A DNA stretch of 64,000 bases from Cylicocyclus nassatus (lineage: Eukaryota > Nematoda > Chromadorea > Rhabditida > Strongylidae): contig CATQJL010000112.1 in the NCBI GenBank assembly GCA_958299035.1, forward strand, positions 52,194,463 to 52,258,462, given 5' to 3'. Shown here in pieces: positions 1 to 64,000 of the stretch (its first letter is position 1; each line of letters opens with the position of its first letter). The position numbers and the translations under genes were made by a program. The notes under the pieces are model-generated. The model was not told the origin of the DNA and made no database searches. It saw nothing but the letters and a program-made list of their open reading frames with translations.

Positions 1-1145
1 TACTTCCTTTGATTTCAGAGGGAGCAAAATTCAATCAGTTATACATACAGTGACCGCCAAAAAGTTGCGGACAAGCCTCCCTCCCTTTTTCATCGCTCTT
101 TTTCAGAGGGAAAACAAGGATGAAAAAATGTAATAATTGCGTGTGGTGATAGAGCTCTTCAAGATCTACAATCTATACTTTGAATTTTTTGAAAAACATG
201 TGTTCTAAAAATTTTAAGAATCTTTTTCTTAAAAAAGTCCGAAAATGGCCGCGTCACAATGTCACGGACAATAATTCTTCGAACGCAAAAATTTTCTTTT
301 GTGTCCTAATTTAAAGCGGAAACACAAGTTATCCGGACGGATAAGCATACTACTATAGAGAGCTCGTCAAGAACTAGACACTGGTTATGGTTGCTTCCCC
401 AAAAAACGCAAGCTTGAGTTTTATTTTAGCTTTTTCAAAAAACAACTTCTAATTTCCTTTATCAAGCCAAATTTCTTCACAAGGAAACCTGTTCAAGGCA
501 TCCTAACAAAGCCGTCTGGATAAAACAGATGCTCGTTGCCATCCCCTTTGCATCGGACGTGTGCTGATGAGTTTCTTTGCTGAAAATGGCCCTTGGCAGT
601 GCTTGCACATGACCCTACCTGCACCTCACCATTGACTTGTACCGCTCTGCAGGCTTGTAACTCGGCCTGCAGTCAATATTTGAGCCTACAGTTAGGCTCG
701 TTCGAAAGAACGAGACTTCCTCTACACGATGGTATGCAAGCTGTTCAGTTTTAAGCAATCCCAGAGATTTGGCGGATGGGGTGAAAAAGTGCAGCCTTAG
801 AGGTGATTGGAGTGAAAGCTCTTATGAACACCAGAACAGTCTCAGAGCTTCGCAATGGACCTATTACAAGAAAATTGACAGTTTTGAACTTCCAGGATAG
901 AATTGGTAGCGAAAGGAGCTCCCTTCAGCTTTAGCTGAAAAGTGCTTAGACTACAACTGAAGCTGCCCTCTTCCACCCCATCCGCCAAATCTCTGGGATT
1001 GCTCAAACTGAACACGCTTGCATACCATCGTGTAGAGGAAGTCTCGTTCTTTCGAACGAGCCTAATTGCAGGCTCAAATATTGACTGCAGGTCGAGTTAC
1101 AAGCCTGCAAAGCGGTACAAGTCAGTGGTGAGGTGCAGGTAGGGT

Positions 1146-2934
1146 CATAGGTGCGATAGGGGGAGCCGGGCCCTCTCCAGGTGAAGGGGGTCTCTGCTAC
1201 TCCCATCCTTGTAAGGTGAAGGGGGTAAGTGAGCCCTGAGAGCAAAATGCCCCAACAAGTTACATACCATTCGAAAACTGAGGTCATATAGAATCGACGT
1301 AGACCGTCGGCTTTTTCCTAGGTCTTTTGTTCCGCGAGATTTGAGGGATTTTATGTACTTCATGTGTCAACTAATTTTGTGTCCTCACTTTCTGCTCTCC
1401 AAAAGAATGCTACGAGAAAGTCGACGGTCTACATCTGCTAATGAAGACTTGCTCTGTAACGCAGATAGATAACCAGCAGATTAGGTCTTCGTTTGGCAGA
1501 ATTTGCTGTTGAAAATGAACATGATTTCAGGTAAAATGCAGTGTATCTCTCGATAGAGGGCGGCTAGAAAAAATTCGACGGTCTACGTCGAATCCCCCTT
1601 TCCTGGGCTTTCGAATGGTATATAGATTGCTGAGCGAAAAAACTTGCCAGTTTTTAAAAATGGTGTGGAGGTATTTACTATTGGCTTGCTCCACCCAGCT
1701 CCCCCAATGTATTGGCTTTTATCGGTCACCAGAGCAAGCGCTTTTTAGAGCCGTGAAGCAGAAAAGCCCTAACATGTTTCACACCGTTCGAAAGCTGAGA
1801 TTATGGAGAATCGACATAGACCGTCTCTTTTTTCATAGCTTCTCTGTAGAGCGAGATACGAGCGATTTTATACGCCTACTCACCAGCTAATTTTGTGTAA
1901 TTATTTTGTAATTTAGTTTTGAAAGAAAGAACAAGGATTAAAAAAAAGAGACGGTCTACGTTTACTGGCAAGGTCTTGCTCTGTGATACAGTTAGAAAAT
2001 CAGGCACCTTTATCCATTCTTCACGCAGAAATTTCTCGACAAAAACACACATCTTTTTGGCTAAAATCCCGTGTAACTCTAAGTAGAGGGGAGCTAGAGA
2101 AAAAGAGACGGTCTACGTCGAATCCTTTTTTTGTGGGCTTTCTAATGGTGTACAGGTTGTCGGGTGAAAAAACTTGTGGTTTCTTAAAAATGAGGTGGAG
2201 ATATTCAATAGTAACTTGCTCCACCCCGCTCCGGCTTTCTATGGGTTGCCGGAGCAAGACTTTTTTGGACTGGGAAAGCTTTGTGCACCAGCACCTTATA
2301 TACCATTCGATAGATAAGAACGCGAGGAATCGACGTAGACCGTCTCTTTTTTCGTAGCTTCTCTGTGAAGCGAGATACGAGCAGTTTTATCTAGCTACAA
2401 TATCAGCCAATTTTGGGTAATTATATTTTCCAACCAAGAAGGTCTTTTTCGAACTTTTATATATGAATCGAAAGCATGAAAAACGAGTAATCTGACTGTT
2501 GTTTTGTTTGTTATTATTCTCTTTAGTGAAAAGAGATATGGTATGATTTTTTGTCAGCAAACATGCATCCATCGCTAGTCGGTTCAGATTTTTTTACTCT
2601 TGCTCAACTCTTTTTTGCAAAGCATGTATTCATTGACACAATGTTAATTGTTCAAAAAATCACCTTTTACTTTTTGATTGCGCTTCGTTATCAACGCCCT
2701 TTGAGCGCGGAGAAGGTCTCAAGAATGTTTTTTTAACAAAATGTTGTTGATTCGATACTCTCTTGCAGTCTTGATGTCTGAGGAGAAGAGCAGGTGGCGT
2801 TTCTGTCCAAACGAAAGTTCCTTTGTAATAGCTGTTTGCCTTGATTAGTCTCAACCTCAGGTGAAAGGGGTCAGCCAGATGCCGGCCCTAAAGTGAAGGG
2901 GGTCAGAGAAATTTCTCCACCTATCGCATCTATG
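1146..2934. mobile_element. hAT-type non-autonomous element nested in a Tc1 foldback
   Basis: The terminal inverted repeats are CATAGGTGCGATAGG at the left and their near reverse complement at the right. Both sides carry the 8-bp direct repeat GGTAGGGT (1138-1145 and 2935-2942). An 8-bp duplication with CA(G/T)AGGTG-type ends fits the hAT superfamily. The interior holds about two and a half direct copies of a ~521-bp unit, with matching landmarks near 1287, 1809 and 2330. No transposase frame is visible. The element at 28659-31955 shares its terminal sequence and subterminal AAGTGAAGG(T/G)GG motifs, so the two belong to one family. Confidence 0.8.
1264..2420. repeat. ~521-bp tandem repeat with internal hairpins
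   Basis: Segments starting near 1264, 1779 and 2299 each begin with an (A/C)CCATTCG-like motif, continue through GAATCGACGTAGACCGTC and end in an AATTTTGTGTAATTAT-like stretch. Each full unit also contains the inverted motif GACGGTCTACGTCGAATC (near 1578, 1947 and 2107), so every unit can fold into large hairpins. The repeats lie wholly inside the hAT-type element. Confidence 0.7.
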
Positions 2935-3511
2935 GGTAGGGTCATGTGCAAGCACTGCCAAGGGCCATTTTCAGCAAAGAAACTCATCAGCACATATCCG
3001 ATGCATAGAGTATGGCAAAGAGCATCTATTTTAACCAAACGGCTTTGTTAGGATGCCTTGAACAGGTTTCCTTGTGAAGAAATTTGGCTTGATAAAGGAA
3101 ATTAGAAGTTGTTTTTTGAAAAAGCTAAAATAAAACTCAAGCTTGCGTTTTTTGGGGAAGCAACCATAACCAGTGTCTAGTTCTTGACGAGCTCTCTATA
3201 GTAGTATGCTTATCCGTCCGGATGACTTGTGTTTCCGCTTTAAAATAGGACTCAAAAGAAAATTTTTGCGTTTGAAGAATTATTGTCCGCGACATTGTGA
3301 CGCGGCCATTTTCGGACTTTTTTTAGAAAAAGATTCTTAAAATTTTTAGAATACATGTTTCTCAAAAAGCTCAAAGTATAGATTGTAGATCTTGAAGAGC
3401 TCTATCACCTCATATAATTAGGTAATACGTTTTTTCGTCCTTGTTTTCCCTCTGAAAAAGAGCGATGAAAAAGGGAGAGGGGTTTGTCCGCAACTTTTTT
3501 GGCGGTCACTG

Positions 3512-5628
3512 TATGTAGCATCTTCGCGCACTCCTATTAACAAAGTCTAGCGCGCTAAAAAATATTACTCCACAAAATCTTTTGATTTGTTGTTCTGTCA
3601 CTAAGATGTTTATTCGTAAAAAAAAAAGAGTTTCCTTCACTTGACAATGAGGCTAATCACTCGCAGTTTGCAGATCTTAAGTTTGGGAAATTATAAGGTT
3701 TCCGAAAGTATGCACACCGCTTGGTCGTTAGTATCAGCTTTCCAACAAAGTCTTTGCCGAGGGTGGAGAACAAACTCCGCTGGTTTGAGCCGCCTTCGCC
3801 GGCAGCTCTTTTGCAATGTTTGGATGTCGTTGCAGGACCAGCAGTCCGCGGAGGCGGTTCAAGCTGGCGGAGTTCATTCCCCTAGCCCTTTGCCGATATC
3901 GAAATTAATTTGTAGAGCTGGCTTCTAGTTAGAATAGGAATACGGCACGAGACCGGTTATTCTTCATTGCTGTAGGACTACGGTAGGAACTCCCAGCATA
4001 AAGTTGGGGATTGGGCGCTTCTAAATAACTATGATAAAAATCTGAAAAGATATGTAGGAGGAGCAGAGTATTCGCGCGCGCTAATCCCAATGTTTAACTT
4101 TTAGGAATTTTACAAAATTTCTAGATAGTTTGATCACATATTTGAGGACATTAAAAACACTTACATTATGGCTGGCATAAATTATAAGTATTGCGATGAA
4201 GCGCGTGTTTTATATCTGGTATCACCCTGTTTGGCTAGCTTGTTTTAATTTCTTTTAGAGCAAAAATGTGGTCATGGGTCAAAACTCTTTACGAAGTTCC
4301 TGCACTAATCTAACATCGTTGAAATGAGATTTAAGCTTCATCCATACTGTATATTTTAAAAAAAGCCAGCTATACGGAATGCTACCCAAAATTCGGCAGT
4401 ATTGAGCAAAGACAGGAATATTAATTTTTTTACTTGTATTATTTTTCTATTATTTTACAATAATATCAAACTATGTACAATTTTCTGAGACCCCCTTTTC
4501 CTGTTTTCTCTGGCAGAGTAACTCCTGGAAAGCTGCACTCGGACACTCTGTGCTCGTATAAGGACGTGCTCTACGTAGCTTTAGTCGTTTGATGAAGCTT
4601 ATCAACATTATAAAAGTGGCTCATATCGACGCTAACCAAATCAGTACCCATGGAGATACCTATACCTTGCACCTTCTAAAACTTCATCATCACCTTCTTT
4701 TAAAAATCGATTCTTTCGGGGGACTATGAGTGCTCATCATGAAGAATTCATTTTCATCATTTTGTTTGGAGATAATTGCGGCATTGATGAGTTTTAGCTT
4801 GATTAATTTTTGTTGTGAAGGCTTTTAGATGGCTATTCATCAGCTCACTCAACAGCATCATGGCTTTCCACGCTTTTTTCATTCAAGGCTGGCTTTTCAA
4901 AAATCATTGGGCAAACATTTCTGCTCAGATTTTTTTCAAAAATGAGCTCCGTTTTTATGTCAAAAATGATCCTAAAGTCTCTTGTGAGCGTATTTACCTA
5001 TATAATTTCCTCTAGGTGACCGCCATACAAGTTTGTGTGAAGGTTTACACTCTGTAAAAAAACTTTTCTTTAGCACTCAAGGGTTTGGGATTTCTCAGAC
5101 TCGACAAAATAGCCTAAATTGATAAGGCAAATTTCCGAGATTTCAACTGTATTGGGACCGAAATGATGGCTCATGATATGGTCCTTAATTCACTTTATAC
5201 CCACACGAAGTGTTTTTGCTCATAAGATAAAATCCCCTGGACAATCTTCTTACTGAAGATTTTGACGAATATTATGTGCCTTGCTTTCGTTATTGATTTC
5301 TAAACAGTTTTTCATAAATTATGGAGCCATATCTTTTTTGCGGTAAAGTTTAAAACGTATAGAGTCCAGGCACTGTTTACCGACTCTATAATTGGAGAAG
5401 TTATTGGAACATTCTATTTTTCATTAAAAAGTAATTTAGGAGTGGTCGGTGATTTCGAAGTCTTTCAAAACCAAATTTCTTTACGAACTATATTTACGAA
5501 CTAACCATATTCATATACTAACCATATTCTAACTTACATTCTATACTTAACCATACTTGTTTACAAAATTGTCGCCTATCTGTCGTCATTCGAAATTTTT
5601 CAAAAAAATATTTTGCTATCATTTACAG
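3512..5628. other. Intergenic, no gene recognised
   Basis: This AT-rich stretch has no convincing coding region. A fragment at about 3915-3990, with a TGTAGGACTACGGTAGGAAC motif, resembles the centre of the mariner-type MITE at 43897-44543 and is probably a decayed copy. Earlier exons of the gene that continues at 5629 could lie here, but I could not define any. Confidence 0.5.
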
Positions 5629-6570
5629 TGTTATGCTTGATGTGAAGGTGTTTACTCCAGTGTTTCGACCATATCAAGAAGAGGTAGATCAAAAGTACCA
5701 GTCAAAAAAGGCTCGTTTCAAAAAATGCAATATTTTCTATGTTTTAGCCGGAAGATGGCGAACCACAGACGATACATCCAAATAAGGAACAGTTAACAAG
5801 AAGATATGCGATCATACCAGAGCAAGTAAGAAAATTTTTTTTTATTTTTCCGAAAAACTTTTCCGAAAAAAAATTTTTTTCCGCATTTTTGTCGACCAGT
5901 TTTATTCATAAAAAATATATAGCTCATATTCTGAAATTCCCAAAAAGTAAAATTTTTAAGAAATTCAGTCCAGCAGAATGCAGATTTTTTTTTGGAAAAT
6001 ACGCACTTCTATGGTCAGCCGCATTGTTTTCTCTTTGAAATTTCGATGGGAATGCTTTAATTTTTTTTTGGAAATATTGCATTTCTATGGACACATTGTC
6101 ATGGACAAACACTTGTTTTTCTTTTGAAAATACTTCGAGCACATTCTGAATCTTTTAATTTGAAAACTTCAAACGGCTCTTTTCAGCAGTCCCAGCAGCA
6201 GCAAAGGTAAGTAGATGTCGTGTGGTGATTGTTCATTTGAGTGCATATAACAAAAATGCCCTTAAAGATTTTTTTCCTTTTTAAGAATCTATTTCCAGTT
6301 CGCAAGAAGGTTGCTGCTCCACCGATAATGTAATAATCGTTCCACATGTGCAAATAACCCCAAATGAATCGCATTTATTCAACAGAGCCATCAGTTCTGG
6401 TGGAGGTTTACTAGCAGGTAATGTCCTTTTCACAGCTGCTTCTACTAAATTTACATCTGAGTAAATCCGGAAAAATCATTAAATGAATTTTGGAAGTGTC
6501 AGTAGGCTAGATGTATCTATTTTATATGTGTACCTGTATTACAAACCTCTAGATTTTGCCACTTTTGCTG
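5629..6570 (+). CDS. Candidate 5' exons of the downstream RhoGEF gene
   Basis: Five exon-like blocks have good splice signals and mutually consistent phases: 5629-5683, 5748-5825, 6187-6206, 6299-6417 and an 18-nt microexon at 6553-6570. Acceptors are TTTACAG, TTTTAG, TTTCAG, TTCCAG and CTCTAG, and each donor is GTA(A/G). The 6299-6417 block encodes 39 whole codons without a stop, including VIIVPHVQITPNE. The short third block encodes a Gln run. They end in phase 1. I recognise no domain. Their strand and position ahead of the RhoGEF exons suggest that they are its N-terminal part, but the join near 12962 does not stay in frame by eye, so the link is inferred. No start codon was identified. 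Confidence 0.45.
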
Positions 6571-6895
6571 GTAAGAGCCTCGTTTATGGTCGAGTTGATT
6601 TGAATGAGGTTGTGTGTAATTACACTACGAACGTGCTTCACTAGAAATTAACGTGTAGAATTTATTTGCGATTTTCTTGATTGAATCGTTGGTCTGCATG
6701 GGTCATAAAATTAAGCAAATAACTTGGCTGAGGATGCTTCCTTTTTTTGAATTGACTTATAAGAGCGCGAAAATTTTGAGAAACATCACGTCAACTTTTT
6801 CGGAGAATTAACTTCGTACTCCTTGACCTGATAGAATTTTTTCTTGCCTGGCCCCTCCCCTAGAAAGTAATCGCCCCTGTAGTGTTTATGTATCA

Positions 6896-7192
6896 CTAGT
6901 TGGCAAACCCGGCTCCGCCCGGGCCTGTCAATAATATATTTATAATCAGCATGCTCGATTACCCCCCCTGTGCCAACTCCCAGCCCTGTAGCTCAAATTT
7001 TGCAAAAAATCGATAAAATCGATATCGATCGATAACGAAAAGTAGCCTATGACACGCTGCCTGCCCCGAAGTATATGTGTGCCAAGTTTGGTCCAAATCG
7101 GTTCAGAAATAAAAATTTCTATTCCGCACATACGTACAGACAGACATACAGACAGACATACAGACAGACATTCAGCTTTATATATAAGATGA
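6896..7192. repeat. Dispersed repeat with CAGA microsatellite end
   Basis: The unit runs from CAAACCCGGCTCCGCCCGGG through a TGTGCCAACTCCCAGCCC segment and a run of ATCGATAAAATCGAT motifs to an ACAGACAGACAT microsatellite, ending CAGCTTTATATATAAGAT. The same order of blocks recurs as an inverted pair at 44546-45056 and as partial copies at 46220-46560. No coding capacity is seen. I cannot name the family. Confidence 0.7.
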
Positions 7193-7455
7193 AATGCACT
7201 GAAGCAGATTCGTGTATTGATGAGGACACATATTGAGGACATGTAGGCTGTGCAATTGCACACATCACCACTAGTTACGCGGCTGCACATACTTCCTCCA
7301 CAAGGTGGAGAGCTGAATGAGCGCGACAAATCTCATCCACTTACTATCATCTGCTTCTAAACGAAAGAAATATTCATGCAAGAAAATCGAAAGAAGAGGT
7401 GTGCGTTTTTTTACTTTGAATTATTGAAAACAGCGTTCAGACAAATCTGGACATA

Positions 7456-9115
7456 CAGTGACCGCCAAAAAGTTGCGGACAAACCCTTCTCCCTTTCTCA
7501 TCGTTCGTTTCCAGAGGGAAAACAAGGATGAAAAAATGTAATAATTGCACGAGGTGATAGAGCTCTTCAAGATCTACAATCTACACTTTGAGCTTTTTAA
7601 GAAACATGTATTCTAAAAATTTTAAGAATCTTTTTCTTAAAAAAGTCCGAAAATGGCCGCGTCACAATGTCACGGACAATAATCTTCGAATGCAAAAATT
7701 TTCTTTTGAGCCCTATTTTAAAGCGGAAACACAAGTTATCCAAACGGGTAAGCATACTACTATACAGAGCTCGTCAAGAACTACACACTGGTTATGGTTG
7801 CTTACCCAAAAAACGCAAGCTTGAGTTTATTTTGCTTTTTTCAAAAAACAACTTCTAATTTCCTTTATCAAGCCAAATTTCTTCACCCGGAAACCTGTTC
7901 AAGACATCCCAACAAAGCCGTCTGGATAAAACAGATGCTCGTTGCCATCCCCTTTGCATCGGACGTGTGCTGATGAGTTTCTTGGCTGAAAATGGCCCTT
8001 GGCAGTGCTTGCACATGACCCTACCTGCACCTCACCATTGACTTGTACCGCTTTGCAGGCTTGTAACTCGGCCTGCAGTCAATGCTTGAGTCTGCAATTA
8101 GGCTCATTCAAAAGAGCGTGACTTCCTGGACACGACCATATGCAAATGACTTGAGTTTGAATAATTCCAGAGACTTGGCGGATGGGGTGAATAAGTGCAG
8201 TCTTAGAAGTGATCGGAGTGAAGACTCTTATGAACACCAGAAAAGTCTTAGAGCTTCGAAATGGATCTATTACAATAGAATTGACAGTTTTGAACCTTTA
8301 GAATAAAATTGGTAGCGAAAGAAGCTTTCTTCAACTTCAGCTGAAAAGTGCTTAGCCTACAAATGAAACTGTCCTCTACCACCCCATCCGCCAAATCTCT
8401 GAGATTGCTCAAACTGAACTTATTTGCATACCATCGTGTAGAGGAAGTCACGCTCTTTCGAAGGAGCCTGATTGCAGACTCAGACATTGACTATAGGCCG
8501 AGATACAAGCCTGCAAAGCGGTACAAGTCTGTGGCGAGGTGCAGCTGGGGTCACGTGTAAGCACTGCCAAGGGCCATTTTCAGCCAAGAAACTCATCAGC
8601 ACACGTCCGATGCAAAGGGGATGGCAACGAGCATCTGTTTTATCCAGACGGCTTTGTTGGGATGTCTTGAACAGGTTTCCGGGTGAAGAAATTTGGCTTG
8701 ATAAAGGAAATTAGAAGTTGTTTTTTGAAAAAAGCAAAATAAACTCAAGCTTGCGTTTTTTGGGTAAGCAACCATAACCAGTGTCTAGTTCTTGACGAGC
8801 TCTGTATAGTAGTATGCTTACCCGTTTGGATAACTTGTGTTTCCGCTTTAAAATAGGGCTCAAAAGAAAATTTTTGCGTTCGAAGAATTATTGTCCGCGA
8901 CATTGTGACGTGGCCATTTTCGGACTTTTTTTTAGAAAAAGGTTCTTAAAATTTTTAGAATACATGTTTCTCAAAAAGCTCAAAGTGTAGATTGTAGATC
9001 TTGAAGAGCTCTATCACCTCGTGCAATTATTAAATTTTTTCATCCTTGTTTTCCCTCTGGAAACGAACGATGAGAAAGGGAGAAGGGTTTGTCCGCAACT
9101 TTTTGGCGGTCACTG
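7456..9115. mobile_element. Tc1-type foldback element, copy 2 (uninterrupted)
   Basis: This 1660-bp element has CAGTGACCGCC ends flanked by TA (7454-7455 and 9116-9117). The arms 7456 to about 8190 and about 8380 to 9115 are inverted copies of each other around a loop of about 190 bp. It is closely similar to the copy at 48-3511 along its whole length and shows the pre-insertion state of that copy. It contains no transposase frame. It lies within the large intron inferred for the RhoGEF gene if the 5' exons at 5629-6570 are correct. Confidence 0.87.
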
Positions 9116-9143
9116 TATGGGGATCTCACGTGGATAGTAATTA

Positions 9144-9401
9144 TGGGGCCCTAACTAAGCCACTGCCCAACCGGCTGCTCAGGTAGTGCTCTAACGTTTG
9201 GATATTCCCCTCGAAAGTGGACCCCGGGAGATCGTAATCGCATGGATTCATGGCGCAACTGCATGGGTCCTCGCGCGAAACTGATGGGTTGCGCCATGAA
9301 TCCATGCGATTACGATCCCGGGGTCCAGTTTCGGGGGAAATATCTCAGCCCTTAGAGCACTACCTGAGCTGCCGGTTGGGTAGTGGCTAATTAGGCCCCC
9401 A
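9144..9401. mobile_element. Near-perfect palindromic MITE
   Basis: The left arm, starting GGGGCCCTAACTAAGCCACT, is repeated in reverse complement at the right end (AGTGGCTAATTAGGCCCCC). The fold continues to the centre near 9272, where GGATTCATGGCGCAACTG faces its near complement. The whole is about 258 bp. No clear target duplication was found, so the superfamily is undetermined. Confidence 0.7.
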
Positions 9402-9409
9402 AAACTACA

Positions 9410-10865
9410 TTCTACGTAAAATTCCCATAGGTCCAGATTTGCCTGGACGCTGCCTTTGAATAGCAATCAGGTCGTTGGTGTTCTGTTTTATCTTGCAATC
9501 TGGCTTGGTTCAAAATGTAGGATTTGATTCACTTGAAGGGTATGCGTAATGTGACACTTGCATATAAGCAACTTGAAGCTCCGCCCACTTCTGTAGTACC
9601 TTACTCTAACTTGTCATGGTGTGTTTGGCGCCAAGAACGCTGGAGGCGGAGCGAGCGTATTTTTAGGCGCAAAATTTGGAATTTGTGCTTTTTGCACCGC
9701 ACCTCCCCCCTCCCCCCCCCCCTCTCCCGCCCCCATTTTATTGACAAATGCGTTACTTAGAGTCAGTTTTGTATGCTAGATGTAGAATATAATGTGCCTT
9801 CAGCGCCCTTGTATATCTTGGAAAAAAAAACAAATTGATTCAATTATGTGTGGGTTGCAAGAGGATGTGTCCTCTCATTAGCAATACAACATACAATTAG
9901 ACGACACATTCTCATACTGAGCATCATTTTGCATCGTGCTCATGTAAACCATGTCTTTCACTAACAACATTTTTTCTTATTTTCTTTTCATTTGTCTTCT
10001 GAGTGGGATGATTGGAAAAGTACAGTGTGACCCCAACATTGTCGCGCAGATGCAGTGGTTGGCTATCATTTCTTTTGTTACTGCTAGATTTTAAGAACGC
10101 CTCAGTGAAAACTAAAACTAAACATCTTCCATTTGAATAGTATTTTCTCACGTTGGCTAAAAATGCTGTTTCGAATGCAATGCGTCTTACAAATCCGGAT
10201 TGTGATAATCAAATTTTGTAAGTAATTGGATTTGAGCTAATCTCAAAAATAGCCATTCAGTTGCAACTAATTCTTATCATAAATAATAAAAATTGCAAGC
10301 AGTAATCTCTAAAGTGCCATCTTCCTGAATGAGTCTGTGTTATCTATCGAGTTGAAACTCACGGTTTTGGGAATAAAGGAAGTCGAAGATAACTAGTGAA
10401 CCAGTAATTAAAGATGCTAGATTGCATCTGCGCGCTTCGAGACCGCTCCGCGGTTTCCCGCTATTTGATGTTTTTTGATTTGGCGTTACGATTTTTTATA
10501 TATTAGATAGATTAGATTCCCATAACCGTGAGATTCATATCATATTCTTGAAAACTTGCCACCACTGAACGTTTGGCCTCCAACATCAGTGAATTAAGGT
10601 CTAGATAGCTATCAGAGGATTTGGCGCTTCCTGCAATGTAAATCAATTTTTGGAAGTGAATAGAAAACGTCAATTAGTCACAAGATATTGATTTTCTTCT
10701 CACCCTAGGCCTCCACATACTTCGAAAATTTTTCTAAGGTTTTGAGCATTCCTCGTGAAGAGAAAAAAAAACTACAAAAAGCGTGTAATATTCCATTTTT
10801 TACTCTTAACTAATGTTCACAATTACTCACGACAATCGTTAGCTAAAGATAATCGAGTGAAAATA
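9410..10865. other. No gene recognised
   Basis: AT-rich sequence with one C-rich homopolymer run (about 9706-9722). Nothing codes convincingly. If the RhoGEF gene starts near 5.6 kb this is intronic. Confidence 0.4.
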
Positions 10866-11535
10866 TTAAATCATCGTTCGCAAAATTTTCAAAAATTCAT
10901 AACTTCTGATTTCTTCAGAAGATGAGTGCTTTTATCTTTATGTGAAAGAGTAAATCATGCTATTTATAATGGCGTCTTAGCTGCTTACCAGTCATCTGTT
11001 GCATAGGAGCAGTAGAAGAGAATAACTCAAAATTCGAATTTTCTGTGTAGAGTAGAAAATCTGGAACTCGCAATAAAATTCGGAGTTGTCAGTGTTATTC
11101 TATACCTGCTCTTCCTAACTGTGCAAAGCTAGTGCTGCTTGAACCTCTATCAACTGTTATGATTTACGAGAAAAATGCCAAAATAAATCAAAATTGCTTT
11201 TTGTATTGCTTACTCGAAACATAAGTTTTAATAGAAACGTTCATTCAGCACAAACTTTGCACAGGTATAAAGAGCAAGTAGTAGGACCTATAATACCCAG
11301 TGCTCAGATTTTTATTGCAAGTTTCAGATTTTTTATGACCCTTTATAGAAAATTAGATTTATGAGTGATGTTCTTCTACCGCTCCTATCTATGCAAGAGA
11401 TGACCGTTTGTAAGTAGCTAAGATGTCATTGAAAGAGAATGATTTACTCTTTCTAAGAGCAGTCAAATCAACTGGAGAAATCAGAATTTATAAATTTTGT
11501 AAAAATTGTGCGAACGAACTGTCGGGACGACCTAA
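10866..11535. mobile_element. Mariner-type MITE, decayed copy
   Basis: The right end reads GACGACCTAA followed by TA, and the left end starts TTAAATCATCGTTCG preceded by TA (10864-10865). The two halves form a long imperfect inverted repeat centred near 11190. Its length (670 bp), end sequence and internal order match the better preserved element at 36811-37492. No transposase is present. Confidence 0.6.
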
Positions 11536-12961
11536 TATGTGAAAAATTGTGGCAGTGTATGATGAATAATATTCAGATCTTGCCATACCGTCTCGCTTCC
11601 TTAGCTTTACAGTTTACTAAACTGGGACTCGGTTAAAACTGTTTCTAAACGCTAATAAAGTTTTATATGACATTTATAAGGGGAAATAACTCTCTTGCGC
11701 CGGGTGGCTGTGAATCTTCGTAATATTGAATTCTTCTTCTAATCATGTTTAGATACTCTTTAAGGGTATCATGGCTAAGCAGTTGTGGGTGTTAATTCCT
11801 CGCCGTTTACGATTTTCCGTCTGCTTCCGAGAAACCCACTTTCATTTTTATCATCTTGAAGATCATCATAAGGAGCAATCCTGATTTCAAACTTCTCTTC
11901 GTATCTTTCTCCTGAACATCGCAATTCATGTACGGTAATCCACATCTCAACAGTTGCGTTGTGTGATTGCACAAGAATAATTTCTGATTTATCACTGAAT
12001 AGCAAGTTTAAAAAAATGCAACATTCATTTTCTACTCAATGCAATCGTCTCCACTTTACTTTTCTTACTACTTTTCTCGATCATGGATGGCTCACTGCTC
12101 TGCTGCACATTGCTAAAATGGTGCAACTACACAAAGCTTTGTATTCGAACGAACACGGCTGTGTGTGAAGGCTTTCTTCTCCACTTGACCAAGGGGGGGG
12201 GGGTAGCTTAGAACGTCATGAAAAAGCTGTAAATTTCATCCATTATTAATGGATAAAGTCTGTCACTTTTGATTTCGAAAAATTCCAGAACGTTCCTAGA
12301 AATTAGTGTTTCTTCATACTCAGGCGATAGCAGAGTCCTTTCGCTGGCAAGATTAATGCCGCAAATGCACACATAGCCAGCAAGCTTACGAAGCTTTGTA
12401 GATGTATTAGAAAATTTTCTTTTCTTGGAATTTTTTTAGACTGTCCAAGCGCTTAATTTTTTTTATAATTTTCTGACATGCGTCTTGACACTGTCTCTTC
12501 TACTACGGTAGTTTGATGCCTTTGGTATCTCAAAAATAAAACGCAAAAATTATTAAGTAAGCTATCAAACATTCTAAAAATTCTGCTATGTCATTATGTA
12601 AAAAAATTGATATGGAAATGTTTGATATGAAAAGAAATTTTACCACTTCTAATACAACGTAAATGTTATAGAAATCATGCGCTAGACTGTTTCTTCATAT
12701 ACTTTTTAAGAAGATTTAGAAAATCTAATTCCGTATTAGATTATTGACGACAAGGTACGCTACTGCGAAACTTTATCCAAAAATAAAAGAAATCCCTTAG
12801 AATTTCACAGCTAAAAATATTGTTTTTGCCTTTTGATATTTTCTGGCACTTTTTCGTTCCTTAATCTCCTCTATCTCAAGACTACCAACGTTCTTCCCTT
12901 CATTTTTGCCGGAACAGGATATGAGTTGATTTCCCCGAAGACAAGCCATTAGTAAGAGCAG
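11536..12961. other. No gene recognised
   Basis: AT-rich sequence with no supported exon, probably intronic to the RhoGEF gene. A poly-G run lies at about 12194-12203. Confidence 0.4.
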
Positions 12962-13310
12962 CCTCATTGTTCCGAAACCTCTTTGCGCGATCGTGGGGAA
13001 ACCACAACTTCTTCTCCATCAGCTCTTTTTATCCCCGATGAAAAGTTGTACAGGGAGGATATCGAAAGCCAGAGCGAAAGCGTCAACTACCACCTGCGAA
13101 AATCGCTTTTGATACCGGTTCTAATCCACACTAGTTGCCACGGATACTAAGGATTTTCCCCAGGCTAAGCACTGCTGCTTCGTCTCTACTTGTTTTCCGA
13201 TTCTATTACGACTAAGGTGTTTCACAAGAGCAGAGGTATTCCTCGATGGAGAATCTGCGGACAGCATTATCCAAACAAGACCCGCCTTATTTTCTGGAAT
13301 ATTTCTGTCT
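12962..13310 (+). other. Possible further RhoGEF 5' exons, structure unresolved
   Basis: Two stretches look like coding sequence but cannot be joined cleanly. One follows an AGAGCAG acceptor at 12961; one of its frames contains PDEKLYREDIESQSES and stays open to about 13140. Another starts after an AGAGCAG acceptor near 13239 and contains DGESADSIIQTRPALF. The frame needed from the upstream exon (phase 1) hits a stop near 13035, so either an exon boundary was missed or a 1-nt indel is present. Confidence 0.3.
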
Positions 13311-13363
13311 GAAAATTTTTGCTCCAGTTTTTTGCGATAGATTAGAGATTTTGTAAAATTTAG

Positions 13364-16300
13364 ATCTACAACGAGCTACAATCGCAGCACAAGCATTTTA
13401 CGCCGAAAACAGTGAGCCAACAAAAACGAGGTCGCCTTGGATTCTAAAACGGCTGGTATGTTTTAGAATTTTTTGAACTTCTTTAAAAAATTTAATTATT
13501 GTTTTTCTCTCTAGTACGAATGGTCCAACCGTGCAAAACGTCGTGAAATTATCAAACATGTACAAGCGGCCTTGGAAACCTCCGTAGATCATGAGCTAGA
13601 AGATGATGAGCTGGAAAAGTTACTGGTAAGTAAATATATCATTTCAATGATCCTCAGCCGATAAGCAAAATTTTCAGCCTGTTAATTGGGACGAAATGTT
13701 CGAGGGACCAATTCAGGAGCTTCCACCTCAAGTAAGATCTTTCAATTTACTTTTGACTGAAATGAGTAGTTGAAACACTTCAAGAATAGTGTTTATTCAT
13801 AGCTGCATGTTTTTTCTATTTTTAAGGCCTTTACATCTTCACAAATTGTAATTCTGTAGGAGATTGTCTTATCAGAAACAACATGAAGCTCTGTAAATGT
13901 TCTAAATAATATTTTATTCCAGAAACAAAAATATCTGCAATCAGTCTGGGAGCTTTTTCATTCGGAACTCAAATTTCTCCATCATCAACTACTGGTCCTT
14001 CGGTATGTCACCTACTCTCCCCCCCCCCAAATATATATATGTATACACTTTTTTTCAGAAATGTCTACAAAGAGCCCCTAAAGAAATGCCAGGTTGAGGG
14101 ATGTCTACTTACCGTCGAACCTGATCTTCTCTTTGGTAACTTGGACCAACTTTGCCGAATATCACGCGGATTTTGCCAGACTTTCCTTTCCCTTCTGCCG
14201 GCTGTAAATCGTGAAGGCACTGATTATGACTGTACGGAGCTTGTCGTGAAACTCTTTGAGAAGGTGAGCTGAAAAGTCGAAAAATTGAAATTAGAAGTTC
14301 CAGTAATGAACTCATGGTGATATAAGAGCGAACTAGGGCTTCAGTTGGATTGGAAAAAATTCATATGATGTGAAGAACTTCATCAAAGTTTGAAGAAAAA
14401 GTCATTCTAACGTCTTCTGCTTGGAAGTTTTAAACCAAACTCCTCACTTTGTTCAAATATTCGCTTCGTTGTGATGGTCATTCGACCGTAAGCTGAATGA
14501 CGTATTTTTTCTTAATTGATTCACTCATTTTTTAATTTCATTTTTGAACACCCACTGACTGCTCAGAACTACATACAAAAACTTCTGCCGGACAAGAAGT
14601 TTACAGTGTTTACATTTTTACCATCCAAATTTCAAATTTCGAGAATGAAAACTTCCGTAATTTGACGCACGTTGATTGAAAAAGGAAACTTTCGCAGCAC
14701 TTTCCACAAAGGCTGGGGATTCTTTCCTTGTATGTGCCGCGGAGCTTCCGATCATTTGTCTGCGTAATGTAGTGCTGATTCGGAGTAGAGTCACCTAGTT
14801 CCTCAAACTAACTTAAAGTGTCGTTGTGCTACAAACAGCTATGCCTTGAGTCCTGTTTCACCCACTCTATTGATCACATTGCGACGAAGATCATAAAAGA
14901 AGCTAAAGGTATCAGGCTATGCTAGGGAGGGTGTTAGCCAGCTAAACTGCAAAATACCTTATTTAAGATCAACATCAGGCTCTGATCCCCATCTAGGCGT
15001 CTGTAATAACGCAAAGTGGACGTTAAGTATGTGACGCATCAAGTTTTCTGCAAATTGGCAAGTTCGAATATGGCCCTTTACCATTATTCACTGCACCGAC
15101 AAGCTTATTGGACAATTTACATACTCTATGAAAAGATTCGGGATGATCGAAATTTTTGCGTACCGAAAACGAAAATTTTCATGGAAGGCTGATCTGATCT
15201 TTTGTTTTGAAAATCTTGAAAATTATTAGGTCAGTTGCGCAATAACACCCAAGTAATTTGAAACATACAGAAATCCGTATCTTGATCAGCTTTTTTACTA
15301 ATTATGTTTGGCATGCCTGCTCCAGGTGAGAAGCTTTTAGTTGCTGGAACTCAAATGTTGTATTGGGGGGTAGGGCGGGGAAAGGCTCATGTTAACGAAA
15401 TTCTTGCGTTGTTTGCACAGAGGAACTAAACAATTTAACAATTATTATTGTACAACCATTGCACATCTCTGGACAGATCTGTCAGAGAATACGGTTGCAG
15501 ATTTTTGATACTTCAGAAATGGTGAAATGTAAATGTTAAGTACCAAAAAGTCCTAAAAATGCAACTGACAGCCAGTTTGTTAAAGTTTTGACTTAGCCGC
15601 TTTTACCAAAGGCTTCAAACTCAGCATTGGTGACTCGAGTGGAAGGTAGCCAGTTTGTTTCCCTTACCATTTCTCGAAATTTTGCGCTAAACTAGATTTC
15701 TGAGCGAATGGAAATCCCCACTTGATCATCTCCCATCTTGATAGCTGTGGAAGCTGTTGAAGTTAACTTGCTATTTTTGCTTCATCGACGCATTGGTTGA
15801 CGTAAGTAAGTGTCCAAATGATTTCAATATGACCAGCTTAGCTTCGCAAATCGGTTTTTCTTCTGAGCTTTGAACCTCGCTCTATAAATAGAGACTTATA
15901 AGACCATGTGGTTAAGCTTGTAACTAGTGTAAGCTCCTTAGCACCTTTCGAAACCACTTTGCATAAGAATAATGACATGTAGAAAATGGCAATGTAATTC
16001 GTGTGATAAACTCTTAAGTGAAAAAAAACGCCTCAAGCGATGTCCTTTCCTTGTAAATTTGTAGATTTCCAAATCAGTAGAAATATAGCAAACACGATAA
16101 CGAATATTGTATTACAGTTCTCGAAAGGTCCCTCGACGATCTCAGCATACCAAGCATACTGTATCAACTATAAGGCCACTATGGAATATTTGGGTTCCAT
16201 ACGGCAGAAAGAGGAGCGATTTACAGAATTTGAAAGGGTGAGTTTTGATTTTTAGCCTATTTTAGAGAGTCATTTTTCATCAAATACAGGCCATTAATCC

Positions 16301-18204
16301 TGAAGAATTTGTATCCTCTTGCATCGAATAATGTAAAAAACATGCTTCGAAAAATTGGAGAACTGCCAAGAATCAAAGCATTCAAAAGCAAAAATCTCTA
16401 TCATCGCCGATATTCATAGATTGTCCTTTTAGATTTGCCTAGCAGACGAGAGGTGCTTTCGATTGCAGTTAGAAGATTTGCTTATAGCTCCACTTCAAAG
16501 GTAATTTTCAACTACTAATTTTTAAGCGCTGATTATCCAAATTTTGTAGGATAACCCGACTTCCTATTTTGTTGCGTGAAATCCACAGATACACAGAAAA
16601 TATTGAAGACAAAGCTCAGGTGGAAAAAGTGATCGATTCAATGACTGAGAGTCTGCGTAAGTCGATTTTTGAAGGAAGGGCTTATTTCAGAAAAAAAATA
16701 AAAAATTTAGGATCTATTGACGATAGCGTGCAATGGTTGCATAATTTCGAACGTTTGCAACAACTACAGACTCAAGTGATATGGCCGTCAATTGTGGAAA
16801 TGGAACCAAAATCATTTGTTCCTGATGTGAGTCGATTAGTCAGCTGAAAAATAAAAAATCTCCAAATTTTATCAGGATCATTTGTTTTTCCAGTTCCTCA
16901 AGGTGGCTTTGTCTCGACAGTTTTGCGAAAATCTCCTTGCACATCCAAGAAGGAAGCTCATTCACGAAGGACCATTGGAGTTAGTGGGTAAGAACTGAAC
17001 TTCTCTAGAGGCAGTGGAAAAAAGAATTTATCTGTATTTTCAGAGAATGGCAGGACAGTCGATTGCTATGCGTTTCTCTTTAATGATATGTTTGTATTGT
17101 CAAAAACAAAGAAATGTGCATTGAAGCTGAGAGTTGTGAGTGATTTTTATTTTTAAGTGATCCTTAAACAAAACAAAGTGCTGACAACGCTCCAGATCGC
17201 TCATAATTGACTGTCAGACTGCGTCCCGAGTTGCTGCGCATGCTCAGTGCCAGCGTGGTGCCGGCGCCGTTCCACTGCCGTGCTAGCGCCGTGCCGGCAG
17301 GTATTCGATCAGTACGGGCGCGTCTGCTTACTGGCCGGCACCTTGCTGGCACGGTGCTAAACAGCCGCACACGCACCACTCTGAACGTTTAATGTAGTGT
17401 CTCTTTGCGCTACCGGGCACATTTGCGCGTAACAAATCTTGAATGGTTTAGTCGAAATTTTCTTCTGCGCAAGTTTGGCACAGCAGTTATTTTTCTGAAT
17501 GTAAAATCTGCTGGCATACAAATATTGTAAAGAGTTTGATTTTAGAAAGGTAACCCCGTTGGCAAGACGGACCATTATGTCGTACAGCGACAGCCTGTAC
17601 CCTTGGATTCCTGTGTGTTTTGCGATGCTGATTCCAACGACTCGAACAGCTCAAGTAAGTTTTGAAATTCCATCAACGAAGTTTTTTCAAAACCATTTTT
17701 TTCTAGTGTCACTGAAATTTGCCTTTGTGATCATCCACCTCACTCGGTACTATCAAGTGGTTGCCATTTACACATTACAAGCAGCGGATAAACGTGATAA
17801 AGTGAGTATGATTGTATGCGTGTTCGAAGACGCAGACAACGCAAGCTGCTGCGGCCTGCCGCGGCGCAGCTTCGACGCCTTTGAGTCGCTGCCTCCAGTG
17901 TTGTGCAGGTAGACCTATGCTTTTGCTTTTCTAGGAACTGTGGATTGAAAAATTCCAAGAATCAATCGAGAATTATGAATCAATACAACTAAAGGACATG
18001 TTGAAGTGTACGCCGCTGTTTTCCAGTTTGAGTCTAAGAAGGTAAATCCACAATTTCCACCGAGTCAACTCTCTACAATCGATTAATTACAGGTGCTCTT
18101 CGTCACGACTAATGAATAAAAATTGTAAAGAAAAAGATAAAGACTCAGAAAAAGAATGTAAAGAATGTAAAGAGCATAGTGATTCAGTAGAATCGAAAGA
18201 TTAG
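13364..18204 (+). CDS. RhoGEF (Dbl-homology plus PH-like domain), 15 exons, 5' incomplete
   Basis: Guanine-nucleotide exchange factor for Rho-family GTPases. The exons are 13364-13455, 13515-13625, 13678-13731, 13923-14002, 14059-14263, 16118-16237, 16433-16500, 16550-16656, 16711-16826, 16894-16987, 17044-17135, 17546-17654, 17707-17801, 17935-18041 and 18093-18204. All phases agree, giving about 520 codons ending in TAG. The exon at 13923 opens the DH domain with SVWELFHSELKFLHHQLLVL. The next exon continues with DLLFGNLDQLC and a FCQTFL segment. The exon at 16433 has LEDLLIAPLQR, and the next ITRLPILLREI, both typical DH core helices. PH-like strands follow in 16894-17801, including VDCYAFLFNDMFVLSK. 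The tail is Lys/Glu/Cys rich. The DH spacing resembles the PLEKHG5-type subgroup, but this is only an impression. The first exon begins in phase 1, so coding sequence upstream is missing. Confidence 0.85.
14264..16117 (+). other. Long intron of the RhoGEF gene
   Basis: This 1854-bp intron lies between the exon ending CTCTTTGAGAAG and the exon starting TTCTCGAAAGG, both in phase 0. I saw no gene, foldback or strong repeat inside it. Confidence 0.65.
17180..17395. repeat. GC-rich imperfect inverted repeat inside RhoGEF intron 11
   Basis: This island has a base composition very unlike the AT-rich intron around it. GTGCCAGCGTGGTGCCGGC near 17250 is answered by GCCGGCACCTTGCTGGCAC near 17335, giving a hairpin. 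It is probably a small inserted element. Open frames read across it on both strands are products of the low stop frequency in GC-rich sequence. Confidence 0.5.
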
Positions 18205-18424
18205 TTGTATTTTGTTGTTTCCTATGTGCGTAAGACACATATATCATTCATTTGTCTATATTCCTCCTGTTTGTGATTCTCATTCTTCGGACTATTGTTA
18301 TTTTTTTTTATTGTGATGATAAATATTTGCTGTCTATGTATGGATTTAAAGACAATTGCGCAAGCTCCAGATTACATCTTCAAAGCTAACTGTATCCAGA
18401 AGTCAGCTGCTATGATCCAGAGAG

Positions 18425-18462
18425 GTTAATTAATAAACTATTCAATGGTCAAGAATAAAGGG
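18425..18462 (+). terminator. Possible RhoGEF polyadenylation signals
   Basis: AATAAA hexamers occur at about 18431 and 18453, roughly 230-250 bp past the stop codon at 18204. They are plausible 3'-end signals for the RhoGEF transcript. No cleavage site can be fixed from sequence alone. Confidence 0.3.
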
Positions 18463-18600
18463 TGTCCCAAAAGTATGCAAAAACTTTTTAGTTCTTCGTA
18501 TCTCTTCCCAGAAAGCCTTCAGTTCCACGTACCATTCTGTAGAACTGACTTCAACTTAGATTTGCTGTATAACGCGAATCACCAATCGATCTTGATCATC
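18457..18600. mobile_element. Mariner-type MITE fragment
   Basis: It begins AGGGTGTCCCAAAA and then follows the same order as the left arm of the MITE at 43897-44543 (TCTCTTCCC, CTGTAGAACTGACTTCAACTTAG, a CGAATCACC block). The other end is missing, so this is a truncated copy just downstream of the RhoGEF gene. Confidence 0.55.
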
Positions 18601-18904
18601 CTATATTTAGGTTAAAAACTGGCCCTGATTGGCCTAATGATAAACTTTTCAATTTGTTGAGTATCCATTCTGAGGAAGGCCAGCTGACAGCTCAAAACCC
18701 TTTTGATAGCTACCACTGTAATCGTAGCCTATCAAACTGCTACATTTACAAGGCTAATTACCAGAATCAGAGGGTCTCAAACAAATTGGAAGTTACTCTA
18801 GATCAATTGATGTGTAATAAGGACAAATATAGTGCTGGGGGTTCGCCAGAGCCCTACAAGAAAGCAGTAGGTGAGTCGTTTTATACTGAGAATCTAATGT
18901 ACCA

Positions 18905-19075
18905 TTTGATTCAACTGGCTTGGCATCGACAGAGGCGGGGCTTTGTGACCTAATTAAGACTAGGTAATGATCAGAGAGCACTCGCGCGAGAGAGGCGCAG
19001 GTGCGTCGCGGGCGCGAGCGGCCTCAATTAGATCACAAAACCCCGCCCTAATGGTGCCAAGCCAGTTGAATCAAA
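18905..19075. repeat. Short palindromic MITE
   Basis: TTTGATTCAACTGGCTTGG at the left is matched by CCAAGCCAGTTGAATCAAA at the right, and a second block (GGCGGGGCTTTGTGACCTAATT) pairs with its near complement. The loop is GC rich. No coding content. Confidence 0.65.
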
Positions 19076-19868
19076 GGTTAAGTCAAAGATTGCTCCACTG
19101 AATGATACCTTAAGTTAACAAGGAAAGGAAGGGTAGTCGAAGTGGACCTTTGCTATGGGATGAATACTGCCATGAAGGGTATGAAACGATGATTCCAAAT
19201 CTACCTTCCTTATCTGCTGCGGGTTCCTGAGTAAGGAGTTACGGAGATTTCTACGAGCGAAAATTTGTATATGCAGCTAGGATAAAATCAGTGGTACCTT
19301 CTTTTTTCTTTTTTCTACTACTCTAATGATTTTCGAGTTACTCTGTGCAGTGAATAATCTTGATTCAAAGATATCCTCTCAACTCTGCCACCTCGGAACG
19401 CTCGGAAAAGTCAGCAATTGAATTTACACTGATCAAACATTGAATTTTTGCCCATAAAAACCTTCAACACTCCTTGCTCAAAAACACTAAAAACAAAAGA
19501 CCTTATAGGAAGAGAGATACTGACAATCAAAAGAGTGTTATACTTTCAACCCCCCCCCTGTATGATGATGGGCCGAAACATGTGCGTATAATCGAAGCAA
19601 AACCATATTACTTTATCCTATTGATCCGACGTCGATAATGTCATTCTAATCGACAAAAATTTGAAAAAAAAAACAGATAATTGTTCCAATCGAATGAAGC
19701 CGAGTTGGCAAGAAAACAGAATATAGCAGAGGGTAGAGGACTGAACGTCGCCGATAAGCTCCACCGCATACGGATAGCAGCTAGTCCACTGAACCCCAGC
19801 ACAGGGAGAGTCTTGGGCTGCATGCATTAACATCCTGGCCGGGATGGGATCGCAGCTCGAAAGAAAAG
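19076..19868. other. No gene recognised
   Basis: Non-coding sequence. A fragment at 19116-19150 (TTAACAAGGAAAGGAAGGGTAGTCGAAGTGG) resembles the end of the foldback element at 34660-35309. A short C run lies at 19551-19558. Confidence 0.4.
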
Positions 19869-20477
19869 CTCTATATCCTGAAGCTCCAGATATCTGGATT
19901 TCACGTTGTCTACCTATTCGTAAGTATCCCTACCATCCTTGACTATGATATTTAATAAAAACGAAAAGCTGTACAAGCTCCTTTTCCCAGCTTTTTGTAT
20001 GATCCCTGATGGTTCACAGCGCCCTACCGTCTTTTCTTCAAAGTCACTTTTCTTTCTTCGAATGCAATGAAAACGTTCCAAATTTGTGCTGTTCGTCTAA
20101 GCTAACAGCGCTAACCATGTTTCTGGTAAGAACAAATTTTTCGAAGTCGTGAGATTTGCGATGAACATTGAGTCAAAAGTTGGGTTTTATCGAAAAAATT
20201 GATATTCCAAAAACTCATTGTTCTTATCAGCAACATGCTTACCAGTGTTGGGTTAGATAATCAATACAACTTCGGAAGGTTTTTGTTAACTTCGAACGAA
20301 GAAAAATGACTTTGAAGAAAAGCGCCGGGGATCATCAGGGAATTATACAAAAAGCTGGAAAATGCGGCTTGTACAGCTTCTCGCTTCTGTTCAATATGTT
20401 CAAAGTGAAGGAAGGTAGGAGTACTTACGGATAGGTATAAAGCGTGACATCTAGTTATCTGGAGCTAGGATATGAAG
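19869..20477. mobile_element. Foldback element with ~190-bp arms
   Basis: The left arm starts at CTCTATATCCTGAAGCTCCAG and runs to about 20080. Its reverse complement occupies about 20290-20477 (CTGGAGCTAGGATATGAAGC at the end). AGCTTTTTGTATGATCCC and GATCATCAGGG/AAAAAGCT landmarks occur in mirrored order. The centre is non-coding. Confidence 0.6.
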
Positions 20478-20499
20478 CGATTGATTTAGCAAGTACATA

Positions 20500-20840
20500 T
20501 GTTGATGATTCATGTATCATCAACCTTAACAATTCTATACACCTAATAGCTTACAAGTATTCACCACAGGCTACATTCTCCAACCGCTTATATTTAAGTG
20601 TCGAGTCACTCACCAGTGAGTGGCACCTATCTTCCAGGGGCCGCGCCAAGCCGCGGCATCCTCTTTCTTGCATATATTTCCTGGACAGTCTGATTGTGCA
20701 CGGGTCAGCTCCGCCTTACTACCTATATAAGGAGCCCTCGATTGTATTACAGGGTGCTCCCCCCGGTTCAACACCGGGTTCGTCTCAATAAATATTTCAA
20801 GGACTCCACCATCGACAGCGAGACATTGGTTTCCACCAAA
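20500..20840 (+). repeat. 5' LTR of BEL/Pao element 1
   Basis: This LTR starts TGTTGATGATTCATG and ends TTCCACCAAA. It is closely similar to 28080-28410, which lacks about 10 bp near the 3' side. It holds a TATA-like box (CTATATAAGGAGCCC near 20731) and an AATAAA polyadenylation hexamer (near 20789), placed as in a typical LTR. Confidence 0.8.
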
Positions 20841-20841
20841 T

Positions 20842-20851
20842 TGGTGCATCG
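20842..20851 (+). other. Primer-binding site, tRNA-Gly type
   Basis: TGGTGCATCG lies one base after the LTR. It is complementary to the 3' end of eukaryotic tRNA-Gly(GCC), CGATGCACCA including CCA. The same site occurs in the second BEL/Pao element in this window. Confidence 0.7.
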
Positions 20852-20944
20852 ACCCGTGAAACCACCTCGTATTCCATCTGCAACCGGAGGAATCGAGGCC
20901 ACAAGACCCGCGTGGCAGGAAAAAGACAACCAACCGACTATCTG

Positions 20945-21250
20945 AAAATCTCTGTGCATCCTTTTCGTAAGTGATCCAGAGAGGTGTATTAGAAATCAGT
21001 CGGTCGTGTGAACTTTTTCTTGTAAACTCTCTGTGCATCCTTTTCGCAAGCGGACCATAGAGTGGGGAAGAATCAGGGTCACCACACAATCAGGCAACTT
21101 GGAAACTTTTTGTGCATCCTATTCAGAAAGTGAAAGAGTAGTCAAGTGGAGCACATAATCACATTAATACGTGAAACTTTTCGTGTATCATTTCCGTAAG
21201 CGATCCAGAGGGTGGAACAAATTTTGTAGGTGCAACACATAACCATATAA
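20945..21250. repeat. ~80-bp leader repeats of BEL/Pao element 1
   Basis: Four imperfect copies of a unit containing TGTGCATCCTTTTCGTAAG and CGATCCAGAG start near 20945, 21027, 21105 and 21176. A fifth at about 25038 lies just after the nested 3.8 kb insertion and was separated from the others by it. Confidence 0.65.
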
Positions 21251-21263
21251 GACCGTCAAACTT

Positions 21264-24200
21264 CTCAGACAACTGGCCGGAACTTCCGCAGCGCTTTCGC
21301 AGGGTTTCCGCAAGTGACCCGGCGGAAATCCTGCGAAAGCGCTGCGGAAACCCTGCAATCTCAGGGTGCAGGGTTTCCGCAGCGCTTTCGCAGGATTTTC
21401 GCAGCACTTTGCGCTTTTAATCCGCGATCCGTTTCTTCCATATCAAGCTTCCTTTTTGATACTAGGATTTCCTTTCCAATACTAGGTTTTCGCTTTTTAG
21501 TAAGGCATTATTTCTTTGATGTGGAAATTCCTCTAGACTTTCTAGATGCTAAGAGACGTAGACAGCGCGAGATAGTTTCAATGAGAAAGCAAATGGCAGA
21601 GTGTATTGTTTTATGCAGGACACCATATAGAAAATCACAATAGGCCGAAGTTGATAATTGCAAACTAACAGATTCAATGAAGTGTTCATAAATAAATACA
21701 CATAAAGTTACAGAAGCATTCGAGTATGTATGCATAACCGAATAAGTTTAATCGGCAGATATGAAGAATTAAAAAGTGTTATACTGATGGAAGAGTAAAG
21801 AATAATGGAAGAATAAGATAAAAACAAGAATAACAATCTCATTCACAAAGGATAATATGCGCTTTGAAGCGAAGGTGGTCCTGTGGGGAAATAAACCGTT
21901 TCCACTTATCGGGTGTATTTTGACCTTGTCCGCGCGACTGAAGCCGGCTTCGGCCTCCCTTCATTTCTGTGATGAGAATTAATTGAAATTTCGTGATGTA
22001 AATGATGTAAATCGTGCCTTGCCGCAAGTGTTCCATTTTGCAACTTCTTCGCCAAGAAATACGGAGCAAATTTGGACGATTCATTTGAAATTTTCGGAAA
22101 TTTCGAAATCTCAACAGTAGAAGCTCTGAAGCGGATTTGAAAATTACAAGTTTTCTGCAAAAATCAAGGCTTTACTTTGACTTGAATTTTTTTGGAATTT
22201 TCAAATTTGGAGCGACAGAACTTTTGCTTTAATCTAATATTCCCGCATTTTCCACACAAAACAGGTATGTGTCAGACTCTAAGGCAGGTATGTGTAAGTG
22301 AAAGTTATTATAAGTTATTGTTGAATTTTCATAAATTAATACTTAGGAAACAATACTAATGAATCAAAAGCTCGTTCCCATCCTTTTCAAAAATTCGAAA
22401 CTTTCTTCCTTCACATCCGATCTGCACATGTTTATTTTGAAAGAAGACATGCTTTCTAATGGTACCTGAGGCACTTTTTGATAGCTCCAAAGGTAGAAGC
22501 CGGTAAAGAAAATTATTCTATTTCAATATTCCCCATGTGTGGTCGCAAAAGTCTGCTTGCAGAAAATTGGAGCATTCGGTAAATTAATCATGTGCAGATC
22601 CGTTGAAGGTAGGAAGTATCTGGGAGAGAGAAAAGCATTTAAAACAACAAAACAGAGGAGCAGAGAACGATAAATATATTAAAGCAGTGGCGGTGCAAGA
22701 AACTTTTTCAGGGGGAGGGGGACAAAAAATTATTTGGGTTTGTGGGCGTGAGCCACCGAACAAAGGGCAATTTAGGAATGGTTGAATTTTCGTGGTTTCA
22801 GCTTTTGTATGCCCTCGATTTTTTTATAGCAAAAATGGGCGGAGTGAGCCACACCTTCGAAAATTGCCTAAACAGACTACTTTAGAGTTTAGAAGAGCTG
22901 ATCTTTCATTATCTACAGTCGCAGACTACTATGAATATTCTTGAGACCCATTATGCTTTGCCCCTTTCTTTTGATATATTTCTACCCACATTATTTCTAT
23001 TTTACTCAATCATTCAACATTATTATTTGAAAATTTCTCGAGCTATGATTAAATCATAAGTTTTGAACTTTTTATCTTGAATCAAAAATCATTATTTTGT
23101 GATGTGTGCGGTGTTGTGAGAGGAAAAACATTTGAAAATCAAAAGCAGAGAGTAGAAAAGGATAGACACACGAAAAGCAGTGGCGGCGCGAGAAATTTAT
23201 TTGAGGGAGGGGAGGGAGGGATTGAAACTTTTGGGTTTGTGGGCGTGTGGCCACTTCCAGCAAAAAAAATTCAGGAATGGTTGAACATTTGCGGTTACAA
23301 TTTTTGTACCACCTCAATTCTTTTTAGCATAGCTCCTTCGAAAATTGTCCACAACTATTAGGTGGTTAAGTACGTTCGCCACTCAAAACTACGTTCGCTA
23401 CTTTTTCAAAAAATCATAATTTTCTTTCGACTCGATGGATCTCTTTGATTTTTTATCTATCTAAGAGAGGAAATCATTCTCTTACAGCGATATCTCTGCC
23501 ATAAATTGGCTCAAGAAAGTGCGCGAGTTAGAAGCAATTGAAGATTACTTAACTTGGCATTTTTCAAGCAGGCTCACCAAAAAATTCTGAAATTTTTCGA
23601 TAGAAAATTTTTTTCAATAGAATAAATTATGTCCTTTACTATAGTGCCTTTTCCAAAAACAGAAAAGACTGAAATTAGAAGCAAATAAAGAGAACAAATA
23701 CTTCAGTTTTGCAATTTTCGAGCATGCTCAAAAATGCCCAAAAACGTCACAGAAAAGACGGGTTATTCATGAACATAGGTTTTGTGACCTCCTTCTAGCT
23801 GACAGAAATTCGTGCCAATCGAAAGCAATTTTGATTTTCGTAGAAAATCAGATCCGAAAACTCGGTAATTACGAAAATCAAAATTACTCTCGATTGGCAC
23901 AAATTTCTCTCAACTAAAAAGAGAAGGTCAATAAACCCATGTTCACATGACTTTCCCGTCCCTTCCGACGCAGAACTGTATTAATTCTCTTTATTTGCTT
24001 CTAATTCCAATCTTTTTTGTTTTTGGAAAAGGCTATGGTAAAGAGCATAGCCTTCTCTATCAAAAAAATTTTCAAAATTTTTTCGTGACTCTGCTCGAAA
24101 AGTGCCAATTTTGAGTAGTTTTCTTCAGTTGCTTCTAAATTTCAAACTTTCAACTTTTTTATGCCAATTCATAGCGAAAGTACTGCTGTAAAGAGAATGA

Positions 24201-25037
24201 TTTCTCTTTTAGATGAACATAAACGCAAAGAGATCCATCGAGTCGGAAGGAAGTCATGATTTTTTGAAAAACTGGCGAATGTACTGGTCAATTTAAATCT
24301 GAAAATTTTCCAAAATATTTCAATATTCACCAAGAGCTTGTAAATCACTTTGAGATTTCGGGGACCCATTTTTCTCCCCCCCCCCCCACCCTTTGTTTTG
24401 ATATATTTCTAAGTAATCACTTCTGCTTTATTCAGATCCAGTGCATATTTTCTACAAAGTAATAGTTTTAAATTACTTGCATTATTATTTTGATCAAAGC
24501 ACATAGAGCAAAAAGTTCGCATACTTGAACAAGGGCGTTGTGCTTACGAAGTCCCTCCATTGAGTCCTTTTCCAGCACTCCAGCAGCTTGGTGATTGTTG
24601 TTCACACACCTGCACCGATGCCTGAAAGAATACTTAGAATATGGATGGGTATAGGTTTACTTACGCCAACACTGAAGAAAGAAAGAAAAAAGAGAAAGAT
24701 TAGAGGAGGAACAGAAGCGAAACAGTATGGAAGAAAAGAGTGCGCTATGCGCTGTTGATGTTGCGTTCGCTATTTCGCAATCGCGAATGCATGCGCCCTG
24801 AAAGTCCTGCGAAAATACTGGCAGGTCAAAGCGCTGCTGAAACCTTACGAGCCTCACTGCACTTTCGCAGAGCTTTATGCAAAGTGCTGCGGAAGTTCCG
24901 GTTTACGATCGCTGTGACGTCCATTTCCTGCGGAAACCTCGCATTTTGGAGCGTGCACTTTCTCAATGGTTAAGAAAGTGCTGCGGAAACGCTGCAAGTT
25001 CTGCTTGTCCTGCGGAAGTTCCGGTGAATTGTCTGAG
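21264..25037. mobile_element. 3.8 kb terminal-inverted-repeat element nested in BEL/Pao 1
   Basis: The ends are inverted: CTCAGACAACTGGCCGGAAC at the left, and the right end read in reverse gives CTCAGACAATTCACCGGAAC. Subterminal regions on both sides are dense in CTGCGGAAAC/TTTCCGCAG-like motifs. The insertion splits the ~80-bp leader repeat array of the host element. TT may be the target duplication. Inside are a ~490-bp direct duplication (about 22600-22850 and 23090-23340) and a foldback at 23368-24290. No transposase frame was recognised and I cannot assign a superfamily. Confidence 0.6.
23368..24290. repeat. ~920-bp imperfect inverted repeat
   Basis: The left arm (GTACGTTCGCCACTC, then TTTTTCAAAAAATCATAA and a CTCGATGGATCTCTTTG block) is repeated in reverse complement at the right (CAAAGAGATCCATCGAGTCG, ATGATTTTTTGAAAAACTGG, CGAATGTAC). 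The centre is near 23840. It is probably a separate foldback element nested in the 21264-25037 element. Confidence 0.65.
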
Positions 25038-25314
25038 TTCCTGTGAATCCTTTTCGTAGGCGATCTAGAGAGCGGAACAAATTTTGTGAGTGCAATTATC
25101 CAATCAATCTCATATCTCGCGAATCCTGTCCAAGGACCGGAGATCAATTGAGATTCGAAAGGAATGTAACTTGAGTTACAGGAGCTCATTTTGCCAAAAA
25201 AGTCAAAGTTCGACCAAGAACTCTTGACTTAGAAGAATTCAAACCCAATCCTTATCTGGCCAAGGTCCAAGCCACCTTACCAGTCAGCACGGCGTTCAAG
25301 CCACCCAGACATGC

Positions 25315-26432
25315 TTGCAAATTAGGGATCAGCACCACAGCTGCCTCTACTCGACGGATCACCAGAAGATACGTCTACAAGTTAACGAAAACCTTGCTAA
25401 CTGGTACATCCGAAGCAACCAGCTTTCTAAGGACGAGAAGAAAATAGAAGTCGGTAAATTAGCAAAAAAGGCCGCTCTTCAACTCTTCAAAACCAAAATC
25501 AACATCGTTTGTAAGCTCGTAAAATCCTACGAGTCCGGAGTGGAGAACATAGACGTCCTCTTCACATTTCCAACAACAAAAGGAGAATGTGAAGAATATA
25601 TCAAGGAAAAGGCAGGAGTAATGATAAATCTCCTCAATTCTTTGCAAAACGCTGTGAAATTGCAAGAAACACAGCTCAGCACTGCCACTACATCAATGCA
25701 CGCAATAAAGAAAAGGAAAGAGAGAAGCTGATGATTGAAATTTACAAGCATTTGGAGCTGGAAGCACTAGATCTGGAGGTGATGGCAGTTCAATGGCAAA
25801 ACCGTATACAGTTCAGACAACATGAACTGAGGGAGCAAACGGCGCTTTTGCATACGTCTGCTTCTAGTATTCAGCCAGTCAGCGAGATAGAAAGAGGCTC
25901 AACAAAGGAACGTAGTGAACGCCACATCAATTTCCGGAAACCGCTCCTAGAGATTCCTACATTCTCTGGCAACTTCAGAGAGTTCAACAGTTTTTGGACA
26001 GTGTTCGAATCACTCATTCACTGCGACGAATACCTCTCGGATGGCGATAAATTCCTTTTTCTGAAGCAAGCGCTCAAATGAAAAGCTGCTGCTGCTCTGA
26101 ACTGCATCCCTGTCGTTGGAAACAAATACAAGGCAGCCGCAGACATCTTAAAGAAGCACTTTGATCGCTCTGCCAGCATGGCAGATATACTCATCAATGA
26201 AATCCAAAGACTTCAAGAAGGAAAAGGCAATCATGAAAGTTGCCGAGAAACTTTTGAAGCAATCAATTCGAGGATCATTCACCTAAAACAAACCGGAATG
26301 AAGATGAGCGCAAACAGAATCTGGCGCCGAGTAATTCTGTTGAAATTTCCTGAAGCCATCTGCGCAACCGTCTTACAGAAGGAGACCGTACATGGCGATC
26401 ACTTCGATTTTCGGATATTCTCCACGCAATAG
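25315..26432 (+). pseudogene. BEL/Pao gag, decayed
   Basis: The capsid-like region of BEL/Pao elements is visible in three successive open segments: 25315-25731, 25731-26081 and 26082-26432. The middle one contains LEIPTFSGNFREFNSFW, the hallmark of the gag region annotated as DUF1759. A TGA at 26079-26081 follows FLKQALK, and the same frame continues with gag-like sequence. The first two segments are in different frames. The region is therefore inactivated by at least one frame change and one stop. Confidence 0.7.
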
Positions 26433-26701
26433 ACGACATCATCTCGCTGCAGGAAACGACATCACTAAGAATGAAGACGCTTCTTCCAAGCAACCATCTA
26501 GACACAAGTCTGGAAGTCCAGAATGGAAAGAGGAGGAAGGATATCTCTATCAGTTTCAATTTTCTACAAGCACCAATCATTATTCGCAAGTCTCTGAGAT
26601 ACTGCTAAGAACCACTTCGATCATCGCGACGCAAATGAAGCACACGTTGTACAAACTCGGCGAGATGACAAGAAGTCTACTGCTCAAGCAAACTGCCAGT
26701 C

Positions 26702-27403
26702 GTGTGCCAAAGCGTACTTCGAACGGCTTCAGCCATGATATTCAACGAGGCAGATTGGGATCATCAACCTATAACAATACTGATTGACTCTGGCTCCCAG
26801 CGAAGCTTCATCAGATCAAAACTTAGTGAAGAGCTTAAGCTGGCAGTTATCCAAACAATGTCATTCACCGCATCAGGAATGGGAGAATTGAAAGAGACAT
26901 TCACTTCCAGTGAAGTAAGAATTACTTTGAAAAGCTTTCACAACGCAAAGAAACTCAAGAAGATACCATTGCACACAAAAGAGAAGTTGACTGCCAACCT
27001 ACATACAGCACATCTCACAGATGCACAAGTCCATTTCATTTCCAATAAGAACTTGAAGGTAGTTCAAGATACGCTGACTCATAAAAGCTTCTTGCCCGAT
27101 CTTATTATTGGACAAGATCTTCTCAACCTCATCACTCACACCGAAATAGTGCGAAAGCTTCTCTCCGGGCTCATATTGACCCCAACCATCTTTGAATATA
27201 TCATATCCGGTATAAGCCGCAACAACGTGAGCACAGAGATAGTTGGCATTTTTGGATGTATATCCACGATGCAGGAAGCCTCCAAACTCGCTTCTCACCC
27301 TCATGACACCCAGATGGCTCACAACAGAAGACGTTCACCATTCTCAATCAAAACGCTACCGGTGGAATCAACAGGAGAATCTTCCGAGCGCATGCTGAAG
27401 TAA
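26702..27403 (+). pseudogene. BEL/Pao aspartic protease region
   Basis: An open segment of 233 codons contains ILIDSGSQRSFI, the aspartic protease active-site motif of the DUF1758 type. It is followed by LPDLIIGQDLL and GLILTPTIFEYIISG, segments common after the protease in BEL/Pao polyproteins. The frame ends at 27403, and nothing resembling reverse transcriptase follows before the 3' LTR. The start given is only the first in-frame Met. Confidence 0.7.
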
Positions 27404-28079
27404 CATCTCAGAAGACCGTGAAGTCGTTATCGAAAAAGAGAACCCGGACAGCTGCTGCTAATCGCGAAGCTAAAGCAGACAGACAACAATGGTTGGCCAA
27501 AGTTCGCTGCATATTAGGCCTTGTGTCGTCGGTTGAAGCGTTCTGGCAAGAGTTCCTTTTGCACTCCTCGTGTTGGAGCACAAGCAAGATGAAGATGAAG
27601 GACATGCCGAAGGTCACACATCACGAACATCTGATCAAGGAAACGCCGGCTATCACGAAGACAATCACCGACAACTAATCTCTCAACTCAAAATTGACGC
27701 CGGCAGATCCGACGAGTAAGAAGAGACGACGACGAAAGGCGAAGTCACACTACGGAAGAGCAACGAGCAACCACTACAACTGTTCACCTTAAACTCTCTT
27801 CATCTATAGCTTTCATTAGTATGTGTACAACAAATGCATAGAACTGTGTAACTACACAGTACTATGCATTTGTTGTATTTGTGCCTACCAAATTAACTTC
27901 TTGCTTGCTCGCCCGGAGTGTTGATCTATGAATCATCAACCTCAACAACCAATCTAATAGCTTACACTCATGAACACAGCTATACCTCAATTTCTAAGTA
28001 CAAACGCTTTTAGGAGGTTTTGATTGTACTTATTTATTTACATTTCAGCAGATTTCGCCTCCACCTTGCTCCCCCGGAG
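27404..28079 (+). other. 3' region of BEL/Pao element 1 with truncated LTR start
   Basis: An open stretch at 27418-27678 has no recognised domain and may be a scrambled remnant of the polyprotein. At 27909-27970 the sequence CCCGGAGTGTTGAT followed by ATCATCAACCTCAACAA repeats the 3' LTR start and the bases just before it (28070 onward). This is a partial duplication of the LTR boundary. Confidence 0.45.
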
Positions 28080-28410
28080 TGCTGATAATTCATGTATCAT
28101 CAACCTCAACAATTCTGTGATCCTAATAGCTTACAAGTATTCCCCGCAGGCCACATTCCCCAACCGCTTATATTTAAGTGCCGGATCACTCACCAGTGAG
28201 TGGCACCTATCTTCCAGGGGCCGCGCCAAGCCGCGGCATCCTCTTTCTTGCATATATTTCCTGGACAGTCTGATTGTGCACGGGTCAGCTCCGCCTTACT
28301 ACTATATAAGGAGCCCCCGATTGTATTACAGGTTGCTCCCCCCGGTTCAACACCGGGTTCGTCTCAATAAATATTCCAACGACTCCAGCGAGACATTAAT
28401 TTCCACCAAA
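28080..28410 (+). repeat. 3' LTR of BEL/Pao element 1
   Basis: Direct repeat of 20500-20840 with scattered substitutions and a small deletion near its 3' side. TATA-like and AATAAA signals are retained. The divergence indicates an old insertion compared with the element at 52351-62280. Confidence 0.8.
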
Positions 28411-28658
28411 CCATAACACTCTGGAAGAGTAGTGTGCAATTCCTAAACTCAAAGATCCTTTGCTTCCCTCCTACTTTACATAGGAATGTTAACAGCCTCT
28501 GAGAATGGCCATGTTATCCACAAGCGGACAAAACATCCAAAGGGCTTTACAAGCAACCTTTGATTTTTCGAAGACAACTGGACATACCCAAATAAGTGGA
28601 ATTGGTCAGTCACTTACTTTCACTGTAGTGCCTCTATCTCGTTTCAACGAGTGTTGAT

Positions 28659-31600
28659 CAGAGGTGCGATGGGGGGAGCCGGGCCCACCAAAAGTGAAGG
28701 TGGTCCCAGCTACCACTGGCCGGCCAAAAGTGAAGGTGGTAGTGTCGGACACTCACCTCCGAAAAACGGGGGGGGGGGGGGTAGAACGGACGAACAGAGC
28801 TATCTTTCTAGGTCGAACTGTGACCCAACGGCCCTCTTTAGGGCCACAGATACCATGAATATTAAAAATATTTATAAATTTTATTTATAAAAATTTAAAA
28901 TAGACGTGTTTAGTAAATGGTGTATTTGGAATTGAAAGTTTGTTGGACTGTATGGATTTTATTAAGTAAATTTTGTTATAACATAAAGGAAGTAGGTCGA
29001 TCTAGGCAGTAACGGCCGAGAACCAGAATTTTGAATATTTAAATAGTGAAAAATTATGCGAAATTTCCACTGTTATAAATGTGTTGTTTGGAGATGTCAG
29101 CAGTTGCGACCTCACAGGTTTTGAAGGGTAAATGGTGCTCTATTAGATAGTAAAGGAATCGAGTCGATTTGAGAGATAATCGTTGAAAACCAGAATTCTA
29201 AAAATTTGCGCCATTTTTGCGTGTTTTTTGACAGTTGACAGTTAAACTCATATTAATCTTGAATGTGAAAGTGTGTGATGTTGCGACTTCATAGGTTTTA
29301 AAGAGTAAGGTTTGCCTTATCAGGGTATTTCTTAGCCGTTCCGATCCATTTAAACACCTCCAAAATCCAGAGCCTTGAAAAAGCAGGTAAAAAAGCGCTT
29401 TTTAAAATTCAACAGCTCGTAACTTCTTCAGAACTGCAGAATCATGTTGCGACTTCATAGGTTAGATTCTTCTCATCAAGAGCTTTCAGACGATATATAA
29501 CAGGGCTTAGAGCCTCCTACAAATTATGCCCGTGGGGGGAGCCTTTTCATACCAAAGTCTCTCCCTAGCCCACTTTAATGTATTGGAGGGGGGAGACTTT
29601 GGTATGAAAAAGCTCCCCCCATGGGCATAATTCGTAGGAGGCTCTAAACCCCCACATATTATATACCGTCTGAAAGCTCCTGATGAGAAGAATCTAACCT
29701 ATGAAGTCGCAACATGACTCAGTTCTGAAGAAGTTATGAGCTGTTGAATTTCAAAAAGCGCTTTTTTACCTGCTTTTTCAAGACTCTGGATTTCGGAGTG
29801 TTTTAATGGATCGGAACGGCTAAGATATATCCTGATAAGGCAAACCTTACTCTATAAACCTATGAAGTCGCAACATCACACACTTTCACATTCAAAACTA
29901 TCAAAAAACACGCAAAGATTGCGTAAATTTTTAGAATTCTGGTTTTCAACAATTATCTCTCAAATCGACTCGATTCCTTCACTATCTAATAGAGCACCAT
30001 TTACCCTTCAAATCCTGTGAGGTCGCAACCAGGGTCAAGCGTGTTGATGCGATCCTGGACCCTCATTCACGACCCCCCCCCCCTTGAAGGTACCTATCTG
30101 TACGACCTCCCCCCCCCTCCCCCTCCCTCCCCTTCCCCCATCTATCCCCCTTACCTCCCCTGCCCACATTTCTCGCGGTAACCTGCATAAACGAATGGCA
30201 ATCTCAAAAGACGCCAAAACGCCTGCGTGAGGACTTCAGTGAGGTTTCGGAAGCAGAATTTTTAGGCCAATGGGTGCGCCAAGCATCTCTAGCACATATA
30301 CACACCTTCAATAATGTTTGAGATTCTGCAAGTTTACTTTTGAATTTTCAGGCATACTTCAGGCCAGCAAATTCGATTCCCGTATGCGACACAAATTTTT
30401 ACACGGAGAACAAATGACATTCTTAAACTACAAAAGATGTTTTCGACTAAGAAGCTCGGTTCTTACCTCTTCCATAGTTTTTCCTGCGAAAAAAACCGCT
30501 TTAGCGATGTCCAGAACGACGTCAAAAACACGCATGAGCACGGTAGTTTGAAAATTCGTAACTAAGGCCAGGAAAAGGCTGAGAGGCTGCAGAGAACAGG
30601 TTCTGTAGCATAGTGCCCAGACTATTCATAGAAAAAGTTTTAGCCCTTGAGGAGCAGTGAGTTCGAAAAAATTTAGATCAGGCTCTCGCAAATTTAGATG
30701 CGATCCTAAAAAGCAAAAACTGAGATTTTTGAGCTCAAAATTTTGTAATTTACCAGGGAAGTTATAAAACAGCCTGAAATTTTTATGGTAAAAACTAGAG
30801 GGATGGCCTCGTATTACAGCAAGTTTGCAGCTAACAAGCTTCAATAGCTCCGGAGAAATTTAGATCAGGCGCAGATACGACCTCCCTTTTCTCATTTTTT
30901 GCTACCATACATGAAATTATAAGAAAATCCGCAGTTTGTAAAATAACACCAGATTTCGCACAGCAGTAGCAGGGCTTATCTAAAGTACATATAAATTGTA
31001 AGGGCCGCATAAATGGCATTACAAAAAGATTTACGAATTATTGATTGTCATCGTTGATCTACATGTGCGCTTTTGTCGAGTGTGCGAGTCTTCAGTGAGC
31101 CTTCGGAAGCAGGATCAACACCAATCGGTACATCCAACATCTTTATCACACATATATGCCTTTAATAGCATTTGAGCTCCTGAAAGTGTTTATTTTTTGG
31201 ATTTTAGTCATGCCAGCAGGGTTCGATCCCCGTTTGAGACAATATTTTGCGGGAGAAATAGCATTTCCCATAAAAAAAAGAACTAAGTCACAATCTTTCA
31301 AAAGTGCAGCAAATGAAGCGAATTTCTACGCTTGCAAATGTTTTCAAATTATTGTTCACTCTTTTTTATTTGATACATTGGTACACAGCATTCCATGAAT
31401 TTATTGTTAAGAACATGTAATAATTACTTGCTATTTGATTTGCTTCCAATCGTACGTTTTTTATCCAAACTACCCCCTCTTACGACACCCCCCCCCCCTC
31501 ACCGTAGGCCCCCTTTACGACCCCCGTTGCGACAGTCGCATCACACGCTTGACCCTGGTCGCAACTGCTGACATCTTCAAACAACAAATTTACAACAGTG

Positions 31601-31955
31601 GAAATTTCGCATGATTTTTCACTATTTAATTATTCAAAATTCTGGTTCTCGGCCGTTACTGCCTGGATCGATCTACTTTCTTCGCTGTATAACAAAATTT
31701 GCTTAATAAAACCCGTACAGTTTCGCTAAGTTTTACTTCCAAATACACCATTTACTGAGCACGTTTATTTTAAATATATATGCCGCCGTATACATACATA
31801 TATGCTTTTAATAATTTTCTTTGCATTTGTTTTGCTTATTTTCCTTCTTTATCGTCCAGCGAAAAAAATTTTTATTCCAAAAGTGAAGATGGTCACCCTG
31901 TACCAGCTCAAAAGTGAAGGTGGGGGGAGAATCGGCTCCCACTATCGCACCTCTG
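28659..31955. mobile_element. hAT-type foldback element, outer
   Basis: The ends are CAGAGGTGCGAT and its exact reverse complement, flanked by the 8-bp duplication GTGTTGAT (28651-28658 and 31956-31963). Subterminal AAAGTGAAGGTGG motifs match the element at 1146-2934. The interior is one long palindrome: a left arm of about 28860-29566, and a right arm of about 29580-30029 continuing at about 31566-31775 after a nested insertion. Without the insertion it is about 1.76 kb. No transposase is visible. Confidence 0.8.
30030..31557. mobile_element. hAT-type element nested in another hAT-type element
   Basis: The ends are CAGGGTCAAGCGTG and its reverse complement, with the 8-bp duplication GTCGCAAC on each side (30022-30029 and 31558-31565). 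Removing it restores the palindrome of the outer element. Its ends differ from those of the outer element, so it is a different family. C-rich runs lie near both ends (about 30066 and 31488). A diverged direct repeat inside joins about 30237-30400 with about 31091-31245. No transposase frame is seen. Confidence 0.78.
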
Positions 31956-31963
31956 GTGTTGAT

Positions 31964-33176
31964 ATGTGTTCTTGTAATCCCATAGAGCAATGCCGATTCC
32001 GAGAGAACATTCTCGACTGCAAATCGTCTTACAGATGGAGAGCGACATAGCATTTCCATACGAACAGTCAACGTCATGCGGCGAGTACAGCTATGGAATA
32101 TATATCGTGTGCCTAGTTGAATATTTTGCAGTATATAACGAGCTAAGTCTACTTACTATATCACCTTCTAAACTTATCCACCAATGGTTCAGTCCTCTCA
32201 AGATTCAATATATCACCCGGTTTTCACTCGTTACTTAAGTCGCCCACAACTATGACGACTATAAAGGAAGCCTTACTAAACGTTCAGTTCTTTCAGAACT
32301 TGTTCACCTCTGTGTCTCACGGACGCGTTCGGAGATGAACACTGTTTTTTTATTTGCAGACAAGCTGCTTGAGGCAAAGATGCTACGGAAGGTGATAGGA
32401 ACACAAGTGGATGTTGAGGCGCCACTAATGTATTCAGTAAACAAGCGTTGCAAGGATTCTTGCGTAACAATGCGGACTTAGAAGATCTAATATATGAAGG
32501 ACTAGCGATCCTACGGGTCGCTAGAAATGAATCGGGCAGATACATTGAAAGTTTTGCCGCTAGGCAAAGCTTTTTGTCCCAATTGTTTTCCAAAAATTTC
32601 ATCTTTTCATATCTTCTCACAGTAAACGTTTACAGATACATTAAAGAAGTCTCTTCATTGAGATATATAGTGAAACTGATATAGTACTATACTAACAAGG
32701 AAAGTATAGAATCAAACAGCAGACAGAAACAAACTCAAACAGCAAGTAATAAAGCCACAGACAATGGAACAGTAGCAAAAATAGACCGCTAACAGTTAAA
32801 CAATATCATTTCATTTTTCTGTAACAAAAATTTGAGCAAATATTAACACTAACTCAATACAATTTGAAAGGATCAAATTATTACGCTCAATTCTATGCCA
32901 CTTTTGTTTTTTGCATCACTTTGGACCTCTTTGCATTCGATTTCATCGTCAGTCAAACACTAAGATAGATGCAAGCAAAAGAAATTCTGGAATGAATCTG
33001 ATTAGCATTCTTTTGCAGATGACACGTATAAATCTATAAATACGATAGGCTATACAACACTGATCAAGTTAATGAAAATTTTTGACAAAGTGTCTCTGAA
33101 AACAAATGTAAGGCAAACAATATAAAATTTATTAGTATGCGCTTAATAGGAAAATGAGAGCGCATTATGTTACTAT
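31964..33176. other. No gene recognised
   Basis: AT-rich sequence before the assembly gap. Short open frames have no recognisable similarity. A TACTAACAAGGAAAG motif near 32689 matches the end of the foldback element at 34660-35309, but no partner end is seen. Confidence 0.4.
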
Positions 33177-33676
33177 NNNNNNNNNNNNNNNNNNNNNNNN
33201 NNNNNNNNNNNNNNNNNNNNNNNNNNNNNNNNNNNNNNNNNNNNNNNNNNNNNNNNNNNNNNNNNNNNNNNNNNNNNNNNNNNNNNNNNNNNNNNNNNNN
33301 NNNNNNNNNNNNNNNNNNNNNNNNNNNNNNNNNNNNNNNNNNNNNNNNNNNNNNNNNNNNNNNNNNNNNNNNNNNNNNNNNNNNNNNNNNNNNNNNNNNN
33401 NNNNNNNNNNNNNNNNNNNNNNNNNNNNNNNNNNNNNNNNNNNNNNNNNNNNNNNNNNNNNNNNNNNNNNNNNNNNNNNNNNNNNNNNNNNNNNNNNNNN
33501 NNNNNNNNNNNNNNNNNNNNNNNNNNNNNNNNNNNNNNNNNNNNNNNNNNNNNNNNNNNNNNNNNNNNNNNNNNNNNNNNNNNNNNNNNNNNNNNNNNNN
33601 NNNNNNNNNNNNNNNNNNNNNNNNNNNNNNNNNNNNNNNNNNNNNNNNNNNNNNNNNNNNNNNNNNNNNNNNNNNN
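33177..33676. other. Assembly gap of exactly 500 N
   Basis: Unknown bases. The round length suggests a default placeholder, so the true gap size is unknown. It lies about 180 bp downstream of the cathepsin B stop codon and does not interrupt that gene. Confidence 0.98.
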
Positions 33677-33859
33677 AACTGGGCTTAGGATGACGTGGTG
33701 ATTTTTTGTTACTGTTGTGTTTTTGTGTGACTAACACTTTGACCTTATGATTTGAAACGCCTCAAGCGTATGAATGAATGAATGAATATTGATTAGGCAA
33801 TTCTCTGCCAACAAAAATCCTTTGAAAAGCTGAAAGTTTATTGTCCATCAAACGACAGT

Positions 33860-36800
33860 TTAAGCATTCATAATAACTGCGTCAACCATAAAGGTTTCAA
33901 TATTGCATTCGTCGGTTCCTCGGCGTATCTTGAAGTAGCCTAAAGTAGTAATTAGTTTCCTTGAAAATGATGTTTCGGTAAGAGTTCGCAAAGGCCCAAA
34001 CAAATTTACCGCCATCTCCCCAGTCAGCGCCCCAGGAGTTCGAAGCGAGCCAGTATTTCACACCATTCTCTACACCCCATCCTATGAGTCTGATAGCGTG
34101 ACCTCCTTCCGATTCTCCCCATGTGTGCTGAACACAATGATTCAAGGAAAAATCTCTGAAAGCTTTTACTTGCAGCACAAAATCATCATGTTTTCCCAAA
34201 GAGGAGTATGTTTCACGCTGCTATTTGCTTGTGTAATTTGAAAATCGTTGATACTTTTTTAGGTTTTTGTAAATCTTTCTTCTATGCACTGCTTTTACGG
34301 AGCAGGAGAATTTGCTCTTGCAACACAAAGAGTACACCTCCTTTAATTATCTTCACGTTACATATTTCGAAATTTTTGAGCCAAGCATAACCCGTTAACG
34401 AATATGTTTTTACATTACGCAGTTGATAGACTCTAACAACGCATTCAACAAAGCTTTTCTAATCACAGTTTTACTTATCGCGCAAGCCTATTGCATAATT
34501 CAGAAAGCTCCATTTAACAAACACGGGTAAATGCTTCCATGCTTATAAAAGTTGATTGACCTTATCGGCAAACGTTTTGGAGAAAATTTGGGTGATTCCT
34601 TTTATACTAGATTGCGTATGTGATAGGTGCAAACTGCTCTGCCATAGGTGATGAATATACTAACAAGGAAAAGACCCTCAGTCGAAGTGGGGTTTACACT
34701 CGTGATGCATAACATCCTGCTGGTCTTGGGGCACTAATAGATCCGTGTTCCTTAGCTGCTCAACGATCTCCAGGGAAAAGTTATGAGGGACGGTTCCCAC
34801 GATGACCGCTGAACCTCATAAGTCTGGGGCGCCATGAAATGTACAGATGTGGACGGATGGATGGGTCGATTTGTGGAGATTACGGCGCAGGTTATGAAGG
34901 GTTGGCGTTCACTATAGAGCCAAACTTTGAATTCTTGTAAATTTCATTTTATGAAATAGTAAGCGATTTTCAACGAGGATTTGTTCGTCGGAAATCGTCC
35001 ACAAATTCACAGAATACAGTTGGCAAAAATACAAAGCTTGGCTTTATAGGGAATGTGAACTCTTTACCACCTGCGCCATAGACTGCGCAGCTATCCGCCC
35101 GCCCATCCGTCCACACCTGTACCTTCCTTGGCGCCCCGGACTTAAAAAGTGCAGCGGTCAAAGTGGGAAACTCTAGCTCATAACTTTTCCCAAAAGGTCA
35201 TTGAGCAGCTAAGGAACACGGATTTGTAGTGCACGTGCACCAATACCAGCAGAATAATATGCATCACGTGTGGAAATCCACTTCGACTAAGGGTCCTTCC
35301 CTTGTAAGAAAGGTTCAAATTTAGCATAGCTTTATAGTGAGTACTCACTACGTATACTCCATTCTTGTAATAATTGAAATCGCTGTAAACGTAGAACGCT
35401 GCTGTAACGGGTCCATTCGTGAAGATTTCCTTTCGAATCGCATCTTCGTTCGCAGCGACCGAATATGCGGAATTTGCTATACAGCACAACAGAATTACTT
35501 TTAATGCTGTTATTGTCGAGACTGTACTGCCAATTACCGTAAATCTTGTCGCTGTAATAATCCACGTTATATCCAAACTGACATTGCGCGCGGCAAATTG
35601 GCGTTTGTTTGTCTAGACTATTTGGAGGGAACGGGTATGGTTTGCAGCAATTCTGAAGAATATCGAGCAATTATTCCATCCCTTTGAGGGCATCGCACAC
35701 CTTTGCATTGTATGGACCACCAGTACATACTCCATTGGTCATTCCATACTGATAGGCTCCGATGGGTATTCCTCCTTGACATCTATAAATTATCCATAAG
35801 CGCTTTTACTCCAATAGGAAGACTGGATTGGAATCAAGGTGTGAATATAAAAAGCTGCTGGACTTATGTTTTTCTGCTGTATTAATTCCTCTCGAAAATA
35901 TCTCAGTGCTTTCCTTAAAGACAAGTATTTTCCTGACAATAAGTAGTTTGAGAAAATCAGTTCAATCTGAAGGATCTCGCTGAGTGCAATTGTAGTAAAA
36001 GTAAGAAAGCTTGCTGGCCAAATTTCGTAAACATAATCAATATCAGAGTGCAGCTTGCACGGTAATACTCTGAGGTAATAATAAGTAGTCGAGATGCAAT
36101 ATATTATAGAAACGTCAAACATTGCGCATTTATGCAAACAAAAAAGTTTCGAGAAAAAAGATAAGGATAATTTCTATGATTATGCTGCAAAGGCGGTTCT
36201 CTCTGAACGGGAAAAGGATTTGGTGAACGTGGCCTTTCGTAGTGTGACATATGTCATGATATCCGCCTTAAAACGCTGATCTCAAGACTGTGTCCATTAT
36301 CTGCGGAAGGATTCTTCGGAACTGTATCTCTTTGCGTCTGACTTGTTTGCAATAGAATAGATATAATGTTGATAGAGGCTAGAAAGTCGAATGTTCTGAC
36401 GGTTAGCATTATGTTATTGCATACTGAATGCCAGTTTGATCTCTGTCGGTGCGAATTTTGCTTTCGTTTCCCCAGCGGTACTTTTTCCCAGGTAAGCGTT
36501 CGAGTCTTTTTGAATCGAATTTTCGAGCATAACGCTGTGGTGAGGATATAGAAGTTTGTTAATCTTAGGATGAATCAGTGAAAGAGATTACAAAACATGG
36601 TTTTGCTAACAACGAGAATTGAGCCTCGTATAATCCTAATAAAAAAATTCAGTTTTTCTCATGTGTTATACTATGAAAGTAAAAATCTTCGTTTGCTGAC
36701 AAGCAGATCATTGACAAAGCCGAGCAAAAATGCTGGCAAAAATTACTAACGAGTCACTAAATACACTTTACTAAAGTAAGATTCGAGAAACCCGAAAGTA

Positions 36801-38598
36801 CAAAATAATATTAGGTTGGTGAATGTTCTTTCCCACCAAGTTCAAAAATTCATACCTTGTTGAATTCTCAACGAATTTGCATGATCTAAATTTTGTGTAA
36901 GAACGAAACTCATGCTTTTTGCAAATCTACTTGAACTGTTCGTTAATGTGCACAAATGAAGGAGATAGAAGCTCAAAACCAAAATTACTCAAAATTTGAA
37001 TTTTTCGTGTAGGGGTTATAAAAAATCGGAAGCTTGCGCTAAAAATTGGAGCAGTCACTATTGTAGGCTCTTTCACAAGCTCTCTCCAACAGTGTAAAGT
37101 TTGGCCGATCGAGCGTCTCTGTAAAAGGTTATGAATTCCTGAAAACTTTTCTATTGCTTGCTCGAAAATCATAACTTTTCATAGACACGCTCAATCAGCC
37201 GCAAACTTTGCACTGTTAGAAAGAGCTAATAAAAGAGCCTATGATACCGAATGCTCCGAATTTTGTTGCAAGTTTCCGATTTGTTATGACGCTACTCGAA
37301 AAATTCAAATTTTGAGTGTTCTGGCTTTTAGCTTCAATCTCCTTTATCTGTTCTTGATAGCGAAGCTTCAAGTACTCATGCAAAGAGCATGAGTTCTTCT
37401 CTTATGCAAAAATTAAATCTTGCAGATTCATTGAGTATTCAACAATTTATGAATTTTTGAATTTGGTGCGAAAGAACTTTTGAACAACCTAATAGTTTCA
37501 ATAAGGCACTTCAGCTACTAACTTGTGTTTCCACTTGGAGTGGAGAACTTCTGAAAGCATCTCAGGCTTTCACTTCGTAAAAACAAGCTATCTACTCATG
37601 CACTCAGTTTTTGATCTTTACAGACCATGTAGGTCTGTTGAAATTTAGTATCGGTATATACACTACTCTTTGATAATCGAGCGTGTAAAGACTGCTTCCT
37701 ACAATACAAACTTGAAACTGAGCGCTTTCAGTGTCTCAAACGTTACCGATGCTGTTCGATAAACAACCGTTGAAACATTAGACATACCCATCACCACACA
37801 TTTCACCACAACATGAAAGAATATCCGTGTCTGAGATTATCCTCTGCAACAAAAAGTGCTTTCTGTCTTATATTTTCATAAATCAACTTTGTCAAACCTG
37901 ATCTTGTCCATAGGTTGCTATGCACAATCTATCAGACATGACTGAAGCTGCAGATACAGCCCAACAAGATCCTGAAGTATGGGTTTATACCAGCACAGCT
38001 ATCATTTCGAGTTAAATTTACCGCATTGTGCTTGATGTCTGATAGTCTTTATAGAAACGCACTGGGGCCACTTTTCTCGAGCATCGAAACTGTAACGCAT
38101 GTCATGAAGTATTCTGTTCTATATTCCTCTGAAAGGAGACCACATACCTTTCTGGAAGATTCTCATTCATAACAATCTCCTTTGCTGTTACAATTCCCTC
38201 AGGTTTTTTCATAAATTTAAGATCCATCAGGCGTGACTTGAACTTTTCGTACGACATCGTTGGAACTTGTGCCTGAAAAAACATTGTGCCATCACGGCGT
38301 GAGCAAATCGTATGTAACTATTGTTGTTTATCTGGTTACCTTGAAGAAATGTTGTTTTGTGTTGAGATAATTAACGAGTTCTTGATCCGACATATGGTTG
38401 GCATCTGTGACACATGTAATTTTTTCTGCTGTTTTGTTAAAGTTAAATTGCAGCTATTTCACATAAGCTTTCAGCTCCAATGACCTCGAATGCCTTGTAA
38501 AGTGTTTAATAAGCTGTTACGCACTCACCTACAGACATGCTTGAAGCCGGTATAAAGAAAGCAGCAGTTACGGTTAGCAAAAACAGCATTTTGGCCAT
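33860..38598 (-). CDS. Cathepsin B-like cysteine protease, 11 exons, complete
   Basis: Papain-family (C1A) endopeptidase, made as a secreted or lysosomal zymogen. Exons in transcript order: 38598-38529, 38404-38340, 38272-38148, 38089-38022, 37971-37898, 37843-37788, 35782-35701, 35652-35538, 35476-35352, 34127-34010 and 33939-33860. All phases agree and total 326 codons including TAA. Exon 1 encodes a signal peptide (MAKMLFLLTVTAAFF). The propeptide holds MSYEKFKSRLMDLKFM. The mature enzyme has QCGSCWAVSAAS with catalytic Cys112 and oxyanion Gln106, the CQGG motif, GGHAIRLIGWGVENG with His270, and SNSWG with Asn290. The occluding-loop region after CCKPYPFPP is short and has no His-His pair, so peptidyl-dipeptidase activity is probably lost. 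Close relatives are numerous in nematodes, so I give no symbol. Introns 6 (35783-37787) and 9 (34128-35351) contain transposon remnants. Confidence 0.92.
34660..35309. mobile_element. Foldback element in cathepsin B intron 9
   Basis: CTAACAAGGAAAAGACCCTC followed by AGTCGAAGTGG at the left is answered by CCACTTCGACTAAGGGTCC and CCTTGTAAG at the right. Mirrored landmarks (CCGTGTTCCTTAGCTGCTCA, GGCGCC, GGATGGATGGG) confirm arms of about 280-300 bp. It is non-coding. Related end fragments occur near 19116 and 32689. Confidence 0.65.
36094..36279 (+). pseudogene. Possible 14-3-3-like N-terminal fragment in an intron
   Basis: A 61-codon open frame inside cathepsin B intron 6, on the opposite strand, contains YDYAAKAVLSEREKDLVNVA and then FRSV. 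This resembles the start of 14-3-3 proteins, where an acidic loop leads into a conserved N-L-L-S-V-A-Y segment. Nothing further downstream continues the family. It is either a retrocopy fragment or a chance resemblance. Confidence 0.2.
36811..37492. mobile_element. Mariner-type MITE in cathepsin B intron 6
   Basis: The element starts TTAGGTTGGTGAATGTTC and ends GAACTTTTGAACAACCTAA, with TA on each side (36809-36810 and 37493-37494). The two halves are imperfect inverted copies. TTAGGTTG ends with TA duplications are typical of mariner-type elements. At 682 bp it has no transposase. A decayed relative lies at 10866-11535. Confidence 0.75.
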
Positions 38599-41199
38599 CT
38601 GGAAGCAAATATATAACATCAAAAAATGTTTTCAGCGAGACTTTTTGATAAAAATCAGTACAAATTTACCGTGTTAGAGAACGGATGGACAGAACCACAA
38701 CAATCCACACTGCTTCTTGGTATTTATGCACTTCCTTAACTTTTTTACGACTAAAACCCTGCGATAAAGAGATTAGAGATGAAATTGATATGGGCGTTTA
38801 CCAAAAAAGAGTCAAAGACTTGCTCCCAAGGGCTTAAAATCAAATTCCTTTGAGATCGTATCATTGTTTTGAAGAAAAGGGTGGGGAATGTGTGGCTTTA
38901 CGTCAACATCCGAGAAATTTTGTTTAGAGGAACGAATGAATGATACGTGAGAGTTGCATCATACTGTAGGCTAAAGTAATATAAGTCCTCACCATTAAGG
39001 TCAAGCTTTTATTTGCGTCTGCGAATTGCTCCTTTCCGTGAAGACAAGTTGGCGGCATGTTGCTGATTTAGATGATACATGCTTCAATCGCTGCGCTAAC
39101 ACCAAATCGTACATATTCTTCAAAAGCGCAAAACATTTCTAAAATCGTCTTCATATGGGCTGCGTTCACACTGAGTTTGAATGCTGTGCTGAAACTGTTT
39201 CCGAACATGCGGACCACGCAGCTATATCTACCCCAATCAGCGTCACTTATTCAATTTCCCATGCCAATAAATTAACGGCTTTCAATGTTTTCAGCTTGGG
39301 ATTATGTTTCATTCAGTCATCGAAGAGGTCCAAATCAACAAACAACCTAATTCTAAAGGTCGAGCCTCCATTTTGTTAAGCCTTGGTGTACATTTTGAAT
39401 ACCTACTTTTCTCCTGCAATTACCTTGTTTTCTTTCTTTCAACTTCTTTGTAACTTTTTTTGCGAAGAACACTGAGTGAATTTTGGAGTCTTAGTGACCT
39501 TTACCCCAATCTACGGCAAAGCAGACGGGGAATGAGGGGTGCTTAGCTTTTATCGCAAAAGCTTATTTGTTATCATTGTTTCACGGGCGTCGCCAGTGGA
39601 TGACAAAATCATGCCATTACATAAGACGATTAAGATATCTAGTTACTGTAATACAAATAAGTGTTTTTGATTACCAGAGATAAGCCTTAGGTTAACCTTC
39701 CGTTTGACATCTTCAACTTCTCTAACTAAGCTGTTTTTTGTGAATGTTTGCAAGCAATTGCTCTCTCCACCTATGGCTCAGCAGAGAAGATAAAAAAAAA
39801 GTTCAGCAGTTATGTGCTTTGCTAAAATTAAGCAGTTAGAGATTGTGCATGGTCTCACATTTCGGTGTTTATATCCTTTCACAGTATCTCCTATCTTCGA
39901 GGTGAGGAGTTTAGAGTTTGAGCCAATTTAATGACGGCTTCTCACTTCTAAAGGAGTAGGCAGAAATTGCCAGCATTGTCAGTGTTGCACTACTGTCTAG
40001 AAAACTTTGAGGATACCAAAAAACTCTGATAGTAGTTTTTTTCACATACGCTGATTCTGTTAGTCGAATTTGTACATGCTTGTTAAAATGTCATACAATG
40101 TAACCGAATGATTATATTACACACCCCATGACTTTCGTTTGATGGCAGCGTCTTACCACAATTTGGCGCTCGTTATTTTTGCGAACTGCAAGCTCCCGAT
40201 CTTGTAAGCCTATGGGGCATATTTCCACGTAAAATTCCAGCAATCCCATTTTCCGAAGTCTCCGTACAAGAAACGTGACCGATGTTCGGCTGTACCTTAG
40301 CTTCGCTTGGCTGCAAGGTTGAACACGTCAAAAAGGATGGTATCGTCTGGAAAGATGTGCTGAAACGCAACAGGGGAATCGAAAAGTCGTCCACTGGGCG
40401 CAAGCAGTGCGCTCCGCACGCCATTTTGAGCCCAATTTCCTTGACAGGATAGGACTTATCAAGTGGAAGTTGGGCATTGGCATAGTAGGGAGGTGGCGTA
40501 ATGAAATTAGTAAAAATCCAGAATACTCCAAAAGTCTGATGGGATAATGTTTGAGACTTTATGATAGAGCGGAGTACTTGAATGATGTTAGCAACTGTGT
40601 GAGTAGTTAAGTTTTTATTGAATTGTTAAAGCATGTTTTCTTCTTTGAATATACTAATTTTTGTCCTTTTATTCTACGTTGTAGCTGTCCATCAAATAGG
40701 GTACCCTGAGCAACAAAGGACAATGTAGCAGTAGTGATCAAACAAAGGGACCCACTTGGGACATCTCTGTCACACAAATCCATGGTCTTTCTCGTGATTG
40801 AGAGTTAGCCTAGTCGTTGCCAATCGACAGCTCATGTGATCGGTTATGGCCTTGAAAAAAACTCCCAAAATTAGTTTAAAGCGTACTCAATGCGAGCGAA
40901 CCTGCCACGAAGCAAGAAGATATGTTGCCTTTTTCGAAATTAGCTAAAGCTTTCCAATTACTTTTCGAGTAGGATGTTGACAGTCAAAGTTGGTGAACAC
41001 TGCCTCAAATCTTGAAATAGCGGAGGACTAACAAAAGACGTGAAGACGTGTTAAACTTTCGGGACGGTATGAGTTCTTATAAGCTGTAAATTGCAGAAGT
41101 TGTATGTTTATTGATAACTCGGCAAATAACATGACAAATGGCAAATGGTATGGTGACATATGGCAGATGATATTTCCCCAATGCTCACGAGTACAGAGT
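38599..41199. other. No gene recognised
   Basis: This stretch lies upstream of the cathepsin B start and should include its promoter, but no core element can be defined. Short open frames at 39072-39379 and 40173-40531 show no domain and have no supporting splice pattern. Confidence 0.4.
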
Positions 41200-41395
41200 A
41201 CATCCAGATTAACTTTCCTCAGTCCCAGTTTGAAGCTGGAAGCACTGGGAGAACCAAGAACACTTGAAGGGAGATGCTGTAACCACTTTGCTCCTCGATA
41301 GATTGTTGTGCGCCAGCATAAATTTTTTTCTTTTTATTCTGGTGCGATACAAATTGAACGAAAAAAAGCGTGAGCTGCTAGGCATAAATATTCAG

Positions 41396-42786
41396 TATTT
41401 GCTTGCTGAAAGCCTGAGTTCCTTACGTAATACTCGAAAGCAAAAGATCAAGTCAGCTGTAACCTACGGTGTTCTAGGCTCATCATATTTAGTTCCTTAA
41501 GACGGTCATTGTAAGATGGAATGTTGATAATGGCCATGCCTCTGTTGCATCTAAAGTAAAGCAAAGGCGTGAAAGTTTGCTGAACTTTCTCTATCTTTTT
41601 GACATCTTTCCTGAGGTGTGGATTCCACACCTGCGAGCAGTATTCGAGATGGGGCAGGACATAGGCTTTTTAAAACCTTTTGTAGATAGACTTATCTTGG
41701 GAGTATATGGATCGAAAAATGGCATACAAAACATTATACGCCTTTCTGACAACAACATCTATATGCTGAGAGAATTTGAGGGACGAGTCAAGTAATACTT
41801 CAAGATCTTTAGTCAAACTACATTCAGCCAACCTAGTTCCATTAATTTCATAACTAGCTCCTTCATTTCCTTCGATATGCATGACCGAAATTTTCTCAAG
41901 GTTGATGGGAAGATCCCATTCACTTGACCAGAGCAGCAATTTTTCAACGGAAGTCTTCAGGGCATTACGAGTTTCTAAATAGGTGGAGGAGTCATTGGTA
42001 CCATAAATTTTCACATCGTCGGCATACATCTGTACCTTAACTGAGGGCGATGTTTCCAGTATAGAAGGCAGATCCATGGTATATAATAAGAAGAGTAATG
42101 GTGAAAGTGCCCCTCCCTGAAGAGCTCTACTTTCACATGGATGCCTCTTAGAGCAGTTAAGGCCAACCTTCACAGACATGTATCTATCCCTTAAATATGA
42201 TTCTAGCCAACAAAGTAAATTTCCAGAAATTCCAATGTTTTGAGTTTTGCTAGGAGTTTTGTATGGCAAACTTTATCAAATGCTTTGGGAAAATCTACAA
42301 AAATAACATCGACACATTGATTATTGTTGAGCGCCATCGTCCAATCAAAAATGATATCTGCTAGATTGGTTACAGTACTTCTCCCTTCCAAAAAACCATG
42401 TTGCTCTTTGGGGATAACATCGGATTTCAACAGCCACGATGTAAGTTTTTCTCTGAGGAGTTTTTCTCTCTTTTTTCCATAACCTTGACTAACGAAGAGG
42501 TCATGCTAATCGGACAAAATTCGGATACTAATTGTGCGGAAGAAACTTTAGGAATAGGTGTAATTAGGGATTCTTTCCACAACTGAGGAACTTCTCCAGT
42601 AAGCGTAGAAATGTTGAAGATGTGAGCCAGACGTTTGCAAAGCGTCTCAGCACATTCCTTATAAACAATTTGAGGTATACCATTAAATGGTTCTGTCAAT
42701 GAAGGCTTCATAGTTTTCAAAATTTTGAAGACATCGGAGGGATTCAAGTATACATCACATCGACGGGATGGAACTAAATTCACCAA
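41396..42786 (-). pseudogene. LINE ORF2: reverse transcriptase and C-terminal region
   Basis: Open segments at 42786-42427, 42430-42203, 42269-41670 and 41630-41448 cover the RT domain in order. Visible motifs are WKESLITPIPKV (RT-1), EQHGFLEGRSTVTNL, DFPKAFDKVCH (RT motif A), ALQGGALSPLLFLLY (motif B) and MYADDVKIYG, the catalytic YADD. The C-terminal part has WNPHLRKDVKKIEKVQ. The segments change frame between each other, so this copy is inactive. Confidence 0.8.
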
Positions 42787-42891
42787 CTCGTGTAAAAGTA
42801 ATCATTATGGACTCTTTTCGATTGAAAACACTGACAAACTAATTCGCAAGCACATTGGCTTTTTCAGTATCAGTATTGTAGCTCTTGCCGG

Positions 42892-43890
42892 TCAAGTTTT
42901 CAGAACTGGTAATTGATAGTTTCCTTTTAGTTTGGAACTCACATAGCTAAACAGTTGTTTTAAAGATGCGCTAACAGTGAGCTTTCTCTCTTTATATGCA
43001 AGAAATTTTTTTAGGTGGTAATCGATATCTCTCCATATCTTTTTGTATGAGTCATTGTTAAGTGGACTTTGAAGGTGCAAAAAGAGTCGATTTTTTTGAT
43101 CTAATAAAGTTTTTAATTGCTGAGGGTACTTAGATCTGGAATTTGTATGGATTCGAAAGGGTACAAAAATTTTGAAAGCTTGGTATACAACATTGCAAAA
43201 CCTCCGGTATACATCGTCAGCAGATGAGTACTGGCTAACGCGCAACCAATCAATGCTCTGGAGATAATGATTTAAAGAAGAGAAATCTACTCGCCTAAAA
43301 TCAGGCAAAGGAGGAAGATTATGATAACAAGAGTTTTCATTTAAGGTAAAACTGATTACCGAATGGTCGGAGCTAGCGAGAGGTGCCATGATTTTTACAT
43401 TTGATACAATAGGTGATGACGAAAGAACTAAGTCAAGAATACTGAACACACGCGTCAGGGATTTTACCACTTGCTCCATGCCTTGATCAGCAAAAAGGCT
43501 CACAAATTTTGCAGAAGTATTATTGAGTGGTTTCACACGGCTCCAGTCTACTTGCAGATCAAAATCGCCAATAATTACTGTGTTTGTGTTTGCACTTGAG
43601 AGATCAGCCAGTAGACAAGCCAATTCCTCATCGTCAGTCAACTGGTTACTAAGAGGACGGTAAACTAATGCAGTAGTGATTGAGTCAGCACATAAAACGC
43701 TTCTTTTTGTTGAACTGCGTACTTCTATATTCTGAATCAAAAGTGTTGCATGAGCCAACAAACAAACTCCGCCCCCTGTACGAGCACTTCTATCAGAGCG
43801 AAAAAAAAGGTGAATCACCTATTAGTTCGCTATCAAAAACCTTAGGAGAAAAGCATGTCTCAGTAAACAAAAACGAGATCCGGTTTATCT
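42892..43890 (-). pseudogene. LINE ORF2: apurinic-type endonuclease region
   Basis: The segment 43818-42892 encodes TGGGVCLLAH, VIIGDFDLQVDW and ASSDHSVISF, the conserved positions of the EEP-type endonuclease of CR1/Jockey LINEs. The usual GDFN has Asp in place of Asn here. Upstream sequence to 43890 contains FLFTETCFS, the earlier TETW-like motif, in another frame. The domain's first residues lie beyond the insertions, near 45100. Confidence 0.75.
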
Positions 43891-43896
43891 TATATA

Positions 43897-44543
43897 CAGG
43901 GTGTCCCAAAAAATGTATCGAACGTTTGATCGTTAATATCTCTTTTCCCAAGAAGTCTTTTCTCTTGCCTCAAGTGCTAGTCTGTAGAGCTAAGTTCAAC
44001 TTAGTTTTGCGTTATAGAACGAATCACTCATTTTTCTTCATTACTGTAGGATTACGGTAGGAACTTCAAAGAGGGTTTTGAGCAATGAAAGGCCATATTT
44101 TGCCTCAGAAAGGAAACAAAACAGCCTGAAAGCTTTTACGCTAGGCTACTTAGAGTTGCTGATTATAACTGTAAAGTTCCCAACTTATTATGATGCTTCA
44201 TTGAAGAGTTATGCCAGGTAAGAGGTAGCGGCCATTTTTCCAATGTTCTTAAAAAGTGCGATTAAACCGTTTAGAAAGCTTCGTAATCTTGTGAATAGTT
44301 TAGCATTGAACTCAGCATCCATAAAAACCCTATTACACATGTTTTCACATTATTTTGAAAACCATATGTTTAAAGTTTCAACCGTAATCCTACAGTAATA
44401 AAGAGAGATGGGTGATTCTTTTTATAATGCAAATTTAAGTTGAAGCCAGCTCTACAAAACGGTACCTGAAGCAAGGCAAAAGACTTCTTAGGAAGAGAGA
44501 TATTAACGATCAAACGTTCGATACATTTTTTTGGGACACCGTG
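43897..44543. mobile_element. Mariner-type MITE inside the LINE
   Basis: The ends are CAGGGTGTCCCAAA and the near complement TTTGGGACACCGTG, flanked by TA (43895-43896 and 44544-44545). The arms are about 180 bp and share CTGTAGAGCTAAGTTCAAC and TACTGTAGGATTACGG landmarks in mirror order. It is 647 bp and non-coding. Fragments of the family lie at 18457-18600 and about 3915-3990. Confidence 0.75.
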
Positions 44544-44545
44544 TA

Positions 44546-44555
44546 TAAAGCTGAA

Positions 44556-44586
<31 letters not shown>

Positions 44587-45056
44587 ATGTCTGTGTGTAC
44601 GTATGTTCCGAATAAAAAATTCCATTTCTGAACCGATTCGGACCAAACTTGGCACACATATACTTCGGGCCCCGGCGGGTGTCACAGTGCACTTTTCGTT
44701 ATCGACTGATGTCGATTTTATCGATTTCTTGCGAAATTTGAGCTCCGGGGCTGGGAGTTGGCACAGGGGGTAATCGAGCATGCTGATCACCCCCGTGGAG
44801 TGATCAGCACGCTTGATTACCCCCCTGTGCCAAATCCCAGCCCCCTAGCTCAAAATCGATAAAATCGACATCAATCGATAACGAAAAGTGGACTGTGACA
44901 CCCGCCGGGGCCCGAAGTGTATGTGTGCCAAGTTTGGTTCGGATCGGTTAAGAAATGGAATTTTCTATTCGGAACATACGGCGGAGCCGGGTATGCCAGC
45001 TAGTTACGAATATAATAATGGCAGGGCCGGGCGGAGCCGGGTAAGTCAACTATTAG
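44546..45056. repeat. Head-to-head pair of the 6896-7192 repeat
   Basis: The left copy, with the TCTGTCTGTCTG microsatellite outermost, and the right copy, ending GGCGGAGCCGGGTATG, are inverted around about 44793. Landmarks AACTTGGCACACATATACTT, CGGGGCTGGGAGTTGGCACA and their complements are mirrored. It lies directly beside the mariner-type MITE and together they split the LINE. Confidence 0.75.
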
Positions 45057-45191
45057 TAGGATAAAAATGCATGTAAATGGTGAATTTTGTTTGATAGACT
45101 TCTGGCATTGAAAAAATAAGCTCTTATATTATTCTGAGACCCGTGCAAGCTTGCGCGTTTCCCGTTCTCCGAGTATCCAGATCACTGATTT

Positions 45192-45911
45192 TTACAAGTT
45201 GCCCGCGGTAGACAACCCATTCCTTGCTTTTTTTCCTCTATTACGTTCACTTGCTGCCTGCCTGAAGTCATACTCCGACTTGCGCTCTTCCTGGGTCATG
45301 CTGCGACGGACATAGACACCAGGAAATCCGGCGTTACGGAGCGAGTGAGCGTTGGTAAGAGCGCGCCGCCAGTAAAAGGTAGAAGGTAGCACCAGCTTAA
45401 TGAGCCTCGGGTGGGATGGACTGGGTTTACCCAGCCAATACAGCTCGCTGGGTGGACAGTCGATGTCCGGCGCCTCTAATATCGAGTCTACCTTTTCCTG
45501 AAGATAGTTCCGCCGTTCAATTGCTCCCAAGCCTTCAGGCGGCTCCTCCACGCCGCTTATTACAAGGCTTCGGGACTTCTTCTCTTCCTCAATGACGGCT
45601 GACAACTCCTTCAGTATTTTTTCCGCTAACACTTTCAGCATATCCGTCAGGATGGGATCGCGACTTCTTTCAAGCATTGAAGAGATCAAATCCTGTGCGC
45701 TCATGCTTCTGTACTCTTCAATTCCGCTTCCACTGGCCTCTAGATCCAACTCTTCATTTCCTCTAATCGCACGTTGCGAGCCATATGAAGGTCCTTTGCT
45801 TTTGCTTCCACGAGTCGTTTTCACAGGCTTTCGATCTACCCAACGCAAATTATCGATCACAAAACTGTCCGAAAAACTCAACTCAGTAAAAAACCGGCGA
45901 ATGCAGGACAA
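45192..45911 (-). CDS. LINE ORF1 protein, intact frame of 239 codons
   Basis: Nucleic-acid-binding ORF1 product of a CR1/Jockey-type LINE, inferred from the pattern SRSLVISGVEE, then IERRNYLQEKVDSIL, SELYWLGKP, RLIKLVLPS and GVYVRRSMTQEERK. This order is shared by ORF1-type proteins of nematode non-LTR elements. A zinc-knuckle part is not seen. The N-terminal third is Ser/Glu rich and low in motifs. The frame is uninterrupted although ORF2 downstream is broken. The first Met is taken as the start; a later one is possible. Confidence 0.65.
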   Translation of the reverse strand: MSCIRRFFTELSFSDSFVIDNLRWVDRKPVKTTRGSKSKGPSYGSQRAIRGNEELDLEASGSGIEEYRSMSAQDLISSMLERSRDPILTDMLKVLAEKILKELSAVIEEEKKSRSLVISGVEEPPEGLGAIERRNYLQEKVDSILEAPDIDCPPSELYWLGKPSPSHPRLIKLVLPSTFYWRRALTNAHSLRNAGFPGVYVRRSMTQEERKSEYDFRQAASERNRGKKARNGLSTAGNL

Positions 45912-46049
45912 AATCTAACAGGTGACTGGAAAACCGTGTGGAGCCAATTATATAAACAAGAAATTGTCACAAAAAATGTCAAACGAAAACGCGGAAAGCG
46001 TAAAATTGACAAAAGTGCGAAAGAGCAAACAATATGCGACCGCTCATTA

Positions 46050-46142
46050 ACTCTGACATTTTGGTGTCAAGTGACATTTTATTGACAACAGAGTGAGCTA
46101 TGGCATTTTTTTAGAGTGGATCCATAATTTTGTCCAGCACTG
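46050..46142. mobile_element. Tc1-type end fragment
   Basis: The fragment ends TTTTGTCCAGCACTG followed by TA. Read in reverse it starts CAGTGCTGGACAAAA, a Tc1-type terminus. A second copy of the same end, in the same orientation, is at about 46790-46850. No opposite ends or transposase were found. Confidence 0.6.
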
Positions 46143-46219
46143 TACGACTAAAACCAAAAAGTTAGCGAGAAGAAACTCTACTAGCTGTCAGGAAAGGTTT
46201 CTTACTTAAAAAGTACTAA

Positions 46220-46560
46220 CATGCTTACCCGGCTCCGCACGGTTCTGTCAAAACACTGTAATAAACACTGTCTTATCCCTACCTCTGCACAGCTTTCCCT
46301 GTGCCCACTTCTACACATCATTTCCCGTTTCCTGTGTTGCTTTCGAAATCAGCATGCCCACTTGCTCTCCTGTGCCAACTCCCAGCCCTTCAGCTCAAAT
46401 TTTCAAAAAATCGAAAAAATCGATAAAAGTAACAGGTAATACCAAAAATCAATATTGTATCGTGAATCGCCATGCTCACTTACCCCCCTGTGCCAACTCC
46501 CAGCCCTGTAGCTCAAGCTTTGCAAAAAATTGATAAAATCGATAAAAGTAATCCATAACT
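46220..46560. repeat. Partial copies of the 6896-7192 repeat
   Basis: TTACCCGGCTCCGCACGG near 46225, CTGTGCCAACTCCCAGCCC near 46370 and again near 46488, and ATCGATAAAAGTAA blocks repeat parts of that family. They are two truncated copies in the same orientation. Confidence 0.6.
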
Positions 46561-46789
46561 CTGGAAACTACATTCGAATCATTTCGTATGACCAGGTGGG
46601 ACAAAAAATGTAGGAAGCTAGAAAGTGCTTCAATCAGTAAAAACTCCAGGTAGACCTATGATTTTGCCTTCAAGCCTACTCTTTTCAAAATATTTAATTT
46701 TTTCTTGATTAACCAAACAAAAGCGAAACTCATTTTGTTGACTGATAGTGGGTTGGTAAACACACCGCTGTACCAAATCTTGGAACATT

Positions 46790-46850
46790 TCATTGACAAC
46801 AAAGTGAGTTATGGCATTTTTTAAAGTGGACCTATATTTGTCCAGCACTG
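46790..46850. mobile_element. Tc1-type end fragment, second copy
   Basis: GAGTTATGGCATTTTTTAAAG and the terminal TTTGTCCAGCACTG followed by TA repeat the fragment at 46050-46142 with a few differences. The open frame running opposite (47019-46630) has no recognised domain. Confidence 0.55.
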
Positions 46851-47173
46851 TATGATAATCGATAAAGTGAATAATTCCGCTATTGAGAGTAAAAGTTCCA
46901 GATAAAAGTTGACCACGTACTATTGTACTTGTGTATTCGAAAAAAAATGCGCTCCTTACATCTACTAAACAGCGTAAAGTTATGGAGGTCCTTACCGCAA
47001 TTAAAATTTCAAAACACATCTTTCAACGTGTTCACGAGTCAAAAACCTTCCCTCGTAGGTTGGACACGACAAAAAAATTCTTTCTATTGAAAATTGGAAA
47101 ATGCAGACATAAGTAACATCCAGTAAAATTACTTTATTTCCATAAAATCAAAGAATTGTGAAGCAAAATTTTC

Positions 47174-47226
47174 AGCATTAGCCCCCCCCCCCCCCCCATT
47201 AGCCCCATTAGCCCCATTAGCCCCAA
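47174..47226. repeat. Poly-C run with (CATTAGCCC) short tandem repeat
   Basis: A run of about 16 C is followed by about four copies of ATTAGCCCC. It is a simple repeat and not the nematode telomere unit (TTAGGC). Confidence 0.7.
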
Positions 47227-47365
47227 GGCCTAACCCCAAAGTTTTAGCACTTGCACGTCTTAATATTCACGTGAGAAACTTTCAAAAGTTTCATGATCAA
47301 AACTCGGGGTGGGTAGCCATCAAAGACTCGTTTATCCCATCTACATACAAAAACAGCTATTAAGC

Positions 47366-47560
47366 AGATGTTCCATTGCATTTGAAGTACTGGGTAGTGC
47401 ACAAACAATGTGTTGTTAGTGTATCGCAAAACTAAGCTTTAGCAGCCCATAAATTATTCATAGGAAAAAATAAAAGATGTCAAGAAACAGTCAAATTTTT
47501 TCGCAATCCAGTACTCAAATCTGCGGCTCTCCTATGGCAATATGTAGGAGCACTCATCGC
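47366..47560. repeat. Dispersed repeat, copy A
   Basis: Shares ordered blocks with 49925-50110: AAACTAAGCTTTAGCAGC, an AAAATAAAAG(A/G) block, and AAAT(C/T)TGCGGCT followed by a TGTAGGA block. The identity of the element is unknown. No frame is conserved between the copies. Confidence 0.5.
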
Positions 47561-47719
47561 ACTCAGGGCTCGGCACGAGGTGGCTTTCCGAATATGCAAA
47601 AAACGAAGTCTTTCTTGACTTTCGCGAGTTTTTACGATTTCCCTTTGACACTAAACCCTAGACGTAGGAAACCTTTAGAAACGTCGACTAAAAAGCTTTA
47701 TGATTTGTAAAATTTCGGC

Positions 47720-49924
47720 AAATGCTGTGATTTTTAAGCAGCTTTAAAGCGATTGATGAAAATCAATCAGTAACAAAGATTTGCATGATCGAAGAAATTT
47801 GAAGGAGCTAATGGCAGTAATTGGTATTCTTGGTGCAATCTCTCCTAAACGAAAACATAGTCCGAGGGCATGATAAGACGGATCCATCTCAAAGCTGATT
47901 CCCTTGTCGAAACTATATGTCTTGAATATGGATGTGTTTTTGCAATACAAATACCTTCAAATAAACTTCTGGTTATGTTTTTCATGCCTCACCTTCTTTC
48001 GCATAGTTTTACATGTCTAGAGATTCTTTGAAGATCCTCCAATGCTTTTTTACGTAAAAGATCTGATACGCAGTTAATCAGTGCGGACCTAGGGGACGGG
48101 CGGGGAATCGCGTAATTTTTGAAAATTACGATATGGACTATAAAAATGTTCAAATGACTCACTCAATCTTGTAGAGAATTGAAATAATTTTTTCAAATTT
48201 TTTTGAGGAATTAAAATAGCCTTGTAAAAAAATTCCTTTTTGAGGGCGTGGCTGCCGCTTCTGCATTTGCCTACAATTCAAATTATGTGCATGGAATGCA
48301 TCGTAATACATGATTTATTTCATAGCAATTGGAAAACTTTATAGAATGCACCCTCTCAAACTTGCAGTCTGGGCATACTATCTCGGGAGAGATCGCAAAA
48401 AAACTGGAGTGGTAGCAATTTAGTCGAAACCATTATGTTAACTGAGTTTTCAAGAAACCAGCTAACCAGCAGCTTCACATGATTTTCCCAACGAAACCAC
48501 GAATTAACCAATAGGAAACCTCGAGCTATCTTGCAAAGCAAAGTCATTGGAGGAGATCGAAACTTCAACCATTCTCATGCTTGTCGGCAATCATTGCACT
48601 TTACCAAATTTGCAGTGCGTTTCCAGCCTTGCACCTTCCTATAACCTTATCTAAGCTGTAAACAAGTAAGCTTTCTCATAGTAAGTTGCAGAATGATCTC
48701 CCTCACTCTTCTTAACTTGCAAAACCAACACATCATTGTTTCAAACGAAAAAGTGGTCGGGGGTACTTTTTCATTTTAAACTATGATGTGGTGGTTTCAC
48801 GTCTGCGTCTCATAAAATGAAGTGCTGTTTTCATTACTCTATCTGATAAGGGAACAGTGGTGTTAACCTGCTGTTTAACTCATAGTTTGGTTTAGAATGG
48901 AACAAGCATAAAACAGTTATGGTTTTCTGCTAGTTACTTGCTTGTTTCATGATTTTGTATGACCGATTGAACAGAGTAGCCGTGAAAAGATGATCATGCT
49001 TACCACGATGTAACCATGATTGAACTATCACATCATTTGTTGGTTTCGACCAAATTACTACCACTCCTGCTAATTTTAGACCTCCTCTGTTCAAACAGGA
49101 CGTGGTGGTTTTTTCTTACGGCGGTCTCCTAAAACTTGCCCCATTAATATTTTTGGAACTTCAACTTCGAGAAATAACCTGAACTGGTTTTTGTAGCAGC
49201 ACTGCGAAAAACATCTAGCGTACGATATGCTCGCCTTCATATCAGGTTGTCTCATTAAAGTCTCTGACTCTTAAACCTCAAAACTGATATTTTTCAAGAG
49301 CTAGGGCGCTATAGTGAAAATTACCGGCTCTGTTCAGTGAGTAGCTACTAGGTTGTTCTACAAATCTTTTCATACCTAAGTTTTCAGCGACATAAATCAG
49401 TTCTTCTTGAAATTTCAATAGAAAGTGGTTTACTTCGCCACATCAAAGCAAACTCTACAAAATGGTCAAAAGTTCGCACGTTAGTTAAAAGCTTAATCCG
49501 CAACAAGTTCCAAGCCAAAACAAAAAAAAATTCCCGAATTTCTGAAAAAAAACGAAAGTCGTCGTATCTCACAATTAGTTCAAAACAATTCTGCCAATTT
49601 CTCACTTTATCAGCATATACTCCCCTCATAGTATATTTATACATGCACTTGCTGCATTTTTCTGATGACTAGAAACTAAGAAAAAATAATGCGCTCAACT
49701 TTCAAACTTTGCCTGAATCAGTTCTCTGTTCCCCGAAAATAGGTGGTAATATGGTAGGTAAAATTATATAGCCCCTACTCAGAAATACTGCCACAAATTT
49801 GCAGTCCACTGGGTGCCCTAGTTTTTGAGAAAAAATCGAATTAAAGGTCCGATTATGAACAGACTTATGGGACAACCAGTACATACAAAAACCATGTTGT
49901 ACATACAAAAACCATGTTAAGTAG
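47720..49924. other. No gene recognised
   Basis: AT-rich sequence without supported exons. TAGGTTGTTCTACAAATC near 49350 and GCCAACCTAATA near 50510 could be worn ends of a mariner-type element, but the match is weak. Confidence 0.35.
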
Positions 49925-50215
49925 ATGTTCACAATGCATCTGAGGTACTCGATATTGCACAAACAGTTTTCGCTAAACTAAGCTTTAGCAGCACATGATT
50001 TATGCACAAAAAATAAAAGGCATAAAAAACGGGTTTTCGTAATCCACTCGTCAAATTTGCGGCTGACCTGCGGCGATCTGTAGGAACAAACGATACACCG
50101 AAGAAAGTTATGGCTGCGAAAACGTGTGTTTTCTGAGCAACTTTGAAGCGATTGACGAAATCATAAGTAAAAACAATTCCACAAATTTTTTGTTTTCGTA
50201 ATCCCATGCGAGTTT
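49925..50215. repeat. Dispersed repeat, copy B
   Basis: Partner of 47366-47560 in the same orientation, including AACTAAGCTTTAGCAGCAC, CAAATTTGCGGCT and GATCTGTAGGAAC. Divergence is substantial, so the duplication is old. Confidence 0.5.
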
Positions 50216-52345
50216 GAAGCCTGTTAAAATAACGTATGGGCTTTTGCAGTATAAGTAATGTTTACAGATTTTTTTCGGCTAGCTAGCGACACTCTGCGAT
50301 TTTCTGGCACCAAACTCAAAATTGCAAATTTTGAAGCCCCATATTTGAGAGCTCGTTCTCGGGGACTAGCTCATGAAATCTTGCGCTTAAACATCCATCT
50401 TGGAGCGCAGGCCTTCTAATATTTTTAGAAAACAAGATTGTGAATCTAGTTAGTCATTGAAAAGTTATTGAATTTTGTTTGAATTACGCAAGAACTTTCT
50501 AGCCAACCTAATATTTTTCTTTGGTTTTCATCTCCAGTTATAGATATTTTTTGATCGTTTTAGTCTCTTAGATTTGTAATCATAATTCATCACATATTGA
50601 TGCATCCATGATATTCGATGCTAATCCTTCCCGATCACTGAGCTAAAAGAGCCTTAAAACTGAAATATAAGTTCCATTTTTTTAAATATTATTTTTCTTT
50701 TCTTTCAGTTTTTTTCATTTTATCTTCATTTTTTTATTTTTTTGCCGTTCGTTGCCTTGCACAGCGACATAAAATTCATGTCGTTCGTGGCCAAGCCTAG
50801 CGGAAATAGATCCGAGACGGATCTTTCCACCGTCGGTAATGATGTGCTGCATTTATTTGCAGCCGCTCTTAGTTTGCAGCAGTTGACTTTGCAAGGCTGC
50901 ACTGATGCACTTGTGTGCGCACATCAAAATTTTTGATAATCTGTTTTAAGTTATTTTCAAATTTCAAAGTTCTACTGCACAATAGAAGCATGACACATAT
51001 TAAGAAGCTGGGCTGAATAAATACCCAGCTCGTTTAGTGATCGGCGCTGACCTCAACATTTCCTGTTTTCTCCTGGATGCTCGTCTCACTGTTGTTTAGT
51101 TTTTGTAATTAATTATCGGTACTTTTCCGTTATCCGGACCCATTTTTTCAAAAAGCTCTCATAAAATACGTTCTTCAGTCTAAGAATAATTTTCTATGGA
51201 TTCCACGAGGACTGCCTTCTTGCCACGTGTCAGAAAAATATTAACACGTTCTGGTCCATTTTGACATTTTTTTTTTCGAAACCACTGCCGGTGAGGCAAA
51301 AGAGCATTTGTGATTACCTAAAGGCTGTTTAATTGCTTTGTCGAGAGCAAAACAATCTGAAACTCATATTAGAACATCTTGATCGTTTCAGCACGATTCA
51401 GCATTGTCTTTCAAACTTTTCGTCTTGCGAATTTAGCCAGACGAGACTATGAATGATGGCTTGAAGTTCCGTACTATTGCTTGTTTTGTCATTCAGATAA
51501 AGGCATCCAGTCCACTTCTCTACTCTTGGTAAGTCTCATCTGTTTAATTAGTAACAGAATGACGTTATTATGATAACAACGCTCATTTTTGATAGTTTAA
51601 TCGAAAATGGGGCCATTATTGACTAATAAAGAGATTACACTTACGTCGCTAAATAGGGTAACTCAAACTCTTGGTTGAACCATGTAAATGACATGTCAAA
51701 TTTTTTTGAAAAGTGGCAGAAGGTTGACACTCCTTTCTATGAAGTCGGGACCAAATATGGTACAAGGGAAGAAGCAATATGCTTCTTCGGAAAAATGGGT
51801 CCGGAAACGGAAAAGTACCTAATTATCTTTTCTTCTGGTAGTAATCATTCTCAGGATAAATGGTTTGTCTTATGTCGCTCACATATGAAGTCAGATAGTC
51901 GCTAACTCGCTTCTTGGAGGCGCTGGCCCCGAGGCGACTTTGGTTGCACGGGGCATGAGCCTCTACATGAGTGACTCATATCTTGGATGCTGCACATAAT
52001 TCTCTGCTTCCAGTTTATGCAACGGATCACATAAAAAGTTTTTGTTTTGGTACATTTATATCAAATCGCAACCAGAAATGATGAGATCTTGGCAAGTCCT
52101 AATGATATTCGTAACTGCTGATGTGGATTATTTCAACGCTCACAGATGATCATATCGTTACTGGTCGTGTATTTGAGATAGTACATGCAAGAGAAGGACT
52201 TTTTAGAATTTTCTTGCCAACTTTTTGGTTACAACTGCCAGCGTAGAACAGCAAGTACAAGCACATTTCTAGCTTTTGCAGTCTTCCTGATACATCGAAG
52301 TAATGCGGAGTAAACAACGTACCTTTTCATTTTATTTATAGGATA
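50216..52345. other. No gene recognised
   Basis: AT-rich sequence with a T-rich stretch at about 50640-50745 and no supported exons. The open frame at 51675-51905 has no recognisable domain. Confidence 0.35.
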
Positions 52346-52350
52346 TATAA

Positions 52351-52763
52351 TGTATTGGTTGGTGGTGGGGATATATCAGAACTATAAGACTTCGAATACC
52401 AAACCACAACCAAAAGTATTGCCACGCGGGACTTCGTATACGCACGAGCACACCTCAAACTTGGGTAATTAAACTTTATCTGGTTAACAAGAATAGCAAC
52501 AATAAACACGATTAAATGGATAACAATGGATAAAATGAATAAATGAGATATAAACTACAAATATAACAAATTGAGAGAAGGCAAAACTAAAGAGCAAAGC
52601 GAATGGCGGAAGCAAGCAAGTGCAACGATACTTATATACATGACTCTATTCTTCTAGCTGCAGCTGCGCGCGACTTCACAGATGACGTCCGAAAAACAAT
52701 GCATCTGTGCTAGCATCTGGCCTTCTCCAGAAATATGCTACGAGATGACTAACATCTCGTATA
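52351..52763 (-). repeat. 3' LTR of BEL/Pao element 2
   Basis: 413 bp, plus-strand start TGTATTGGTTGGTGG and end CATCTCGTATA. It is identical by eye to the 5' LTR except GCATCTGTGC against GCATCGGTGC. It begins nine bases beyond the stop of the accessory ORF. Confidence 0.92.
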
Positions 52764-52771
52764 CTCCGGCC

Positions 52772-53647
52772 TCACCAGGGAGAGTGCGAGGGACCAGGTC
52801 TGTCGGGGCTTCTTTCCCTCGGGCGTTTCCGTCTGTTCTCCTTTATCTGCCTCGCCAGCTCGACAATTTGCTGCTTCGTATCAGAGATCTCTTTGAGAAG
52901 TAACTTGTGTTGTCTTTGTGCTTCAATATTCATCTGAAGATCTCGTTCCTTTCCTTTGTTCAGTGCGTTATCAATCTGCTGCTGCACCCAGTTCCGGGTT
53001 TCTTCTTGTTGTTGTTTAAATTCGCTCGCGAGCTCCATGATAGCGTTGTTCAGTTCTTCTCTTGCTTGATCCTGAACAGGTCTGGCTTCACCGATTTCTT
53101 GTTCAACATCGCGAATTTCGTCCAGCTCAGCCTTCAAGACGACGTTGTATCCTCTTTTAATCTTCTCGACTATCGGTATCACAGTTTCTCTCTTGTAGTG
53201 TCGGTGCTCAGATTGTGGCTCCGGATAGTTCTCATCGCCTGGTGTTGTGGGCCTCAGGATAACGCTTTCTTCCAGCTGCTTTATGTACAGAATGCGGTCT
53301 CTTTCCTGGGCTTCATTGGCCACCACGAGTCTTTCATACCATTCATGCGCAAGTGTGAGCTGGTCCATCCACATACCAACTTCATGTTTCTCCTGCTGGT
53401 GTTGCGAGTGAAGATCCTTCAGTTTCATGATATAGTCCATATATTCTATCAGGTTGTGTGGTATCTCCCATCTGTCCGATCTCAGCTCGGTGAAGTCCAA
53501 CTTTGCTTGTTTGAGATGGTCTTCATACTCTTGGCATTTCTCTGCGCAGGCCCTTATCTGTTGCTGAACTTGCTCCTCGTTTGGTTTCGGGGGCGACGGA
53601 GCTATGGCCGGTAATGGTTGCAGCATTCTTCCTCTCTGTGCATCCAT
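52772..53647 (-). CDS. Accessory coiled-coil protein between env and 3' LTR (291 aa)
   Basis: A single uninterrupted frame of 291 codons. It starts with a Pro-rich segment (residues about 10-22), then long heptad-like helices rich in Glu, Gln and Lys (about 24-125 and 160-270, for example EEQVQQQIRACAEKCQEYED), and ends in a basic tail with RRKRPRER and SPDRPGPSHSPW. It has no signal peptide or membrane segment, so the product is probably cytoplasmic or nuclear. A good splice acceptor (TTTCACAG) lies about 11 nt before the ATG, suggesting expression from a spliced subgenomic RNA. Its openness next to broken pol and env is notable. I recognise no family. It could be a viral accessory protein, a captured host coiled-coil gene, or a gag-like duplicate. 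Confidence 0.7.
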   Translation of the reverse strand: MDAQRGRMLQPLPAIAPSPPKPNEEQVQQQIRACAEKCQEYEDHLKQAKLDFTELRSDRWEIPHNLIEYMDYIMKLKDLHSQHQQEKHEVGMWMDQLTLAHEWYERLVVANEAQERDRILYIKQLEESVILRPTTPGDENYPEPQSEHRHYKRETVIPIVEKIKRGYNVVLKAELDEIRDVEQEIGEARPVQDQAREELNNAIMELASEFKQQQEETRNWVQQQIDNALNKGKERDLQMNIEAQRQHKLLLKEISDTKQQIVELARQIKENRRKRPRERSPDRPGPSHSPW

Positions 53648-53952
53648 GATTGTTCTCCCTGTGAAATCAAAGTTAGTGTGTGGAACTGTTAATTACCATA
53701 AATGAAGTACTGGAAACTTGCATAAACTGCCCGCGGTGTGCTGTAGCCATGCGGACATGAATAACAATTACGGCCATGCGATAAACGTTGGACGTGAAAC
53801 GCTCTCCGCTACTGAGCGGTTGACATGTCTACAGGATGAATAAGGTTACAAGGGTCGAGATTGTACATACAACAATAAATACGGTGAGTAAAATTACTAT
53901 GAGAGAAATTTTGTGCAAACTAAGAGTGAGTGCTCATGCAGGTGCATTGATT

Positions 53953-54348
53953 TTATAGGATTTTTTTCTCCGAGTTTCTCTTTTTTGAGTGACAAAGCAT
54001 GCGGAGACATCGAAAGGGTAATATCACAAAGAATTTAAGCAAATGATATGCTGATATGAACAACGCGTAGATTACACGACAAAAGGTTCTGATGACAGAC
54101 AGAACACAGGCATTGGAGGCATAGAAATACGTTATTACCAAGGCAACGATTACTACCAGTACTGTCGCTCCTAGTATACAGTACCACATCAAGAATGTCT
54201 GTGCCAGATGCGAGAAGTCTGGTAAGTTTATCTCCGAGAATAATTCACTTTCGCCTTGTAGAACTCTTCTCGCCGCCATATTTAAGTTGCCCGTGTAGTG
54301 TAGGATACCTGAGATCTCGAATGTAGTTTGAACCTTTCCGCATCGCAC
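53953..54348 (-). pseudogene. Env-like protein, C-terminal segment with membrane anchor
   Basis: A 131-codon open segment in a frame shifted by one from the upstream env segment. It ends the glycoprotein: a short ectodomain stretch, a strong membrane segment (ILGATVLVVIVALVITYF) and a cytoplasmic tail ending in basic residues. The same frame is open upstream to about 54450, so the true segment starts before the first Met given here. The frame change lies near 54450. Confidence 0.65.
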
Positions 54349-54454
54349 TGTGCAGTTCCGATAAAATTGCGCTTTATCAGCAACGAATGTGACATTGGTC
54401 TCCGTCCCTTCCTGACTGCATGGGATAACAAATAGGCTGTCTTCACACTCGACC

Positions 54455-55204
54455 TCAGCTTTTGTTGCTGCTACTGAAGATGCACATTAGTACTGCCATC
54501 GCTCCTTTAGCACAGTTGTAGCATCCTGTGCTATAGGCGTTCTCCGCTGAACAGATAGCGTCGGATCGTAGTGCTGTAATGCGAACTTTGCTCCTCATTC
54601 GAAGTATGAATTCTGCTGTCGGCAGTTGAGGTATCCGAGCTGTGACCTTTTCATCGATAGCGCGAAATTCGAGATTAGGACGTATAATCGGCAATCGGTG
54701 TTGTGGAGTGCTGATTAGGGAAGTGAGATTTACCTCTTTGCAATCGCACATCATTTTTGTTTCGGCTGCGGCACATTTGCAATCCTCGTATACATCACAG
54801 GTGAGGTTTTGCGCATCTTCCCATGTCCTACATACCAACGGCGGCTCCTGGTGCGCTTCCACCGTGGCGTATCGCTTTCCGTCTGTGAGAAATATCGAAT
54901 TCAAGGCCGGCGTGGGTGGTGTGCTCAGGGATGAAAGGGTTATAGTGAACGATGATATGCTTTTTGGTTGATTCGGTATGACCTGGAAGTCGTGGCTGTG
55001 CTGCACTGAACCTTGTTCGCTTACGGTTAGTTTTAAGTGTACGAACTGTTTCCAACGTGGACATCTGAAGATTTCGTACACATTCTCGTCCGTTGGAACA
55101 AGGTATATCCTGTAATATAGGCATCCCGAGCTAGGATAAAAACAATCGCAACCTGGTCCTCCACAGCTCTCGACACATCCAGTGACACCCGGATAATCGT
55201 TGAC
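54455..55204 (-). pseudogene. Env-like protein, central ectodomain segment
   Basis: Open for about 250 codons in the same frame as the segment ending at 55205, immediately after an in-frame TGA (55205-55207). It is rich in Cys and Gly near its start (about 55100-55190), a composition and placement resembling the fusion-region of phlebovirus-type class II glycoproteins, to which env proteins of Cer7/Tas-like elements have been related. Further Cys pairs are spread along it. It ends at a TGA at 54455, where the reading moves to another frame. Confidence 0.6.
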
Positions 55205-56125
55205 TCACTGCAGTTCCTTCACCTTTGATGTCCGTTGTATCCCTGCGCATTTTTCTCCTGCACATGATCCGGCATGAGGGCAGCGTTTGCTATCCACTAG
55301 TGCGTATCTAGTGCTTCTGAAGAACAGGAGAGTTTCCTTTTCGCAAACAAGGTTGAGATTCTTCCAAGCCAGCTTGATTTCCAAAACGCTAGTATGGTTA
55401 CTCGTAAGTCTCATGCACGCTTCTTGTTTGAATGGATTGATTTTCAGTATCTCTGTGGTGTCGACGGTGCAGTATTCCTCGTTTCCAGATTGAGTGCATG
55501 CTTGCGTCTGGTGCGTTAACACTTCAACATCTTGGCATCCGGCTGCTAGTCCACTAATGCAGAGGATCGTAAGAAGAACAACATCTCTCATCCATGCTCT
55601 TCTTCTTCTTCGTCGGTCGTTGCCTGTTGCGATTTTCAGCAATCGGCATAGTAACCTGAACATCAGCCATCCGCACATTCCTGCCAGCTTTAGTCCATAG
55701 AGTATCGGTGTTCCTAACAGCACTGGCACGCGGAACAGGCAGTAGCACATGGTTATCGCCAAGTATACTAGCAATCCGGTGACTAGTATAGCCGTGCGTG
55801 GCCAGCATTCTGGATTGCTCACCATCACTGCGCAGAAGGTGCAGTCTATCTGTTCGCAAAACGGTGCTGCCTTGCACGTTGTCTCCATTATGTGAACGTC
55901 TTCACCGTCGAAGATTTTCCATTTGACGAGTTGTTCGTGCAGAGTGATTTGTGGGGGAAATCTTACTATTTCCTGTTGCCGCGGCGTTTTGAATTCCATG
56001 CAGAAGTCTTCTGCACAAATTTCGTAGGGCTGTCGATTTGCTTGCAGAAGAGACACTCCTCCTTCAATGCACTGGAGTTGGTAGCTCTCGTTGCTGCTTG
56101 ATCCCGCTGTTTTCGTCACGCACAA
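55205..56125 (-). pseudogene. Env-like protein, N-terminal segment
   Basis: An open frame of about 306 codons. It starts with a hydrophobic signal-like stretch that extends upstream of 56125 with no nearby ATG, then a Cys-containing domain, membrane segments (ILVTGLLVYLAITMCYCLF near residue 115), an Arg cluster (DRRRRRRAW) that may be a processing site, and a second signal-like segment (VVLLTILCISGLAAG). This two-part layout recalls bunyavirus Gn-Gc precursors. The frame is the same as the end of pol, separated by a stop at 56198-56200. An in-frame TGA at 55205-55207 ends it, so the product of this copy would be truncated. Confidence 0.65.
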
Positions 56126-56197
56126 TGAAAGTAGAGCTACCGTGAGCAGCGATGTTACGGATGAGGCGAAGGTTGGGGCTTTTCTGCGCGTCGGTTC

Positions 56198-56584
56198 TTA
56201 TTCTTTCTGTTCATTATAATTGGTGGGACGTCTGGAACGGAGGTTATATCGAGTAGCAGGTGCCTCCGATGGGAAGGAAGTCTGCGGGATCTCCTCTTTG
56301 TCGATTTCTAGAGGTACCACTCGATTTATAGGTCGTCGTAAGCGTCGCTTGTTTGGCGTTTCCACGACGACTTCTCTCGTCGGCTTTTGAGGAGATTCAT
56401 CTACTTGTACGATTCGTGCGGTTTTCCATGTGTTCCTGGGCTGTACTGCGTCCCACAAGAGTACGATATCTCCTTCCTTTGGCGATTTTTTTGTTCCACG
56501 CTTCTCGTTCATCCGAATTTTATGCTGCTCTCTCAGGCTCTTAAGGTACTGTTCAGTCCAGACTTTCCAGAACTTTTCAGTCAA
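56198..56584 (-). pseudogene. Pol C-terminal region after integrase
   Basis: A 128-codon segment with FWKVWTEQYLKSLREQH, GDIVLLWD and RNTWKTARIVQV, the pattern of the domain that follows integrase in BEL/Pao polyproteins (DUF5641). It overlaps the end of the preceding segment by 8 nt in another frame, so a frame change of one occurs near 56580. It ends in TAA, followed in the same frame by the env region. Confidence 0.75.
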
Positions 56585-57353
56585 GGTCTACAGATGTTTT
56601 CAGCGCCGCTTCAGTTTGACGTTGTGTAGCTAGTTGTTGTGCTTCTTCTGGAGTGTGGTAAATTCGGTCTTGTCCTTCTCTACCTATGTACTCCAGAGGA
56701 TAATCCAGAGTCATCTTGTTTTGAATGAAGTCTATGGGTCGAAGTATTGGTTGTTCTTCCCATTTTTCCTCCTGATAAGTTAGAGGTCGTGAGTTCAAGA
56801 CCGCTTCTATCTCCGTGAGCATGGTCCTGAGGCCATCAAAAGTGATGGTTCGCACTCCAAGCGTTTTGTACAGCGAGTTTTTGATGGAGCGGATAAGCCT
56901 CTCATAAAATCCACCCTGCCACGGTGCATAAGGCGTTATATGGTTCCATCTAATCTCTCGCCATGCTATTTCGCTTCCTACTTCAGTGCTGTTGACTATA
57001 TTTTCTGTGGCGTCTTTCAGGATTTGCTCCCCCAACAGGAATGTTGGTGCATTGTCAGAAGTGAAAGTTTGCGGTACTCCTCTTCTTGCAAAGAACCTTC
57101 GAAGCGCGTTGAGGAATGCTTCTGTGGTCATGTCGCCCACGAGCTCCAAATGTATGAGCCTTGTTACTTGACATGTGAAAATGCATCCGTATGCCTTATT
57201 GGATTCGTCGTGATTATCAATGTCGTCAACGGTCCGAAATAATCCAATCCTATATGCTCGAACGGGCGTGCGCGGTGTACCCTTGTTACTGGCATCGCTT
57301 CCATGTCGAGATAGGCAAATGGGAGATTGTTCATCTTTTGGCATGGGACGCAT
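56577..57353 (-). pseudogene. Integrase catalytic core segment
   Basis: A 258-codon open segment holding most of the integrase core: FTSDNAPTF (second catalytic Asp) and TPYAPWQGGFYERLI (catalytic Glu). The first catalytic Asp (GLDYFGPL) lies in the preceding segment, because the frame changes between about 57240 and 57164. The first residues given are out of register with the domain. Confidence 0.8.
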
Positions 57354-58519
57354 CTTTGAATCAGGCTTCGTACTTGTTGTCTGAGCTTAGATATCCAGTA
57401 TTTTTCGCGTACGGTAGCCATTGTGTGGGCGATTCCACGATGATAGTGATTGTGGACCTCTGAGATGATGAGACGTGCCAACGTTGTTCTAGGTGCGATG
57501 TAGATGGGTGTTTTTGCTGTGATTGGTACATCGGATTGCTGCATGCGTCCATAGCAGCGTAAAACTCCTCTCTCGTCTCGTTGAATGTTCAGGTCCTTTT
57601 GTGACTTAATTTGGTGTTCGTCCACGTAAATTCTCTGGTGGTCGCGAATTAAGCACATTTGGCTTTCCTGCATCTCAACTCCCGTGATAGTCTGCGACAT
57701 CGAAACTCCTTTGAGTGCCGATATGTGCTCTTGCACAGCAACCTTCCTTTCGTGAGGTAGATGATTTATGGATCTGTGTATGAAACGCAGAACGTAGACC
57801 AGCACTCTCTGAGCTCTTTCGAGGGTGCTAAATCTGGTTAAATCGACTAATTCCTTCTCAGATGTTCTTTCTGTTACTGCCAAAGTCACCGTCTCCACTG
57901 GCATCATCGTCGTCTCTGATCCTTCGATTGCGTTCAGTTTAGAATGGTCTGGCTTGCTCGTGAAACTGGGTCCTGTCCACCAGAAGTGATTTTGAAACGC
58001 TTCCGATGATAGTCCTCTGGTTCCGCAATCAGCTGGGTTTTCTGCTGTTGAGACGTGTCCGAAGAGACATGTCGTGTTTCGACCGCGGAGGTCATTGCTG
58101 ATTCGCCTTATCTCTGTTAGTCGGTTTGTGACCAAAACGCCTGCGCTCTGACGTGATGGAGGAGTGTGTATCCATCCTAACACGATATCCGAATCTGTGT
58201 AGAGGATAACCTCCTTGATGTTACAAAGTGGTTCCAGTGCATCGCAGATAAAGTGGGACATTCGCACGCCTAGCGTTAATGCATTCATTTCCAACTTGGG
58301 AACCGTCATTGAAGTTTTGATAGATGGAATTTTGGATTTTGCCATTATGATGCTGGATTCTTCTTGAGAGGTGAGATATGCGCATGCTGCTATTGCGCAC
58401 TGGCTAGCAACATTGAAGACGACGAGTCTGTGGCCATCGGATTTGTTGAGGATTCGTCGATTCACCTCCTTGTAAAATGTGGAGATTTCTGATGTTATTT
58501 GATGCCACTGATCACGCAA
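57164..58519 (-). pseudogene. RNase H and integrase N-terminal segment
   Basis: A 451-codon segment. RNase H-like motifs include VPKLEMNALTLGVRM and ILYTDSDIVLGWIH. The integrase zinc-binding part follows (HNHYHRGIAHTMATVREKYW, then CVPCQK) and the start of the catalytic core with GLDYFGPL near the end. It overlaps the RT segment by 8 nt, indicating a one-base frame change near 58515. Confidence 0.8.
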
Positions 58520-60896
58520 TTGTGCTGGAAGCGGTGTGTCTCAGTCCAATCCTTCCTTCCATAATGACTGCATGAATATTTTTGCCGGTAGTAGGTAGTA
58601 GTAGAGGCACCAGAAATCCCATTGGATCATACACCGAAGCAAGTTGCTGTGTGACTGTTCGCTTGGTGTCGTTTCCCTTCAAGGTTGCCAACGAGCCTTT
58701 GATTATGAGTTTGTCCGTTTCCGAATTCCATGTGATGCCTAGGACCTTGGGGGAGGTGGATTTCATCTTGTCGGCCTCATCAATGGCGTTGCAGAAGGTT
58801 TTGTCGTTGGAGCAAAATTCTCTCAAGTTCATTTTGAGGTCTTGGAAGAGCTTCTTTGTGTGTGCATACTTCAAAAGTGCTTCGTTTGAAGATTGTGCAC
58901 CAAAGAATAAGTTGTCCACGTACAAATTCCTTCTTATTTCCGGGGCCATGTCGTCATCAGCTGTAGTTTCTAGGTGATGATCTATCGTAGCGCTTAACAG
59001 GAAGGGAGAAGCGTTGAGTCCGAAGGTAACTCTGGTGAATCTGTAGACCACTATGTTATCCGGCGTGGGTGGAAGTGAGATATCCCTGACCCAAATACAA
59101 CGGGTGGCGTCGCGGTCCTTTTCTTGCAGTCGTACTTGTAGGTATGCCTTTTCGATGTCCGACATCACTGCGATACTGTGCATTCGGAATCGAAGCAGAA
59201 TTCCAACCAAATCCGGGAGGGTGAGAGGGCCTTGATGGAGTACGTCGTTGAGGCTAGGGCAGTCTTTGTAGTGGGCTGGCGCGTCAAAGACGATTCTCAT
59301 CTTTGTCGTTTCCTTAGAGGGAGTGATTACCGCCTGATGCGGTAAATAGTAGACTACTTCTCCTTCATCAATGTACTTCGATATTACTTCTTCTATTATT
59401 CCCTTCTCTTGTTGTTCCTTGAAGATGTTGTCGTACGCTTGTAGTGTCTTCGGGTCCTTTTGATATATCTCCAGGATCTTTGCAAGACGTTTCATTGCTA
59501 GCGCCTTGTTATCGGGGAGTTCGGGATGGTTCTCTTTCCATGGTAGGCGTACGTAGTAGCCGTCCCTTTTCTCGATGGACTCCTTAAAATTTTCCAATAC
59601 TTTCTCGTTTGTTTTCTGGAGCTCCGTTTTTTGTGGACCAGTGTACTCCTCCGTACCGGTGGATTCCAAAGACCAGTAGCGGTTCCATGTCTCCTTTTCA
59701 GTTTCATGTCCTTGGAGTGTGCATGATACCGCCAGCCTTTGGCGCGTGTATCCTTGTCGACCGCTAATGATATATCCTAGCTTGGTCGGTATCAGGTGCA
59801 GTCCCGAACGCAGGTTCAAATTGCTGCTGAGTTCCATGAAGTTCCAAAGGTAATCGCAACCTAAGGGGATTTGTGGTCGCAGGTCTCCACCTTCTACAGG
59901 CAGGGACAAATCGTACTTTCCTTCCTTGATGAACCGTAGATCTTCAGGGTCGAGGTTCGCTCGCTGTACAGCGCTTGTAATATAATCATTCTTGTACAGC
60001 TGTACTTCGTGTTGTGTGCCTTCTTTGTCCAGCATCTTCAAAACGGTTTTGGCGCACGTTCTTGTCTTCACTGCAGGTGACCCAAACGTACTGAGCTCGA
60101 GAGAGGCTGTGCCTAATGTTGGCAACTTGAGCTCGTTTGCAAGCTCCTCTCCAATAAAAGAGAGCTCTGAACCTGTATCCAGCAAGACGACAGTTTCCCT
60201 TTTGTTCCCATCAGTGTCGAGTACCTGGATTGCTCCTGCGAGTAGGACTACTCTGTTCTGTCTCCAGCCATTTTCTTTCTTGAGCTGTAGTACTGTTGGA
60301 GTTTCGGCATTTTCCGTTGCTCGCTGTTTCGTTTCGTGAGTGTCTTGTCCGATTGACTCCGTTACCACATGCTGCTTCGAAGAACAATAAGGTTTTGCTG
60401 GCGTCTTCGGCTGATTTTTGGGTGTTCTTGGTACTTCTGTTCTCTTCTGTTGACTTCGCTCCGATCGATTTTGCGCGCCTTCGCCCGGCTTTTGTTCCAT
60501 ACATATTGCCGTATGATGTTTTTTGCCGCACTTTCGGCAGTTGCCGCTAAGGCATGAAATTACTCTGTGATCAATCGATCCGCAGTTGATACATCTGCCA
60601 GTGTCCAAAAAACTTTTTTTCTGTGCTGCTGTAGGAATTTGCGAACAATTCATCCACCCGTGTCCGTTACCTCCACAGCATTCACAAAGGTTGCTTGGTT
60701 TCCATCTGCCGATCGGTCCTGACGGTGATTTCATCGCCACCGTATTGTGACTTGCATGATTTCTTGTTTGTGTTTCGACCGAGAGCATGTGGTTTATCTG
60801 TTCCTCTTGTGATATGACGTCATCAAGGGCGTCGAGCCGTTGGTCCAATGTCCACTCGCTATTGTTTTCTTCTTTGTGTCTAAGTCGTTTCTCCAT
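58512..60896 (-). pseudogene. Zinc-knuckle, protease and reverse transcriptase segment
   Basis: A 794-codon segment in element order. Zinc knuckles are at residues 71-132 (CECCGGNGHGWMNC, CRKCGKKHHTAIC). The aspartic protease has VVLLDTGSELSFIGEE at about 236-251. RT begins near residue 480, with MRIVFDAPAHYKDCPSLND, VMSDIEKAYLQV (motif A) and NLYVDNLFFGA (YVDN, the catalytic motif C variant usual in BEL/Pao). The frame is also open for some codons upstream of the first Met and overlaps the end of the gag segment, so the real polyprotein probably ran on from gag without a new start. Confidence 0.85.
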
Positions 60897-60906
60897 AGCT
60901 GCTTTC

Positions 60907-61716
60907 CTAATGCGTACGTGAAACTTCTGGAGAAAGATTTGGATTGTTATCTGATTGCTGAGGTGCTTCTTCTAGTTGCGCTGCGATAGTTGAAAGTTTG
61001 TCCCATAATTGACGCTGATCTGCGGTGGTGGGTCCTCTTGCCAAGCAGTTGTGTAGACTTTTGTTCAGTTCCAGTATAATGCCATCTTTGTTGCCATAGC
61101 GTTTCGCCAAATGCTGTATGGCTTTTTCGTAATTATTTGCTGATACGAAGAATCGCGAGATCGATTGCTTCGCCTCCCCACTCAGGGCTGACAGTAAATA
61201 GTTAATTTGCAATTCCGTTAGATCCTGGTCGTGTACGTTGGCTTTGAATATGGCCCAGAAGTTGTCCCATTCCCATTTCTTTCCTGTGAAGCTTGGGATA
61301 GGTATAGTTGGAAGTTTGCTGACTGCTGCAGAACATTGGTGGTCGGTTCCACTTGTTCGGAGCGTAGCTGCCGTCGTTATTTCTTGTAGCATCTGCTTGG
61401 TATTGGATTTGTGTGCGTATAACTTCATGATAGTCTCTTGAGCAATCTCCGCGTGCTTGTCTAACTGATCTTCTTCTTCGTCTGTGGTATCCTGAAGTTT
61501 ATCGAAGGCTTCCGTGAGTTTAGTTAAGGATGCTTCGAGAAGTTCCAGATATTCGTCACACCTCGCCACAGTCATTGTGAATTCCTTGACTTGTTCTTGT
61601 TGTGTGCTTTTTCCCTTCAGGTGTTGAAGACGCTGTGTGGATTCTTCCAACCATGCCAGAGCGACTTGGCTTCTTTTGGTCATCAGTCCCTTGTACGCTC
61701 TTACTGTAGTTGTCAT
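60907..61716 (-). pseudogene. Gag N-terminal and capsid-like segment
   Basis: A 269-codon segment starting with a plausible ATG 140 bp after the primer site. Residues about 45-115 form a predicted coiled coil. LPTIPIPSFTGKKWEWDNFW and LLSALSGEAKQSI are the conserved BEL/Pao gag (DUF1759) positions. It stops at 60907. The downstream frame already carries the expected continuation before that stop, so a one-base frame change near 60940 separates gag from the rest. It could be a programmed shift, but the other frame changes in pol argue for mutation or sequencing error. Confidence 0.75.
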
Positions 61717-61855
61717 TATGGAAGTGCAGGAAAGAAATTCTGTGCAATTCTAGTATGTGCAGATGATCCACTATCGTGCAACAATCAAAGCGTATCGTGC
61801 AAAGCAAGCGAGACACACTTTATCTTCTGCAATAAAAGGTACCTCTTGATTTGGT

Positions 61856-61865
61856 CGATGCACCA
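61856..61865 (-). other. Primer-binding site, tRNA-Gly type
   Basis: On the minus strand TGGTGCATCG lies two bases after the 5' LTR. It is complementary to the CGATGCACCA 3' end of tRNA-Gly(GCC). This is the same primer choice as BEL/Pao element 1. Confidence 0.8.
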
Positions 61866-61867
61866 CT

Positions 61868-62280
61868 TGTATTGGTTGGTGGTGGGGATATATCAGAACT
61901 ATAAGACTTCGAATACCAAACCACAACCAAAAGTATTGCCACGCGGGACTTCGTATACGCACGAGCACACCTCAAACTTGGGTAATTAAACTTTATCTGG
62001 TTAACAAGAATAGCAACAATAAACACGATTAAATGGATAACAATGGATAAAATGAATAAATGAGATATAAACTACAAATATAACAAATTGAGAGAAGGCA
62101 AAACTAAAGAGCAAAGCGAATGGCGGAAGCAAGCAAGTGCAACGATACTTATATACATGACTCTATTCTTCTAGCTGCAGCTGCGCGCGACTTCACAGAT
62201 GACGTCCGAAAAACAATGCATCGGTGCTAGCATCTGGCCTTCTCCAGAAATATGCTACGAGATGACTAACATCTCGTATA
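61868..62280 (-). repeat. 5' LTR of BEL/Pao element 2
   Basis: 413 bp, nearly identical to 52351-52763. On the minus strand it begins TATACGAGATGTTAG and ends CCAACCAATACA. It should contain the promoter. A TATA-like motif is present (TGTATATAAGTATCG near 62155, minus strand). Confidence 0.92.
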
Positions 62281-62304
62281 TATAATTCCAAATAACAAAT
62301 AGTC

Positions 62305-63194
62305 ATCACATCGAAGTCTTAAAGGCACCGTCCACCCAAAGTGAGGGTTGATGAGATTTCGGTGCATACTAGTGTGGGCCCCCTCACTAGGCAAACCCCC
62401 AAGTAGCGCCACAAAATACTCCCTCCGAAGCGAGAAATCCGCTCCGGAAGGGACGTAACCAGAGGTGGTCACTCCGCCCACTTTGCAGGCGCACCGTTGG
62501 AGCTGCTACACGCACAGCGCGTACACTGCCTTGTCGTAGGCGACTAATCGGAGTTTTTCTAGTGTTATTTCGTGTATTAGTATTCTTAACCGTTCGTTTT
62601 TTATTCAATCATGCCGAATATAGCTATCATCAGCATCCGGCATAGTTGTTTCTTGATGTGAACATGATCTTTCTTTATAGCTGACGCTTTGTCAATGAAA
62701 CAAGATGAACATGCGAAGAGAACGTGAGTTTTTTTTTCATTGCAATGTAGTTACATCAAGTTCAAGAACTATTTGTAGTCAAAATGATCGTTGTCGTCGT
62801 TACTACATGACTATTGGATCATTGCAATCTGTCACGCATTTCTGCGCAGCTCACTTGCTATTGCTGTATGTTGATCATGACGTGTTATTAAATTATTTGA
62901 TGGAATTGCTTTGCAGACAAGTGAATCCTTTTCCATTTCCTAATACTCCTAATCGATTGCATAATTGCCCGTGACTAGTTTGCAATTTACGCCCTGCGTA
63001 TATCAGCGCGCCTGCAAAGTGGGCGGAGTGACCACCTCCGGTTACGTCCCTTCCGGAGCGGATTTCTCGCTTCGGAGGGAGTATTTTGCGGCGCTACTTG
63101 GGGGTTTGCCTAGTGGGGCGCCCACACTAGTATGCACCGAAATCTCATCAACCCTCACTTTGGGTGGACGGTGCCTTTAAGTATTTGATGTGAG
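62305..63194. mobile_element. Foldback MITE with ~190-bp arms
   Basis: TCACATCGAAGTCTTAAAGG at the left mirrors CCTTTAAGTATTTGATGTGA at the right. Inside the arms GCACCGTCCACCCAAAGTG, CTCCCTCCGAAGCGAGAAAT and CCCACTTTGCAGGCGC all recur in reverse complement. The middle (about 62510-63000) is AT-rich and non-coding. The left end lies 20-25 bp from the BEL/Pao element. Confidence 0.7.
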
Positions 63195-63631
63195 CGCATC
63201 TATTAATTTTGAGAACGTAAAAGTGACTTCGAGGAGGTAACAAAAACAATAGCAAATATTGCTAGAAGAAAAAATTGGATTCTGCATAAAGTATATTCTC
63301 TACTTCTGGTTTTGCTTAAAAAGAAAAGAACTAAAGGAAAAATATGTCTTAGAAGCACCCTTACAAGAACAACCACACATTTGTGCACAATCATGGAATC
63401 GTTAGTTTGCAAACATAAATGGTACAGTTCAACAATATCAGAGCAGTGGCATAGCGTTCTCGAGTACCTAGTTTAATAAAAGATGTTTATCACACTATTA
63501 GACAAGCACTTAAAACGAGACATAATAAATCTTATCCAGGCATTGAAAGGCATCGGGTTTTTTTTGTTTTTGTTTTGTTTTGTTTTTTGCCTGTGTAACT
63601 TTCTTTAAAGAATGAGACACAAAGCCGGCTT
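63195..63631. other. No gene recognised
   Basis: AT-rich spacer with a T-rich stretch containing TTTTGTTTTGTTTTG (about 63557-63590). No coding or repeat structure beyond that. Confidence 0.4.
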
Positions 63632-64000
63632 TAAAGGCAGTGTCCGGGCAAAAACTAGATTTTAAATCTCTTGTGCTTACCCGGCCTATTCACTACGTGA
63701 ATCCGAAAACGCGCATAGGAGCGCGCGAAAAAGAAGAAAAACGGTCCTAACGTAGGAGGGAATTCAGCAGGTGAGCGAGGTCCTGCCCACTGTGAATTCA
63801 GATCCCAGCTTCCGAAGCGATTCTCTCGCTCCCGATTTAAGTTAGCGATGTTAGAACGGCTAGCGGAATTGAGAAGACTGTTCCGAAAGCCGGGAGCGTA
63901 AATTCACTGTGGGTAGGACCCCGCCCTCTTGCTTTTTCCCTCCTGCGCTAGAGCCCTTTTTTGCCGTTCTGCGCGCTTTCCAGTGCGGATTTTCGGATTC
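63632..64000. mobile_element. Foldback MITE, cut by the window end
   Basis: GAATCCGAAAACGCGCA near 63700 is answered by a GTGCGGATTTTCGGATTC end at 63983-64000. AGGTCCTGCCCACTGTGAATT near 63780 is answered by AATTCACTGTGGGTAGGACC near 63901. The arms are about 100 bp or more and continue past the window. Confidence 0.6.

Follow-up and report, generated by a model that had tools for sequence, protein, structure and literature searches.

A putative accessory gene downstream of env, and SL1 leader copies in both LTRs, of a nematode-type BEL/Pao element

An env-bearing BEL/Pao element on the minus strand of the 64-kb window (the whole stretch of DNA that was analyzed) contains, between env and its 3' LTR, a fourth long open reading frame of 291 codons (ORF4; 52772-53647, minus), and each of its LTRs contains a 21/22-nt copy of the spliced leader SL1; the ORF, its place in the element, its length beyond chance and the leader copies are observed directly. 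In our view, ORF4 is probably a true accessory gene, with a spliced mRNA of its own, in an env-bearing belpaovirus of nematodes. Our best full explanation goes further, and we give it somewhat less than an even chance: ORF4 would be expressed as a separate SL1-headed mRNA through a predicted acceptor 11 nt before its ATG, with a leader that is added in trans by the host's SL1 machinery or in cis from an SL1|GT site in the LTR, and its product would be a rod-like coiled-coil oligomer that governs unspliced RNA. The original prediction of a spliced accessory protein behind env holds with respect to the env-bearing element, the extra ORF, the acceptor and the helical product, whereas its suggestions of RNA binding and of capture from the host are weakened by the results described below.

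The element covers 9,930 bp (52351-62280, minus) and has 413-bp LTRs. Repeat comparison places the 3' LTR at 52351-52763 and the 5' LTR at 61868-62280 (both minus); the pair is identical at 412/413 sites, and TATAA is present by eye outside both element ends. The gag ORF (60907-61716, minus) contains DUF1759 (Pfam E 1.5e-20). The pol region (56198-60896, minus) is interrupted and spread over several frames, with matches to the DUF1758 protease (E 1.1e-13), reverse transcriptase (RVT_1, E 4.2e-7), Peptidase_A17 (E 7.1e-18), the integrase zinc-binding domain (E 9.3e-14) and DUF5641 (E 1.9e-14); rve, at E 2.7e-6, lies under the Pfam cut-off. The env region (53953-56197, minus), also interrupted, matches envelopment polyprotein and the Gc family Phlebovirus_G2, the latter in two pieces (Pfam E 3.1e-30 and 1.8e-34). 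Chain 7a4a, a structure of Atlas virus Gc, matches both of these pieces (E 4.1e-11 and 9e-6). The stretch upstream of Gc matches the "Envelopment polyprotein" chain 8i4t_F (E 7.5e-10), which leads us to take this stretch, judged by its position, as Gn-like.

Pfam names A17 "Pao retrotransposon peptidase," and we take this family and DUF1758/1759 to mark BEL/Pao elements. The BEL/Pao gag and pol domains lie between LTRs that are within the 0.2-1.2 kb given for Belpaoviridae (PMC8742986), and the catalytic motif of the reverse transcriptase in the element's translation is YVDN, as reported for nematode belpaoviruses in the available text of two papers (PMC9094657; PMC554778). Together, the Pfam domains, the Gc-like Env and the YVDN motif lead us to assign the element, on its translated sequence, to the env-bearing BEL/Pao elements of nematode type (Cer7/Atlas). 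As originally noted, pol and env are both broken in this copy: the stop map shows five to seven breaks in the 7.8 kb of gag-pol-env, two of them possibly natural gene boundaries. Given the 412/413 LTR identity, the pol and env breaks could also be assembly errors.

The window contains further features outside this element. Pieces at 25315-27403 (plus) show matches of 37% to its gag over 27 aa and of 27% to its protease region over 166 aa; they probably represent a second, decayed BEL/Pao-like element. Adjoining the 5' LTR, at 62306-63193, are two inverted-repeat pairs, one with arms of 116 nt (96% complementary) and one with arms of 78 nt (95%), which may represent a mobile element of hairpin type. 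By eye, ORFs at 41670-45911 (minus) resemble pieces of a LINE endonuclease and reverse transcriptase, and an ORF at 35178-35576 (minus) resembles a cathepsin B exon; a run of 500 N at 33177-33676 is presumably an assembly gap.

The ORF map confirms that ORF4 runs without interruption for 291 codons from the ATG at 53647 to the stop at 52772; the gap between this stop and the 3' LTR (52351-52763) is 8 bp rather than the 9 bp given previously. An ATG ORF of 291 codons was reached in 0/2000 dinucleotide shuffles of ORF4 (median 58 codons, largest 183), and the presence of an extra long ORF in an env-bearing BEL/Pao element is thus supported by this test together with the Pfam domains and the 7a4a match. 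Codon usage was scored after training on six pieces of the element's own gag, pol and env, which themselves score 0.137 to 0.233, with ORF4 left out of the training. ORF4 scores 0.218, against 0.193 for gag and 0.187 for pol1 (both in the training set); the env tail piece, outside training, scores -0.048. In the remaining two sense frames of ORF4 the scores are 0.197 and 0.112, compared with 0.097 and 0.035 for those of gag, and the codon score separates ORF4's frame weakly, less well than it separates gag's. The sense frames of ORF4 are told apart by stops, with none inside ORF4 and 16 in each of the others. An antisense ORF of 235 aa was rejected because its codon scores are negative, the antisense frames ranging from -0.195 to -0.366. 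At the element's break rate (five to seven breaks), a stretch of 876 bp escapes interruption with P 0.57 to 0.46; the openness of ORF4 in a damaged element is therefore less telling than it seems, and its intactness alone proves nothing.

A protein search with ORF4 yielded one homologue among 1108 candidates at E up to 1, namely P0001, a 314-aa unnamed protein of the strongylid nematode Cylicocyclus nassatus. P0001 is 69% identical to ORF4 residues 157-290 (93/134); over residues 159-272, 88/114 positions are identical, as are 27/30 LIVMF positions. It begins level with the start of the second half of ORF4, lacks a counterpart of the N-terminal half and extends 181 residues further without a match in ORF4. 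Opposite the last ~20 residues of ORF4, P0001 matches another frame of the window (17 aligned residues, 82% identity, E 0.003). One of the two is thus frame-shifted at this point, and they do not share the basic tail behind the RNA-binding idea. With P0001 as query only P0001 itself was found (3705 candidates), and ORF4 residues 1-156 gave 0/33 candidates at E up to 10; these searches used at most 100 words each and targets of 0.55-1.75 times the query length, and can miss distant relatives. The viral contig search returned no relative of ORF4, of the pol piece 57167-58519 or of the env piece 54458-55081, and phage records gave no match. Neutral simulation of the ORF4/P0001 core gave P values of 0.13 for the share of positive substitutions, 0.07 for mean BLOSUM and 0.15 for the absence of stops; this simulation does not reject drift and is suggestive at best.

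These data bear on three other accounts of ORF4. If it were a host gene, or a piece of one, captured by this copy, an annotated worm protein such as P0001, with its 181 further unmatched residues, would fit; however, the three length- and word-limited protein searches gave a single homologue in one worm species, and P0001 might in turn be a fragment of a sister element or a copy that the host has co-opted, which leaves the host-capture part of the original prediction highly unlikely. A decaying or dispensable remnant, open by luck in a damaged copy, would be in keeping with the escape probability calculated above, with a tail frame that differs from that of P0001 and with the nonsignificant neutral simulation, but it has to be set against the 0/2000 shuffles that reach 291 codons and against LTRs that differ at 1/413 sites and thus leave little time for decay; we judge it quite unlikely. 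Third, ORF4 might contact a host protein by way of its coiled coil and so counter host defence, for example small-RNA silencing or capsid restriction. Accessory genes of retroviruses frequently act in this way, and the single homologue points to a narrow distribution as far as searched, but no family or fold indicates a host target, and we consider this account unlikely.

The predicted acceptor TTTCACAG (53648-53681, minus), with CTAAC upstream, has its last base at 53659 and is followed after 11 nt by the ORF4 ATG, in agreement with the original description, and the site is plausible. Upstream of the acceptor the ORF4 frame is closed by a stop at 53695; from the acceptor on it is open. By a nematode weight matrix, the acceptor ranks only 41st of the 730 AG sites in the element. 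Of 725 AG sites, 29, this one included, have YAG and are as rich in pyrimidines, and 2, again with this one, have CTAA upstream as well, the latter being a test framed after the site had been seen. The 294-nt stretch from the last env-region ORF to ORF4 (53659-53952, minus), which includes the acceptor, shows an RNA fold not above that of shuffles (z = +1.09).

A search for SL1 (GGTTTAATTACCCAAGTTTGAG) with up to 3 mismatches revealed two sites in the 64 kb, both of them in the LTRs, and none in 100 shuffles. The copies lie at 61971-61992 in the 5' LTR, followed by donor-like GTGTGC, and at 52454-52475 in the 3' LTR (both minus); each matches 21 of 22 nt, with the first base as the sole mismatch. 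The SL1 primer sequence is printed in the Cer1 paper (PMC3315495), and PMC7652881 gives the identical leader for Haemonchus contortus, a strongylid, in the available text of each. In the 5' LTR, the region from the TATA box at 62155 runs via a T-rich stretch to GATAAA at 61997-61992 (61992-62155, minus). In LTR order, TATATA is at nt 126, nt 150-287 are 51% T and 12% G, and GATAAA (nt 284-289) abuts the 21 matched SL1 bases (nt 290-310), which are followed by GTGTGC and ~100 nt to the LTR end. We take GATAAA to be a variant of the poly(A) signal. The 441 nt between the TATA box and the start codon of gag contain no ATG, as in a fraction of 0.0006 of 5000 base shuffles. Scored with a donor matrix, the GT behind the LTR SL1 comes 8th-9th among 429 GT sites, behind one in gag at 61561.

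The best match to the SL2 leader is 15/22, which is at chance level. An SL RNA gene in the LTR was considered and rejected: there is no SL RNA body, and the downstream fold has z = -0.51. Rfam, which we take to include SL1, yielded two weak matches to unrelated families but no SL RNA family for 61850-62300 with a limit of E 10, and 0 hits over the whole window at the gathering threshold. The RNA fold of the 5' leader is not above shuffles (z = -0.28), and the exact 21-nt SL1 sequence occurs in none of the viral contig or genome contig collections searched.

The presence of SL1 in the LTRs suggests that the element borrows the leader-splicing system of its host, and the splicing part of the ORF4 interpretation is the stronger for it; an acceptor 11 nt before the ORF4 ATG, combined with the LTR SL1, makes an SL1-headed ORF4 mRNA a likely product. 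Three readings of the leader remain. The LTR SL1 may be the 5' end of a trans-spliced genomic RNA and serve as R; SL1 and its GT may act as the donor for cis-splicing to ORF4; or the LTR SL1 may be the relic of one capture. The last has a precedent in flatworms, where 597 partial-leader loci at mobile elements, mainly LTR and LINE, are explained as possible integration of trans-spliced transcripts (PMC12582326, available text). Like those loci, the present case has a leader without an SL RNA body at a retroelement; it differs in that a 21/22-nt leader stands in both LTRs of a nematode-type BEL/Pao element, beside GATAAA and GT.

The first of these readings can be extended to a complete scheme, in which host SL1 is the element's R, rebuilt at each reverse transcription, and ORF4 guards the full-length RNA; as a whole, this scheme seems to us improbable. 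Genomic RNA would receive SL1 by trans-splicing within the LTR, the first strong-stop cDNA would then anneal at the SL1 copy of the 3' LTR, and each round of reverse transcription would restore SL1 in both LTRs, while ORF4 would be the factor that stops full-length RNA from being spliced away. If true, the scheme would account for a 21/22 match in which only the cap-adjacent base is off, for the GATAAA and T-rich, ATG-free stretch abutting the leader, and for the ORF4 mRNA acquiring the same leader. For Cer1, the available text reports the spliced mRNA both in an SL1-bearing and in an SL1-free form and describes the 8-kb full-length RNA as not SL1 trans-spliced at that site (PMC3315495), which speaks against assuming an SL1-headed genomic RNA here.

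Structure prediction bears out the long-helix product proposed originally. A single-sequence AF2 model of ORF4 (mean pLDDT 66, pTM 0.29) is mainly helical and contains a 122-residue helix at 153-274, with block means of 84-96 over residues 191-270. When P0001 is added, confidence is lower (mean pLDDT 60.7), with a helix at 156-274, block means of 65-88 over 191-270 and a merged helix at 66-129. Residues 153-274 have a hydrophobic periodicity of 3.64 residues, which 0/2000 shuffles show as strongly; among the shorter helices, the fraction of shuffles that are as periodic is 0.011 for 24-47, 0.109 for 61-83 and 0.729 for 87-130. On this model, residues 153-274 fit a long coiled coil, and we infer that the protein self-associates.

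The whole protein is acidic (net -9, pI 5.7) and has 2 Cys. Its C-terminal end (52772-52843, minus) is Arg/Pro-rich and basic in this copy, as predicted, with net +5 over residues 269-291, but this tail is absent from the frame of the homologue. Set against Rev-like export factors, which combine a basic RNA-binding/NLS segment with an NES, ORF4 has RRKR/KRPR at 272-277, within the tail that the homologue does not share, and patterns loosely resembling an NES at 66/67, 90 and 122. Against Pfam, ORF4 has no family above cut-off and no zinc-finger or RNA-binding family, and the proposal of RNA binding is weakened by this result together with the unshared tail and the acidity of the protein. NCBIfam gave three matches, all far under cut-off, and solved-structure sequences gave three, the best at E 0.36. 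Foldseek with the first ORF4 model gave none at E <=0.001 among 452 viral and 305 PDB hits (E up to 10), and no link to CERV or Rev emerged among these hits.

The rod-like helical prediction would also suit a structural partner of Gag or Env, such as a particle component that acts as a coiled-coil scaffold or resembles a matrix protein. ORF4 adjoins env; its one weak Pfam match, to a family of phage capsid scaffolds (E 0.08; 13 bits vs. a cut-off of 33.6), we count as noise. However, ORF4 has no similarity to the element's gag, pol and env pieces at E 0.1, which also led us to reject gag duplication as its origin, and Atlas virus is described, in the available text, as having a single Gag-Pol-Env polyprotein (PMC9094657). 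We regard a structural role as fairly unlikely.

For the accessory-gene explanation, the likeliest job of ORF4 would be to control what becomes of the unspliced genomic RNA, be it its export, its stability or its delivery to Gag, in the manner of CERV; this assignment, made by analogy, is possible but doubtful. A CERV-like role is preferred because an element with its own donor and acceptor needs a means of keeping full-length RNA. CERV of Cer1, a Gypsy/Ty3 element of C. elegans, is translated from a spliced mRNA, and the unspliced genomic RNA requires it for export; its C-terminal half is encoded by the region from pol to the 3' LTR (PMC10309623, available text). According to the same source, CERV has a helical part that resembles a zipper and lacks evident homology beyond nematodes; it is 517 aa long, with H, M and G domains, a cysteine-rich loop and N-terminal exons in common with Gag. 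Compared with this description, ORF4 has 291 aa, is predicted to be all helix, and has its own ATG and 2 Cys, and its element, unlike Cer1, is a BEL/Pao with a separate env. CERV is the nearest worked-out case and is taken here as an analogy. Against our full explanation stand the acidic protein, the acceptor rank of 41st and the close codon score of a second frame; drift is not rejected, P0001 lacks the N-terminal half and the tail, the RNA between env and ORF4 has no unusual fold, and model confidence falls to 60.7 with P0001.

Among known elements, Atlas virus of Ancylostoma ceylanicum (Belpaoviridae) is likewise a BEL/Pao with a phlebovirus-like Env and YVDN, from which the present element differs by an extra ORF after env and a broken coding region; the words ORF and accessory are absent from the available main text of that report (PMC9094657), as is accessory from that of PMC3118150. 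Extra ORFs besides gag and pol are described, in the available text, for LTR elements of other families, namely in plants (PMC7264820; the term coiled-coil is absent from the main text as available) and in the MDG1 group of Drosophila (PMC11952523), where sORF2 is a short transmembrane protein. Titles and abstract openings among the open-literature papers retrieved, a scope that leaves much older Cer/Tas literature outside, mention no coiled-coil accessory ORF or LTR-borne SL1 in nematode BEL/Pao elements. According to the Belpaoviridae profile, members of the family have one to three genes (PMC8742986), compared with which this element has a fourth long ORF, a putative gene; the gene number is a description and not a basis of classification. 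If our interpretation is true, the element would count as a "complex" belpaovirus by virtue of a fourth gene served by a dedicated splice site, much as the lentiviruses do within the retroviruses, and SL1 fixed in the LTRs would tie reverse transcription to nematode trans-splicing.
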